Assembly (NCBI RefSeq): GCF_964031085.1
Contig: NZ_OZ035001.1
Location: 372,001 to 436,000 of the forward strand
Length of the DNA: 64,000 bases
Direction: 5' to 3'
Origin: Spiroplasma endosymbiont of Asaphidion curtum
GTDB lineage: Bacteria > Bacillota_I > Bacilli_A > Mycoplasmatales > Nriv7
Shown: piece by piece, positions 1 to 64,000 of the stretch
Layout of the letters: each line of letters opens with the position of its first letter
Numbering within the stretch: position 1 is the stretch's first letter
Made by a program: the position numbers and the translations under genes
The notes under the pieces: generated by a model
The model's input: only the letters and a program-made list of their open reading frames with translations
What the model was told of the DNA's origin: nothing
Databases searched by the model: none

Positions 1-376
1 GCATGATGCTGTTTTAGCAATTGGACGGGTAATTTTTAATCACTATGTGAAAACTATTGAAAATATTCCGGAAGCGATGTTATGAAAAATCGAAAATCAA
101 ATTATTTTACAAGCTTTTGATCATCATTGAACAGAACATATTGATGGTTCTAGTAAATTAAGAACGGGAATTTATTTGCGAAGCTATGGACAGTCAAATC
201 CGTTACATGCATATATTGATGAATCAGCCCAATTATTTAATCGAATGCGAATTAATATTGCTCATCAAGTAGTTATTAGTTTGTGTAGTTTAGAAATTGG
301 TCCTGATGTTGATAATGCTATATCAGAGGAGGTATTGGAGGCTATTGAGAGGACAAAGGCAAAACAAGGTGGTTAG
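1..376 (+). CDS. secA: Protein translocase subunit SecA, C-terminal part (partial at window edge)
   Basis: This is the 3' end of a gene entering from the left; codons begin at base 2. SecA is the cytoplasmic ATPase that drives preproteins through the SecYEG channel. The visible ~124 residues match the helical scaffold/wing end of SecA: a HHWTEHID stretch, then [22 protein letters not shown], then the helix with [14 protein letters not shown]. Two tryptophans, including the one in HHW, are encoded by TGA. No zinc-binding C-terminal linker follows; the protein stops at ERTKAKQGG, as in other mollicutes that lack the SecB-type tail. uvrB starts 11 bases after the stop, so the two are probably co-transcribed. 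Family call is secure; only the extreme C terminus is present. Confidence 0.93.
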
Positions 377-387
377 GAAAATTTTTT

Positions 388-2352
388 ATGTTTAAATTAG
401 TTGCTGATTTTAAACCAGCAGGTGATCAACCAAAAGCGATTACGAGTTTAATACAAGGAATAAAGGAAAATCAACAATTTCAGGTGTTATTAGGAGCAAC
501 TGGTACAGGAAAAACTTATACGATTGCTAATGTTATTGCTAAAATTAATAAACCAACTTTAATTTTGTCTCATAATAAAACCTTGGCAATGCAATTATAT
601 GGTGAATTAAAAGGAATGTTTCCTGAAAATCGTGTGGAATATTTTGTTTCCAACTTTGATTTTTATCAACCAGAAGCATATATGCCAAAAACTGATACAT
701 ATATTGATAAGACAGCAAAATCTAATAGTGATATTGAAATGATGCGGTTAAGCGCGATGAATGCTTTAGTTACTAGAAAAGATGTTATTGTTGTGGCATC
801 GGTTGCTGCTATTTATGGTGCCCAAGATCCTGATGAATATAAAAAATCTTTTTTTGAAATTCGTAATGGTGAAAAAGTTGAAAGAAAAGCGTTATTACAT
901 TTTCTTGTTAATTCTGGTTATACTCGTAATGATTTAGAAATTCGTCCGGGAATGTTTACTGCAAAAGGTGATGTTATTAAGTTAGCACCGGGTTGAACGG
1001 ATGAATTTTATTTACGCATTGATTTGTTTGATGATGATATTAATGAAATTGCTAAGGTTGATGTTTTAACTGGTAAAGTAATTGAAAGATATCAATCTTT
1101 TACAATTTTTCCTGCTCAAGACTATATTACTTCCAAAGAAAGATTAGCAAAGGCAATTGCTAGAATTGAAGCAGAATTAATAAAATATTTAGAAGTTTTA
1201 AAAGCTAATAATCAATTATTAGAATATCAAAGGATTGAACAAAGAACTAATCATGATTTAGAAGCGTTGCAAGAGTTTGGTATTTGTAGTGGTATTGAAA
1301 ATTATTCACGACATTTAGATTTAAGAGATAAAGATGTGCCACCATATACTTTAATTGATTATTTTGGTGATGATTTTGTAACTATTATTGATGAATCACA
1401 TATTTCTTTACCACAAGTTAGAGGAATGTTTAATACTGATCGGAGTAGAAAACAAACATTAGTTAATTATGGTTTTCGCTTACCGAGTGCCTTAGATAAT
1501 CGACCATTAAATTTTACAGAATTTATGAATAAATTAAAAACGGTTATATATACATCAGCAACTCCGGGTGATTTTGAATTAAATCAAGTTAATTATCAAG
1601 TGACGGAACAAATTATTCGCCCGACAGGTTTAGTCGATCCAACGATTGTTGTTAAACCAACGATGAATCAAATTGATGATATTATTGAAAATATTTTAGT
1701 GCGAAAAGAAAATTGTGAAAGAGTATTAATTACGACTTTAACAATTAGACAAGCAGAAGATTTAACTACTTATTTGCAGGAGCGAAATATTAAAGTAGCA
1801 TATTTGCATAGTGAATTAAAAACTTTAGATCGTTCAAAGATTTTATTAGAACTAAGAAAAGGGGTTTATGATGCTGTGGTGGGGATTAATTTATTACGCG
1901 AAGGATTAGATATTCCTGAAGTTTCGTTAATTTGTATTTTAGAGGCTAATAAGCAAGGATTTTTACGCGATGCGCGGTCATTAATTCAAACTATTGGTCG
2001 GGCAGCAAGAAATGTTAATGGTAATGTTATTATGTATGCTGATACAATATCGGATGCGATGCAAAAGGCAATAGCTGAAACATTGCGCCGAAGAAATGTC
2101 CAAATTGCTTATAATAAAGAACATAATATTATTCCCCAGACAATAAAGAAAAAGATTGATGATTCGTTATTTACTAATAAATTATTACAAGAATTTAATA
2201 TTGTTAATAAAAGAAAGTCTAAAGATTATGTCACAACAAAAACGCAAATCATTAATGATTTGCGAAAGGAAATGTTAGTGGCAGCAAAAGATTTACAGTT
2301 TGAACGAGCAGCACAGTTACGAGATTTAATTTTGGAATTGGAAACAGAATAA
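388..2352 (+). CDS. uvrB: Excinuclease ABC subunit UvrB
   Basis: UvrB is the damage-verifying helicase-like subunit of nucleotide excision repair. It is loaded by UvrA and recruits UvrC. The 654-residue protein is full length. It begins [17 protein letters not shown] and carries Walker [11 protein letters not shown] near residue 36. The beta-hairpin region has YYQPE-type residues ([11 protein letters not shown], ~residue 91), followed by DESH (helicase motif II) in the middle, [14 protein letters not shown] (motif V) and QTIGRAARN (motif VI). The C-terminal UvrB/UvrC interaction motif ([17 protein letters not shown]) is intact. One in-frame TGA at 994-996 encodes Trp ([15 protein letters not shown]) and would wrongly split the gene under the standard code. 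It lies 11 bases after secA and ends 2 bases before the convergent coaE stop. Confidence 0.97.
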
Positions 2353-2354
2353 GA

Positions 2355-2942
2355 TTAAATATTTCATTGTTCTTTTTCAAAGATTTCATCAACTTGACGA
2401 TGGAGTTCTTTTTTGGAGTCATTATTGATGATTTGATAATCAATAATATCTTTGTAAGTTTCGTAATCGTCTTGTTGTTGACTAATGTTGATAATTTCTT
2501 CAACAGTAAGATTATCGCGATCAATAATTCGTTTAACACGGGTTTCTCAATCACTGTTAACAAAAATAATTTTATTAACAAGTTTGCTTCATTTGGCTTG
2601 TAAGATGACAGCGGCTTCAACAATAATTAGTGTCTTGTCACTGTGATTTTTAATTTGTTGTTGGAGACTTTTTTTTAGTAGTGGTCACATAATGTTATTA
2701 AGTTTTAGGCGTTCTTTAGCATCATTAAAAATGATTGTTCGCAGTTTTTTAGTGTCTAATTCATTACCAGTAAAAGCAGCACTTCCAAAGCGTTTTTTGA
2801 TGGCTTTTATTACTTTGGGAAGGATTCTTATTTCTTGACTTAGAATGTCCATGTCAATACAATAGGCACCTTTTTTTTGCAAATATTTACTAACAATACT
2901 TTTTCCGCTACCGATTTTTCCTGTGATGGCAATAATTAGCAT
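2355..2942 (-). CDS. coaE: Dephospho-CoA kinase
   Basis: CoaE phosphorylates the 3'-hydroxyl of dephospho-CoA, the last step of coenzyme A synthesis. The 195-residue product has the P-loop GKIGSGKS at residues ~8-15. A DMDILSQEI segment (the usual DaD/DxD region) follows, and later VEAAVILQAKW, which corresponds to the DxPLLfE region. The C-terminal part ends in FEKEQWNI. TGA codons supply Trp at two or more positions, the first right after LKLNNIM, so a standard-code reading gives only an 85-residue fragment. ATG at 2942 is preceded by a GGAGAA ribosome site. The gene converges on uvrB with a 2-base gap. Confidence 0.9.
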
Positions 2943-3038
2943 TATGTTCTCCTTAGTTTAATCTTTAACTTTACAATTTACATTATAATTGATTTTATGA
3001 AAATATAATAGTACTTTATATTTTATTAGACTTGGTAG
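2943..3038. other. Intergenic spacer ending in a 10-bp relic of a mobile-element end
   Basis: A short AT-rich spacer upstream of coaE. On the minus strand it carries a TATAAT-like hexamer that could be the coaE -10 box. At 3029-3038 it ends with AGACTTGGTA, the first ten bases of the MITE-B/IS-B terminal repeat found elsewhere in the window, preceded by ATT, which fits the 3-bp ANT target preference of that family. Plectrovirus-derived sequence begins at the next base, GGACGCATAAAG. Confidence 0.5.
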
Positions 3039-3083
3039 GACGCATAAAGTTTTGTTAGGTAGGTAAATATTTGAATAAGTATT

Positions 3084-3115
3084 AAGGCAGTCAGCAATGA
3101 TTGTCTTTTTATTTT
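3084..3115 (+). terminator. Phage rho-independent terminator, copy 1
   Basis: Ten-base stem (AAGGCAGTCA with TGATTGTCTT, allowing G-T pairs), loop GCAA, followed by a T-rich tail TTTATTTT. It is repeated at 34297-34327 with an even better stem (AAGACAGTCA). It probably ends the transcript of the upstream end of the circular phage map. Confidence 0.7.
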
Positions 3116-3445
3116 ATAAGGTGTTAAAATTTGTTCTTTGAAAATTAAATACAAGTGAATTAATAATGTTGGTATGTATTAAAGCACGATAAATTGTGGG
3201 TGGTCGCCATAACCAAAAGAAGTTTACCAGTTGATAGATAACACCCTATTAGCTATAGCAATTTGTTTCATTTTGCAATAAAAAAATGAATGGGTGGATT
3301 TCCTAAAAATATACACGCTATTAAATTAGTTCCAAGGGTAGGATGCGGATATTAAAGTGTAGAAATTTCTATATAGGGGTATGCTAAGTTTAAAATTATT
3401 AAAATCTTTATCTAATTAAAAAACAAAATTTACTAACAAAGCTTG

Positions 3446-3480
3446 TTAAACACTTAAATCTGCGATATATAAGTGTTTAA
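3446..3480. repeat. Conserved 11-bp stem hairpin in plectrovirus leader, copy 1
   Basis: Perfect inverted repeat TTAAACACTTA / TAAGTGTTTAA around a 13-base loop, found unchanged at 34662-34696. It lies 66 bases upstream of the first phage gene and is followed by a cluster of AACTTAGT/ACTTAGTT repeats. No T-run follows on the plus strand, so an operator or origin structure is as likely as a terminator. Confidence 0.6.
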
Positions 3481-3545
3481 AAAACTAAGTTAACTAACTT
3501 AGTTAATATAACTTAGTTTATAACAAATAAGAAAGGTAATTTATT

Positions 3546-3872
3546 ATGAAAAACATTGAAAACATTTTCTTAAATACGAAAAAATATCTCTTAAAAGAAA
3601 CACAAAACGCAATGCTTATTAAAGCGCCAAAAATTCCATGATTTAATGAACAAATCGGCATTTGGTTTCCAAAGCGATTTGTTTATAAAGGAAAATATGA
3701 AAATTCGATTTGTATTGGAATAATAAAAGATAGTAAATATCAAGTAATTTCAATTAATCAACAAGAACAAGAAACCAAGTTAATTAAAGGCCAAGAATTA
3801 TTAGGTTTCTTCATTGCCAAAAAAGAAAACAACAAAAAAGATATAAATTATAACTATTTTAAAGGAGATTAA
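3546..3872 (+). CDS. Plectrovirus conserved protein (108 aa), copy 1
   Basis: First gene of the plectrovirus cluster, with AGAAAGG as ribosome site. The 108-residue protein is soluble, lysine-rich and has no membrane segment. It begins KNIENIFLNTKKYLLKE and contains PKIPWFNEQIGIWFPKRF. Its copy at 34762-35088 differs at only a few residues. In filamentous phages a small soluble protein at this position is often the single-stranded DNA-binding protein; that is a suggestion from order only. TGA is read as Trp in PWFNE. Confidence 0.7.
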
Positions 3873-3874
3873 AA

Positions 3875-4096
3875 ATGAATATTGCAATTGGATTAATATT
3901 TATTATTATCAGCATAATGTTATCGGCATATTTTGCTTATAAAATTTATGCCAAAATAAAAATTAGAATTAAATATAAAAATGCCATTAAAAATAATACT
4001 GGTAATTTCACAAAAGACGAGAAAGTATTTATTGCCCGCTTTGAAGAATGAGTTAAAGCCCCTAATTCAAAAGAAAATAACAAGGATAAAAAATAA
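3875..4096 (+). CDS. Plectrovirus small membrane protein (73 aa), copy 1
   Basis: A 73-residue protein with one N-terminal membrane helix (about residues 3-22, ending AYFAYKIYAK) and a basic/charged C-terminal tail containing FEEW (TGA-coded Trp) and NNKDKK. It starts 2 bases after the preceding stop and overlaps the next gene by one base (TAATG), typical of compact phage operons. The homologous copy is 35091-35312. The role is not known; it is probably a minor virion or assembly membrane protein. Confidence 0.7.
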
Positions 4097-4257
4097 TGTT
4101 TTGAGAAATTATTATGGAATTCTTAAAACTGTTTGTTCCGATAGAAAAAATGCCCGCACAAGTTGCATTTATTGCCGGATTAATTATTATCATTACTTTT
4201 CTTTTCGCATTAATTTCAATTATGTATTTACCAATAAAAATGATTTTTGGAAGATAA
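4096..4257 (+). CDS. Plectrovirus small membrane protein (53 aa), copy 1
   Basis: A 53-residue hydrophobic peptide, mostly one long membrane helix rich in Ile (AFIAGLIIIITFLFALISI), ending PIKMIFGR. The start overlaps the previous stop. The second residue pair FW uses TGA. The copy at 35312-35473 is almost identical. The size and single helix resemble minor coat proteins of filamentous phages; this is inference from architecture. Confidence 0.65.
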
Positions 4258-4260
4258 AAA

Positions 4261-4491
4261 ATGACAATAAATTTAAAAGAATTTAATTGAGAACAAATTA
4301 AACAAACTTTCTGAGATTTATTTATTCAAATTACAACTATTCCGGCTCATATTAGTGGTGGTAAAGAAATTGATTTAACCCAAGAAACACTTTGACTTTT
4401 AATAGCAAACATTGCTTTTTGATTCTTAACAGCAATTATGGTGTGATTTATTCTAATGCTACTTTGGAAAAGCATATCAGTATTTAGATAG
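4261..4491 (+). CDS. Plectrovirus membrane protein (76 aa), copy 1
   Basis: A 76-residue protein with an amphipathic N-terminal half (EFNWEQIKQTFWDLF, Trp from TGA). A hydrophobic C-terminal helix (LWLLIANIAFWFLTAIMVW and onward) follows, ending in the basic WKSISVFR. It lies 3 bases after the preceding stop. Homologue at 35477-35707. Function unknown; virion or export membrane component is likely from its place in the phage operon. Confidence 0.65.
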
Positions 4492-4502
4492 AAACAAAAT
4501 TA

Positions 4503-4628
4503 ATGTCAAGAAGTTACATTGCAATGCATTCCCAAAGAAATTCAAAATTAATTAGTAAAAAATACAATCTTGTTAAAGTTAACCGAGGTTTTTACAAATT
4601 TAAGAAAAATTTTGAATATAAATGATAA
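4503..4628 (+). CDS. Plectrovirus small basic protein (41 aa), copy 1
   Basis: A 41-residue, strongly basic protein (SRSYIAMHSQRNSKLISKK start, many Lys/Arg) with no hydrophobic segment. Arg/Lys richness suggests DNA binding or packaging. In copy 2 (35719-35853) the TAA stop seen here is replaced by TGA, which encodes Trp, so that protein ends WWMF and is three residues longer. The pair is a small natural example of stop/Trp reassignment moving a C terminus. Confidence 0.6.
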
Positions 4629-4656
4629 ATGTTTTAAAAAGAAAGGGGGTGATTAT

Positions 4657-4893
4657 ATGATTGGAACTTTCTTAGTTGATGCACCAGCAAAAATAACAGC
4701 TAGTGATGCGATGACTAAATTGTGAAATGCAATTATAACAGCGTTTACTAAAATGTGAGAAATCATTGCGGTTAATATGCCACAAGTCGGTAACTTCTTT
4801 GCTGACTACTGAATCTTCATTTTTCCATTTATTTTGGCAATATTCTTTATTTGCTTTAAAATGTTTGAAAAATTACTTGGCGCAGTCCGCTAA
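4657..4893 (+). CDS. Plectrovirus probable major coat protein (78 aa), copy 1
   Basis: Preceded by the strongest ribosome site in the phage cluster (GAAAGGGGGTGAT), as expected for the most abundant virion protein. The 78-residue product has an amphipathic segment (TKLWNAIITAFTKMWEII), then a hydrophobic helix (ADYWIFIFPFILAIFFICF), and a short basic tail KLLGAVR. This is the layout of filamentous-phage coat proteins. The homologue at 35873-36115 differs mainly by two extra residues near the N terminus. The coat assignment rests on size, expression signal and topology. Confidence 0.65.
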
Positions 4894-4916
4894 CAAAAAA
4901 TAAAGTGAGGTGCAAG

Positions 4917-4940
4917 ATGAAATTTTGCAAATGAATAATA
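4917..4940 (+). pseudogene. Plectrovirus Zot-like assembly ATPase, 5' fragment cut by IS-A
   Basis: Only the first eight codons (KFCKWII after Met) remain before IS-A begins at 4940. The full gene survives in copy 2 at 36140-37123. The ribosome site GAGGTG is identical in both. The interruption removes all downstream phage genes from this segment, so phage segment 1 cannot assemble particles. Confidence 0.8.
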
Positions 4941-5019
4941 GACTTCTTGCATTACTTATTTATTAAACAAAATTCCTATAAAATATATTTAAAATAGAAA
5001 TTATAAGGAATTTAAGATT

Positions 5020-5843
5020 ATGAAATTTGATAAATTTAATTTTATTAATGATAAAGAATTATTACGATTAACTGGAATAAAGCAAAGTACTTTTAATAAA
5101 ATGTTAAATATTTTAAAAGAAGCTGAGTTAAAAAAGTTTAAAAGAGGTGGTAAAAATAATAAATTATCATTAGAAAATAGATTATTGATGACTTTATCAT
5201 ATTGACGAGAATATCGTACTTATTTTCATCTTGGTAAAAGTTTTGATATTAGTGAAGCTAGTTGTTATCGAAATATCAAGTGAATTGAAGATATTTTAAT
5301 CAAACATCCTGATTTTCAACAACTTGCTGGTAAAAAAGCATTAATAAATGATTATTTTAATGATAAAACAATTATTATTGATGCTACAGAAACACCCATT
5401 CAACGCCCAAAAAAAGACAAAAACAATCTTATTCAGGAAAAAAGAAAAAACACACTATTAAAACACAAGTAATTATTGAAAAAGAAAGCAAAATAATTAT
5501 TGCAACAAATTTTTCTCTCGGTAAAAAGCATGATTTTTGTTTATTTAAAGAATCAAAAATCCCAATTTTAAAAAATACTAAATTAATAGTTGATAATGGT
5601 TATCAAGGAATACAAAAAATTCATAGTAATGTTCTAATACCTAAGAAAAAAACAAAGAAAAACCCTTTAAATAAAGAACAAAAACATAATAATAAATTAA
5701 TTTCAAAAATGAGAATTATTATTGAAAATATTTTTGCTATTCTTAAAAAATTTAAAATTATTACTGAAAAATATCGTAATCGTAGAAAACGATTTAGTTT
5801 AAGATTTAATTTAATTGCTTCAATTTATAATTTGCAATTATAG
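5020..5843 (+). CDS. IS5-like DDE transposase by -1 frameshift (copy a)
   Basis: The first frame runs 5020-5472. It has an N-terminal helix-turn-helix domain (RLTGIKQSTFNKML) and the first catalytic Asp in IIIDATETPIQRP. The second half is read in the -1 frame after the A7 run at 5409-5415, where CCA AAA AAA slips to give RPKKRQKQSYSGKKKKH. The second catalytic region is LIVDNGYQG (Asp) and the Glu is in RIIIENIFA. The fused protein would be about 274 residues, the normal size for short IS5-family transposases. The split is present in every copy, so it is a feature of the element, not a sequencing error. Confidence 0.8.
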
Positions 5844-5870
5844 ATAACATAAAATATTTATTTAAAATTT

Positions 5871-6954
5871 TGCCAAATTGTAAAGTTAAGTGCAACTAAA
5901 TTATTTTTCTAACCAAATATTCGATTGGTGAAAGATAATTTAGTATTTTTCTTGGTCTTTGGTTTAAAGACAATATAAATTTATGAACTGCATTTTTAGT
6001 AGTATTTGAAAAATTAAATTTTTTAGGAAATTTTTCTCTAATTAAACCATTAGTATTTTCATTAGTACCTCTTTGTCAAGGCGAATACGCATTAGCAAAA
6101 TAAATTTTCACATTTAAATTTTTTTCAAGTTGTTGTCAATTAGAAAATTCTTTACCCCTATCAAATGTTATAGTCTTAACAAGATTATTTGGAAGAATTG
6201 ATAAATAATGGCTAATGTTTTCGTTAACAACTTTAGTAGTTCTATTTTCAACTAACATTGCTAAAGTAAATCTTGATGTTCTTTCAACTAAAGTTATTAA
6301 ACATGATTTACTTTTACCTCGTGATGATACTACAGTATCACCTTCTCAATGACCAACAGTTATACGATTATTAACATTAATATTTCGTTCTTTAATTGAT
6401 TTACCATTAAATTTACCGCGATTTTCTTGAGATTTTCGTTTCTTACCTTTTCTTCTTAAATTTTTATTAGTAACTTTTTCAAGTAATCCAGAATAAATTC
6501 AATTGTAAATTGTTTTAAAACTAATAATTCATTCTTTATGAAAATTTTTAATTCTGCCATAAATTTGTTCAGGCGATCAACCTAATAGTAATTTTTGTTG
6601 TATATATTTTACTAATTCTCTATTTTTAAACTTATGAAAATAAACATGTGATTGTTTTCTGTTTTCTGCTTTATTTTGTGCAATTAATGAAAAATAATGA
6701 TTACTATCTTTATTTCTATTGACTTCTCGAATAATAGTACTAATACTTCGATTAAGATTTTTAGCTATTTCACTAATTTTTACTTTAAACTTCAATTGAT
6801 TCTCAATATAAATTCTTTCATATATGCCAAGATGTTTGTAACCCATATAAAAACTCCTTGCTTTGTTTTTTCTAAAATAAACTTAGCATCATGAAATTTT
6901 TATATGAGATTTTTTGCAATTTTATTTACTTGCACTTACAAGTATAATTCAGCA
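5871..6954 (-). mobile_element. IS30-family element copy 1, inside IS-A copy a
   Basis: Imperfect terminal repeats: TGCTGAATTATACTTGTAAG at one end, TGCCAAATTGTAAAGTTAAG at the other, sharing TAAGTGCAA just inside. Complete, 1084 bp. It is inserted a few bases after the IS-A transposase stop codon. Copies 3 and 6 sit in the same place of other IS-A elements. Confidence 0.88.
5896..6846 (-). CDS. IS30-family transposase (copy 1)
   Basis: 316-residue transposase. The N-terminal IS30 helix-turn-helix (ISEIAKNLNRSISTIIREVNR) recognises the ends. The DDE catalytic core has Asp in HWEGDTVVS, Asp in ITFDRGKEFSNW, and Glu in RGTNENTNGLIREKFPK, a hallmark IS30 sequence. Several Trp are TGA. The ATG at 6846 has AAGGAG at the correct distance. 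It differs from other copies at residue ~86 (KYIQQ instead of KYVQQ). Open throughout and possibly active. Confidence 0.92.
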
Positions 6955-7112
6955 AATTAAATTTAAATAATAAAATAATTTTTTGTTGTGTCAAAATTTA
7001 CACATTTAATAAAATCCATAAGTATTAACCTAATAAAAGTTAGAAATTACTATATAGTATTTTTTATTTACAAATAATTTGTAATTATTTTAATAAGTAA
7101 TGCAAGAAGTCT

Positions 7113-7356
7113 AATCTATTTTCTAATGATAATTTATTATTTTTACCACCTCTTTTAAACTTTTTTAACTCAGCTTCTTTTAAAATATTTAACATTTTAT
7201 TAAAAGTACTTTGCTTTATTCCAGTTAATCGTAATAATTCTTTATCATTAATAAAATTAAATTTATCAAATTTCATAATCTTAAATTCCTTATAATTTCT
7301 ATTTTAAATATATTTTATAGGAATTTTGTTTAATAAATAAGTAATGCAAGAAGTCT
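7113..7356 (-). pseudogene. IS-A 5' fragment (copy b), opposite orientation
   Basis: Carries the left end of IS-A, the leader and the first ~55 codons of the transposase (start at 7276, minus strand), then breaks off into the right end of IS-A copy a at AATCTATTTTC. The outer triplet 7357-7359 is AAT, the same as on the far left of the complex (4937-4939), which may be chance in such AT-rich DNA. Confidence 0.75.
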
Positions 7357-7770
7357 AATATTAATAGTTCTATTAAATTACAAAAATTGATGTATTTTTC
7401 TTACATATATTTTTACAAAAAAACTGGTTTATTGTTGTTTGATGAAAAATTTGAAGCATGAGTATATGGTCCAGTTTTAAGAGAAATTTATTATCATACA
7501 AGAGATTACGGTTTATTTTTTAATTATTTTCCGTCTTCAGAAATAAAGTTTAGAGATAATAAAATTGTTGAAATAAAAACATCTAAAAAAATAATTCCTG
7601 ATTTAAAAAATGAAACTGTTTGTAAATTAATTGATGAAGCTTTAATTGATTATTCAAAATTGTCAGCTATGCTTCTTGTAGCAGAAGCACATAAATCTGA
7701 ATATTGAATAAAAGCAAGAAACGGACTTGATATTAGTTTGCCAAGTGATCGGGATATAATAATTAATTAG
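7357..7770 (+). pseudogene. Panacea/DUF4065 (SocA-like) antitoxin-domain protein, 5' truncated
   Basis: The reading frame is open from the IS border to TAG at 7768-7770, about 136 residues with TGA as Trp. It matches the Panacea/DUF4065 domain: KLQKLMYFSYIYFYKKTG, then LLLFDEKFEAWVYGPVLREIY, later AEAHKSEYWIKAR and the end SLPSDRDIIIN. In known cases this domain acts as antitoxin for varied toxins or as a phage- or plasmid-encoded proteolysis adaptor. The N-terminal dozen or so residues and the start are lost to the IS at 7356. It converges with the terminase gene and overlaps it by about 8 bases. Confidence 0.78.
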
Positions 7771-9427
7771 TATTTTTTCCACGAATAAACTGTCTTACAG
7801 CATATAACGCATAAAAATCTGCATCATAAGGATCAAGATACATTTTTGGGTCAGGAACATTAGTGCGTTTTTCATCATATCTTAATTCCTCGTAGCATTT
7901 GGCAGTAAAAGGATTATTCTGTAAATTTATATGACAATTACCAAATCCAAACAAATTACGCATTCAAATAACGCGGTCTGTTAAACCAGCTTCTTTGGTT
8001 AATGGTGTTGTGTGCTTAATGGCTGTGCTGGTACGAATGTTAAAACTATAATCTTCGATTAATTTTGTTTTAATTCATTCCATAGCGGTTTTTGCCTTAT
8101 CATCATAATTAAAAATAACATCAGCAAAATTATAAAAATTTGCTCTTAAAGTCATGATTTCTTCTACAAGATAACTAATTTTTTCATTTTCAGAAAAATT
8201 ATCTTCAGGTGTTACAACAATCTCACATATTAAATATGAATCGTAAAGTTCAGTTTTTTTATATTCTTGAAATCCCCAAAACTTTAGCACAGTATGATCG
8301 ATTGGTCCAGTTGCTCAATCAATCCCGATACTATAAAAATCAAATTTATACATATCAATAGTGGCAACATAAAAATCTTTTAAATCATATTTTTGTGTAT
8401 ATTTTAAATGTTTTCGAAACGGAAAGATAGTACTATCACTGTCTGAGTACTCAAAACCATATTTTACAATAGCATATTCATCGGGATTATCTTTTTTAAG
8501 TTGGTTTACTTTTTTTCTTGAAATTTCTGGTAATTTATTTCAAGTGGAGTCTAATGTTAGTCTTAAAACAAAAATTCCTAAACCCTCAAATTCTTTTTCA
8601 TTTTCGTATCAAACTTTACCAGTTTCTTTTAATAAATTCATTATCTTGTCGTTTAATGGTAAAAATGGCGTACAGTATTTTTCATAAAATGGGTGATATT
8701 TATCATAGGGGTTGCAAGTGAAGGCGACAAAAAAACTTTTTCATAAGTAGCGCGTTTCTTGTTGTCCTGTCATTTTATCAACAAAGGTTCAAGAAAGTTC
8801 TTTTATGGTTTTGTCAGAAACTTTAATCCGATTGCTACGAAACATTGACATTTGTAAACGCTCATATCTATAAATTAATTGTTTATCACTCAAAGTTTCT
8901 TTTTCTTCTGCCATAATTATTTCGTCAGTTCGTGAACACAAAAAACTAGAACCTTTTACAGCTGTTCCAAAAATTCTATTACCGTTGGCATAACCAATAA
9001 AAGTTATTCGTTGATTGGAAGGAAAAATTATTTCTCCGCCCTCTTTATTCAATTTTCAAACTATCCCAGTCACCGTAGAGTGCTCAGGTCCAATTTGAAC
9101 GCCATACTTTTCTTCTAAATATTGACATAAATTATGTAAATCAGCAATTGTTGTTTCAGGATGTGTATTTTCATAGCGTCGTACTTCTTGAGCGGATGTA
9201 TCTGTAAAGTTACAACAAATTCATAAATCCCAAGCTAAACAGTTTCAAGTTTTAAAGGTCATTCTAGCGGTAGGTACAAATCGATAAAAACACCTCGTTG
9301 TAAAATATTCTGCTCAATCATCGCCAACTAGTTCCTTAAAGATTTCTCATGTAAAACCAAAATTATTGTCGCTAAAATTTAAGTCATATTTTTTATTTAA
9401 TTGTGAGTAATTAGTTATTTTTTTCAT
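7763..9427 (-). CDS. Phage terminase large subunit (TerL)
   Basis: A 554-residue protein on the minus strand, continuous when TGA is read as Trp (at least nine TGA codons). TerL is the packaging motor of tailed phages: an ATPase plus nuclease. The ATPase half shows RFVPTARMTFKTWNCLAW in the Walker A region (lacking the usual GSGKS), FLCSRTDEI as Walker B, and AFTCNPYDKYHPFY as the NP coupling motif. The nuclease half shows IGIDWATGPIDHT (first acidic motif) and DPYDADFYALYAVR near the end. ATG 9427 touches the IS-A target site (9426-9428); an in-frame TAG lies eight codons further upstream in the reconstructed sequence, so this start is plausible. It is one of few signs of a double-stranded DNA phage here. 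Confidence 0.75.
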
Positions 9428-9428
9428 T

Positions 9429-10513
9429 AGACTTCTTGCATTACTTATTTATTAAACAAAATTCCTATAAAATATATTTAAAATAGAAATTATAAGGAAT
9501 TTAAGATTATGAAATTTGATAAATTTAATTTTATTAATGATAAAGAATTATTACGATTAACTGGAATAAAGCAAAGTACTTTTAATAAAATGTTAAATAT
9601 TTTAAAAGAAGCTGAGTTAAAAAAGTTTAAAAGAGGTGGTAAAAATAATAAATTATCATTAGAAAATAGATTATTGATGACTTTATCATATTGACGAGAA
9701 TATCGTACTTATTTTCATCTTGGTAAAAGTTTTGATATTAGTGAAGCTAGTTGTTATCGAAATATCAAGTGAATTGAAGATATTTTAATCAAACATCCTG
9801 ATTTTCAACAACTTGCTGGTAAAAAAGCATTAATAAATGATTATTTTAATGATAAAACAATTATTATTGATGCTACAGAAACACCCATTTAACGCCCAAA
9901 AAAAGACAAAAACAATCTTATTCAGGAAAAAAGAAAAAACACACTATTAAAACACAAGTAATTATTGAAAAAGAAAGCAAAATAATTATTGTAACAAATT
10001 TTTCTCTCGGTAAAAAGCATGATTTTTGTTTATTTAAAGAATCAAAAATCCCAATTTTAAAAAATACTAAATTAATAGTTGATAATGGTTATCAAGGAAT
10101 ACAAAAAATTCATAGTAATGTTTCTAATACCTAAGAAAAAAACAAAGAAAAACCCTTTAAATAAAGAACAAAAACATAATAATAAATTAATTTCAAAAAT
10201 GAGAATTATTATTGAAAATATTTTTGCTATTCTTAAAAAATTTAAAATTATTACTGAAAAATATCGTAATCGTAGAAAACGATTTAGTTTAAGATTTAAT
10301 TTAATTGCTTCAATTTATAATTTGCAATTATAGATAACATAAAATATTTATTTAAAATTAAATTTAAATAATAAAATAATTTTTTGTTGTGTCAAAATTT
10401 ACACATTTAATAAAATCCATAAGTATTAACCTAATAAAAGTTAGAAATTACTATATAGTATTTTTTATTTACAAATAATTTGTAATTATTTTAATAAGTA
10501 ATGCAAGAAGTCT
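9429..10513 (+). mobile_element. IS-A copy c (decayed)
   Basis: Ends AGACTTCTTGC and GCAAGAAGTCT, flanked by a perfect ATT duplication (9426-9428 and 10514-10516). It is 1085 bp because of one inserted T. It separates the terminase start from the integrase gene. Confidence 0.88.
9509..10333 (+). pseudogene. IS5-like transposase, nonsense and frameshift (copy c)
   Basis: Same transposase as copy a but dead. The CAA codon after ACACCCATT is TAA (about 9889-9891), stopping translation before the A7 slippery run. An extra T near 10121 (GTAATGTTTCT instead of GTAATGTTCT) shifts the distal frame. One further change (ATTGTAACA for ATTGCAACA) is seen. Confidence 0.85.
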
Positions 10514-10590
10514 ATTATACTAATTATTATCTATGGATATTAACTGTTTTATGTGTTTGATATAGAAAAAAATAAAAAAGGAAATAGAAA

Positions 10591-11718
10591 ATGAAGTATA
10601 TTGTATCTAAAAATGATTTAGCAGATTTAAAAGCTAAATTACAATCTTGAATGACTACGATTTATCATGAAAAATATTATTATAAAGTAAAAAAATGAGT
10701 AAGTAAATATCTCAATTTATGTACCAACTTATATATGAATAATACAGATAACATATCTGTAAATAAATTGATTAAAAAATATTTTCGTGGTAGTAAAATG
10801 ACATTTTATATTTGAGCTAAAAAAATTATTAATGGTTATTATCAAGACAACTTTTATGAATTGCAATTCAAATCAACAACACCAAAAAATATTAAATATC
10901 AATTTTCATTAGAAACCAGAAAACAAATTTGTGATTATTACTTTGATTACAAATTTGTAGGTGCGGGCGGTGTATTATCGCTTTATCATAATATTCATCA
11001 AAAAAATGTGCATGATATCGATACAAATAATGTCCCCAAATCAATTAATACTTTTTATCGTTGAATTAAACAAGACAAACGCTATGGAGAAATAAAAACG
11101 CAAATGAAAAAAGCAAAACGCCATTTTAAGCGTTATGAAGTTTCCGAGATTGGTCTTTTACAAATGGATGCTAAAGTGTTTACTGATAAAAATTTTCCTA
11201 TTGCTAAGTATAGATTATATGTTTATGATTTCATTGACGAAATAACAAGAATTGCTTTTGGATATGTGTATGATAGTTTAGGAACCAATAATGCCATTAA
11301 TGCCATGCAAAGAGCAATGAAAGATTTTGGCGAACTTGGCATAACAATTAAACGCATTCGCACTGATAATGCTCCGGAATTCACTACTACTAATTGAAGT
11401 AATAAAAAAGCATACAAAGTAAAAGAAAGGCCTTTTACAACCTTTCTTTCAAAAAATGGAATTATCCATGAAACCACACCAATCCGTTCTCCTCAGAGCA
11501 ACGGAAAGATTGAACGGTTTCACCGTAATTATAATAGTTTATTTTGGTTTAAAAAATGTGGTTTTGAAATAAAATTTGATGTTAAACAATTACAAATTCA
11601 TTTGAATGAGTGGTACGCATTTTATAATTTCAAACGAAAACATAAAAGCTTGAATTACAAAACTCCATTTGAAACTTTAAATAAATTTATTAGACTTCTT
11701 GCATTACTTATTTATTAA
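10591..11718 (+). CDS. Plectrovirus-type rve integrase/transposase, C terminus altered by IS-A
   Basis: A 375-residue DDE (rve) recombinase. The N-terminal region is basic and helical. The catalytic core has Asp in IGLLQMDAKVF, Asp in IRTDNAPEF, and Glu in SPQSNGKIERFHRNY. The C-terminal tail resembles rve transposases (KHKSLNYKTPFETL). SpV1-type plectroviruses are known to carry such a gene. ATG 10591 follows AAAAAGGAAATAG. IS-A copy d entered codon 367-368, so the native end (FIIAK, visible in the uninterrupted second copy) is replaced by about eight residues encoded by the IS end. All catalytic residues remain, so the enzyme could still work. Second copy: 33262-34250. Confidence 0.8.
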
Positions 11719-12775
11719 ACAAAATTCCTATAAAATATATTTAAAATAGAAATTATAAGGAATTTAAGATTATGAAATTTGATAAATTTAATTTTATTAA
11801 TGATAAAGAATTATTACGATTAACTGGAATAAAGCAAAGTACTTTTAATAAAATGTTAAATATTTTAAAAGAAGCTGAGTTAAAAAAGTTTAAAAGAGGT
11901 GGTAAAAATAATAAATTATCATTAGAAAATAGATTATTGATGACTTTATCATATTGACGAGAATATCGTACTTATTTTCATCTTGGTAAAAGTTTTGATA
12001 TTAGTGAAGCTAGTTGTTATCGAAATATCAAGTGAATTGAAGATATTTTAATCAAACATCCTGATTTTCAACAACTTGCTGGTAAAAAAGCATTAATAAA
12101 TGATTATTTTAATGATAAAACAATTATTATTGATGCTACAGAAACACCCATTCAACGCCCAAAAAAAGACAAAAACAATCTTATTCAGGAAAAAAGAAAA
12201 AACACACTATTAAAACACAAGTAATTATTGAAAAAGAAAGCAAAATAATTATTGCAACAAATTTTTCTCTCGGTAAAAAGCATGATTTTTGTTTATTTAA
12301 AGAATCAAAAATCCCAATTTTAAAAAATACTAAATTAATAGTTGATAATGGTTATCAAGGAATACAAAAAATTCATAGTAATGTTCTAATACCTAAGAAA
12401 AAAACAAAGAAAAACCCTTTAAATAAAGAACAAAAACATAATAATAAATTAATTTCAAAAATGAGAATTATTATTGAAAATATTTTTGCTATTCTTAAAA
12501 AATTTAAAATTATTACTGAAAAATATCGTAATCGTAGAAAACGATTTAGTTTAAGATTTAATTTAATTGCTTCAATTTATAATTTGCAATTATAGATAAC
12601 ATAAAATATTTATTTAAAATTAAATTTAAATAATAAAATAATTTTTTGTTGTGTCAAAATTTACACATTTAATAAAATCCATAAGTATTAACCTAATAAA
12701 AGTTAGAAATTACTATATAGTATTTTTTATTTACAAATAATTTGTAATTATTTTAATAAGTAATGCAAGAAGTCT
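11692..12775 (+). mobile_element. IS-A copy d (intact, 1084 bp)
   Basis: Complete element with ATT duplications (11689-11691, 12776-12778). The empty site can be read at 33262-33290 on the minus strand, which proves the 3-bp duplication and the exact ends. Confidence 0.93.
11772..12595 (+). CDS. IS5-like DDE transposase by -1 frameshift (copy d)
   Basis: Same two-frame organisation as copy a, with an intact A7 slippage site and no other lesions seen; fused product about 274 residues. The start ATG follows AAGGAATTTAAG. Confidence 0.82.
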
Positions 12776-12864
12776 ATTATTGCAAAATAATTATTTAAAA
12801 AATAATAGAAACTCTTGAAAAATGTTTTAATTTGGTTAAATTTTGAATTAAATATTTTTTATTG

Positions 12865-13948
12865 TGCTGAATTATACTTGTAAGTGCAAGTAAATAAAAT
12901 TGCAAAAAATCTTATATAAAAATTTCATGATGCTAAGTTTATTTTAGAAAAAACAAAGCAAGGAGTTTTTATATGGGTTACAAACATCTTGGCATATATG
13001 AAAGAATTTATATTGAGAATCAATTGAAGTTTAAAGTAAAAATTAGTGAAATAGCTAAAAATCTTAATCGAAGTATTAGTACTATTATTCGAGAAGTCAA
13101 TAGAAATAAAGATAGTAATCATTATTTTTCATTAATTGCACAAAATAAAGCAGAAAACAGAAAACAATCACATGTTTATTTTCATAAGTTTAAAAATAGA
13201 GAATTAGTAAAATATGTACAACAAAAATTACTATTAGGTTGATCGCCTGAACAAATTTATGGCAGAATTAAAAATTTTCATAAAGAATGAATTATTAGTT
13301 TTAAAACAATTTACAATTGAATTTATTCTGGATTACTTGAAAAAGTTACTAATAAAAATTTAAGAAGAAAAGGTAAGAAACGAAAATCTCAAGAAAATCG
13401 CGGTAAATTTAATGGTAAATCAATTAAAGAACGAAATATTAATGTTAATAATCGTATAACTGTTGGTCATTGAGAAGGTGATACTGTAGTATCATCACGA
13501 GGTAAAAGTAAATCATGTTTAATAACTTTAGTTGAAAGAACATCAAGATTTACTTTAGCAATGTTAGTTGAAAATAGAACTACTAAAGTTGTTAACGAAA
13601 ACATTAGCCATTATTTATCAATTCTTCCAAATAATCTTGTTAAGACTATAACATTTGATAGGGGTAAAGAATTTTCTAATTGACAACAACTTGAAAAAAA
13701 TTTAAATGTGAAAATTTATTTTGCTAATGCGTATTCGCCTTGACAAAGAGGTACTAATGAAAATACTAATGGTTTAATTAGAGAAAAATTTCCTAAAAAA
13801 TTTAATTTTTCAAATACTACTAAAAATGCAGTTCATAAATTTATATTGTCTTTAAACCAAAGACCAAGAAAAATACTAAATTATCTTTCACCAATCGAAT
13901 ATTTGGTTAGAAAAATAATTTAGTTGCACTTAACTTTACAATTTGGCA
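12865..13948 (+). mobile_element. IS30-family element copy 2
   Basis: Complete 1084-bp element inside the untranslated tail of the integrase unit. Comparison with the uninterrupted second copy (minus strand near 33190) gives an empty site and a TTG duplication (12862-12864, 13949-13951) if the ends are TGCTG...GGCA. Confidence 0.92.
12973..13923 (+). CDS. IS30-family transposase (copy 2)
   Basis: 316 residues, open throughout with TGA as Trp, with the same domains and DDE residues as copy 1 and KYVQQ at the variable site. AAGGAG lies upstream of ATG 12973. Confidence 0.93.
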
Positions 13949-14048
13949 TTGTGAATAAAATTAATTTTTTTAATTTTAATAATACAAAATATGGTATGAT
14001 GAAATCAATTAAGAGAAGCATAGTCTAATAACTGTGTGTGATTTACAA
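13949..14048 (+). other. Tail of the integrase unit, shared with 33092-33190
   Basis: The last ~100 bases common to both integrase copies (AATATGGTATGATG, GCATAGTCTAATAACTG). Homology stops at about 14048 (GTGTGATTTACA). Beyond this point the clpB promoter begins, so this is the junction between mobile and chromosomal DNA. Confidence 0.6.
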
Positions 14049-14065
14049 AAATTAGCAATTTACTA

Positions 14066-14094
14066 TTGACACTGCCAAAATAATATACTATAAT
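14066..14094 (+). promoter_or_regulatory. clpB promoter
   Basis: Consensus -35 TTGACA (14066-14071), 17-base spacer, consensus -10 TATAAT (14089-14094). The CIRCE operator begins eight bases later, so HrcA bound there would block transcription start. The mobile-element junction is less than 20 bases upstream. Confidence 0.85.
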
Positions 14095-14101
14095 TATTTT
14101 A

Positions 14102-14128
14102 TCAGCATTCTAGCATGTAGACTGCTAA
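14102..14128 (+). promoter_or_regulatory. CIRCE operator (HrcA site) upstream of clpB
   Basis: TCAGCATTC, nine-base spacer, GACTGCTAA. This matches the CIRCE consensus TTAGCACTC-N9-GAGTGCTAA at 7/9 and 8/9 positions with the correct spacing. It overlaps the expected transcription start. hrcA is encoded two positions downstream, so the circuit is complete in this window. Confidence 0.82.
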
Positions 14129-14152
14129 AATAAATGGGGAGGTTTGATAAAT

Positions 14153-16291
14153 ATGCAAATTAATGAAATACCTAATTACAACAATGATCCTAAGATTTTG
14201 GAAAAATTTGCTCGTAATTTAAATGAGATGCATATTGAAGGCAAAACTGATCCAATAATTGGTCGTGATGATGAAACGCGACGAATTATTGAAATTTTAT
14301 CGCGAAAACAAAAAAATAATCCAGTACTTATTGGTGAGCCTGGAGTTGGTAAAACAGCTATTATTGAAGGATTAGCACAAAGAATTGTTAAGGGTGATGT
14401 TCCTAGTAATTTAAAAAATAAAATTATTTATGAACTGGATATGTCATCAATAATTGCCGGTGCTAAATTTCAAGGTGAATTTGAAGAGCGATTAAAGGCA
14501 GTTATTAACAAAGTTAAAGCCTCAGCTGGAGAAATTATTTTGTTTATTGATGAATTGCATTTAATTGTGGGAATGGGTAAAACTCAGGGAGCAATTGATG
14601 CTTCAAATATTTTAAAGCCAATGTTAGCTCGTGGCGAATTGCGATGTGTGGGAGCAACAACATTAGATGAATATCGCGAATATATTGAAAAAGATGGTGC
14701 TTTAGAACGAAGATTTCAAAGAGTTCTTATTAAAGAACCAACTGTTGATGAAACAATTTCAATTTTACGCGGTTTAAAAGATCGTTATGAATCGTATCAT
14801 GGTGTGCGAATTCATGATAATGCTATTGTTGCTGCCGCTAATTTAGCTAATAAATATATTAGTGATCGATTTTTACCTGATAAAGCAATTGATTTAATTG
14901 ATGAAGCATGCGCAAACATTAAAACAGAAATTGGTTCAATTCCTGCTCCGCTTGATGATGTGAAGCGAAAAGTAATGCAATTGGAAATTGAAAAGGCGGC
15001 TTTATTAAAGGAAAAGGATCATAAGTCAAAACAACGGTTAGATGAATTAATTGCAGAATTAGAAAAATTGAAAGTGAAAGAAAATTCTTTAGAATTAGTT
15101 TGGAATGAAGAAAAAACACAATTAGATGAAATTAAAAATACCAGATTACAGGTAGAACAATTAAAAACAGAATTGGAACAAACACAATTAAAAGGTAACT
15201 TTAACCGTGCTGGTGAAATTCAATATGGTTTATTACCAAAATTAGAAAAGAAATTGGATGAGATTACTAATAAAACAAAAATTAATGCATTATTAAAAGA
15301 AGATGTTACTGAACAAGATGTTGCTAATATTGTTGAAAGATGGACGGGGATTCCTGTTAGTCGTCTCGTTGAAAGTGAAAAACATAAGTTACTTAATTTG
15401 AGTAAGCATTTGCGAATTAGAGTTAAAGGTCAAGATGAAGTTTTACACTTAGTAAGTGATGCAATTATTAGAGCAAGAAGTGGGATTAAAGATCCAAATC
15501 GACCGATTGGTTCATTTATTTTTTTAGGTCCTACTGGAGTTGGAAAAACTGAAGTAGCTCGTGCTCTTGGAGAATATTTATTTGGTTCAGAAAAAAATAT
15601 TATTAGGCTAGATATGTCAGAATATATGGAAAAACATTCGGTAAGTAATTTGCTTGGGGCCCCTCCAGGTTATGTGGGTTATTTGCAAGGCGGACAATTA
15701 ACAGAAAAAGTTCGCAGAAATCCATATAGTATTATTTTATTTGATGAGATTGAAAAGGCACATAGTGATATTTTTAATATCTTATTACAAATTTTAGATG
15801 AAGGAATAGTTAGTGACCGGCATGGTAAAATAATTGATTTTAAAAATACGATTATTATTATGACTTCAAATCTTGGTTCGGAATTTTTATTGTCGCCAAG
15901 AGAAGACAGCAAAGCATTGGTAATGCAAAAATTAAAAACAACATTTCGTCCGGAATTAGTTAATCGGATTGATGAAATTGTTATTTTTAATTCATTATCG
16001 GAAAAGATTATTAAAGAAATTATTGATAAAGAGTTAGCATTATTGAATAAACGTTTAGAAATGACTAAAGATATTAAATTAGTTTTTGATAATAAGGTTA
16101 AAGAAAAAATTCTTGAAGAAGGTTATGATCAGCAATTTGGTGCCCGGCCAATTAAGCGATATATTCAAAAGCATATTGAAAATTTACTTGCTAAGTCAAT
16201 TATTGAAGACAATATTAAAGAAAATCGCATTTATTCATTAACTGTTAAGAATGATAAAATTATCATTACTAGTAAGGAAAAGTTAAATTAA
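14153..16291 (+). CDS. clpB: ATP-dependent disaggregase ClpB (short form without N domain)
   Basis: ClpB is the hexameric Hsp100 that extracts proteins from aggregates with DnaK/DnaJ/GrpE. The 712-residue protein lacks the ~140-residue N-terminal substrate domain and begins almost directly with the first AAA module, as in other mollicutes. Walker A1 is GEPGVGKT, with Walker [10 protein letters not shown] and arginine finger LERRFQRV. The coiled-coil middle domain spans about residues 260-400 ([18 protein letters not shown]). Walker A2 is GPTGVGKTE, with pore loop GYVGYLQGG and a C-terminal D2 small domain. ATG 14153 is chosen because GGGGAGG lies ten bases upstream; a TTG at 14144 would be too close. 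Expression is under the CIRCE-controlled promoter. Confidence 0.95.
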
Positions 16292-16329
16292 TGATTGATT
16301 TTTCTAGTAATTGTTATATAATTTTATTA

Positions 16330-16356
16330 TTGGCAGTAAACAAGATTAAGTGCTAA
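16330..16356 (+). promoter_or_regulatory. CIRCE operator upstream of hrcA
   Basis: TTGGCAGTA, nine-base spacer, AAGTGCTAA: the right half matches CIRCE at 8/9 and the left half at 6/9. It lies in the 81-base gap between clpB and hrcA, 16 bases before the hrcA start, consistent with autoregulation of the hrcA-grpE-dnaK operon. Confidence 0.75.
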
Positions 16357-16372
16357 AAGTAGGAATGAAATT

Positions 16373-17395
16373 ATGTTAACGATAAGACAAAAAGAAATAT
16401 TGAAGTTTATTATTGATGAATATATTCAAAGTGCGCAACCAGTATCAAGTAAAATCTTAATTGAAAAGTATAAGTTACCTTATTCTTCAGCGACAATTCG
16501 TAGTGAGTGTGCGTTTTTAGAAGAGACAGGATTATTAGAAAAAACTCATGTTTCTAGTGGTCGGATACCAGCATCACTTGGTTATCGCTATTATGTTGAT
16601 AATTTAATGGATGTTCGTAATGGTGATAATGTTATTAAGCAACAATTAGAAAATATTTTTGCTAATCGACAGTTAGCAATTGAAGATATTATTGAACAAA
16701 CAGCTGAAATATTAAGTGCGATGACTAATTTGATTACAGTAGTTATTGGTTCTAATTCGCAAGAAGATTGTTTGAAAAAAATTGAATTAGTACCTATTAG
16801 TGAAGAAAATGCAGTTGCAATTTTTATTAGTGAAAAGGGACATGTTGTTAATAAGACTTTTAATATTAAAGATGTCACCTTGCAAGATTTAGTTTTAGCG
16901 ATTGAATTATTTAATAGTCGTTTAATTGGTACAAAATTAGAAGATATTAAAGAAAAAATGCAAGCTTTACAACCAATATTGGAAAAACAAGTTTTGAAAC
17001 ATGAATATATTTTACAGTCATTTATTAATACTTTAGTTAGTTTTAAAAAGCGTGAACATTCAACACATGGTCTTCAATATATGTTAGATAATCCTGAATT
17101 TAATGATGTTAATAAAATTAAAGAAATTGTCCGATTTATTGAAGATTATTCGCCTTGAAAACAGTTTATAAAAACAGAAAAAGAACAGCAAGAATATAAT
17201 CAAGAAAATATTCATATTCTTATTGGCAATGAACTAGGAAAACAAACAGATGATATTGCTGTTATTAGTACTGATTATCATACTGGTAATAAGCAAATTG
17301 GGCAGTTAGCAGTAATTGGTCCTAAGCGGATTGATTATGATAAGATGTCAGAATTATTAGATTGAATATCACGCAAAATTGAAGAGAGTTTTTAA
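16373..17395 (+). CDS. hrcA: Heat-inducible transcription repressor HrcA
   Basis: HrcA binds CIRCE and represses chaperone genes; its folding is helped by the chaperone system, which gives feedback. 340 residues. The N-terminal winged helix (LTIRQKEILKFIIDEYIQSAQPVSSKILIEKY, with SSATIRSECAFLEETGLLEKTHVSSGRIPASLGYRYYVD) is canonical. A GAF-like dimer domain follows, and the end shows IAVISTDYHTGNKQIGQLAVIGPKRIDYDKM. The two C-terminal TGA codons are Trp, at 17156 and within LLDWISRKI. It has its own CIRCE site and is followed at 21 bases by grpE. Confidence 0.95.
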
Positions 17396-17416
17396 GAGAA
17401 AGGGATAAGAGATATT

Positions 17417-19865
<2,449 letters not shown>

Positions 19866-19875
19866 ATTAGGAATG

Positions 19876-19902
19876 ATTCTTACTACAATGTGTAGTAAGA
19901 AT
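19876..19902 (+). terminator. Hairpin between dnaK and dnaJ (terminator or processing site)
   Basis: Perfect 12-bp stem ATTCTTACTACA / TGTAGTAAGAAT with a three-base loop ATG, followed by TATTTTAT. The T-run is weak, so partial termination or mRNA stabilisation, giving more DnaK than DnaJ, is likely. Only 27 bases remain before the dnaJ start. Confidence 0.7.
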
Positions 19903-19929
19903 TATTTTATGAGCAAGGTAGGGTTAAAA

Positions 19930-21057
19930 ATGAGCACTAAAAACAAGCGAGACTTTTATAAAATATTAGGTTTATCGCGTAATGCGAGCAATGATGATAT
20001 TAAACGAGCTTATCGTAAGTTAGCTAAGCAATATCATCCTGATGTTTATAAACAAAGTGATGCTGAAGCTAAAATTCAAGAAATTAATGAAGCGTATGAA
20101 GTATTGTCTGATTCTCAAAAACGACAAATGTATGATCAATATGGCAGTGCTGACCCAAATATGTTTAGTGGTGGTCAAGGTTTTGGTAATTTTGAAGATA
20201 TGTTTGGTGATATTGGTAGTGTTTTTGGTGATTTTTTTGGCGATATTTTTGGTGGTGGTCAAAGAACGCGACAACGGCATTCACAATCACATAAGGGTGA
20301 AGATATCTTTTATCGCGAAACTATTAGTTTAAAAGATGCAATTTTGGGAACAACGATTCAGTTTAAAGTTAATGTTAATTTTCCTTGTGATGAATGTCAT
20401 CAAACAGGTGCTAAAACAGCAGGAGATGTTGTAAAATGTTCAAATTGTAATGGTCGGGGGATTGAAGTTACTGAGCAAAGAACAATGTTAGGAATTATTA
20501 GACAAGAAAGACCTTGTCATTCTTGTCACGGAATTGGTGAAATTATTAAAAATAAATGTTTACAATGTAAAGGTAAAAAGTTTATTACTAAACAAGAAAC
20601 CATTAGTCTTGATGTCCCGAAAGGAATTTTTTCTGGACAAAAAGTGCGTGTTCAGGAAAAGGGTCATTATGGGCTTAAAGGACAATCTCGTGGTGATGTT
20701 TATATTGAAATTGAAGTTCAAAAGCATGCATTTTTTCAGCGTGATGATTTAGATTTATTAATTACGATTCCGATATCTTTTGTTGATGCAATGTTAGGAG
20801 CAATTATTAAAGTTCCAACATTTGAGAAAACAGTGGAATTTAAAATTCCTCCTAAAACTAAAAATAATGCTGTTTTTACAATTCCTAAAATGGGAAGTTA
20901 TCATCCTTTAAATAGCAAAAAACGCGGTGATATTTTTGTTAAAATAGAAATTGCTTTTCCAAAACATATTTCAAAACAACAAGAAAAGGTTTTACAACAG
21001 TTAAGTGATGAATTAGATTTTAATCCTAACAATGAATTTATTAAAAAATTTAAATAG
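19930..21057 (+). CDS. dnaJ: Chaperone protein DnaJ (Hsp40)
   Basis: DnaJ delivers substrates to DnaK and triggers its ATPase. 375 residues: J domain with the HPD motif (KQYHPDVYKQ, ~residue 37), Gly/Phe-rich linker (GGQGFGNFEDMFGDIGSVFGDFFG), and four zinc-finger repeats. These are CDECHQTGAK, CSNCNGRGIE, CHSCHGIGEI and CLQCKGKKF; the last lacks the second Gly. The C-terminal substrate domains follow. ATG 19930 is chosen, not the longer upstream frame, because the homology starts at KNKRDFYKILG and AAGGTAGGG precedes it. The gene ends before a strong terminator. Confidence 0.96.
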   Translation: MSTKNKRDFYKILGLSRNASNDDIKRAYRKLAKQYHPDVYKQSDAEAKIQEINEAYEVLSDSQKRQMYDQYGSADPNMFSGGQGFGNFEDMFGDIGSVFGDFFGDIFGGGQRTRQRHSQSHKGEDIFYRETISLKDAILGTTIQFKVNVNFPCDECHQTGAKTAGDVVKCSNCNGRGIEVTEQRTMLGIIRQERPCHSCHGIGEIIKNKCLQCKGKKFITKQETISLDVPKGIFSGQKVRVQEKGHYGLKGQSRGDVYIEIEVQKHAFFQRDDLDLLITIPISFVDAMLGAIIKVPTFEKTVEFKIPPKTKNNAVFTIPKMGSYHPLNSKKRGDIFVKIEIAFPKHISKQQEKVLQQLSDELDFNPNNEFIKKFK

Positions 21058-21059
21058 TT

Positions 21060-21090
21060 AAAAAATATCGTTAATCAACGATATTTTTTT
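21060..21090 (+). terminator. Rho-independent terminator after dnaJ
   Basis: AAAAATATCGTT / AACGATATTTTT stem with loop AATC and a run of seven Ts, immediately after the dnaJ stop. It ends the chaperone operon. Confidence 0.9.
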
Positions 21091-21134
21091 ATATTTGTGG
21101 TAATAAATATTAGTATTAAATTTATTTACAATAT

Positions 21135-21165
21135 GGTTTTATTTTCAAATTTTGAAAATAAAACC
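21135..21165. repeat. Perfect 31-base inverted repeat upstream of the dipeptidase pseudogene
   Basis: Fifteen-base arms, GGTTTTATTTTCAAA and its exact complement, around a single T. There is no T-run after it on the plus strand. It lies about 90 bases before the start of the PepV-like gene, so an operator for an unknown regulator or a transcript-end structure are both possible. Confidence 0.65.
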
Positions 21166-21253
21166 TAGTTTACTATCTGATTTTATAAAATATGACAAAT
21201 ATGTTAAAATCAAAGTATTACTATTACTATTTTAAAGAAAGGGTAAAGAAAAA

Positions 21254-22596
21254 ATGGAATCAGATATTAATGAACAGCGGTTTAATAATTTGTTTCAAAC
21301 TTCTTTGGAAGAAATTAAAGCAATAATTAAAGTACCTTCATTTAGTAATGGTGAAGTTAATGAACAATATCCTTATGGAAAAAATGTTCATCAAGTATTA
21401 GAGGATGTTATTGATTTAGGCAAAAAACTTGGTTTTAAAACTAAATTAGGAATACAAAATCGTTATGGATATATTGAGTTTGGTGCTGGTAAAGAATTAA
21501 TTAAAGAATTAATTGGGATTTTATGTCATCTTGATGTTGTTTTTCCCCCCGGGGTGATTTATCAAAATGAGAATTTCCTCCTTTTGAACCAACTATTAAA
21601 GATGGTATTCTTTATGGTCGGGGAGTTATTGATGATAAAGGGCCGGCCATTATAAATTTATTTGCTTTAAAGTATTTAGTTGATGAAGGTTTTATTCCTC
21701 AGAAAAGAATTCGGTTAATTTTTGGCATTACTGAAGAAACAACATGAGATGCTATTAAGCATTATATGAATAATGAAGAAAAACCAAAATTTGCATATAC
21801 TCCGGATGGTTAATTTCCGCTTGTCTATGCTGAAAAAACGATTTTAAATTTAAAAATTATTGAAAAAAATCCGCAACAAGATTTTACAATAAATGGTGGT
21901 GTAGCTTATAATGTTACTTGTGATCAAGCAGAATATCGTGGTTCACAATTAGAAACATTAATTACGGTATTAGAACAAAATAAGTTTTTATATAAAAAAC
22001 AAGATAATAAAGTTATTGTTTTAGGAAAAGTTGTTCATGGTTCAAAACCACAAGAGGGAATAAATGCCGGATTACAATTAGTAATGGCATTAGCAACAAT
22101 TAATAATGATAGTAAAATAGTCATGTGAATTGCACAACAATTAAGATTAGACCCCGATGCTATTAATATTTTTACTAATATTGAAGATGAATCAGGCAAA
22201 TTAACTCTTAATGTTGGTTTTATTGGTTGTGATTTTAGAATTCCCATTCATATAGATGTTAATGTAATTTTAAAGAAATTAGAAGCTTCATTAGCACCAT
22301 ATAATTTAGTAATTGAGCAAGTTGATTTAAAAGAAAAATTATTTTTTGATAAAAACTCATTAATTGTTAAAAAATTATTAAATGTTTATCAGCAAGCAAC
22401 TAATGATATGTCGCAGCCGTTAGCAATTGGTGGTGGGACTTGCTCGGAGTATGGAAAATTGTGTTGCTTTTGGGGCTATTTTTGATAGTAATACTTCAAC
22501 TGAACATCAATATAATGAGCAAGTTTTAATTTCAGATTTAAAAAAAGCATATTGAAAATTTATATTCAAGCAATTATCGCTTTGGATAGTATATAG
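21254..22596 (+). pseudogene. Decayed Xaa-His/PepV-like M20 dipeptidase
   Basis: It resembles the PepV/Sapep branch of M20 zinc peptidases that cleave imported dipeptides. The start MESDINEQRFNNLFQTSLEEI and the metal site GILCHLDVVF are in frame 1. A one-base deletion near 21568 moves the frame; the next frame then reads FPPFEPTIKDGILYGRGVIDDKG, another metal site, and FGITEETTWD. A nonsense TAA at 21811 replaces the Glu normally seen in PDGEFP. About two bases are lost near 22440, where the usual GGGTYARSMENCVAFG appears in two frames. At least three lesions show a true pseudogene. abgT follows 18 bases later. Confidence 0.88.
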
Positions 22597-22613
22597 AAAC
22601 GGAGATTTTATTT

Positions 22614-24335
22614 ATGGAAGAAAATATTAATAGGCGGCAAAGAACTTGAAAAAAAGTTAGTAATGGTGTTAATAAAGGAATTAATAAATCATTAAATGGT
22701 ATTGAATGATTAGGAAATAAATTACCAAAACCATTTTATTTATTTATTTATTTGATTATTATTTTAATGTTAGTATCATTAATATTAAGTTATGTTTTAC
22801 CTGATGGTGTTGTTTTAGAAAAATTTTATGACCGTAATACCCAGCAAGTAGTTGATAAATATCAACTAAAGTTTTTTAATCTTATTGGTCGTGATGGCAT
22901 TGTATGATGATTAAAAAACTTTATTAGTAATTTTATGGGTTTAGCAACAACGGGAATTGTATTGTTAACAACAGTATTTGTTGGTGTGGCTGATAAATCA
23001 GGATTTATTGATGTTTCTTTAAGAAAAGTTGGTTCTAGTTTACCAAAAGTAATTTTAACTCCGGCTTGCATTTTTCTAGGATGTATTTCATCATTAGCTG
23101 CTGATGCTGGTTATTTAATTTTAATTCCCTTGGCAGGCACATTATATTATCGTGTTGGTAGACATCCTTTAACAGGAATGGCGGCAGTATTTGCTGGTGT
23201 TGCTGGTGGATTTACAACATCACTTATTCCAGGAAGCGTTGAGTTTATAATGGCTTCATTAACAAATGATTTTTTAGGCGAAGGTTCTTCTTATCAAGTA
23301 AATCCATTATCAACTTATTATTTTACATTATTACTTTTATTTGTGTTTACATTAATTGGTTGATTTATTACTGAAAAAGTTGTTGATAAAAGAATTATTG
23401 CTCATTATCCAATTGCAAAAAGAGATGATTTGCAAGTTAATAAAAATTTTCATTTAGATGATCAACAGCGAAAAGCAATGTGATTTGTTTTAGGATTTGT
23501 GATTATTTATATTATTGGAATATTATTAATGACTTTTATTCCCCAAGCACCATTTAATGGTTTTATTAAAAATATTACTAATATTACTCCTAATAAAAAA
23601 TTAGAACCGAAAGACTATCAATTAACGACACACTTAGTATTAATTATTGGGTTTTTATTTTTAGGTATTGGAATAACTTATGGTTTTGCTGCCAAGACAT
23701 TTAAAAATAAAGATGATATTGTTAATGCTTTGGTTATTGGATTTAAAAAAACTGCTCCAAGTTTAATTTTATTTTTAGTTATGACACAGTTTATTGCTGG
23801 TTTTGCACAATCAGGAATTGATATTGCTTTAGGATATTATATTGGTTCCGCAATTAACTTTAATAATACAACATTAACTTTATTTGTATTTATTTTAATC
23901 GTAACAATTATTAATTTATTTATTGGTTCAATGTCTGTTAAATGAGGGATTTTAGGTTCAATATTTGTAATGGCTTTATTAAAGTCGCAAATTCATCCAG
24001 CGGCTGCGATTGCTGCTTATCGTATTGGTGATGCTTCAACAAATATGATTTCACCACTAATGCCGTATTTTCCTTTAATAATTATATGAGCAAAAGAATG
24101 AATTCAGCCAAAACAAAAAGAGAAATTTGAAATTGGTTCAATGATGTCAATCATGTTTCCATATTCACTGTCTTTCTTATTAATGGGAACAATTATTTTT
24201 TTTCTTTGAAGTGTTACTGGACTTCCTGTTGGTGTTGAAGGTCCATTTTATATTGATATTGTTACTAGTGATAATATAGTTAAATCAATTATATTACCAA
24301 GAAATTTAATTTATACTGTGCAGTCATCACTGTAA
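22614..24335 (+). CDS. abgT: AbgT-family transporter
   Basis: AbgT proteins import p-aminobenzoyl-glutamate or export antifolates, usually next to M20 peptidases that cleave the substrate. The 573-residue protein has a basic N-terminal cytosolic segment and about a dozen membrane helices. Family-typical stretches are SSLAADAGYLILIPLAG, HPLTGMAAVFAGVAGGF, LIPGSVE and RIGDASTNMISPLMPYFP. TGA encodes several Trp. GGAG precedes ATG 22614, and the gene immediately follows the dead dipeptidase with which it was surely co-transcribed. The frame is fully open, so the carrier probably outlived its enzyme. The substrate in this organism is not shown by the sequence. Confidence 0.88.
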
Positions 24336-24397
24336 TATGCTATTAAAATAAAAATTGAAGATGGTAACAACTAAGCAGATATTTGTAATTAATCATT

Positions 24398-24441
24398 AGA
24401 CTTGGTACATAACCTTTAATTTTATCTACTATTTTGATAAT
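24398..24441 (+). repeat. MITE-B copy 1, left part (interrupted by IS-A copy e)
   Basis: AGACTTGGTACATAACC end followed by the MITE body up to GATAAT, where IS-A starts at 24442. The MITE resumes at 26615. Target triplet ATT on the left (24395-24397). Confidence 0.85.
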
Positions 24442-24521
24442 AGACTTCTTGCATTACTTATTTATTAAACAAAATTCCTATAAAATATATTTAAAATAGA
24501 AATTATAAGGAATTTAAGATT

Positions 24522-25345
24522 ATGAAATTTGATAAATTTAATTTTATTAATGATAAAGAATTATTACGATTAACTGGAATAAAGCAAAGTACTTTTAATA
24601 AAATGTTAAATATTTTAAAAGAAGCTGAGTTAAAAAAGTTTAAAAGAGGTGGTAAAAATAATAAATTATCATTAGAAAATAGATTATTGATGACTTTATC
24701 ATATTGACGAGAATATCGTACTTATTTTCATCTTGGTAAAAGTTTTGATATTAGTGAAGCTAGTTGTTATCGAAATATCAAGTGAATTGAAGATATTTTA
24801 ATCAAACATCCTGATTTTCAACAACTTGCTGGTAAAAAAGCATTAATAAATGATTATTTTAATGATAAAACAATTATTATTGATGCTACAGAAACACCCA
24901 TTCAACGCCCAAAAAAAGACAAAAACAATCTTATTCAGGAAAAAAGAAAAAACACACTATTAAAACACAAGTAATTATTGAAAAAGAAAGCAAAATAATT
25001 ATTGCAACAAATTTTTCTCTCGGTAAAAAGCATGATTTTTGTTTATTTAAAGAATCAAAAATCCCAATTTTAAAAAATACTAAATTAATAGTTGATAATG
25101 GTTATCAAGGAATACAAAAAATTCATAGTAATGTTCTAATACCTAAGAAAAAAACAAAGAAAAACCCTTTAAATAAAGAACAAAAACATAATAATAAATT
25201 AATTTCAAAAATGAGAATTATTATTGAAAATATTTTTGCTATTCTTAAAAAATTTAAAATTATTACTGAAAAATATCGTAATCGTAGAAAACGATTTAGT
25301 TTAAGATTTAATTTAATTGCTTCAATTTATAATTTGCAATTATAG
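24522..25345 (+). CDS. IS5-like DDE transposase by -1 frameshift (copy e)
   Basis: Same organisation and intact A7 slippage run as copy a. IS30 copy 3 starts 36 bases after the stop, so the coding part is untouched, but the right end of the element is displaced. Confidence 0.82.
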
Positions 25346-25380
25346 ATAACATAAAATATTTATTTAAAATTAAATTTAAA

Positions 25381-26464
25381 TGCCAAATTGTAAAGTTAAG
25401 TGCAACTAAATTATTTTTCTAACCAAATATTCGATTGGTGAAAGATAATTTAGTATTTTTCTTGGTCTTTGGTTTAAAGACAATATAAATTTATGAACTG
25501 CATTTTTAGTAGTATTTGAAAAATTAAATTTTTTAGGAAATTTTTCTCTAATTAAACCATTAGTATTTTCATTAGTACCTCTTTGTCAAGGCGAATACGC
25601 ATTAGCAAAATAAATTTTCACATTTAAATTTTTTTCAAGTTGTTGTCAATTAGAAAATTCTTTACCCCTATCAAATGTTATAGTCTTAACAAGATTATTT
25701 GGAAGAATTGATAAATAATGGCTAATGTTTTCGTTAACAACTTTAGTAGTTCTATTTTCAACTAACATTGCTAAAGTAAATCTTGATGTTCTTTCAACTA
25801 AAGTTATTAAACATGATTTACTTTTACCTCGTGATGATACTACAGTATCACCTTCTCAATGACCAACAGTTATACGATTATTAACATTAATATTTCGTTC
25901 TTTAATTGATTTACCATTAAATTTACCGCGATTTTCTTGAGATTTTCGTTTCTTACCTTTTCTTCTTAAATTTTTATTAGTAACTTTTTCAAGTAATCCA
26001 GAATAAATTCAATTGTAAATTGTTTTAAAACTAATAATTCATTCTTTATGAAAATTTTTAATTCTGCCATAAATTTGTTCAGGCGATCAACCTAATAGTA
26101 ATTTTTGTTGTACATATTTTACTAATTCTCTATTTTTAAACTTATGAAAATAAACATGTGATTGTTTTCTGTTTTCTGCTTTATTTTGTGCAATTAATGA
26201 AAAATAATGATTACTATCTTTATTTCTATTGACTTCTCGAATAATAGTACTAATACTTCGATTAAGATTTTTAGCTATTTCACTAATTTTTACTTTAAAC
26301 TTCAATTGATTCTCAATATAAATTCTTTCATATATGCCAAGATGTTTGTAACCCATATAAAAACTCCTTGCTTTGTTTTTTCTAAAATAAACTTAGCATC
26401 ATGAAATTTTTATATGAGATTTTTTGCAATTTTATTTACTTGCACTTACAAGTATAATTCAGCA
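25381..26464 (-). mobile_element. IS30-family element copy 3, inside IS-A copy e
   Basis: Complete 1084 bp, orientation opposite to the host transposase, with about two duplicated A residues at the target. The insertion point is about 10 bases further right in IS-A than that of copy 1. Confidence 0.9.
25406..26356 (-). CDS. IS30-family transposase (copy 3)
   Basis: 316 residues, fully open with TGA as Trp, with the IS30 helix-turn-helix and DDE residues as in copy 2. Confidence 0.93.
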
Positions 26465-26614
26465 AATAATAAAATAATTTTTTGTTGTGTCAAAATTTAC
26501 ACATTTAATAAAATCCATAAGTATTAACCTAATAAAAGTTAGAAATTACTATATAGTATTTTTTATTTACAAATAATTTGTAATTATTTTAATAAGTAAT
26601 GCAAGAAGTCTAAT

Positions 26615-26714
26615 ATTATTTCCTAGGTGAAGTACAAATGTTAGATAAATACAAAGACGAAAATGAATTTTATAGTTTGGTAGGTGCAAAATGTTATAGT
26701 TATGTACCAAGTCT
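26615..26714 (+). repeat. MITE-B copy 1, right part
   Basis: Continuation of the element begun at 24398, ending GTTATGTACCAAGTCT with ATT (26715-26717) as target duplication. It contains ATG at 26639 opening LDKYKDENEFYSLVGAK, which resembles the start of the IS-A transposase (FDKFNFINDKELLRLTGIK) and suggests origin from a full transposon by internal deletion. Confidence 0.85.
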
Positions 26715-26717
26715 ATT

Positions 26718-27330
26718 ATACAAAAATTCTTAAAATCATTAGAAAAATGGCAAAACCGATTAAAAATTGAAAGGTATAGTAAAAGGCTGGCAAAAAGATA
26801 TTATTGGAAAATAAGGGTACTAATAATAATTTATTAGCAATTGATGCTACAGAAATTCCAATTGAAAGAATTAAAAAAAACTAAAATTATTATTTTCTGG
26901 TAAGAAAAGGCAACATTCATTAAAATCGCAAATAATTATTGATTTATTTAACAATAAAATTATTTCAGTAGATTTTTGTTATGGCAGTATTCATGATTAT
27001 AAGTTATTTTTAAAATCAAATACACTTATAAATCCAAAATTAGAATTAATTGTTGATTCAGGATATCAAGGTTTGCAAAATGTTCATAAAAATACATTAT
27101 TGCCAATTAAAAAGAGTAAAAATAATCCTTTAAATCCAGATAAAAAGGAATATAATAGCTTTTTAAGTAAAGTTAGAATTGCCATTGAACATGTTTTTGC
27201 TAGATTAAAAAGATTTAAAATACTAGTTTATCGTTATCGCAATAAGATTAGAAGATTTGGATTACGATTTAACTTAATTTCAGGAATATATAGTTTTGAA
27301 TTAAGCTAGTTATAGTTATGTACCAAGTTT
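26718..27330 (+). pseudogene. IS-B: second IS5-like transposase, 5' deleted and decayed
   Basis: The distal half of an IS5-like transposase distinct from IS-A. The first catalytic region is AIDATEIPIERIKK, then an A8 run with the same kind of -1 shift as in IS-A, then LLFSGKKRQHSLKSQIIID, LIVDSGYQGLQNVH and RIAIEHVFARLKRF. The stop is at 27307-27309. The element ends TAGTTATAGTTATGTACCAAG (27308-27328), nearly the right end of MITE-B. The 5' half contains many stops. It is the best candidate for the source family of MITE-B. Confidence 0.78.
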
Positions 27331-27333
27331 TAT

Positions 27334-27899
27334 GAAAAAACAGTCGCTTTGTTAACACAATGTAGTTCAGAATATAACGAATCACTAATCTTTGCTCAAG
27401 AAATACAATACATTAATAATGAAGTTCAAAAAATGATAATTGGAAAAAAGCAATTAGATAATATTATTAATATGATTAATTATCGGATTAAAGCATTAAA
27501 TATTAATTATACTCAACAAAACCAAAAGGAAATTTTTAATTTTTTACAACAATTAATTGCTATTGAAAATATTTCAACTATTAGAACATATTTAGAAAAT
27601 ACACCAATAAATTTAAATATTGATCAATCAATAGACTTGGTACATAACTATAACATTTTGTACCTACCAAACTATAAAATTCATTTTCGTCTTTGTATTT
27701 ATCTAACATTTGTACTTCACCTAGGAAATAATATTATCAAAATAGTAGATAAAATTAAAGGTTATGTACCAAGTCTAATGTATTTTTATATGCTTAATAA
27801 ATTAGCAAGAAATTGTGTTCAAGCAACAAGGTATTTAGATAGTTGAAGTTTATCACATAATAACAATAAAAAATCAGTTATGTATCAACGCGATAAGGT
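27334..27899 (+). pseudogene. Unknown gene, truncated by IS-B and IS30, with MITE-B inserted in frame
   Basis: The open frame starts within the IS-B border (YEKTVALLTQCSSEY) and continues with helical, Asn/Ile-rich sequence (KQLDNIINMINYRIKAL, FNFLQQLIAIENIS). At 27633 MITE-B enters. Because MITE plus 3-bp duplication is 147 bases and one MITE frame lacks stops, translation continues for 49 extra residues and back into the original frame (MYFYMLNKLARNCVQATRYLD). The frame ends in or just after the IS30 at 27903; in the reconstructed empty site it would end DKVLK. No family was recognised. Confidence 0.55.
27633..27776 (-). repeat. MITE-B copy 2 (complete, 144 bp)
   Basis: Ends AGACTTGGTACATAAC and GTTATGTACCAAGTCT, perfect AAT duplications (27630-27632 and 27777-27779). 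This is the clearest complete copy. The orientation given follows the putative transposase-start remnant. Read on the plus strand it carries a stop-free frame (DLVHNYNILYLPNYKIHF and onward). Confidence 0.9.
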
Positions 27900-27902
27900 G
27901 TT

Positions 27903-28986
27903 TGCTGAATTATACTTGTAAGTGCAAGTAAATAAAATTGCAAAAAATCTCATATAAAAATTTCATGATGCTAAGTTTATTTTAGAAAAAACAAAGCAAG
28001 GAGTTTTTATATGGGTTACAAACATCTTGGCATATATGAAAGAATTTATATTGAGAATCAATTGAAGTTTAAAGTAAAAATTAGTGAAATAGCTAAAAAT
28101 CTTAATCGAAGTATTAGTACTATTATTCGAGAAGTCAATAGAAATAAAGATAGTAATCATTATTTTTCATTAATTGCACAAAATAAAGCAGAAAACAGAA
28201 AACAATCACATGTTTATTTTCATAAGTTTAAAAATAGAGAATTAGTAAAATATGTACAACAAAAATTACTATTAGGTTGATCGCCTGAACAAATTTATGG
28301 CAGAATTAAAAATTTTCATAAAGAATGAATTATTAGTTTTAAAACAATTTACAATTGAATTTATTCTGGATTACTTGAAAAAGTTACTAATAAAAATTTA
28401 AGAAGAAAAGGTAAGAAACGAAAATCTCAAGAAAATCGCGGTAAATTTAATGGTAAATCAATTAAAGAACGAAATATTAATGTTAATAATCGTATAACTG
28501 TTGGTCATTGAGAAGGTGATACTGTAGTATCATCACGAGGTAAAAGTAAATCATGTTTAATAACTTTAGTTGAAAGAACATCAAGATTTACTTTAGCAAT
28601 GTTAGTTGAAAATAGAACTACTAAAGTTGTTAACGAAAACATTAGCCATTATTTATCAATTTTTCCAAATAATCTTGTTAAGACTATAACATTTGATAGG
28701 GGTAAAGAATTTTCTAATTGACAACAACTTGAAAAAAATTTAAATGTGAAAATTTATTTTGCTAATGCGTATTCGCCTTGACAAAGAGGTACTAATGAAA
28801 ATACTAATGGTTTAATTAGAGAAAAATTTCCTAAAAAATTTAATTTTTCAAATACTACTAAAAATGCAGTTCATAAATTTATATTGTCTTTAAACCAAAG
28901 ACCAAGAAAAATACTAAATTATTTTTCACCAATCGAATATTTGGTTAGAAAAATAATTTAGTTGCACTTAACTTTACAATTTGGCG
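27903..28986 (+). mobile_element. IS30-family element copy 4
   Basis: Complete, 1084 bp; the last base is G (GGCG) where other copies have A. The flanks suggest a 2-3 base duplication (TT/GTT). It separates the unknown gene from the membrane-protein fragment at 28987. Confidence 0.88.
28011..28961 (+). CDS. IS30-family transposase (copy 4)
   Basis: 316 residues and open. Two changes from the other copies were seen: SIFPN instead of SILPN, and YFSP instead of YLSP near the C terminus. The catalytic residues are retained. Confidence 0.92.
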
Positions 28987-29262
28987 TTAAAATAAAAATG
29001 CTAGTTATAAGCGAAAAATATTAATTGGTTTAATTGTTACTATTAAATGATTATGTTTTTTATCTATTACGCCAGTATTTTTATTGCCTTGAACATACTA
29101 TGATCCTTATCAAAATAGTTTTTGTCGACAACATTTTGGATTTCGACCAATTAAGAAAGAACAAAGAAGACGAAAAATAATCTATTTTATTCTTTCTAGT
29201 GTATGATTATTAATAATCATGATATTATGCTTATATTTTATGAAAGTATGAATATTTAAATA
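28987..29262 (+). pseudogene. Membrane-protein fragment, 5' end lost at IS30
   Basis: A frame without a clear start (KNASYKRKILIGLIVTIKWLC), open to TAG at 29260-29262 when TGA is Trp, with two membrane helices flanking a basic loop (GFRPIKKEQRRRKIIYF). It may have been the tail of the gene at 27334 or a separate small gene. No family recognised. fhs starts 37 bases later. Confidence 0.4.
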
Positions 29263-29298
29263 GAATTTATTTGAATTCGAGAAAAGAGGAGATTAACA

Positions 29299-30906
29299 AT
29301 GAAAAATATTAAATTGGTTGCTAATGATTTAGGAATTAAAGATGATGATTTAATTGCTTATGGTTCATCAATGGCAAAAATTAAATTTCAAAATATTAAT
29401 CAACGCCGTAAAGGGAAATTAATCCTATTTACTAGTACTAATCCAACACCATCTGGAGAAGGAAAAACAACAATGAGTATTGGTTTAGCACAAGGCCTTA
29501 AACAATTAAATCAGAGTGTTTGTCTAGCATTACGAGAACCTAGTTTAGGTCCAATTTTTGGAATTAAAGGTGGTGCCATTGGTGGAGGATTAAGTATTAT
29601 TGAACCTAAAGATAATATTAATTTACATTTTACTGGTGATTTTCATGCTATTACTACGGCTAATAATTTAGTTAGTGCAATTATTGATAATTATATTTTT
29701 CAAGGTAATAGTCTTGATATTGATATTAATAACATTATTTGAAAACGATGTTTAGACCTTAATGACCGTTCACTTCGTAATGTTGAAGTTACAATCTCAA
29801 AAACTATTAAAAGAAAAGAACAATTTCAAATTACTACTGCTAGTGATATTATGGCAATTATGGCTTTAGCTAAAGACTTTGAGGACTTAAAAGTCCGATT
29901 AAAAAGAACAGTAGTTGCTTACAGTAATACGGGAAAAGAAATTACGATTGCTGATTTACAAATTGTTGGTTCAATTTTAGCGATTTTAAAAGATGCTTTA
30001 AACCCTAATCTTGTTCAATCATTAGAAGGTGTTCCGGCATTAATTCATTGTGGTCCGTTTGCTAATATTGCTCACGGTTGTAATTCTGTTATTGCTACTG
30101 ATTTAGCATTAAAATTAAGTGATTTTGTTATTACTGAAGCTGGGTTTGGTGCTGATTTAGGATTAGAAAAATTTATGAATATTAAAGCAAGAAAAACAGA
30201 CATTATACCAGATATTGTTGTTATTGTATCAACAATTAAGGCTTTAAAACTTCATGGTATAACAGATAGTAATAACCCTAATGAATTAGAAAGATTGCAA
30301 ACAGGAATTGCTAATTTATCTCGTCATATAAATATTGTTAAAACCTTTAACCGTAAGTTGGTTGTTTGTATTAATCGTTGACCAGATGATAGTGATGAAG
30401 AAATTGCAATGTTATTACAATGATGTGAAAGTCAAAATATACCAGTAGCAATATCAACTGCAGTTAAAGACGGTGGAGTTGGTGCAATAGCATTAGCAAA
30501 AGTAGTTCTTGAACAATTAAATAAACCAGAACAACAATATCTTCCTATTTATGACAGTAATTATTCGCTACGAGAAAAAATTTTAACTGTTGTTCAAAAG
30601 ATTTATCAAGGAAATAATGTTATTTATACACCACAAGCAGAAGAAAAGTTACAACAATTAGAAAATAGTTCTTATGCTCAATTACCAATATGTTTTGCTA
30701 AAACCCCAGTATCTTTAACTGATAATCCTAAAATTTTAGGAGCTCCAAAAAATTTTGATATTACTGTTCGTAATTTAAAAGTAAATAGTGGCGCAGATTT
30801 TATTATTATTAGTACAGGAGATATTATTACAATGCCAGGATTAAGTAAGAGTCCACAAGCATATAATATTGATGTTGTTAATAATGAAATCATTAATATG
30901 AATTAA
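29299..30906 (+). CDS. fhs: Formate--tetrahydrofolate ligase
   Basis: Fhs makes 10-formyl-THF from formate, THF and ATP, feeding formyl-Met-tRNA and purine-type reactions. 535 residues. P-loop region FTSTNPTPSGEGKTTMSIGLAQGL (~residues 50-75), then LREPSLGPIFGIKGGAIGGG, the family signature DFHAITTANNLVSA, WKRCLDLNDRSLRNV (Trp by TGA), HCGPFANIAHGCNS and TEAGFGADLG. The end is GDIITMPGLSKSPQAYNIDV. It is slightly shorter than the usual ~555 residues. Ribosome site AAGAGGAGA before ATG 29299. The upstream promoter has probably been changed by IS30 copy 4. Confidence 0.95.
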
Positions 30907-30929
30907 TATTAAATGAAAGGATACTAACT

Positions 30930-31340
30930 ATGCGAAAAATAGTAAGTGGATGTTTAATATCCGTTATTACATTAGGAAATAGTTTTTATCAAGCGATTAA
31001 TAATCATAAAATTAATGAAATTTATTCTCATAATTATTTTGAAATCTTACAACGAGAAAAAGTTTCTTTTGACCGGAATATTGATTTTATTAACTTAATT
31101 ATGCAACCTAACGATGATATCTCTGGATGATTTACAGATATTTTAAAAGAAAATCATAAAACTAAGTTAGATAGTAATGATAAAATATTTTTAAGCAAGT
31201 GAGATAATATTTTGACTCGCAAAGTATCTAACAATGCCACTAAAATAAAAGAAGGATTGGAAACAATTGGATCATATTTTGAGTTTAATACTTTAGAAGC
31301 AATAAACAATATTTGAAACGATAATGATGAAGTTAATTAG
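30930..31340 (+). pseudogene. Putative exported protein, 3' end cut by IS-A
   Basis: Starts 23 bases after fhs with GAAAGGA as ribosome site. The N terminus RKIVSGCLISVITLGNS is a signal-peptide-like segment, followed by a hydrophilic mature part (FDRNIDFINLIMQPNDDISGWF, Trp by TGA). It stops at TAG created by the IS-A end (31338-31340), giving about 136 residues. No family was recognised; short exported proteins of this type are common in Spiroplasma. Confidence 0.6.
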
Positions 31341-32253
31341 ACTTCTTGCATTACTTATTAAAATAATTACAAATTATTTGTAAATAAAAAATACTATATA
31401 GTAATTTCTAACTTTTATTAGGTTAATACTTATGGATTTTATTAAATGTGTAAATTTTGACACAACAAAAAATTATTTTATTATTTAAATTTAATTTTAA
31501 ATAAATATTTTATGTTATCTATAATTGCAAATTATAAATTGAAGCAATTAAATTAAATCTTAAACTAAATCGTTTTCTACGATTACGATATTTTTCAGTA
31601 ATAATTTTAAATTTTTTAAGAATAGCAAAAATATTTTCAATAATAATTCTCATTTTTGAAATTAATTTATTATTATGTTTTTGTTCTTTATTTAAAGGGT
31701 TTTTCTTTGTTTTTTTCTTAGGTATTAGAACATTACTATGAATTTTTTGTATTCCTTGATAACCATTATCAACTATTAATTTAGTATTTTTTAAAATTGG
31801 GATTTTTGATTCTTTAAATAAACAAAAATCATGCTTTTTACCGAGAGAAAAATTTGTTGCAATAATTATTTTGCTTTCTTTTTCAATAATTACTTGTGTT
31901 TTAATAGTGTGTTTTTTCTTTTTTCCTGAATAAGATTGTTTTTGTCTTTTTTTGGGCGTTGAATGGGTGTTTCTGTAGCATCAATAATAATTGTTTTATC
32001 ATTAAAATAATCATTTATTAATGCTTTTTTACCAGCAAGTTGTTGAAAATCAGGATGTTTGATTAAAATATCTTCAATTCACTTGATATTTCGATAACAA
32101 CTAGCTTCACTAATATCAAAACTTTTACCAAGATGAAAATAAGTACGATATTCTCGTCAATATGATAAAGTCATCAATAATCTATTTTCTAATGATAATT
32201 TATTATTTTTACCACCTCTTTTAAACTTTTTTAACTCAGCTTCTTTTAAAATA
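31339..32253 (-). mobile_element. IS-A copy f, truncated by IS30 copy 5
   Basis: The right end (AGACTTCTTGC at 31339) is intact, but the left ~170 bases, including the transposase start, are missing. IS30 begins at 32254 directly after the codons for the KEAELKKF region. Confidence 0.85.
31519..32253 (-). pseudogene. IS5-like transposase, 5' truncated (copy f)
   Basis: Contains everything from the first helix region onward, including the A7 slippage run, both Asp regions and the Glu, but no start codon or leader. Confidence 0.85.
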
Positions 32254-33079
32254 TGCCAAATTGTAAAGTTAAGTGCAACTAAATTATTTTTCTAACCAAA
32301 TATTCGATTGGTGAAAGATAATTTAGTATTTTTCTTGGTCTTTGGTTTAAAGACAATATAAATTTATGAACTGCATTTTTAGTAGTATTTGAAAAATTAA
32401 ATTTTTTAGGAAATTTTTCTCTAATTAAACCATTAGTATTTTCATTAGTACCTCTTTGTCAAGGCGAATACGCATTAGCAAAATAAATTTTCACATTTAA
32501 ATTTTTTTCAAGTTGTTGTCAATTAGAAAATTCTTTACCCCTATCAAATGTTATAGTCTTAACAAGATTATTTGGAAGAATTGATAAATAATGGCTAATG
32601 TTTTCGTTAACAACTTTAGTAGTTCTATTTTCAACTAACATTGCTAAAGTAAATCTTGATGTTCTTTCAACTAAAGTTATTAAACATGATTTACTTTTAC
32701 CTCGTGATGATACTACAGTATCACCTTCTCAATGACCAACAGTTATACGATTATTAACATTAATATTTCGTTCTTTAATTGATTTACCATTAAATTTACC
32801 GCGATTTTCTTGAGATTTTCGTTTCTTACCTTTTCTTCTTAAATTTTTATTAGTAACTTTTTCAAGTAATCCAGAATAAATTCAATTGTAAATTGTTTTA
32901 AAACTAATAATTCATTCTTTATGAAAATTTTTAATTCTGCCATAAATTTGTTCAGGCGATCAACCTAATAGTAATTTTTGTTGTACATATTTTACTAATT
33001 CTCTATTTTTAAACTTATGAAAATAAACATGTGATTGTTTTCTGTTTTCTGCTTTATTTTGTGCAATTAATGAAAAATA
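32254..33079 (-). mobile_element. IS30-family element copy 5, 5' truncated
   Basis: Begins with the normal GCCAAATTG end but breaks at about 33079. There a 13-base inverted copy of the element's own next sequence (TAAAGATAGTAAT) leads into the integrase tail. It lacks the transposase start and the left end. Confidence 0.85.
32279..33079 (-). pseudogene. IS30-family transposase, N-terminal domain lost (copy 5)
   Basis: Retains about 265 C-terminal residues with the whole DDE core; the helix-turn-helix region is missing. Cannot be autonomous. Confidence 0.88.
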
Positions 33080-33261
33080 AAGATAGTAATCTGTAAATCA
33101 CACACAGTTATTAGACTATGCTTCTCTTAATTGATTTCATCATACCATATTTTGTGTTATTAAAATTAAAAAAATTAATTTTATTCACAATAAAAAATAT
33201 TTAATTCAAAATTTAACCAAATTAAAACATTTTTCAAGAGTTTCTATTATTTTTTAAATAA
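33080..33261 (-). other. Uninterrupted tail of the integrase unit (empty site for IS-A d and IS30 2)
   Basis: Minus-strand counterpart of 12776-12864 plus 13949-14048, without insertions. It allows the target duplications of two elements to be read directly. A 13-base inverted scrap sits at its outer edge (about 33079-33091). Confidence 0.75.
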
Positions 33262-34250
33262 TTATTTTGCAATAATAAATTTATTTAAAGTTTCAAATGG
33301 AGTTTTGTAATTCAAGCTTTTATGTTTTCGTTTGAAATTATAAAATGCGTACCACTCATTCAAATGAATTTGTAATTGTTTAACATCAAATTTTATTTCA
33401 AAACCACATTTTTTAAACCAAAATAAACTATTATAATTACGGTGAAACCGTTCAATCTTTCCGTTGCTCTGAGGAGAACGGATTGGTGTGATTTCGTGGA
33501 TAACCCCATTCCTTGAAAGAAAGGCCGTAAAAGGCCTTTCTTTTACTTTGTATGCTTTTTTATTACTTCAATTAGTAGTAGTGAATTCCGGAGCATTATC
33601 AGTGCGAATGCGTTTAATTGTTATGCCAAGTTCGCCAAAATCTTTCATTGCTCTTTGCATGGCATTAATGGCATTATTGGTTCCTAAACTATCATACACA
33701 TATCCAAAAGCAATTCTTGTTATTTCGTCAATGAAATCATAAACATATAATCTATACTTAGCAATAGGAAAATTTTTATCAGTAAACACTTTAGCATCCA
33801 TTTGTAAAAGACCAATCTCGGAAACTTCATAACGCTTAAAATGGCGTTTTGCTTTTTTCATTTGCGTTTTTATTTCTCCATAGCGTTTGTCTTGTTTAAT
33901 TCAACGATAAAAAGTATTAATTGATTTGGGGACATTATTTGTATCGATATCATGCACATTTTTTTGATGAATATTATGATAAAGCGATAATACACCGCCC
34001 GCACCTACAAATTTGTAATCAAAGTAATAATCACAAATTTGTTTTCTGGTTTCTAATGAAAATTGATATTTAATATTTTTTGGTGTTGTTGATTTGAATT
34101 GCAATTCATAAAAGTTGTCTTGATAATAACCATTAATAATTTTTTTAGCTCAAATATAAAATGTCATTTTACTACCACGAAAATATTTTTTAATCAATTT
34201 ATTTACAGATATGTTATCTGTATTATTCATATATAAGTTGGTACATAAAT
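33262..34250 (-). pseudogene. Plectrovirus-type rve integrase, 5' truncated (copy 2)
   Basis: Same gene as 10591-11718 but missing its first ~45 codons; the frame begins near LCTNLYMNN at the junction with phage segment 2. It retains all three catalytic regions (IGLLQMDAKVF, IRTDNAPEF, SNGKIERFHRNY) and the native end FIIAK. A few residues differ from copy 1 (RPFTAFLSRNGVIHEITP), so the copies are diverged, not a recent duplication. Confidence 0.82.
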
Positions 34251-34296
34251 GGACGCATAAAGTTTTTTTAGGTAGGCAAAGATTTGAATAATTATT

Positions 34297-34327
34297 AAGA
34301 CAGTCAGCAATGATTGTCTTTTTATTT
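34297..34327 (+). terminator. Phage rho-independent terminator, copy 2
   Basis: AAGACAGTCA, loop GCAA, TGATTGTCTT, then TTTATTTT; one G-T pair in a ten-base stem. Confidence 0.72.
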
Positions 34328-34661
34328 TATAAGGTGTTAAAAATTTGTTCTTTGAAAATTAAATACAAGTGAATTAATAATGTTGGTATGTATTAAAGCA
34401 CGATAAATTGTGGGTGGTCGCCATAACCAAAAGAAGTTTTACCAGTTGATAGATAACATCCTATTAGCTATAGCAATTTGTTTCATTTTGCAATAAAAAA
34501 ATGAATGGGTGGATTTCCTAAAAATATACACGCTATTAAATTAGTTCCAAGGGTAGGATGCGGATGTTAAAGTGTAGAAATTTCTATATAGGGGTATACT
34601 AAGTTTAAAATTATTAAAATCTTTATCTAATTAAAAAAACAAAATTTACTAACAAAGCTTG

Positions 34662-34696
34662 TTAAACACTTAAATCTGCGATATATAAGTGTTTAA
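34662..34696. repeat. Conserved 11-bp stem hairpin in plectrovirus leader, copy 2
   Basis: Same arms TTAAACACTTA / TAAGTGTTTAA and same 13-base loop as at 3446-3480, 66 bases before the first phage gene. Confidence 0.6.
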
Positions 34697-34761
34697 AAAA
34701 CTTAGTCAACTAACTTAGTTAATGTAACTTAGTTTATAACAAATAAGAAAGGTAATTTATT

Positions 34762-35088
34762 ATGAAAAACATTGAAAACATTTTCTTAAATACTAAAAAA
34801 TATCTCTTAAAAGAAACACAAAACGCAATGCTTATTAAAGCACCTAAAATTCCATGATTTAATGAACAAATCGGCATTTGGTTTCCAAAGCGATTTGTTT
34901 ATAAAGGAAAATATGAAAATTCGATTTGTATTGGAATAATAAAAGATAGTAAATATCAAGTAATTTCAATTAATCAACAAGAGCAAGAAACCAAGTTAAT
35001 TAAAGGGCAAGAATTATTAGGCTTCTTCGTTGCCGAAAAAGAAAACAACAAAAAAGATATAAATTATAACTATTTTAAAGGAGCTTAA
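34762..35088 (+). CDS. Plectrovirus conserved protein (108 aa), copy 2
   Basis: Homologue of 3546-3872; soluble, with only a few changes near the C terminus (FFVAEKENN). First gene of the longer phage operon. Possible single-stranded DNA-binding protein by gene order only. Confidence 0.7.
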
Positions 35089-35090
35089 AA

Positions 35091-35312
35091 ATGAATATTG
35101 CAATTGGACTAATATTTATTATTATCAGCATCATGCTATTGGCATATTTTGCTTATAAAATTTATGCCAAAATAAAAATGCGAATTAAATATAAAAATGC
35201 CATTAAAAGTAATACTGGTAATTTTACAAAAGACGAAAAAGTGTTTATTGCTCGCTTTGAAGAATGAGTTAAAACCCCTAATTCAAAAGCAAATAATGCG
35301 GATAAAAAATAA
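35091..35312 (+). CDS. Plectrovirus small membrane protein (73 aa), copy 2
   Basis: Homologue of 3875-4096: one N-terminal helix (IMLLAYFAYKIYAK) and a charged tail. Overlaps the next gene by one base. Confidence 0.7.
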
Positions 35313-35473
35313 TGTTTTGAGAAATTATTATGGAATTTTTAAAACTGTTTGTTCCGATAGAAAAAATGCCTGCACAAGTTGCGTTTATTGCCGGATTAAT
35401 TATTATCATTACTTTTCTTTTCGCATTAATTTCAATTATATATTTACCAATAAAAATGATTTTTGGGAGATAA
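35312..35473 (+). CDS. Plectrovirus small membrane protein (53 aa), copy 2
   Basis: Homologue of 4096-4257; a single Ile-rich helix, differing by one residue (IIYLP instead of IMYLP). Confidence 0.65.
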
Positions 35474-35476
35474 AAA

Positions 35477-35707
35477 ATGACAGTAAATTTAAAAGAATTT
35501 AATTGAGAACAAATTAAACAAACTTTCTGAGATTTGTTTATCCAAATTACAACTATTCCGGCTCATATTAGTGGTGGTAAAGAAATTGATTTAACCCAAG
35601 AAACACTTTGACTTTTAATGGCAAACATTGCTTTTTGATTCTTAACAGCGATTATGGTGTGATTTATTCTAATGCTACTTTGAAAAACCATATCAGTATT
35701 TAGATAG
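35477..35707 (+). CDS. Plectrovirus membrane protein (76 aa), copy 2
   Basis: Homologue of 4261-4491 with an amphipathic N-terminal half and a C-terminal helix; ends WKTISVFR, the Trp here being TGA whereas copy 1 uses TGG. Confidence 0.65.
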
Positions 35708-35718
35708 AAACAAAAGTA

Positions 35719-35853
35719 ATGTCAAGAAGTTACATTGTAATGCATTCACAAAGAAATTCAAAATTAATTAGTAAAAAATACAGTCGTGTTAAGGTTAATC
35801 GTGGTTTTAATAAATTTAAGAAAAACTTTGAATATAAATGATGAATGTTTTAA
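35719..35853 (+). CDS. Plectrovirus small basic protein (44 aa), copy 2
   Basis: Homologue of 4503-4628, Lys/Arg-rich. The stop of copy 1 is TGA (Trp) here, so the protein continues to WWMF before TAA. Confidence 0.6.
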
Positions 35854-35872
35854 AAAGAAAGGGGGTGATTAT

Positions 35873-36115
35873 ATGATTGGAACTTTCTTAACAGAAGCAC
35901 CAGCAGTAACAAAGATAACAGCTAGTGACGCGATGACTAAATTATGAAATGCGATTATAACAGCGTTTACTAAAATGTGGGAAATTATTGCTGTTAATAT
36001 GCCACAAGTCGGTAATTTCTTTGCTGACTACTGAATATTCATTTTTCCATTTATTTTGGCAATATTCTTTATTTGCTTTAAAATGTTTGAAAAATTACTT
36101 GGAGCTGTACGCTAA
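35873..36115 (+). CDS. Plectrovirus probable major coat protein (80 aa), copy 2
   Basis: Homologue of 4657-4893 with the same strong ribosome site (AAAGGGGGTGAT). An amphipathic helix is followed by a hydrophobic helix (WIFIFPFILAIFFICF) and the basic end KLLGAVR. Two residues longer at the N-terminal side (TEAPAVTKITAS). Confidence 0.65.
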
Positions 36116-36139
36116 CAAAAAAATAAAGTGAGGTGCAAG

Positions 36140-37123
36140 ATGAAATTTTGCAAATGAATAATAGAAAAAAATAACCATTTTATTGAATTGAATCGCACCT
36201 CATTTTTAATTTTATGACATTGAGGAGCAATTTGATATATTTACAACGGTTATTTTAAAAACATTGTAAGTTATTTATTTTTAGCAGGTTGTATTTTAAT
36301 TTTTCTTTTTAAAATCAGTAATTTAACACAAATTAACAAAGTTATTAATTTCTTAAAAAATTCACCATTAAATATTGTTATTGGTTCATTAGGAACTGGA
36401 AAAACCGCCTTTCTAGTATACGCATCAAAATTATTAAAAAAGAAGAAATATCATATCGCATCAACATTTCCATTACTAGAAACCCAAAAATTAAGTTTAG
36501 GACATATGAGATTATTAGATTTTGATTATCCGGTATTGCCAGACAAAACCTTACTTTTATGAGATGAAACCAACTTATTTTTAGAAGGAACTGATTGAGA
36601 AAAAAATAATACCAAAAACGAAGAAACCGGTATTCAAGAATATTTCGCTCTGGCACGCCATTTCGGTCATATTGTGCTAGCTAGCGGTCAAAGAGATAAA
36701 CATATTTGAGTTAAAGTTCGTGATATTGCCAATAATGTGATTGTGGGCATTCGTAAAAAACCCGTTAATATTTTTCGCCCCTACTTAAAAGTCATCTATG
36801 GCACCTTTACTAGTATTGAAGAATATGAACGCTGACGAAACACTTTAATTGATGCTAAAAATAGTAAAAAGGGTCGTCGCATTAAATACCGTGATATTCC
36901 TGAACTTGATATTTATTTTTTTAAACTAAAAATTCCTCTACCAATATTAAACACTTACAATTCTTTTTACCTAGCGTTTTTAAGAGATTACTTAAATTCA
37001 AAAGTAAATCCTGACTATGAAGATAAATACTATACTGACACCGCAATTGATTTAGAAGACTTAGAATACTTAAAAATGGATAAATTCAGCAAATTTTTAA
37101 GAAAAATGAAAGAAAAGGAATAA
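36140..37123 (+). CDS. Plectrovirus Zot-like (pI-type) assembly ATPase
   Basis: A 327-residue protein of the Zot/gene-I family, which powers extrusion of filamentous phage through the membrane. Two membrane segments come first (about residues 18-36 and 44-62, SYLFLAGCILIFLFKI). Then comes Walker A IGSLGTGKTAFLVYASKLL, Walker B-like TLLLWDETNLFLEG (Trp by TGA), and YFALARHFGHIVLASGQR, the typical sensor region. The ribosome site is GAGGTG. It is intact here but reduced to eight codons in phage segment 1. Confidence 0.82.
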
Positions 37124-37129
37124 TAAAAA

Positions 37130-37414
37130 ATGGAAAATCTCGCAAAAATGGCCGACTTTCTCGCTCAAATGCTTTATAAAGTTTTTGACTTAATTTGAAG
37201 TTTAGAAGTGCCGGGAACGAATATTCAACTGATATTTCCTTTATTCTTAACACTGGCTGTAGAGTTTCTTATGGCAATCATTCTTGGATTTGGCAGTCAA
37301 CAAATTAATTTAGAAAAACAACGCCAATATGCTGTTAAAAATAAGGGGCGTTTAAGTGCATGAGGAAAAGCTAAAAAACAAATAAAACCAATAAAAACAA
37401 AACAAGGTAACTAA
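37130..37414 (+). CDS. Plectrovirus membrane protein (94 aa)
   Basis: Starts 6 bases after the Zot-like gene. 94 residues with an amphipathic N terminus (MADFLAQMLYKVFDLIWSL), one membrane helix (LIFPLFLTLAVEFLMAIILGF) and a strongly basic tail (WGKAKKQIKPIKTKQGN). Function unknown; the operon position suggests a virion or assembly component. Confidence 0.65.
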
Positions 37415-37416
37415 AA

Positions 37417-37665
37417 ATGTTTAAACTAATTATTATTTTTATCTTAATAACTGTTCTTGGATTGTTGGCTGGTAGTCATTTTGAAACTTTAACGAACTAT
37501 ATTAGCGAGGGACTTGCCAATTTCCAAAAGTTTATTACTAGCAATTTAACAATTTTAGAACTATTTAAACCAATGGCTCGGACATTTTCGCAACACCCAA
37601 TTTTTACCATTCTTGGTGTCACTTGTGTACTTATTGCTTTATTTATTGTGATTAAAGGACGATAA
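37417..37665 (+). CDS. Plectrovirus membrane protein (82 aa)
   Basis: 82 residues with two helices: FKLIIIFILITVLGLLAG at the N terminus and FTILGVTCVLIALFIVI at the C terminus, ending KGR. The central part is amphipathic. It starts 2 bases after the preceding stop. Unknown role. Confidence 0.65.
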   Translation: MFKLIIIFILITVLGLLAGSHFETLTNYISEGLANFQKFITSNLTILELFKPMARTFSQHPIFTILGVTCVLIALFIVIKGR

Positions 37666-37686
37666 AAATATGAAAGGAAAATTAAA

Positions 37687-38079
37687 ATGAAGAAACTTTT
37701 AGGAAAGTTATTTAAAAAAGATAATTCAAAAGAAAAAATGCCATTAAAATTAAGAATTAAAAATTCTTTTAAAAAGCAGTGGTTAAAAATAGTATTAAGT
37801 ATCATTTTCATCTTTATAAGTTTATTAATTTGTGCATTAACAGTAATCGATACTAAATGAATAACTGGAACAAGTGACGAATTTAATGATTTTATGAATA
37901 AAGAAATGGTTGATTTTTTTGGTAAGTTCAATAGTGTTATTATGCTCGCCGGAATATTTGTTTTTTGATGAGGCGGAGCAATATATTTTGCAATTAAATT
38001 TGAAAAATTAATCCGCTTTACTATTCAAAAAATTAAAGCAAAAAAAGCCTTGAAAAATGAAATCAAACAAACTAATTAA
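37687..38079 (+). CDS. Plectrovirus membrane protein (130 aa)
   Basis: 130 residues: a basic N terminus (KKLLGKLFKKDNSKEK), a first helix (IVLSIIFIFISLLICALTVI), a soluble loop with NDFMNKEMVDFFGKF, a second helix (VIMLAGIFVFWWGGAIYFAI, both Trp by TGA) and a basic tail. GAAAGGAAAA upstream is the ribosome site. It overlaps the next gene by 23 bases. Confidence 0.62.
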
Positions 38080-38308
38080 TTCTTTTAAAAAATATTGATG
38101 GAGAATTTTGCCTTACATTTTTATGATTATTATCTTTTTCATTCCATTTTTAAAATTGGGAATTAATGATTTGAAATTATTATATGAAAAATTTGAAGCA
38201 TTAATTTCACTTATGATACTAGGATATTTAGATATATGCATTACAATAGCGGTAATTATGAACTGTATCATTGAGTGACTTATTAAAAAATTAAAGCTAA
38301 AAGAATAA
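38057..38308 (+). CDS. Plectrovirus membrane protein (83 aa)
   Basis: 83 residues, beginning inside the previous gene in another frame. Basic start (KSNKLINSFKKYWWR), a first helix (ILPYIFMIIIFFIPFL), a second (SLMILGYLDICITIAVIM) and a basic end KKLKLKE. Overlapping starts of this kind are usual in phage operons. Confidence 0.55.
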
Positions 38309-38343
38309 TGAAAAATAAAATATTTTAAAAAGGAGTGATAAAA

Positions 38344-38466
38344 ATGTTTATGAAAATATTTACCGTGCTAACTATTAGTTTCAATAACATTTTTACTATT
38401 CCACCAAACATTAACAACGAGAAAACGGCAGTGCAATTAGTTAGAAATAAAAGAAAAACTCAATAG
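38344..38466 (+). pseudogene. Plectrovirus exported protein, 5' fragment cut by IS-A
   Basis: AAAAAGGAGTGAT then ATG 38344. The first ~40 residues are a signal-peptide-like sequence (FMKIFTVLTISFNNIFTIPPN) followed by TAVQLVRNKRKTQ, and the frame then hits TAG at the IS-A end. In plectroviruses the next gene after the small membrane proteins is a large surface protein; the rest is missing here. Confidence 0.55.
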
Positions 38467-38544
38467 ACTTCTTGCATTACTTATTTATTAAACAAAATTC
38501 CTATAAAATATATTTAAAATAGAAATTATAAGGAATTTAAGATT

Positions 38545-39368
38545 ATGAAATTTGATAAATTTAATTTTATTAATGATAAAGAATTATTACGATTAACTGG
38601 AATAAAGCAAAGTACTTTTAATAAAATGTTAAATATTTTAAAAGAAGCTGAGTTAAAAAAGTTTAAAAGAGGTGGTAAAAATAATAAATTATCATTAGAA
38701 AATAGATTATTGATGACTTTATCATATTGACGAGAATATCGTACTTATTTTCATCTTGGTAAAAGTTTTGATATTAGTGAAGCTAGTTGTTATCGAAATA
38801 TCAAGTGAATTGAAGATATTTTAATCAAACATCCTGATTTTCAACAATTTGCTGGTAAAAAAGCATTAATAAATGATTATTTTAATGATAAAACAATTAT
38901 TATTGATGCTACAGAAACACCCATTCAACGCCCAAAAAAAGACAAAAACAATCTTATTCAGGAAAAAAGAAAAAACACACTATTAAAACACAAGTAATTA
39001 TTGAAAAAGAAAGCAAAATAATTATTGCAACAAATTTTTCTCTCGGTAAAAAGCATGATTTTTGTTTATTTAAAGAATCAAAAATCCCAATTTTAAAAAA
39101 TACTAAATTAATAGTTGATAATGGTTATCAAGGAATACAAAAAATTCATAGTAATGTTCTAATACCTAAGAAAAAAACAAAGAAAAACCCTTTAAATAAA
39201 GAACAAAAACATAATAATAAATTAATTTCAAAAATGAGAATTATTATTGAAAATATTTTTGCTATTCTTAAAAAATTTAAAATTATTACTGAAAAATATC
39301 GTAATCGTAGAAAACGATTTAGTTTAAGATTTAATTTAATTGCTTCAATTTATAATTTGCAATTATAG
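38545..39368 (+). CDS. IS5-like DDE transposase by -1 frameshift (copy g)
   Basis: As copy a, with an intact A7 run. One coding change: QQFAGKK in place of QQLAGKK. Confidence 0.82.
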
Positions 39369-39393
39369 ATAACATAAAATATTTATTTAAAAT

Positions 39394-40477
39394 TGCCAAA
39401 TTGTAAAGTTAAGTGCAACTAAATTATTTTTCTAACCAAATATTCGATTGGTGAAAGATAATTTAGTATTTTTCTTGGTCTTTGGTTTAAAGACAATATA
39501 AATTTATGAACTGCATTTTTAGTAGTATTTGAAAAATTAAATTTTTTAGGAAATTTTTCTCTAATTAAACCATTAGTATTTTCATTAGTACCTCTTTGTC
39601 AAGGCGAATACGCATTAGCAAAATAAATTTTCACATTTAAATTTTTTTCAAGTTGTTGTCAATTAGAAAATTCTTTACCCCTATCAAATGTTATAGTCTT
39701 AACAAGATTATTTGGAAGAATTGATAAATAATGGCTAATGTTTTCGTTAACAACTTTAGTAGTTCTATTTTCAACTAACATTGCTAAAGTAAATCTTGAT
39801 GTTCTTTCAACTAAAGTTATTAAACATGATTTACTTTTACCTCGTGATGATACTACAGTATCACCTTCTCAATGACCAACAGTTATACGATTATTAACAT
39901 TAATATTTCGTTCTTTAATTGATTTACCATTAAATTTACCGCGATTTTCTTGAGATTTTCGTTTCTTACCTTTTCTTCTTAAATTTTTATTAGTAACTTT
40001 TTCAAGTAATCCAGAATAAATTCAATTGTAAATTGTTTTAAAACTAATAATTCATTCTTTATGAAAATTTTTAATTCTGCCATAAATTTGTTCAGGCGAT
40101 CAACCTAATAGTAATTTTTGTTGTACATATTTTACTAATTCTCTATTTTTAAACTTATGAAAATAAACATGTGATTGTTTTCTGTTTTCTGCTTTATTTT
40201 GTGCAATTAATGAAAAATAATGATTACTATCTTTATTTCTATTGACTTCTCGAATAATAGTACTAATACTTCGATTAAGATTTTTAGCTATTTCACTAAT
40301 TTTTACTTTAAACTTCAATTGATTCTCAATATAAATTCTTTCATATATGCCAAGATGTTTGTAACCCATATAAAAACTCCTTGCTTTGTTTTTTCTAAAA
40401 TAAACTTAGCATCATGAAATTTTTATATGAGATTTTTTGCAATTTTATTTACTTGCACTTACAAGTATAATTCAGCA
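39394..40477 (-). mobile_element. IS30-family element copy 6, inside IS-A copy g
   Basis: Complete 1084 bp, minus orientation, the third case of IS30 sitting directly behind an IS-A transposase gene. Confidence 0.9.
39419..40369 (-). CDS. IS30-family transposase (copy 6)
   Basis: 316 residues, open, same motifs as copy 2. Confidence 0.93.
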
Positions 40478-40596
40478 AATAATAAAATAATTTTTTGTTG
40501 TGTCAAAATTTACACATTTAATAAAATCCATAAGTATTAACCTAATAAAAGTTAGAAATTACTATATAGTATTTTTTATTTACAAATAATTTGTAA

Positions 40597-41043
40597 TTAT
40601 TTTAATAAGTAATGCAAGAAGTCTAATATTTCAATCAGTGGCTCACGGTTACCAGGGGTACTTATAAGTCCGCCCATATTGATGGTTCTTAACGGATCAA
40701 GATGCTTTTCATCAATAAGTTCCTGTAACATTTTTTGAATATTATCAGAATAATTTTCATCTAAATTAATTTCTTTTTCAATAATATCAGTTTGGCTATC
40801 TGTATTTTTTGAAGATTGGGATTGTTGTTCATCTTGTGTTTTTGGAGTAGTTGATATGTCTTCGTTGTTTTGTCTTTTATTTCTAATTAATTTTTCTAAA
40901 TTATTTGTTTGTGAATAATTAAGCTCACTATTTAATAATTTATTTTTTGTTCTTTGTTTTCGATTAGGGGCAACTGCAATGACGGTTGATAGTGCATTAC
41001 CAGTTATTAAAATTGTTCCTAACAATCCTAAAAGTTTTTTCAT
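40597..41043 (-). pseudogene. Putative exported protein, 3' end replaced by IS-A
   Basis: ATG 41043 opens a signal-peptide-like segment (KKLLGLLGTILITGNALSTVIA), then a long hydrophilic, Gln/Ser/Asn-rich stretch containing NNLEKLIRNKRQNNE, and later DPLRTINMGGLISTPGNREP. From 40624 the frame is IS sequence and stops at 40597. The (L)(I/V)RNKR motif also appears in the phage exported fragment at 38344, so the two may belong to one class of spiroplasmal or viral surface protein. No named family recognised. Confidence 0.5.
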
Positions 41044-41229
41044 ATTTAATCAAATCCTTTTCGTGAATTTTTGCTAACTAATAAATTTTTATAGTATCGT
41101 CCCCCTTAAATTTATAAAATTTAATTAACACAAATTAATTATAAATCATCAAATAAGAATTTTTATCATTTTTTCAGTTTATTGAATACTAAAATTTGTT
41201 AAAGTTACTATCAAGAAAGGTAATTTATT

Positions 41230-42612
41230 ATGTTAAAAATTATTAATAATGTAAAAGCCTCAGAAAACAAGCATTGATTTAGTTTATTTACAACCCATAA
41301 AAATATGTACACTAACAAATGCGAACAATTAGCTAATGAATATGAAAAATTAGATGAATACTTATATAAATATCATTATCGGTTAAAACAAGGTTATAAA
41401 GTAGTTCATTTTGCAAGAAGAACAATTATTACAATTTTTGGTGAAGTTGTTTTTAAACGACGCCGATATAAATATTGAAATCAAAAATTAGGGAAATTTG
41501 AATATGTGTGTTTACTAGATAAAGAAATTGGTTTATTGCCTAAACAACGCATTTATTTTGATGTTCAATTTAAAGTTTTAAGTCTTTTGGATGATGGTAA
41601 AAGGTATCGCGATGTTTTAGATGCTCTAAATCATTGTTATATTTCAAAAGGTAGTATTTCAAATATTTTAAATAAATATGATATTGCCGAATATTTTCAA
41701 CTAGCAGAAAAAGAAACTAAAACTAGAATTGATGTCAAAAATAAGGACTTATATATTCAACTAGATGAGACATTTTTAGCAACATTAGATCAGAAAGTTA
41801 AACAAGACCAAAGAATTCGTTTAGTTACTTTTCATACAGGACATAAAGAAAAAAATTACAAAAATGCTCGTAGAGAGTTAGAAAATAAACGAGGTCATTT
41901 TCTAATGTTAAAAGTTGGTAAACGAATAAATACGATGGGTTATCGTGATTTATTAATTAGAGAATTACAAAAACATTATGTGAATATTAATTATGACAAA
42001 ATAATTTTTTGTGGTGATGGTGCTACTTGAATTAGAGAAATTGCTAATAGTTTTGGTAATGTTAGATACATTTTAGATAGTTATCATGCTATTAAAAAAT
42101 TAAAACAAACTGCATTTAATATTATTTTTGAAAATCGCAAAGTAACACTAAATAGTTGAATTAAATTATATAAGGATGGAAATCATCAAGATTTAGTAAA
42201 AAACATTCGTAATGTTGCTAAAAATGAATTAAATAAAGATATTAAAATAAATTTAAGAAAGGCGAGTAATTATTTCAGTAATAATAAGCAAGGTATTCAT
42301 CATCAAAATTTAGAATGAAATATCGGTTGTAGCATTGAAAGTGATGTATCGCATTTAGTAAAACAACAATTAGGATATGGAGCAAAAATATATAATCATA
42401 AGAATTTAAATAACTTATTACATTTAAGAATGGCAAATTTAAACAAATTAAATGTATTGCATTACATTAATGAAAATATTAATTCAGAAATAGAAATCAG
42501 AAAAGAAATATATAAAAATTCATTATGAAATAAATATAATAATAAAAATGATGATAGTTGAATTAATTATAAAGGTAATGCTGTAATAAATAAATATAAT
42601 AGATTTAAGTAA
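41230..42612 (+). CDS. ISLre2/UPF0236-family transposase-like protein (Mbov_0401 type)
   Basis: 460 residues. It belongs to the UPF0236 group, annotated in mollicutes as Mbov_0401-family, related to ISLre2 transposases. Visible stretches: FGEVVFKRRRYKYW, LLPKQRIYFDVQFKVLSLL, DLYIQLDETFLATLDQK (Asp), KIIFCGDGATWIREIA (Asp), YILDSYHAIKKLKQ, and near the end EWNIGCSIESDVSHLVKQQLGYGAKIY with the usual C-terminal Glu region. Many Trp are TGA. GAAAGGTAATTTATT precedes ATG 41230. The frame is intact, so it could be an active mobile element; its exact ends were not found. Confidence 0.85.
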
Positions 42613-42852
42613 GTAAAAATATTAGTTAAAATTTAATAAAATTAATAATTTTTTATTGTGTAAAAATTCAATAATATGATAAAATGAAAACGAATAAAAT
42701 GACAATAACAAGAAAGGTATGGTTAGTTTAGTAATTAAATAATAGACTTCTTGCATTACTTATTAAAATAATTACAAATTATTTGTAAATAAAAAATACT
42801 ATATAGTAATTTCTAACTTTTATTAGGTTAATACTTATGGATTTTATTAAAT

Positions 42853-42972
42853 AGACTTCTTGCATAACCTATTAAAATAATAAAAATTTTAAATTTAACC
42901 ACTTTAAAATAAACATTTTTCTAAAATCTAAAATAATTTTGATAACAATTAACTAGGTTATGCAAGAAGTCT
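42853..42972. repeat. MITE-A, 120 bp, inside IS-A copy h
   Basis: Starts AGACTTCTTGCATAACCTA and ends with the complement of AGACTTCTTGCATAACCTAG, flanked by a perfect AAT duplication (42850-42852, 42973-42975). The body is AT-rich with no coding frame. Its ends share the first 13 bases with IS-A, then resemble MITE-B (ATAACCT), so it probably belongs to a third related transposon. Only copy in the window. Confidence 0.88.
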
Positions 42973-43046
42973 AATGTGTAAATTTTGACACAACAAAAAA
43001 TTATTTTATTATTTAAATTTAATTTTAAATAAATATTTTATGTTAT

Positions 43047-43870
43047 CTATAATTGCAAATTATAAATTGAAGCAATTAAATTAAATCTTAAACTAAATCG
43101 TTTTCTACGATTACGATATTTTTCAGTAATAATTTTAAATTTTTTAAGAATAGCAAAAATATTTTCAATAATAATTCTCATTTTTGAAATTAATTTATTA
43201 TTATGTTTTTGTTCTTTATTTAAAGGGTTTTTCTTTGTTTTTTTCTTAGGTATTAGAACATTACTATGAATTTTTTGTATTCCTTGATAACCATTATCAA
43301 CTATTAATTTAGTATTTTTTAAAATTGGGATTTTTGATTCTTTAAATAAACAAAAATCATGCTTTTTACCGAGAGAAAAATTTGTTGCAATAATTATTTT
43401 GCTTTCTTTTTCAATAATTACTTGTGTTTTAATAGTGTGTTTTTTCTTTTTTCCTGAATAAGATTGTTTTTGTCTTTTTTTGGGCGTTGAATGGGTGTTT
43501 CTGTAGCATCAATAATAATTGTTTTATCATTAAAATAATCATTTATTAATGCTTTTTTACCAGCAAGTTGTTGAAAATCAGGATGTTTGATTAAAATATC
43601 TTCAATTCACTTGATATTTCGATAACAACTAGCTTCACTAATATCAAAACTTTTACCAAGATGAAAATAAGTACGATATTCTCGTCAATATGATAAAGTC
43701 ATCAATAATCTATTTTCTAATGATAATTTATTATTTTTACCACCTCTTTTAAACTTTTTTAACTCAGCTTCTTTTAAAATATTTAACATTTTATTAAAAG
43801 TACTTTGCTTTATTCCAGTTAATCGTAATAATTCTTTATCATTAATAAAATTAAATTTATCAAATTTCAT
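43047..43870 (-). CDS. IS5-like DDE transposase by -1 frameshift (copy h)
   Basis: Same as copy a on the minus strand, A7 run intact. The MITE lies downstream of the stop and does not touch the coding part. Confidence 0.82.
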
Positions 43871-43991
43871 AATCTTAAATTCCTTATAATTTCTATTTTA
43901 AATATATTTTATAGGAATTTTGTTTAATAAATAAGTAATGCAAGAAGTCTAATATAATTAGCTGATTGTTTTACTTCTTCAAAGCAATACC

Positions 43992-44008
43992 TAAGAAAAC
44001 TAAACGCG
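43992..44008 (+). repeat. Repeated motif TAAGAAAACTAAACGCG, upstream of deaD copy 1
   Basis: Seventeen bases also seen at 45702-45718, 51873-51889 and, with one change, 63412-63428, each in an untranslated leader and preceded by AATAC(C/T). Function unknown. Confidence 0.6.
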
Positions 44009-44027
44009 CCCTTTATAACTATTATAG

Positions 44028-44056
44028 TTGTAGTATTGGATAAAATAGTTTATAAT
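44028..44056 (+). promoter_or_regulatory. Probable deaD promoter (copy 1 only)
   Basis: -35 TTGTAG, 17-base spacer, -10 TATAAT. The leader to the start codon is about 130 bases, long enough for the kind of regulation seen for cold-shock helicases. This promoter is outside the duplicated block, so deaD copy 2 lacks it. Confidence 0.6.
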
Positions 44057-44188
44057 AATTAGGTTGTTAAATAAAATACTGTACATTACAATTCCCTTGT
44101 TTTATAGGTGCCGATATGTGATGAATTGACAATAAAAAATGTCATAACACCATTTATTTATGCAACTATGATTCAAGGAGGAAAAAAT

Positions 44189-45376
44189 ATGAGTTTTAAA
44201 GAACTAAATTTAAAGGATAATAATATAAGTTTTAATGATTTAAATTTAAAGGATGATAATAACAATAATATAAGTTTTAATGACTTAAATTTAAATAATA
44301 ACTTAAAGCGAGCAATTTCAAAGGCAGGTTATGTTAACCCTACTGAAATTCAAAAGAAAACAATTCCTTTAGTATTAAAAAATTATGATATTATTGGAAA
44401 AAGTCATACAGGAACAGGAAAAACTGCTGCTTTCGTATTACCAATCTTAAATAATTTAGATGTTAAACTACGAAGAGTACAAGCAATGATTGTTTGTCCA
44501 ACAAGAGAGTTAGCATTACAAGTTTTAGATCAAGTAAGAAAATATGCTTTTTATTTAGAAGGAGTTAATGCGACAGCATTATTTGGTGGTTCTGATTTGC
44601 GAAGACAAATTTATAGTTTAAAAAATAGTAATATTGTTGTTGGAACACCCGGAAGAATTGTTGATCATATTCAACGCAGAACTTTAAGATTGAATGATAT
44701 TCAAACTGTAGTTTTAGATGAAGCTGATGAAATATTAAAAATGGGATTCAAACAAGATATTGATAAAATATTTACTAGCATTACATCAAAGTATCAAACA
44801 TTATTGTTTTCAGCAACAATGAATCGTGCTGTTTTAGAAGTTGCTAATAACTATCAAAATAGTCCGGTTCAAATAAGTATTAAAAGAAATGCTGATGAAT
44901 TAAATAATATTAAACAATATTTTATTAATACAAGAAATACAAGTAAAGATAGAGCATTAGTGGATTTATTTTTGAAAATTCAACCAAATTTAAGTATTGT
45001 TTTTTCTAATACCAAAGCATATACTGAAAGAATTTCTAAAATATTATGAGAAAATGGTATTAAGTCAGCTGTTATTAATGGTGATAAGCGACAAAGTGAA
45101 AGAAATAAAGCAATGAATGCTTTTAGAACTAATAAAGTTCAAGTGTTAATTGCTACTGATGTAGCAGCACGGGGAATTGATGTTGATGGGATTGATTATA
45201 TTTTTAATTATGATTTACCTCGTGAACAAGAAAGTTATGTGCATCGTATTGGAAGAACAGGACGAGCTGGCGAAACTGGAATTGCAATTACATTAGTAAA
45301 TAATAAAAAAGAATTAATTGATATTAAAAGATTAGAACAAACTTTAAACATTAAGATTAATCCTTACAATATTTAA
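44189..45376 (+). CDS. deaD: DEAD-box RNA helicase (CshA/DeaD type), copy 1
   Basis: 395 residues; unwinds RNA in ribosome assembly and mRNA turnover, usually important in the cold. A low-complexity N terminus has two SFNDLNLK(D)-type repeats. Q motif: GYVNPTEIQKKTIPLVL; motif I SHTGTGKT; Ia PTRELALQ; II VLDEADEILKMGF; III LLFSATM; V LIATDVAARGIDV; VI HRIGRTGRAGETG. The C-terminal extension is very short. One TGA (45047-45049) encodes Trp. ATG 44189 follows AAGGAGG. The second copy is 15 residues longer. Confidence 0.93.
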
Positions 45377-45402
45377 TACTGAGTTTAAGTATGTTATAGA
45401 AG

Positions 45403-45430
45403 AACATCATTTTAATTAATGATGTTTTTT
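45403..45430 (+). terminator. Terminator after deaD copy 1
   Basis: AACATCATT / AATGATGTT stem with loop TTAATT and a T-run, 27 bases after the stop codon. Confidence 0.82.
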
Positions 45431-45435
45431 ACTAT

Positions 45436-45564
45436 AGACTTGGTACATAACCTTTAATTTTATCTACTATTTTGATAATATTATTTTCTAGATGAAGCAC
45501 AAATATTAGATAAATATAAAGATGAAAGTGAATTTTATAGTTTGGTAGGTGCAAAATGTTATAA
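45436..45564 (+). repeat. MITE-B copy 3, right end missing
   Basis: Left end AGACTTGGTACATAACC and about 125 bases of body, including the remnant start LDKYKDESEFYSLVGAK. The right terminal repeat after GCAAAATGTTATA is replaced by unrelated sequence. Duplicated at 51607-51735. Confidence 0.8.
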
Positions 45565-45809
45565 AAACTAAGTAAAATGCTTATAAAAACAACATTAAAA
45601 TAATTTTTTATAACAAAAATCATACATAAGAAATATATACTTAATTTGCATATTGAAATAATTTATAGTAAATGATTATTTTTTCTTTTTTAAAAAATAC
45701 TTAAGAAAACTAAACGCGACCAAATTAAATATTAAATTTGCAAAAATTATCAAGATTTATTAAAATTATTTGCAAAGTTAAATACTTTTTAATAAGTAAG
45801 GAGAAAAAA
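45565..45809 (+). other. Leader of the ABC operon with 71-base repeat
   Basis: No gene. From 45651 to 45721 it matches 63361-63431 with about two differences, ending TAAGAAAACTAAACGCGACC. A ribosome site AAGGAG is directly before the ATPase start. No strong promoter consensus could be fixed. Confidence 0.5.
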
Positions 45810-46721
45810 ATGAAATTTTCAATTATTGTTGAACGATTAATAAAAAATTATCGGAATTTTAAACTTAATGATATATCATTTAAAGTTAGTAGTGGAAAGA
45901 TGCATGCTATTATTGGCGCTAGTGGTAGTGGGAAAACAATTACGATTAAATCATTAGTTGGTGGTATTAATTATGATAAGGGTAAAATTTATATAAATGG
46001 TCAAAATGCTAAAAACTCATTAGCAAAACAAACTATTGGGTATGTTCCAGAGTTTACTAAATTTCCTCGTAATATTACAACTTATCGTTTTTTAAAATCA
46101 CTAGCTAAAATGAATGGTTTAAAAAATAAACAGATTAAATGAAGATTACAATCATTAATGCAAGAATTTAATATTTGAGAATTTCGTAATAAAAATATGA
46201 ATGCTTTTTCTAGCGGTATGAAAAAGAAAGTAATGTTAATTCAGGGAATTATTCATAATCCGGATATTTTAATTTTAGATGAACCTGAAGCAAATTTAGA
46301 TACAACAACAAGAAAACAAATTTTAGGTTATTTAAGAACACTAGTCAATCAAGGTAAGACGGTCTTTTTTTCAACTCATTTATTAAATGAAGTCAAGGAT
46401 GTTATTGATGAATGTTCAATTATTTATCTAGGTAATTTATTATATAGTGGTCCAATTAGTGGTTTTCAATTAACAAATTCATTTGTTATTGAATGTGAGG
46501 ATAATGAAGCGATGGTGGCATTTTTTAAAGATAATGATGTTGACTATTTTGTTAGAGAAGCAAGTAATGACCTTTTCTTTAAATTAAAAAATTCGTTAGA
46601 AATTAATAAAATCTTTCTTTACGCGATTGAATATAATCTAATTATTTATCGAATTGAACCATATACGATTGATTTAGATTTCTTTTATAATACTTTAAAT
46701 AGTGAAAAATTTAATTTGTAG
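45810..46721 (+). CDS. ABC transporter ATP-binding protein, copy 1
   Basis: 303 residues. Walker A GASGSGKT (~residue 35), Q-loop region IGYVPEFTKFPRN, signature AFSSGMKKKVMLIQG (variant of LSGGQ), Walker B ILILDEPEANLDT, H-loop FFSTHLLNEV. About 85 C-terminal residues form an accessory domain. It pairs with the permease 14 bases downstream and resembles the DrrA/YxlF type of exporter ATPases. ATG 45810 is chosen because AAGGAG precedes it; the frame is open further upstream without a ribosome site. Trp residues near 46140 come from TGA. Substrate not known. Confidence 0.9.
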
Positions 46722-46735
46722 GAAAGGAATAAAAT

Positions 46736-48433
46736 ATGAAATTTTTATCAAGAAATAGTTTTTTACCAATTTTTAATTTTGCTTTAAGAAAAATATTGGT
46801 TTCCTTGCTAACATTAGTAATTGAAATTATTGCTTCATTAAGTCTTATAATAGCAACAATAGTTCTTTTTATTCAGTCAGAAAATGATAATGATAGTTTT
46901 TTAGTAAATTTTCAATATATTATTTTAATATTTTTAAATTTATTATTATTTCTTTTTATTGTTTTAAATGTGGTTCGAATTATTAGTGAAGAAATAGCTG
47001 ATGGAACATTTTTGTTATTAATATCTAAACCTTATTCACGATTTAAAATATTATTTTCTAAATATCTAAGTTTATTATTTGTAGTTTTTTTATTTATTGC
47101 GATTAATTTAGGAATAACTATTTTATTAGGTTATGTTATTAGTGCTATTAATAATAAACACACGCAATTTATTTTACTTTTAAATATGATGACAAAATTA
47201 ATGCTTTTTTCATTATTTCTTAGTTTTGTTGTGTTATCAGGTTCAATATTAACAGCTTTAATATTTTCATCAAATATTGTTTTTTTAATATTAGTTGTTT
47301 TTAGCAGTATGTTTTTATTAGGCGGATTACCATATTCTTTAATTAAAGAAATTAGTAATAAACAAACAGTTAATATTGGTAACGATGCTTTTGATATTAA
47401 TAGTATTAAAGAAATAATGTTATTTAATGATGCTATCAAAAAACCTGAAAATAAACAAACTAATATTAAAATTAAATACTCTAAATTAGTAACTGAGATT
47501 TTTGATTTTTATAATAAATATGAGTATGAACAACTTACAGCATCAAATTTAATGATGATTAATAATGAAAGAATAGCAATGTATAAAAAATTTGATTTAT
47601 ATACTGATGAAATTAAGACATTTACTGCTAACGGTATTATTAAACAATGAACAGGAGACCTTCTTACGAATTTAAAAGGTAAAGATGTTAACTTGCATAT
47701 TCAATTCAAAACATACTTTAAAACATTAGAACAATTAGATGCTAGTAATGAATATCAACATGAACTAATACAACTTATTAATAATGATTTATCACCACAA
47801 GTTGTTGAACTAACTAAAGATAAAAAAGTTTCGTTAATGGAAATAGATATTAACGAAAATGCTCCAATTATTAGTAAAACATATATTGAAGTTAACGGCA
47901 AAAAAATATCTAATTGAAGTCCATTTACTGTTTTCAGAGAGAATTATAATTATGAATTTGATGAGGAGTTATCTGAAAAATATAATGATTTATTTAGTAA
48001 TAAGGTATATTTTGCAATTCAAGAATTGGATAATAATATTTTAGTGAAAGTTCGTTATTTGAAATTATTAACTAATCAATCATTATCAATAAGTAAAAAT
48101 TGGGATGCTTATCAATCATTAATGAAGACATATCGCATTATTAGTTTTGTTAATCTTTTTGAACATTGAAATCAAATGTGGACAACATTTTTAGGATTTA
48201 ATGATTTCTTTTTTAATTCCACAGGTAATTCATATATTGATTTTGATAAACAAAAAAATTATTTAAATTCATATCGTGATTTTGAAATTATAACAAATGA
48301 TGCAGGACATATTGAAGTTCAAAAGATTAATCACATTTTAAATTCAACGGCAATGGCAATTGGTTATGGAATATTAGCAATGCTATTAAATTTAGGTTCG
48401 GTTTTAGTTATTAAACGAAGGGATATTATTTAG
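46736..48433 (+). CDS. ABC transporter permease (ABC-2 type) with large outer domain, copy 1
   Basis: 565 residues. Six predicted helices (about residues 15-45, 55-85, 100-135, 150-180, 180-200 and the last at 535-560). Between the fifth and sixth lies a ~330-residue hydrophilic domain (KLVTEIFDFYNKYEYEQL through DKQKNYLNSYRDFEII) likely outside the cell. The short end is KRRDII. The motif EEIADGTFLLLISKPYSRFKIL is typical of ABC-2 permeases. Several Trp are TGA. AGGAAAGGA precedes the start. Probably an exporter of lipid, peptide or drug together with the preceding ATPase; substrate unknown. Confidence 0.85.
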
Positions 48434-48473
48434 ATTTTCAATGGGTTTGCTTCATTTTATGTAATAAAATTTG

Positions 48474-48482
48474 TGTTATAAT
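48474..48482 (+). promoter_or_regulatory. Extended -10 promoter before ezrA (left copy)
   Basis: TGTTATAAT: consensus -10 with the TGn extension, 34 bases before the ezrA start; the same sequence is in the right copy at 54645-54653. The -35 region is weak, as expected for extended -10 promoters. Confidence 0.6.
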
Positions 48483-48516
48483 TAAAAATGAAATGCAGAT
48501 GCGAGGATTTTAAATA

Positions 48517-49202
48517 ATGAGATTATTTATTAGTTTAAAAGAATGAAATTGATATCATTGAATAATAACCGGGTTAATTTTATTGTTAATATTTACTCTT
48601 ATAATATGACAAATATTATTATTTATTTTACATCAAAGAAAATTTTTAGAAGGTAAAATCATTAATTGTTTAGAAATAATTAAATTATTACCACTTCGTC
48701 AAAGACTATATCGGTTATCAGAAATTGCTAGTTATCATCACGAATTTGAAACAATTTTATCATATTGAATTTTTCTTTATGAAAGCAATAGTCAAGAATT
48801 ATTAGCATTAATAAATGAATCATTAATAATTTTAAAACAAGATCAGCAAGATATTAATAAATTTAGTTTATATAAGTTAAAACAATTATTAGCAAAAATT
48901 AATAAGTTAAATAAAAAATCACGCGCCTTATTATTAGATTATGAAAATGCTCTTAAAATTGAATTAACCCAACGCGAACAAGCATCATTATATAAAAGTT
49001 TTTTTAATCAGTTAGTTAATAATGCTACTAAATTACAAATTCATGTGGCAATAAATCCTAAAAAATTAGATTATTTAATTAATGTTTTACAAAATATGTT
49101 ATATAACTTTGAAATTGAACTAACTAAAGGAGTATTTTTGAAGTCATATCAAATTCTTGATAAGATTGCTATTGGTTTAATTTCATTTACAGAAATTTTA
49201 AA
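48517..49202 (+). pseudogene. ezrA: ezrA 5' fragment (duplicated part), cut by IS30
   Basis: The first ~229 codons of ezrA, identical to the start of the complete gene at 54688. They include the N-terminal membrane helix and the first coiled-coil region, ending at FTEILN where IS30 copy 7 begins. If translated it would give a membrane-anchored partial EzrA that might interfere with the intact protein. Confidence 0.9.
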
Positions 49203-50286
49203 TGCCAAATTGTAAAGTTAAGTGCAACTAAATTATTTTTCTAACCAAATATTCGATTGGTGAAAGATAATTTAGTATTTTTCTTGGTCTTTGGTTTAAA
49301 GACAATATAAATTTATGAACTGCATTTTTAGTAGTATTTGAAAAATTAAATTTTTTAGGAAATTTTTCTCTAATTAAACCATTAGTATTTTCATTAGTAC
49401 CTCTTTGTCAAGGCGAATACGCATTAGCAAAATAAATTTTCACATTTAAATTTTTTTCAAGTTGTTGTCAATTAGAAAATTCTTTACCCCTATCAAATGT
49501 TATAGTCTTAACAAGATTATTTGGAAGAATTGATAAATAATGGCTAATGTTTTCGTTAACAACTTTAGTAGTTCTATTTTCAACTAACATTGCTAAAGTA
49601 AATCTTGATGTTCTTTCAACTAAAGTTATTAAACATGATTTACTTTTACCTCGTGATGATACTACAGTATCACCTTCTCAATGACCAACAGTTATACGAT
49701 TATTAACATTAATATTTCGTTCTTTAATTGATTTACCATTAAATTTACCGCGATTTTCTTGAGATTTTCGTTTCTTACCTTTTCTTCTTAAATTTTTATT
49801 AGTAACTTTTTCAAGTAATCCAGAATAAATTCAATTGTAAATTGTTTTAAAACTAATAATTCATTCTTTATGAAAATTTTTAATTCTGCCATAAATTTGT
49901 TCAGGCGATCAACCTAATAGTAATTTTTGTTGTACATATTTTACTAATTCTCTATTTTTAAACTTATGAAAATAAACATGTGATTGTTTTCTGTTTTCTG
50001 CTTTATTTTGTGCAATTAATGAAAAATAATGATTACTATCTTTATTTCTATTGACTTCTCGAATAATAGTACTAATACTTCGATTAAGATTTTTAGCTAT
50101 TTCACTAATTTTTACTTTAAACTTCAATTGATTCTCAATATAAATTCTTTCATATATGCCAAGATGTTTGTAACCCATATAAAAACTCCTTGCTTTGTTT
50201 TTTCTAAAATAAACTTAGCATCATGAAATTTTTATATGAGATTTTTTGCAATTTTATTTACTTGCACTTACAAGTATAATTCAGCA
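49203..50286 (-). mobile_element. IS30-family element copy 7, at the duplication junction
   Basis: Complete 1084 bp. The left flank is the middle of ezrA and the right flank is the leader of deaD copy 2, so no target duplication exists. This is expected if two IS30 copies at different sites recombined to create the tandem duplication. Confidence 0.93.
49228..50178 (-). CDS. IS30-family transposase (copy 7)
   Basis: 316 residues, open, motifs as in copy 2. Confidence 0.93.
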
Positions 50287-50314
50287 TGCAACTATGATTC
50301 AAGGAGGAAAAAAT

Positions 50315-51547
50315 ATGAGTTTTAAAGAACTAAATTTAAAGGATAATAATATAAGTTTTAATGATTTAAATTTAAAGGATGATAATAACAATAATATAAG
50401 TTTTAATGATTTAAATTTAAAGGATGATAATAACAATAATATAAGTTTTAATGACTTAAATTTAAATAATAACTTAAAGCGAGCAATTTCAAAGGCAGGT
50501 TATGTTAACCCTACTGAAATTCAAAAGAAAACAATTCCTTTAGTATTAAAAAATTATGATATTATTGGAAAAAGTCATACAGGAACAGGAAAAACTGCTG
50601 CTTTCGTATTACCAATCTTAAATAATTTAGATGTTAAACTACGAAGAGTACAAGCAATGATTGTTTGTCCAACAAGAGAGTTAGCATTACAAGTTTTAGA
50701 TCAAGTAAGAAAATATGCTTTTTATTTAGAAGGAGTTAATGCGACAGCATTATTTGGTGGTTCTGATTTGCGAAGACAAATTTATAGTTTAAAAAATAGT
50801 AATATTGTTGTTGGAACACCCGGAAGAATTGTTGATCATATTCAACGCAGAACTTTAAGATTGAATGATATTCAAACTGTAGTTTTAGATGAAGCTGATG
50901 AAATATTAAAAATGGGATTCAAACAAGATATTGATAAAATATTTACTAGCATTACATCAAAGTATCAAACATTATTGTTTTCAGCAACAATGAATCGTGC
51001 TGTTTTAGAAGTTGCTAATAACTATCAAAATAGTCCGGTTCAAATAAGTATTAAAAGAAATGCTGATGAATTAAATAATATTAAACAATATTTTATTAAT
51101 ACAAGAAATACAAGTAAAGATAGAGCATTAGTGGATTTATTTTTGAAAATTCAACCAAATTTAAGTATTGTTTTTTCTAATACCAAAGCATATACTGAAA
51201 GAATTTCTAAAATATTATGAGAAAATGGTATTAAGTCAGCTGTTATTAATGGTGATAAGCGACAAAGTGAAAGAAATAAAGCAATGAATGCTTTTAGAAC
51301 TAATAAAGTTCAAGTGTTAATTGCTACTGATGTAGCAGCACGGGGAATTGATGTTGATGGGATTGATTATATTTTTAATTATGATTTACCTCGTGAACAA
51401 GAAAGTTATGTGCATCGTATTGGAAGAACAGGACGAGCTGGCGAAACTGGAATTGCAATTACATTAGTAAATAATAAAAAAGAATTAATTGATATTAAAA
51501 GATTAGAACAAACTTTAAACATTAAGATTAATCCTTACAATATTTAA
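50315..51547 (+). CDS. deaD: DEAD-box RNA helicase (CshA/DeaD type), copy 2
   Basis: 410 residues, identical to copy 1 apart from a third 15-residue N-terminal repeat (SFNDLNLKDDNNNNI). All helicase motifs present. Its native promoter is absent; transcription must come from the IS30 end (a TATAAT lies at 50275-50280, pointing outward) or be missing. Confidence 0.93.
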
Positions 51548-51573
51548 TACTGAGTTTAAGTATGTTATAGAAG

Positions 51574-51601
51574 AACATCATTTTAATTAATGATGTTTTT
51601 T
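51574..51601 (+). terminator. Terminator after deaD copy 2
   Basis: Same AACATCATT / AATGATGTT hairpin as after copy 1. Confidence 0.8.
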
Positions 51602-51606
51602 ACTAT

Positions 51607-51735
51607 AGACTTGGTACATAACCTTTAATTTTATCTACTATTTTGATAATATTATTTTCTAGATGAAGCACAAATATTAGATAAATATAAAGATGAAAGT
51701 GAATTTTATAGTTTGGTAGGTGCAAAATGTTATAA
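51607..51735 (+). repeat. MITE-B copy 4 (duplicate of copy 3)
   Basis: Carried along by the tandem duplication; right end missing in the same way. Confidence 0.8.
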
Positions 51736-51980
51736 AAACTAAGTAAAATGCTTATAAAAACAACATTAAAATAATTTTTTATAACAAAAATCATACATAA
51801 GAAATATATACTTAATTTGCATATTGAAATAATTTATAGTAAATGATTATTTTTTCTTTTTTAAAAAATACTTAAGAAAACTAAACGCGACCAAATTAAA
51901 TATTAAATTTGCAAAAATTATCAAGATTTATTAAAATTATTTGCAAAGTTAAATACTTTTTAATAAGTAAGGAGAAAAAA
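51736..51980 (+). other. Leader of ABC operon, copy 2
   Basis: No gene; identical to 45565-45809, including the TAAGAAAACTAAACGCG motif at 51873-51889. Confidence 0.5.
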
Positions 51981-52892
51981 ATGAAATTTTCAATTATTGT
52001 TGAACGATTAATAAAAAATTATCGGAATTTTAAACTTAATGATATATCATTTAAAGTTAGTAGTGGAAAGATGCATGCTATTATTGGCGCTAGTGGTAGT
52101 GGGAAAACAATTACGATTAAATCATTAGTTGGTGGTATTAATTATGATAAGGGTAAAATTTATATAAATGGTCAAAATGCTAAAAACTCATTAGCAAAAC
52201 AAACTATTGGGTATGTTCCAGAGTTTACTAAATTTCCTCGTAATATTACAACTTATCGTTTTTTAAAATCACTAGCTAAAATGAATGGTTTAAAAAATAA
52301 ACAGATTAAATGAAGATTACAATCATTAATGCAAGAATTTAATATTTGAGAATTTCGTAATAAAAATATGAATGCTTTTTCTAGCGGTATGAAAAAGAAA
52401 GTAATGTTAATTCAGGGAATTATTCATAATCCGGATATTTTAATTTTAGATGAACCTGAAGCAAATTTAGATACAACAACAAGAAAACAAATTTTAGGTT
52501 ATTTAAGAACACTAGTCAATCAAGGTAAGACGGTCTTTTTTTCAACTCATTTATTAAATGAAGTCAAGGATGTTATTGATGAATGTTCAATTATTTATCT
52601 AGGTAATTTATTATATAGTGGTCCAATTAGTGGTTTTCAATTAACAAATTCATTTGTTATTGAATGTGAGGATAATGAAGCGATGGTGGCATTTTTTAAA
52701 GATAATGATGTTGACTATTTTGTTAGAGAAGCAAGTAATGACCTTTTCTTTAAATTAAAAAATTCGTTAGAAATTAATAAAATCTTTCTTTACGCGATTG
52801 AATATAATCTAATTATTTATCGAATTGAACCATATACGATTGATTTAGATTTCTTTTATAATACTTTAAATAGTGAAAAATTTAATTTGTAG
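51981..52892 (+). CDS. ABC transporter ATP-binding protein, copy 2
   Basis: 303 residues, no difference from copy 1 noticed. Walker A GASGSGKT, signature FSSGM, Walker B ILILDEPEANLD all present. Confidence 0.9.
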
Positions 52893-52906
52893 GAAAGGAA
52901 TAAAAT

Positions 52907-54604
52907 ATGAAATTTTTATCAAGAAATAGTTTTTTACCAATTTTTAATTTTGCTTTAAGAAAAATATTGGTTTCCTTGCTAACATTAGTAATTGAAATTA
53001 TTGCTTCATTAAGTCTTGTAATAGCAACAATAGTTCTTTTTATTCAGTCAGAAAATGATAATGATAGTTTTTTAGTAAATTTTCAATATATTATTTTAAT
53101 ATTTTTAAATTTATTATTATTTCTTTTTATTGTTTTAAATGTGGTTCGAATTATTAGTGAAGAAATAGCTGATGGAACATTTTTGTTATTAATATCTAAA
53201 CCTTATTCACGATTTAAAATATTATTTTCTAAATATCTAAGTTTATTATTTGTAGTTTTTTTATTTATTGCGATTAATTTAGGAATAACTATTTTATTAG
53301 GTTATGTTATTAGTGCTATTAATAATAAACACACGCAATTTATTTTACTTTTAAATATGATGACAAAATTAATGCTTTTTTCATTATTTCTTAGTTTTGT
53401 TGTGTTATCAGGTTCAATATTAACAGCTTTAATATTTTCATCAAATATTGTTTTTTTAATATTAGTTGTTTTTAGCAGTATGTTTTTATTAGGCGGATTA
53501 CCATATTCTTTAATTAAAGAAATTAGTAATAAACAAACAGTTAATATTGGTAACGATGCTTTTGATATTAATAGTATTAAAGAAATAATGTTATTTAATG
53601 ATGCTATCAAAAAACCTGAAAATAAACAAACTAATATTAAAATTAAATACTCTAAATTAGTAACTGAGATTTTTGATTTTTATAATAAATATGAGTATGA
53701 ACAACTTACAGCATCAAATTTAATGATGATTAATAATGAAAGAATAGCAATGTATAAAAAATTTGATTTATATACTGATGAAATTAAGACATTTACTGCT
53801 AACGGTATTATTAAACAATGAACAGGAGACCTTCTTACGAATTTAAAAGGTAAAGATGTTAACTTGCATATTCAATTCAAAACATACTTTAAAACATTAG
53901 AACAATTAGATGCTAGTAATGAATATCAACATGAACTAATACAACTTATTAATAATGATTTATCACCACAAGTTGTTGAACTAACTAAAGATAAAAAAGT
54001 TTCGTTAATGGAAATAGATATTAACGAAAATGCTCCAATTATTAGTAAAACATATATTGAAGTTAACGGCAAAAAAATATCTAATTGAAGTCCATTTACT
54101 GTTTTCAGAGAGAATTATAATTATGAATTTGATGAGGAGTTATCTGAAAAATATAATGATTTATTTAGTAATAAGGTATATTTTGCAATTCAAGAATTGG
54201 ATAATAATATTTTAGTGAAAGTTCGTTATTTGAAATTATTAACTAATCAATCATTATCAATAAGTAAAAATTGGGATGCTTATCAATCATTAATGAAGAC
54301 ATATCGCATTATTAGTTTTGTTAATCTTTTTGAACATTGAAATCAAATGTGGACAACATTTTTAGGATTTAATGATTTCTTTTTTAATTCCACAGGTAAT
54401 TCATATATTGATTTTGATAAACAAAAAAATTATTTAAATTCATATCGTGATTTTGAAATTATAACAAATGATGCAGGACATATTGAAGTTCAAAAGATTA
54501 ATCACATTTTAAATTCAACGGCAATGGCAATTGGTTATGGAATATTAGCAATGCTATTAAATTTAGGTTCGGTTTTAGTTATTAAACGAAGGGATATTAT
54601 TTAG
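52907..54604 (+). CDS. ABC transporter permease (ABC-2 type), copy 2
   Basis: 565 residues; one substitution from copy 1 was seen (SLVIATIV instead of SLIIATIV in the first helix). With its ATPase it doubles the dosage of this exporter. Confidence 0.85.
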
Positions 54605-54687
54605 ATTTTCAATGGGTTTGTTTCATTTTATGTAATAAAATTTGTGTTATAATTAAAAATGAAATGCAGATGCGAGGATTTTAAATA

Positions 54688-56418
54688 ATGAGATTATTTA
54701 TTAGTTTAAAAGAATGAAATTGATATCATTGAATAATAACCGGGTTAATTTTATTGTTAATATTTACTCTTATAATATGACAAATATTATTATTTATTTT
54801 ACATCAAAGAAAATTTTTAGAAGGTAAAATCATTAATTGTTTAGAAATAATTAAATTATTACCACTTCGTCAAAGACTATATCGGTTATCAGAAATTGCT
54901 AGTTATCATCACGAATTTGAAACAATTTTATCATATTGAATTTTTCTTTATGAAAGCAATAGTCAAGAATTATTAGCATTAATAAATGAATCATTAATAA
55001 TTTTAAAACAAGATCAGCAAGATATTAATAAATTTAGTTTATATAAGTTAAAACAATTATTAGCAAAAATTAATAAGTTAAATAAAAAATCACGCGCCTT
55101 ATTATTAGATTATGAAAATGCTCTTAAAATTGAATTAACCCAACGCGAACAAGCATCATTATATAAAAGTTTTTTTAATCAGTTAGTTAATAATGCTACT
55201 AAATTACAAATTCATGTGGCAATAAATCCTAAAAAATTAGATTATTTAATTAATGTTTTACAAAATATGTTATATAACTTTGAAATTGAACTAACTAAAG
55301 GAGTATTTTTGAAGTCATATCAAATTCTTGATAAGATTGCTATTGGTTTAATTTCATTTACAGAAATTTTAAATAAAATTCCGCAGTTATTAACGATTGT
55401 ATATAAAGTTATTCCTAAGCAATTAAAACAAATGACTACTTTATATATGAATAAAGGAAATGATATTGTTCTTCAAGAGCAGTTTGCTAATTTATTTGAT
55501 GATGTTAATCTTCAAGTTCAGCAAGTTAAAAAATTATTAGATAATTTACAATATAAAAAAGGACAAGTCAGAGTTGAAAAAATTCTGGTTTTGCTAGCTA
55601 ATTTTAATTATCAAACGCAAAAAGAAAAAGAATTAAAAACAATTTTTTCAACTTACTATGACCCAATCATTAAAGTAGTTGAACTAATTGAAAATAGTTT
55701 TAAAAATTTAAAAAAAGAGTTAGTACAAATTGAAACCGTTTATTTATTTTTGCCAATGGAAAAAGAAATAATTAATAATAGTCAAAAATTAGTTAAGAAT
55801 TTAAGTTCGCAAATGAATGAATTAATTGTGATTATGAATCAAACAAAAACTAATTCTTATCATCAATTAGTTAAACTGCAAGTAAAAATTTTAGAAAATG
55901 CTTTAAAAACTCAAGTTCATTTAGAACAAGTATATAAATTAATAACGCAAAAAACTGAAGAAGAAAAACAATTAAAACAGTTGCTTTCGCATTTAGGAAT
56001 TCTATTAATGCAATTAAATGCTAAGTTAAATAAAATTACTTATCAAAAAATTGCATATACTTTCAAAGACCGGATTAGTGATGTTTATAACTCATTTTCG
56101 GAACTTAAGGAATTAATTAGTATTAGTGATGATTTACAAGAACAAAAGCGATTATTACGCAAGTTATATTTATTAAAAGATAATATTTATAAATTGCATA
56201 GTAAAATCAAAAATATTGCTATCATTGATCAATTAATTCAACGAGCAATTGTATATGGTTATAAATTTTGTACTATTGATGATAGTGTTAACAATAAAAT
56301 TAAAAGTGCACAATTAATTTATAACAATGCTAATTATGAAGATGCATTACAGTTAGTATTACAAGCATTAGAATATTCGCATGAGCATCGTTTATATAAA
56401 AGATTGCAAAAAGGATAA
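54688..56418 (+). CDS. ezrA: Septation ring formation regulator EzrA
   Basis: EzrA is a membrane-anchored negative regulator of FtsZ ring assembly in Firmicutes. 576 residues: a single N-terminal helix (WIITGLILLLIFTLIIWQILLF, Trp by TGA), then a nearly continuous cytosolic coiled coil of about 540 residues. Typical are LEGKIINCLEIIKLLPLRQRLY, KLKQLLAKINKLNKKSRALL, QVKKLLDNLQYKKGQVR and the end LQLVLQALEYSHEHRLYKRL. Length and topology fit the family (~560 residues). The neighbour thiI (26 bases downstream) is also near ezrA in Bacillus, which supports the call. AGGATTTTAAATA precedes ATG. Its first 229 codons are duplicated upstream. Confidence 0.82.
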
Positions 56419-56444
56419 TAGATAGAGAGTAGGAATAATTAAAA

Positions 56445-57641
56445 ATGAATGATACTATTTTAATTCGTTATGGTGAATTATCAACTAAAGGTAAGAATTG
56501 TTATTTATTTATTAACCAGTTAGAAAAAAATTTAAAAGTTAAGTTAATAGCATTTAAACATTTAAATATTGTCACAACACATAGTCGGATGTTGATTTAT
56601 TTAAATGAACATCAAACTAATCCTGTTGAAATTGAACAAATTACTAATATTATTAGAAATACTTTTGGAATTACTTCATTTTCTTTTGCTAAACAAGTTA
56701 TTAAAGATTTAAATGTTATTCAGAAGGAAATTTTGACATTGATTAGTAATTTAGAATTTAAATCATTTAAATTGGATATTAATCGTATTGATAAAAAATT
56801 TTATTGTAATTCTTTAGAAATAATTAATGTTATTGCTGGATTAATTTTAGATTATAAAAAAGATTGTCAAGTTGATTTAACAAATCCACAATTAACGATA
56901 TATTTAGAAATTCAAATTGATAATGCTTTTGTTATGTTAAATAAAATTACCGGATTAAAAGGTTATCCTGTTGGTATTGCTGGAAAAGTATTATTACTTA
57001 TGAGTGGTGGCATTGATTCACCAGTTAGTGCTTATTTATTAATGAAACGAGGATTGGAAGTTCATTATTTACATTTTATAACCCCTCCATATACTAAAGA
57101 TGAATCATTACAAAAAGTTATTAATTTAGTTAAAACCTTAGGAGTTTATGGCGGTAATGTTGTTTCAAAATTATATATATGTAATTTTAGTAGTTTACAA
57201 CAAGAGTTAAAACATATTCCTTTATCATCGTATCAGATTACAATTATGCGTCGAATGTTTATGCGCATTGCTAATCATTTAGCAAGAAAATTGCGTATTA
57301 AAATTTTAGCAACTGGTGATTCTTTAGGACAAGTAGCATCACAAACAATTGAAAGTTTATCAGTTATTGCTGATGCTAGTGATATGGTAATTTTGCGACC
57401 ATTAATTACTTATGATAAAAATGAAATTATTAATATTGCTAAAAATATTAATACTTATGAAACATCAATTATTCCTTTTAAGGATTGTTGTTCATTATTT
57501 GTTCCTCAAGACCCAGTAATTAAACCAATAATTGGTATTGTTAAGAAACAAGAGCAAAGCATTTTGTGAGAAGAAATTTTAGCATTAACAGTTGAAAATA
57601 ATATTACAAAACAAGAGATTAATTTTCTTGAAAAAAAGTAG
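56445..57641 (+). CDS. thiI: tRNA 4-thiouridine synthetase ThiI
   Basis: ThiI makes 4-thiouridine at position 8 of tRNA, a UV sensor, and can serve thiazole synthesis. 398 residues. The N-terminal ferredoxin-like and THUMP region begins ILIRYGELSTKGKN, the family signature. The PP-loop is LLLMSGGIDSPVSAYLLMKRG (~residue 185). Then TPPYTKDESLQKV, and ILATGDSLGQVASQTIESL (the SLGQVASQT motif). The end has DCCSLFVPQDP. No rhodanese domain, as in Bacillus-type ThiI. TGA Trp at 57567-57569. The dnaE GTG start follows the stop with no gap. Confidence 0.95.
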
Positions 57642-60600
57642 GTGAAAATAATTATTAATTTAAATGTTCATAGTGAGTATTCACTATTAAGTTCACCGTT
57701 AAAATTAAAAGATTATTTTAAGTTTGCAATTAAAAATAATCTTTTAATTTTAGCATTGACTGATAAGAATACAATGTTTGGGGCGATGCGATTTTATGAA
57801 CAATGTCAAAAATATAATATTAAACCAATTATTGGTATTGATATTGATGTGTTAGATATTGCTCATAATCTGAAATTAGAATTAATTGTTATTGCTAAAA
57901 ATCAGCAAGGTTATGAACAACTTTGTCTTATTTCTTCAATAATTGCTATTTCTAATAATTCAACAATTAGTTGTGAGCAATTATTAGAACATCTAAATGA
58001 AATTATTGTTATTTTTAAACCACAAAATGCTTTAGCAATGTCTTTAACAATGCAATCGGAATATTTAACAAGAATTCAAAAAAAGGCTCTCACATATATG
58101 GGAATTAATCAGAATAATGTTAGTAATATTCAATATTGAATTGATAAGCATCAATTAGTTGTTCCTTGTAATTTAGTGAAATATTTACAACCTGATGATA
58201 AACAAACATTACAGTTAATTGAGGCTATTAAGGAACAAAAATCGTTAGCAGAAACTAATGTTAATGATTTTAGTGATTATCATTATTTATTATCATTTGA
58301 TAATGGATATGAACAAATATTAATAACTAATTTGCAACAGTTAATTAATAATGTTAATTTACACTTACAACTTAATATTAAGGAAAATATGTTACAGTAT
58401 CCGACACCGATTGGTGTTAATAGCAATGAATATTTGCAAAACTTATGTTTACAACGATTACAAAATAATAAGGAAATTAATAATAATCAGCGTTATCAAC
58501 AACGATTATCTTATGAATTATCAATTATTTGTGAAATGGGTTTTGCTAATTATTTTCTTATTGTTTATGATTATGTTAAATATGCTCGTGAGCAAAATAT
58601 TATGGTTGGTCCGGGAAGAGGTTCTGTTGCTGGGAGTTTAGTAGCATTTTTATTACAAATTTCTACTGTTGACCCAATAAAATATGATTTAATTTTTGAA
58701 AGGTTTTTAAATCCGCAACGAATATCAATGCCAGATATTGATATTGATTTTCAAGATGATCGTCGCGAAGAAGTAATAAAATATTTAGTTGGAAAATATG
58801 GTAAAAATAATGTTGCCCAAATTATTACTTTTCAAACAATTACTTGTAAAATTGCCCTTAAAGATACAGGAAGAGTATTAAATATTCCTTTAGATATTAT
58901 TGATAAAATCAGTAAAGCGGTACCATTAGATTTAAATTTAGATTTATCATTAGCTGTTAGTAAAATTGAAATTTTACAAGTGTATATGACACAATATCCG
59001 CAGTTATTTTTATTAGCAAAAAAAATTATTGGTTTACCTCGACAATTTGGAACGCATGCTGCTGGTGTTGTTTTATCACAATTACCAATAATGCAAATTG
59101 TTCCAATTCAAAAAGGTTATAATAATATCTATTTAACGCAATATTCAATGAATCATTTAGAATCATTAGGGTTATTAAAAATGGATCTTTTAGGTTTAAG
59201 AAATTTAACAATTTTAAAACAAATTCTTGATATGATTAATAAAGATTTATCAATGATGATTAGTTTAGATAAAATATCTTTAAATGATGGTAAAACATAT
59301 CAATTATTAAGTGAAGGATATACAGCTGGTATTTTTCAGTTAGAGTCTAAAGGAATGCAACAAATTTTAGTGACCATGCAACCCAAAACTTTAGAAGATA
59401 TTGTTGTTACTAGTTCATTATTTCGCCCTGGTCCGCAAGAATATATTAAGACATATATTAAAAGAAGGTTAAAACAAGAAGCGGTTTGCTATTTACATCC
59501 TGATTTAGAACCAATATTAAAAACAACTTATGGAATTATTGTTTATCAAGAACAAATTATTTTAATTGCGCAAAAAATTGCTAATTTTTCATTAGCAAAA
59601 GCTGATATTTTAAGAAGAGCAATTAGTAAAAAAAATCAAAACGAGATGACCTTATTAAGTAAAGAATTTATTGCTTCTGGTGTTGCTAATGGTTATGATG
59701 AAAAAACTGTTAAGCAAATTTATGATGATATTAATCAGTTTGCTAGTTATGGTTTTAATCGAAGTCATGCGGTATCATATTCATTACTAGGTTATTGAAT
59801 GGCTTATTTGAAAGCCAATTATGCATTACAATTTATGTGTGCATTATTAACTAGTGTTGTTGCTAGTGCTAATAAAATTGAACAATATCTTAAAGAATGT
59901 CAAAGGTATCATCTAAAAATATTGCCACCGTCAGTTAATTATTCAGCAGAAAATTTTATTATTGAAAATAATATGCTTAGAGTGCCATTAACGATAATTA
60001 AACAAGTGGGAATGGCAATGTATGAAGCAATATGTGTTGAAAGAGAAACTAATGGACAATATACTGATTATTTCTCGTTTGTGGCGAGAATGGTGCTTAA
60101 AGGCTTAAATACACTCGTATTAGAAGCATTAATTGCTGCTGGAGCTTTAGATGAATTTAAATTCTCACGAAAAACCATGAAATTAAATATGACACTAGCT
60201 TTTCGTTATGCACAATTAATTCAGGTATCAACTAATGATAATATTACCCTAAATTATGATTTGGTAGCGATGCCTAATTTAAAACAAGAACCAGATAATT
60301 TATTAGAAAAAGCTCAAGATGAATTAAAATATTTCGGTTTCTATTTACAAACCCATCCTTTATTGTTAATTAAAAAGCAATTACAATTAGAGAAAGAAAT
60401 TATTAAATTACAAAATTTAGATAAATTGATTAATTGAAAGGTTAAAGTATTAGTTCTTATTAATCGTGTTAAACAAATTAAAACTAAAGATGGCCAGTAT
60501 ATGTGTTTTTTAACAGTAAGTGATGATTATGGAACAAGTAATGTGACAGTTTTTAGTAACATATATGCTCAATACCAAGAACAACTTAAAGAAAATAATA

Positions 60601-60683
60601 TTGTTTTAATTAATGCTACTGTTGAAAAGTATAATGATAAAATTCATTTAGTTTTACGAACTTTAAAAGTAATAAGTATTTAA
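57642..60683 (+). CDS. dnaE: DNA polymerase III subunit alpha, DnaE type
   Basis: 1013 residues. Starts at GTG 57642, directly behind the thiI stop and inside a GTAGGTGA context. The PHP domain (IINLNVHSEYSLLSSPLKLKDYF) lacks some canonical metal residues (NVHSEYS retains the first His). Polymerase core: VGPGRGSVAGSLVAFLL and PDIDIDFQDDRR (catalytic Asp pair), then FGTHAAGVVLS, GLLKMDLLGLRNL, GIFQLESKGMQQIL, SSLFRPGPQEYI and GFNRSHAVSYSLLGYWMAYLKANY (Trp by TGA). A helix-hairpin-helix region and a C-terminal OB domain (VLVLINRVKQIKTKDGQYMCFLTV) follow. No exonuclease domain, so it is DnaE, not PolC. At least three TGA codons are in frame. Confidence 0.95.
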
Positions 60684-60685
60684 GG

Positions 60686-60720
60686 AAAAAATCTTATCTA
60701 ATTTAGATAAGATTTTTTTA
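60686..60720. terminator. Bidirectional terminator between dnaE and the permease pseudogene
   Basis: AAAAAATCTTATC / GATAAGATTTTTT stem around TAATTTA, with A-run on one side and T-run on the other, so it can end transcripts from both strands. The minus-strand permease stop codon (60718-60720) is at its edge. Confidence 0.85.
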
Positions 60721-60729
60721 TTCATCACT

Positions 60730-61812
60730 AGACTTCTTGCATTACTTATTAAAATAATTACAAATTATTTGTAAATAAAAAATACTATATAGTAATTTCT
60801 AACTTTTATTAGGTTAATACTTATGGATTTTATTAAATGTGTAAATTTTGACACAACAAAAAATTATTTTATTATTTAAATTTAATTTTAAATAAATATT
60901 TTATGTTATCTATAATTGCAAATTATAAATTGAAGCAATTAAATTAAATCTTAAACTAAATCGTTTTCTACGATTACGATATTTTTCAGTAATAATTTTA
61001 AATTTTTTAAGAATAGCAAAAATATTTTCAATAATAATTCTCATTTTTGAAATTAATTTATTATTATGTTTTTGTTCTTTATTTAAAGGGTTTTTCTTTG
61101 TTTTTTTCTTAGGTATTAGAACATTACTATGAATTTTTTGTATTCCTTGATAACCATTATCAACTATTAATTTAGTATTTTTTAAAATTGGGATTTTTGA
61201 TTCTTTAAATAAACAAAAATCATGCTTTTTACCGAGAGAAAAATTTGTTGCAATAATTATTTTGCTTTCTTTTTCAATAATTACTTGTGTTTTAATAGTG
61301 TGTTTTTTCTTTTTTCCTGAATAAGATTGTTTTTGTCTTTTTTGGGCGTTGAATGGGTGTTTCTGTAGCATCAATAATAATTGTTTTATCATTAAAATAA
61401 TCATTTATTAATGCTTTTTTACCAGCAAGTTGTTGAAAATCAGGATGTTTGATTAAAATATCTTCAATTCACTTGATATTTCGATAACAACTAGCTTCAC
61501 TAATATCAAAACTTTTACCAAGATGAAAATAAGTACGATATTCTCGTCAATATGATAAAGTCATCAATAATCTATTTTCTAATGATAATTTATTATTTTT
61601 ACCACCTCTTTTAAACTTTTTTAACTCAGCTTCTTTTAAAATATTTAACATTTTATTAAAAGTACTTTGCTTTATTCCAGTTAATCGTAATAATTCTTTA
61701 TCATTAATAAAATTAAATTTATCAAATTTCATAATCTTAAATTCCTTATAATTTCTATTTTAAATATATTTTATAGGAATTTTGTTTAATAAATAAGTAA
61801 TGCAAGAAGTCT
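60730..61812 (-). mobile_element. IS-A copy i (1083 bp, A6 variant)
   Basis: Complete, with ACT duplications (60727-60729 and 61813-61815), inserted in the last Ser codon but two of the permease gene. One base shorter than other copies because the slippery A7 run is A6. Confidence 0.93.
60910..61732 (-). pseudogene. IS5-like transposase, A6 instead of A7 (copy i)
   Basis: Start at 61732 and all motifs present, but the slippage run has six A residues. A -1 shift no longer joins the halves; a +1 shift would be needed. The distal frame alone is open for 164 codons (QKRQKQSYSGKKKKH onward) and begins with a possible ATG. Probably inactive unless polymerase slippage restores the seventh A. Confidence 0.75.
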
Positions 61813-62067
61813 ACTGTTTTTTATTAATTCCAGAACATTAAGTTTTTTTAAATGATAAGTAGTCATAATATATGTTGATGAATAAATAACTGTAATAATA
61901 GCAAAACTAACTAAAATTACTCATCAAACTAAGGAGAACGGAATTATTAAATTAAAGAAATTTTGTAAGATATAAATAAAGATGGTCGCTGTTGTTCAAA
62001 CTAATAGCACACCGCCAATAAATCCAATTAATACTGAAGGAAGAAACATTGTCAGAATTAAGTTATT

Positions 62068-63150
62068 AGACTTCTTGCATTACTTATTAAAATAATTACA
62101 AATTATTTGTAAATAAAAAATACTATATAGTAATTTCTAACTTTTATTAGGTTAATACTTATGGATTTTATTAAATGTGTAAATTTTGACACAACAAAAA
62201 ATTATTTTATTATTTAAATTTAATTTTAAATAAATATTTTATGTTATCTATAATTGCAAATTATAAATTGAAGCAATTAAATTAAATCTTAAACTAAATC
62301 GTTTTCTACGATTACGATATTTTTCAGTAATAATTTTAAATTTTTTAAGAATAGCAAAAATATTTTCAATAATAATTCTCATTTTTGAAATTAATTTATT
62401 ATTATGTTTTTGTTCTTTATTTAAAGGGTTTTTCTTTGTTTTTTTCTTAGGTATTAGAACATTACTATGAATTTTTTGTATTCCTTGATAACCATTATCA
62501 ACTATTAATTTAGTATTTTTTAAAATTGGGATTTTTGATTCTTTAAATAAACAAAAATCATGCTTTTTGCCGAGAGAAAAATTTGTTGCAATAATTATTT
62601 TGCTTTCTTTTTCAATAATTACTTGTGTTTTAATAGTGTGTTTTTTCTTTTTTCCTGAATAAGATTGTTTTTGTCTTTTTTGGGCGTTGAATGGGTGTTT
62701 CTGTAGCATCAATAATAATTGTTTTATCATTAAAATAATCATTTATTAATGCTTTTTTACCAGCAAGTTGTTGAAAATCAGGATGTTTGATTAAAATATC
62801 TTCAATTCACTTGATATTTCGATAACAACTAGCTTCACTAATATCAAAACTTTTACCAAGATGAAAATAAGTACGATATTCTCGTCAATATGATAAAGTC
62901 ATCAATAATCTATTTTCTAATGATAATTTATTATTTTTACCACCTCTTTTAAACTTTTTTAACTCAGCTTCTTTTAAAATATTTAACATTTTATTAAAAG
63001 TACTTTGCTTTATTCCAGTTAATCGTAATAATTCTTTATCATTAATAAAATTAAATTTATCAAATTTCATAATCTTAAATTCCTTATAATTTCTATTTTA
63101 AATATATTTTATAGGAATTTTGTTTAATAAATAAGTAATGCAAGAAGTCT
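62068..63150 (-). mobile_element. IS-A copy j (1083 bp, A6 variant)
   Basis: Complete, ATT duplications (62065-62067, 63151-63153), inserted in the permease gene 250 bases from copy i and sharing its A6 run. Confidence 0.93.
62248..63070 (-). pseudogene. IS5-like transposase, A6 instead of A7 (copy j)
   Basis: Same as copy i, with one silent-looking base change near 62569. Shared A6 suggests that i and j descend from one another. Confidence 0.75.
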
Positions 63151-63217
63151 ATTAATTGTTCGATATTTGTAACCTTGAATTTGCAATATTGCCATCATTT
63201 TTGAAAATTGATCTAAT

Positions 63218-63361
63218 AGACTTGGTACATAACTATAACATTTTGCACCTATCAAACTATAAAATTCACTTTCATCTTTATATTTATCTAATATTTGTGC
63301 TTCATCTAGAAAATAATATTATCAAAATAGTAGATAAAATTGAGGGTTATGTACCAAGTCT
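63218..63361 (-). repeat. MITE-B copy 5 (complete, 144 bp)
   Basis: Both ends intact (AGACTTGGTACATAAC / GTTATGTACCAAGTCT). The flanking triplets AAT and ATT differ, so the flanks have been rearranged. The plus strand again has a stop-free frame (NILHLSNYKIHFHLYIYL). Confidence 0.88.
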
Positions 63362-63521
63362 ATTGAAATAATTTATAGTAAATGATTATTTTTTCTTTTT
63401 TAAAAAATACCTAAAAAAACTAAACGCGACCTATTCTTAAATAAATATTGCTAAAAAATGATAAAAAATGTAAAATAAATAATAATATTTAGATAAATAT
63501 ATTTATTTAGGGAGGATAAAA
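63362..63521 (+). other. Leader with 71-base repeat, before the small exported protein
   Basis: 63361-63431 matches 45651-45721, with TAAAAAAACTAAACGCG at 63412-63428. Then AT-rich sequence and a strong ribosome site GGGAGGA before ATG 63522. No clear promoter. Confidence 0.5.
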
Positions 63522-63881
63522 ATGGCAAAAATTTTAAAGTTGTTAAGCAACATAACAATTATTGCTATCGCTGGTAGTACAGTAGAACTTGCAGAAGTGG
63601 ATATTATATTTAATTATTGTTTATTAATAAAAGGAAGCATTGGTAAAGTTTTATTAAAAATAAGTAGTAATTTAGTTAAAATTATTTGTACTAAAAAACA
63701 AGCAGAAAAATCTAACAAATTAATTTTAAATAAAATAATTGCAACAATGAATTTGTTGTTCTCAACAACAAAAAGCAGTTGTCAACAAATATTACTTACT
63801 TACCAACCAGAATCAATAACAGTAGAGGAAGAAAATGATGCAAGCAATAAACTAAAAAATGAAACAAAGATTAAAGATTAA
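63522..63881 (+). CDS. Small putative exported protein
   Basis: 119 residues. The N terminus AKILKLLSNITIIAIAGSTV looks like a signal peptide of the Spiroplasma type without lipobox Cys. The rest is basic and Lys/Asn/Ser-rich with three Cys and an acidic stretch ITVEEENDASNK near the end. GGGAGGA lies six bases upstream of ATG 63522. No family recognised. The leader shares a repeat with the ABC operon. Confidence 0.5.
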   Translation: MAKILKLLSNITIIAIAGSTVELAEVDIIFNYCLLIKGSIGKVLLKISSNLVKIICTKKQAEKSNKLILNKIIATMNLLFSTTKSSCQQILLTYQPESITVEEENDASNKLKNETKIKD

Positions 63882-64000
63882 TATAAATAAAAATTATTAG
63901 TATTTTATGGATAATAAATAAATTCATTTTTTTAGATAGAATAATTAATTAGAGTTTTTTGTTATTAATAAATTAAATAGTAACTAAAATTAAGTTATGG
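63882..64000. other. Window end, AT-rich, nothing recognised
   Basis: No open frame, hairpin or repeat was seen in the last ~120 bases. Confidence 0.5.

Follow-up and report, generated by a model that had tools for sequence, protein, structure and literature searches.

At positions 27633 to 27776 of the window, by which we mean the whole 64-kb stretch of Spiroplasma DNA analyzed here, lies a 144-bp repeat, MITE-B, which a first-pass annotation had described as a MITE that multiplied in the window and arose from IS-B, an IS5-like transposon. The locus raises the question of what this element is, which insertion sequence it came from, and how it reached its present sites. We confirmed the 144-bp element and found its inverted ends to be 16 bp long and perfect. 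With left and right ends taken together, the window contains 8 exact matches to the terminal 16-mer; allowing up to three mismatches raises this number to 11, against an expectation of 0.37. Across the whole genome (1,313,897 bp; 1.31 Mb), these ends appear 284 times (143 + 141) with at most one mismatch, a reversed control appears 0 times, and both ends are perfect in 67 copies of MITE-B. Multiplication within the window is thus real, with five copies there, but is a large understatement for an element found in about 70 places genome-wide.

The coding content of MITE-B is limited to a short N-terminal transposase remnant, with no transposase gene. It is short and present in many copies, with TIRs, short target duplications, and ends that it has in common with an autonomous element; it is a non-autonomous mobile element and a clear MITE, new as an element and of a kind already known. 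Its RNA folds strongly (z −5.1), as is explained by the inverted ends alone. As for a role as terminator or promoter, there is no terminator in the element and promoter-like sites are not in excess. All five copies proposed for the window are present, one of them split in two, and they lie among the following features.

27633..27776, − strand: MITE-B, complete, 144 bp; identified from TIRs, genome copies, and flanks traced to sister genomes, with the strand taken as the direction of the parent transposase remnant.
24398..24441, + strand: MITE-B, left half, split by IS-B; identified from sequence and from the AAT duplication of the IS-B insertion.
24442..26611, + strand: IS-B inside MITE-B, carrying an IS30-like insertion; identified from the TIR AGACTTCTTGCATTAC, ANT duplications, ORFs, and HTH_Tnp_4.
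25406-26356, − strand: IS30-like ORF within that IS-B copy.
26612..26714, + strand: MITE-B, right half after the IS-B split, beginning with the AAT duplicate.
26787..27330, + strand: relic of the 906-bp parent IS, 5'-truncated (parent positions ~363-906), 98.5% identical to the full-length IS.
45436..45563, + strand: MITE-B minus exactly its right 16-bp end, within a 5-kb tandem duplication.
51607..51734, + strand: MITE-B, second copy of the truncated insertion at 45436..45563, produced by the tandem duplication.
63218..63361, − strand: MITE-B, complete, with mismatched flanks (AAT/ATT); identified from end matches and flanks.

The two copies that had been listed as truncated both exist but represent a single insertion doubled by a 5.0-kb tandem repeat (44179-49203 and 50340-55374, 99.7% identical). 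An IS30-like element occupies the junction of this duplication (49203-50286), and an EzrA-like gene inside it is truncated in one copy, with 233 versus 577 codons open. The window also contains a second short element, MITE-C (42853-42972; 120 bp), whose ends, AGACTTCTTGCATAAC, are one base off those of IS-B; it is nested in the IS-B copy at 42744-43950, and other copies occur in L030 (712) and L036 (2473).

The first-pass annotation had offered IS-B as the parent of MITE-B. IS-B is present in eight copies in the window, one of them at 9429-10513, and measures 1083-1085 bp when uninterrupted. It belongs to the same general family as MITE-B, shares the first six bases of the ends, and likewise makes 3-bp ANT target duplications (8/8 window copies). 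The 16-bp ends nevertheless differ, those of IS-B being AGACTTCTTGCATTAC; full-length IS-B encodes other first residues (MKFDKFNFIN); and its agreement with MITE-B is low, at 53/122 and 13/22 positions. The first-pass annotation had itself named such a mismatch of ends or first codons as refuting its proposal. These ends, first codons, and identity rule out IS-B as the parent and leave it as a sister IS5-family element, so that the chance of MITE-B being an internal deletion of IS-B itself is vanishingly small. The sequence at 27308-27328, noted as IS-B, lies in the stretch 26787-27330, which is the truncated parent-IS relic and had been merged with IS-B. The relic is inserted in an ankyrin gene that resumes at its right end.

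The insertion sequence from which that relic derives is 906 bp long and present in dozens of genome copies; the relic retains its 3' portion. Compared with this IS, the MITE-B copy at 27633 matches parent positions 1-122 at 117/122 sites and the last 22 bp at 22/22, the 16-bp ends are the same, and the N terminus begins MLDKYKDENEFYSL. The proposals that MITE-B is an internal-deletion MITE of an IS5-family IS, and that its body starts with a transposase N terminus, are therefore both borne out with a different parent. In a complete copy of the parent from sister genome G004 (L074), OrfA has 129 residues and ends AAA-AAA-AAC-TAA, with OrfB in the −1 frame. Read-through at A_AAA_AAC yields a 271-aa IS5-family transposase that scores 160.5 bits against NCBIfam IS5 model NF033581 (cutoff 140), exceeds the Pfam cutoffs for DDE_Tnp_4 and HTH_Tnp_4 (PF13359 and PF13613), and has an IS5-type DDE domain. 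Judged from this arrangement, the parent IS probably makes its transposase by −1 frameshifting at this canonical slippery site. This transposase places the parent IS in the IS5 family, and the element is probably ISL2-like; the duplications are of the ANT type that typifies the ISL2 group of that family (AAT, ATT, or AGT in 36/42). Both ORFs are open in L074 and in one copy in the endosymbiont's own genome (L047, C1:510363-511268), so that mobilization of MITE-B in trans by the parent transposase is possible. Since the other own-genome copies are for the most part frameshifted, it is uncertain whether the IS is still active. No full parent that we saw is identical to the MITE body, which has 5-14 differences per 122 bp from L074, and the immediate parent copy was thus not found.

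We surveyed the flanks of 69 MITE-B copies and 3 copies of the 120-bp MITE-C. Identical 3-bp flanks border 42/72 elements, as compared with a mean of 22.3 and a maximum of 36 in 5000 shuffles of the flanks; no 4-bp duplications were found among these 72 elements, and 35 of the 42 duplications read AAT or ATT. For several insertions an exact unoccupied site can be recognized. In a lipoprotein gene, four sister genomes read GATACAAATATTAAT where this genome reads GATACAAA[MITE]AAATATTAAT; two parent-IS copies have been struck by MITE-B with ATT or AAT duplications; and the EzrA-like gene hit in sister genome G002 is uninterrupted in other genomes. Because of these ANT duplications and exact empty sites, we conclude that MITE-B has transposed. 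Dispersal of a palindrome by recombination or gene conversion, with no transposition at all, would account for the matching duplications missing from 30/72 elements (42%) and for the copy at 27633, whose flanks stem from two genes, but is scarcely credible given the empty sites and a duplication count that exceeds every shuffle. The statement that the copies share 3-bp duplications accordingly holds for many of them but not for all, the mismatched copy at 63218 being one exception.

The left flank of the copy at 27633 matches an ankyrin-repeat gene of G001, with residues up to ..NTPINLNID, and its right flank matches the interior of the next gene in G003, which in that genome starts ~140 bp past the ankyrin gene. 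The DNA between these two ancestral genes has been lost here, and this copy is therefore not a simple insertion; the AAT that borders it left and right most likely matches by chance, owing to the target preference. The 190-aa ORF that spans the element is chimeric. The simplest cause of these flanks would be a deletion between two MITE copies. Only one pair among the copies compared is alike over 30 bases of flank, and copy-to-copy recombination thus remains our inference. The sequence at 26715-26786, beside a MITE copy (ATTATACAAAAATTCTTAAA...), is found again next to another MITE copy, L006, which indicates rearrangement at MITEs. At L116 (G000:C1:1187604-1187747), a MITE-B with mismatched flanks lies in frame where an ABC-ATPase ORF begins, and the upstream part of that gene seems to be missing.

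Taken together, these data make it very probable that MITE-B is a non-autonomous internal-deletion derivative of the 906-bp IS5-family IS, presumably mobilized in trans by the transposase of that IS, with flanks that were later scrambled. A single internal deletion would have brought the last 22 bp of the parent next to positions 1-~122, and the founder, having kept both 16-bp inverted ends, could have been cut and inserted in trans by the parent transposase, in which OrfA and OrfB are probably linked through a −1 frameshift at A_AAA_AAC-TAA. The element inserts at ANT, mostly AAT or ATT, with a 3-bp duplication, and has multiplied to ~70 copies; later recombination or deletion at the copies may have scrambled many flanks, including those of the 27633 copy.

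MITE-B occurs in all five genomes of the genus that we compared: this one has ~70 copies, G002 ~20, and G003 one, with just a few copies in G001 and G004. The junction that joins AAAAT to GTTATAG recurs in the sister genomes with small variants, and its near identity across species speaks for a single deletion in an ancestor, or else for later transfer. Copies in G002 differ from their own consensus at a mean of 7.0 positions versus 3.0 in the own genome; judging by this divergence, the expansion here is probably the younger one. A 143-bp relative in G001 (L084, G001:C1:1412854-1412996) has ends inverted over ~24 bp and another right junction, and is possibly an independently formed MITE. The Spiroplasma ixodetis clade includes the symbiont of the beetle Nebria riversi. 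A 2026 study reports that IS make up 17-41% of S. ixodetis genomes (PMC13085286), and a high mobile-DNA load is therefore normal in that clade.

With its 3-bp duplication, the 144-bp element adds 147 bp, or 49 codons, and one antisense frame is free of stops in 65/65 own-genome and 12/12 G002 copies of 144 bp, so 1/6 of gene insertions should keep frame and add 49 residues. The lipoprotein gene is one example, encoding 651 residues without the insert and 700 with it, and the EzrA-like gene of G002 is another, although this gene is now truncated downstream. These features recall the Rickettsia palindromic elements (PMC10969869), which are likewise ~150 bp long, have a stop-free frame, and insert in frame into genes, and they would fit a MITE-B kept for the in-frame insertion of a tolerated 49-residue peptide. 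That reading is very unlikely. Only 0.5-1.1% of substitutions create a stop in this frame, so that 0.3-0.5 stops are expected and 0 are seen; the frame is stop-poor by composition, and the fact that it is open does not indicate selection. Moreover, 27/36 duplication-bearing copies lie outside ORFs, as opposed to the preferential in-frame residence in protein genes of the Rickettsia elements, and MITE-B further differs from these in its known parent IS and its 3-bp duplications.

An automatic count of ORF hits gave 4 frames preserved and 5 broken, but inspection leaves one clear in-frame case versus five broken in the own genome, about as the chance of 1/6 predicts, and hence no clear in-frame excess. 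Among the other in-frame candidates, the MITE at L103 lies upstream of the likely true start, that at L109 lies in a parent-IS remnant, and that at L001 has chimeric flanks. Disrupted long ORFs include recR, another lipoprotein gene, and others. The capacity for in-frame insertion is real, and neither the stop expectation nor the ORF-hit counts gave evidence of selection for it. We consider it possible but doubtful that MITE-B, with its identified parent IS, is a source of in-frame 49-residue insertions such that some host proteins, including the ~700-aa lipoprotein, contain the peptide and still function. Two other gene-associated copies are of note. The insertion in recR (L063, G000:C1:31874-32500) is out of frame, and recR of the sister genomes also looks short or broken (open frames of 121-141 codons, with stops in two), which suggests that RecR has been lost in the clade of these genomes. 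The copy at L171 (around G000:C1:52709-52852) immediately precedes the ribosomal protein L9 gene; its open frame continues into that gene and could affect the L9 translation start.

Among known elements, the parent IS resembles ISCaa3 and its relatives (IS5 family, ISL2 group; Amoebophilus asiaticus, PMC3196728) in size and ORF plan, on which alone we compared them: 906 versus 914 bp, two overlapping ORFs with a presumed −1 frameshift, and a transposase of 271 versus 275 aa. ISCaa3 is likewise multicopy in an intracellular symbiont, but the paper makes no mention of a MITE. MITE-B in turn shares with the bacterial MITEs reviewed in PMC10969869 its short length, non-autonomy, inverted ends, target duplication, and related autonomous IS. 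No mollicute example appears among the '-plasma' names in the scanned text of that review, and titles and abstracts, covering few subscription papers, yielded no MITE-focused paper on Spiroplasma, mollicutes, mycoplasma, or phytoplasma.

MITE-B is thus a high-copy MITE of an insect-associated Spiroplasma for which the parent IS is identified, sister genomes preserve exact unoccupied sites, and a transposase that could plausibly move it is present. Its copies provide stretches of homology for the rearrangements that these genomes show. The element also demonstrates that mobile DNA can enter proteins in frame, a behavior known chiefly from Rickettsia, simply through its length and stop-poor composition and without selection for it.

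What the first reader, a model, noticed from the sequence alone, without database searches (positions are those of the whole stretch)
42853..42972. A third, 120-bp MITE (MITE-A) nested in IS-A with perfect duplication
Its ends AGACTTCTTGCATAACCTA combine the IS-A start (AGACTTCTTGCAT) and the MITE-B continuation (ATAACCT). This suggests a family of cross-related terminal repeats served by more than one transposase. It is flanked by AAT on both sides.
Basis: seen in the sequence. Interest (0 to 1): 0.5.

Follow-up and report, generated by a model that had tools for sequence, protein, structure and literature searches.

The report
Small hitchhiking DNA element in Spiroplasma
The 120-base repeat is a real, recently active miniature transposon that carries no gene of its own and probably rides on the cutting enzyme of a larger jumping element; it is a new example of a familiar kind, though its end signal turns up in very distant bacteria.

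Summary
Confirmed: a 120-bp element (42853-42972) with perfect 19-bp terminal inverted repeats (TIRs), AGACTTCTTGCATAACCTA, sits inside an IS-A copy, flanked by AAT/AAT. The genome (1.31 Mb, one contig) holds 15 copies: 12 identical, and 12 of 15 with an identical 3-bp ANT duplication. Four of 15 lie inside IS-A, and the matching empty sites exist in other IS-A copies. It is therefore a recently mobile MITE. IS-A is an IS5-family element with ISL2-like traits (HTH_Tnp_4 plus DDE_Tnp_4, two overlapping ORFs, ANT duplications) and 315 exact ends in the genome. MITE-A's ends do look like a blend of IS-A and MITE-B ends, but more simply they keep the group's common TIR. The same 19-mer ends a ~1075-bp IS in Spiroplasma phoeniceum, a 904-bp IS in a Rickettsia (transposase 60% identical to IS-A) and short transposase-less elements in Campylobacterota and Proteobacteria. 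No element with MITE-A's own ends and a transposase was found in this genome, only a ~50-bp relic end. IS-A's transposase acting in trans is the likeliest mover; service by more than one transposase is unproven. New member of a known kind.

The parts
42853..42972 (+). MITE-A, 120 bp, no transposase
42853..42871 (+). left terminal inverted repeat AGACTTCTTGCATAACCTA
42954..42972 (-). right terminal inverted repeat, perfect over 19 bp
42850..42852 (.). target-site duplication AAT, left
42973..42975 (.). target-site duplication AAT, right
42744..43950 (-). host IS-A copy (IS5 family, ISL2-like), transposase on - strand; MITE-A lies downstream of its transposase frames
43418..43870 (-). IS-A orfA (HTH_Tnp_4) of the host copy
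43050..43490 (-). IS-A orfB match (catalytic part) of the host copy, offset frame
   Evidence: G000:C1:415050-415490
60730..61812 (-). uninterrupted IS-A copy, 1083 bp, ACT/ACT duplication, reference for IS-A
62068..63150 (-). second uninterrupted IS-A copy, 1083 bp, ATT/ATT duplication
27633..27776 (.). MITE-B, 144 bp, ends AGACTTGGTACATAAC (comparison element)
63218..63361 (.). MITE-B, second copy
26715..27330 (+). IS-B fragment: catalytic ORF and one end (AAACTTGGTACATAAC)

Best explanation
MITE-A is a non-autonomous miniature inverted-repeat element of the IS5/ISL2-like group. Shown: its 19-bp TIRs, 3-bp ANT duplications, 15 dispersed near-identical copies, and insertion into IS-A copies whose empty sites are known. 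Inferred: a DDE transposase supplied in trans binds the paired TIRs, moves the 120-bp unit into an ANT target and leaves the 3-bp duplication. Inferred: the enzyme is the one made by IS-A, which is abundant, recently active and has the closest ends in the genome. Also inferred: MITE-A began as a relic of a sister IS with AACCTA ends (the S. phoeniceum type) that has since been lost here apart from one ~50-bp end.
For: 15 full copies, 12 of 15 identical over 120 bp. Identical ANT flanks in 12 of 15; IS-A ends in the window also all abut ANT. Four of 15 copies lie inside IS-A and one more beside a ~50-bp IS-A-like relic end, so at least these moved after IS-A had spread. Of 341 AGACTTCTTGC ends in the genome, 315 are exact IS-A 21-mers, 24 are MITE-A and one is the relic; one is not accounted for. 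No listed transposase match is clearly nearer the S. phoeniceum type than IS-A copies are (150 of 413 candidates scored, list cut). IS-A and the S. phoeniceum IS are 85% identical in DNA over 1098 columns.
Against: MITE-A's TIR differs from IS-A's at positions 14 and 17 in all of its exact ends, while 315 IS-A ends never show the MITE-A form, so cross-recognition is assumed, not seen. Beyond the TIR, homology of MITE-A to any IS end is weak: lowest p 0.0075 for the left end (G002) and 0.042 for the right end (Rickettsia), uncorrected for 26 comparisons. IS-B also has an apparently intact copy (L189) and ends only 3 of 18 positions away.
Confidence: 0.65

Rival explanations
1. MITE-A was moved by its true parent, an ISL2-like IS with identical AACCTA ends that was later lost from this genome; IS-A has no part in it.
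For: Such an IS exists in S. phoeniceum CP110830.1 (~1075 bp) and, truncated, in another Spiroplasma, G002. A ~50-bp right-end relic with ACAACCT survives here: 86.8% over 53 to the S. phoeniceum end versus 84% over 50 to IS-A. MITE-A has 0 of 18 TIR mismatches to it.
Against: No coding remnant of it was found among the listed transposase matches. Twelve identical copies, some inside IS-A, mean the mover was present very recently.
Confidence: 0.25
2. IS-B, the parent of MITE-B, mobilises MITE-A as well, so MITE-A is served by two transposases.
For: IS-B left end AGACTTGGTACATAACCT differs from MITE-A at 3 of 18 positions and shares ATAACCT; one copy has open orfA and orfB; MITE-B shows the same AAT duplication.
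Against: The differences lie in the CTTGC block, which is kept in most other relatives read; the subterminal sequence is not significantly alike.
Confidence: 0.08
3. The palindrome is a chance or static structure such as a regulatory hairpin, not mobile.
For: Strong hairpin; two copies lie just upstream of greA and pth.
Against: Dispersed identical copies, target duplications and known empty sites.
Confidence: 0.01

Closest known systems
ISCaa3 / ISCaa2 group, ISL2 group of the IS5 family (Amoebophilus asiaticus and other intracellular bacteria; PMC3196728, section 7 and passages read)
   Same: IS-A has an IS5-type HTH plus DDE transposase in two overlapping ORFs, is of ~0.9-1.1 kb like them, and recurs in intracellular bacteria with cyanobacterial relatives.
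   Different: The passages read describe no MITE and print no TIR sequence to compare; IS-A is in a mollicute with TGA=Trp.
Cardinium IS982-derived MITE (PMC9769881; part 1 of 3 read)
   Same: A MITE in an arthropod symbiont genome, thought to be maintained in trans by an IS and inserted in other mobile elements.
   Different: IS982 family, with the parental IS present; here IS5/ISL2-like and the same-ended parent is not found.
S. phoeniceum IS with AGACTTCTTGCATAACCTA ends (CP110830.1, unnamed)
   Same: Identical 19-bp TIR, ANT duplications, transposase about 86% identical to IS-A's catalytic part.
   Different: Full-length element with transposase; its interior is not clearly shared with MITE-A.

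Membership tests
MITE | short element bounded by TIRs and without a transposase gene | tested here: met
   120 bp, 19-bp perfect TIRs
MITE | target-site duplication of fixed length | tested here: met
   3-bp ANT in 12 of 15 copies; empty sites
MITE | several dispersed copies | tested here: met
   15 copies
MITE | autonomous element with matching ends in the same genome | tested here: inconclusive
   IS-A matches 16 of 18 TIR positions; an identical-ended IS was seen only elsewhere
MITE | transposition in trans demonstrated | not testable with these tools
   needs an assay
IS5 family, ISL2 group (for the partner IS-A) | IS5-type HTH and DDE transposase | tested here: met
   HTH_Tnp_4 67.6 bits, DDE_Tnp_4 81.7 bits, both above Pfam cut-off; NF033581 is the best NCBIfam hit but each half alone is below its 140-bit cut-off
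IS5 family, ISL2 group (for the partner IS-A) | 3-bp ANT target duplication (group trait recalled, not from a call) | tested here: met
   ACT/ACT and ATT/ATT at two intact copies; ANT beside all IS-A ends listed
IS5 family, ISL2 group (for the partner IS-A) | placement within the ISL2 clade by a tree against ISfinder references | not tested
   no reference set at hand

The most novel reading that the evidence does not exclude
AGACTTCTTGCATAACCT with an ANT target is a shared end signal kept across ISL2-like transposases in at least three phyla, so MITEs bearing it can be adopted by whichever family member is resident and can spread and persist after losing their parent. MITE-A would be a case of such adoption, by IS-A and possibly IS-B.
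Probability: 0.2. Interest if true: 0.5.

Novelty: new member of a known kind. Interest (0 to 1): 0.3.

Why it matters
Searches of the held open-access library listed no paper describing a MITE in Spiroplasma. The locus gives clean material (identical copies, known empty sites, an abundant candidate transposase, a same-ended IS in a sister species) to ask whether an orphaned MITE can be taken over by a related transposase, and how TIR recognition evolves. The end sequence is also a usable probe for ISL2-like MITEs in insect symbionts and Campylobacterota.

Tried and rejected
A mosaic origin of MITE-A from IS-A and IS-B: anchored alignments beyond the TIR gave no convincing match to either, so only the shared TIR is claimed. 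Carriage by viruses: no exact match to the TIR 19-mer or to a 42-base interior stretch in viral contigs. Plasmids: no MITE-A match. Matches to the MITE interior in G001 and G002 (27 bp each) lie in AT-rich surroundings without the ends and were not counted as copies. No complete MITE-A was listed in the S. phoeniceum, Bradysia Rickettsia, Fukatsuia, Sulfurimonas or Neisseriaceae genomes; only parts matched (list cut). Promoter and terminator scans of the element: two weak promoter-like matches against 0.9 expected, no terminator. The TIR letters were not found in a transposon paper: of 26 papers holding one of the two 11-mers, the 20 listed have unrelated titles.

Full report
The observation. 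At 42853-42972 lies a 120-bp unit with perfect 19-bp inverted ends, AGACTTCTTGCATAACCTA, flanked by AAT on both sides. It sits inside an IS-A copy at 42744-43950. Other IS-A copies hold the uninterrupted site, so this is an insertion with a 3-bp duplication, not a chance palindrome. The window's matches to the end sequence (20 at up to 3 mismatches) are far above the shuffled expectation of 0.00.

Copies in the genome. The window's genome (G000, 1.31 Mb, one contig) holds 15 full-length copies. Twelve of 15 are identical; the other 3 share C4T and G117A, paired positions of the two TIRs, so both ends changed together. Flanking triplets are identical (AAT or ATT) in 12 of 15. The remaining three are ATT/AAT (one) and AAT/ATT (two copies with the same flanks, so probably one site duplicated); the two triplets are reverse complements, as recombination between inverted copies could give (inference). 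Four of 15 copies lie inside IS-A at different positions (L001, L008, L010, L012). One lies at the end of an ISLre2-like ORF (L011) and one beside IS30 sequence (L009).

The partner. IS-A is 1083 bp in two uninterrupted copies, with ends AGACTTCTTGCATTACTTATT and ANT duplications. Its two overlapping frames carry HTH_Tnp_4 and DDE_Tnp_4 and match the IS5 model NF033581 best, each half below that model's whole-protein cut-off. Of 341 AGACTTCTTGC ends in the genome, 315 are exact IS-A 21-mers, 24 are MITE-A ends and one is a relic end at 839779; one is unassigned. So no intact element with MITE-A's own ends plus a transposase was seen here. The relic is a ~50-bp right end beside a MITE-A copy, 86.8% identical over 53 columns to the S. 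phoeniceum IS end and 84% over 50 to IS-A.

Relatives. Another Spiroplasma, G003, has one 116-bp relative at 81%, so the family is not confined to this genome. G002 has IS-A-like sequence that starts with exactly MITE-A's 19-mer. In 78 of 119 an inverted partner lies 40-1300 bp away (up to 3 mismatches); 69 of 119 have ANT on both sides and 55 of 119 have identical triplets; the same letters read backwards gave 0 pairs. By group, paired of held: S. phoeniceum 30 of 40, Rickettsiales 24 of 30, Campylobacterota 18 of 30, Neisseriaceae 5 of 12, Gammaproteobacteria 1 of 5, other 0 of 2 (groups assigned by hand from the titles). In S. phoeniceum the pairs span 1029-1235 bp; in a Rickettsia of Bradysia they are mostly 904-bp ISs whose transposase halves are 60% identical to IS-A's; in Campylobacterota, Neisseriaceae and Legionellaceae they are 46-292 bp, and tblastn with both transposases found no hit in those loci. 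Plasmid-borne relatives in Legionella, Geminocystis, Rhabdochlamydia and two Spiroplasma have variants of the same end beside ANT (in Rhabdochlamydia and Fukatsuia only one end was recognisable, the Fukatsuia one poorly).

The 'combined' ends. IS-B (906-908 bp; ends AGACTTGGTACATAACCT and AGACTTGGTACATAACTATAAC) is the evident parent of the 144-bp MITE-B, whose end sequence occurs 284 times in the genome at up to 1 mismatch (IS-B ends are included). Because the same 19-mer is the IS end in S. phoeniceum and one end of the IS in Rickettsia, the plainer account is that MITE-A keeps the common form and the other two have drifted. Alignments beyond the TIR do not establish which IS it came from.

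Mechanism. Shown: discrete ends, fixed-length duplication, recent copies, insertion into IS-A. Inferred: movement in trans by a DDE transposase, most likely IS-A's. Not shown: which enzyme. Consequences seen: one copy lies just upstream of greA and one just upstream of pth, and one splits a long ORF of unknown function.

Known context. An ISL2-group IS5 element with two ORFs and a predicted -1 frameshift, related to elements of other intracellular bacteria and of cyanobacteria, is described in Amoebophilus (PMC3196728, section 7). A Cardinium MITE tied to IS982 is described in PMC9769881 (part 1 of 3). A Spiroplasma and its co-resident Rickettsia were reported not to share ISs directly (PMC13375240, passages), which fits shared ends with transposases only 60% identical. 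Full-text searches for Spiroplasma with MITE terms listed no Spiroplasma MITE paper by title or abstract start (6 papers; 10 of 93 listed). The review PMC10969869 has no occurrence of the word Spiroplasma in its main text.

Noticed in passing
27633-27776, 63218-63361; L188, L189: MITE-B (144 bp) is extremely abundant: 284 matches to its end 16-mer in 1.31 Mb. Its parent IS-B (906-908 bp) has few copies among those read, of which L189 has both frames open.
   Followed up: partly
4940-7112, 24442-26611, 38465-40624, 31339 onward: Several IS-A copies carry an IS30-family element at what looks like the same internal position, suggesting a nested unit that spreads as a whole or a preferred site.
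   Followed up: no
43418-43870 versus 60730-61812: IS-A copies differ in the length of the A run where the two transposase frames overlap; at least one genomic copy (L178) reads as one long open frame (283 aa, with in-frame TGA read as Trp).
   Followed up: partly
L042 6-51, L102 1603-1648, L112 1544-1589 (Sulfurimonas): 46-bp elements made of two perfect 19-bp TIRs around an 8-bp spacer, flanked by ANT: possibly among the smallest MITEs.
   Followed up: partly
L013, L014, L015 (G000:C1:1148457, 88625, 82721): Three MITE-A copies carry a matched change at paired TIR positions 4 and 117, as if one end had templated repair of the other.
   Followed up: no
L007 1501-1620; L013 1501-1620: MITE-A sits a few tens of bases upstream of greA and pth start codons, where it could alter expression.
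   Followed up: partly
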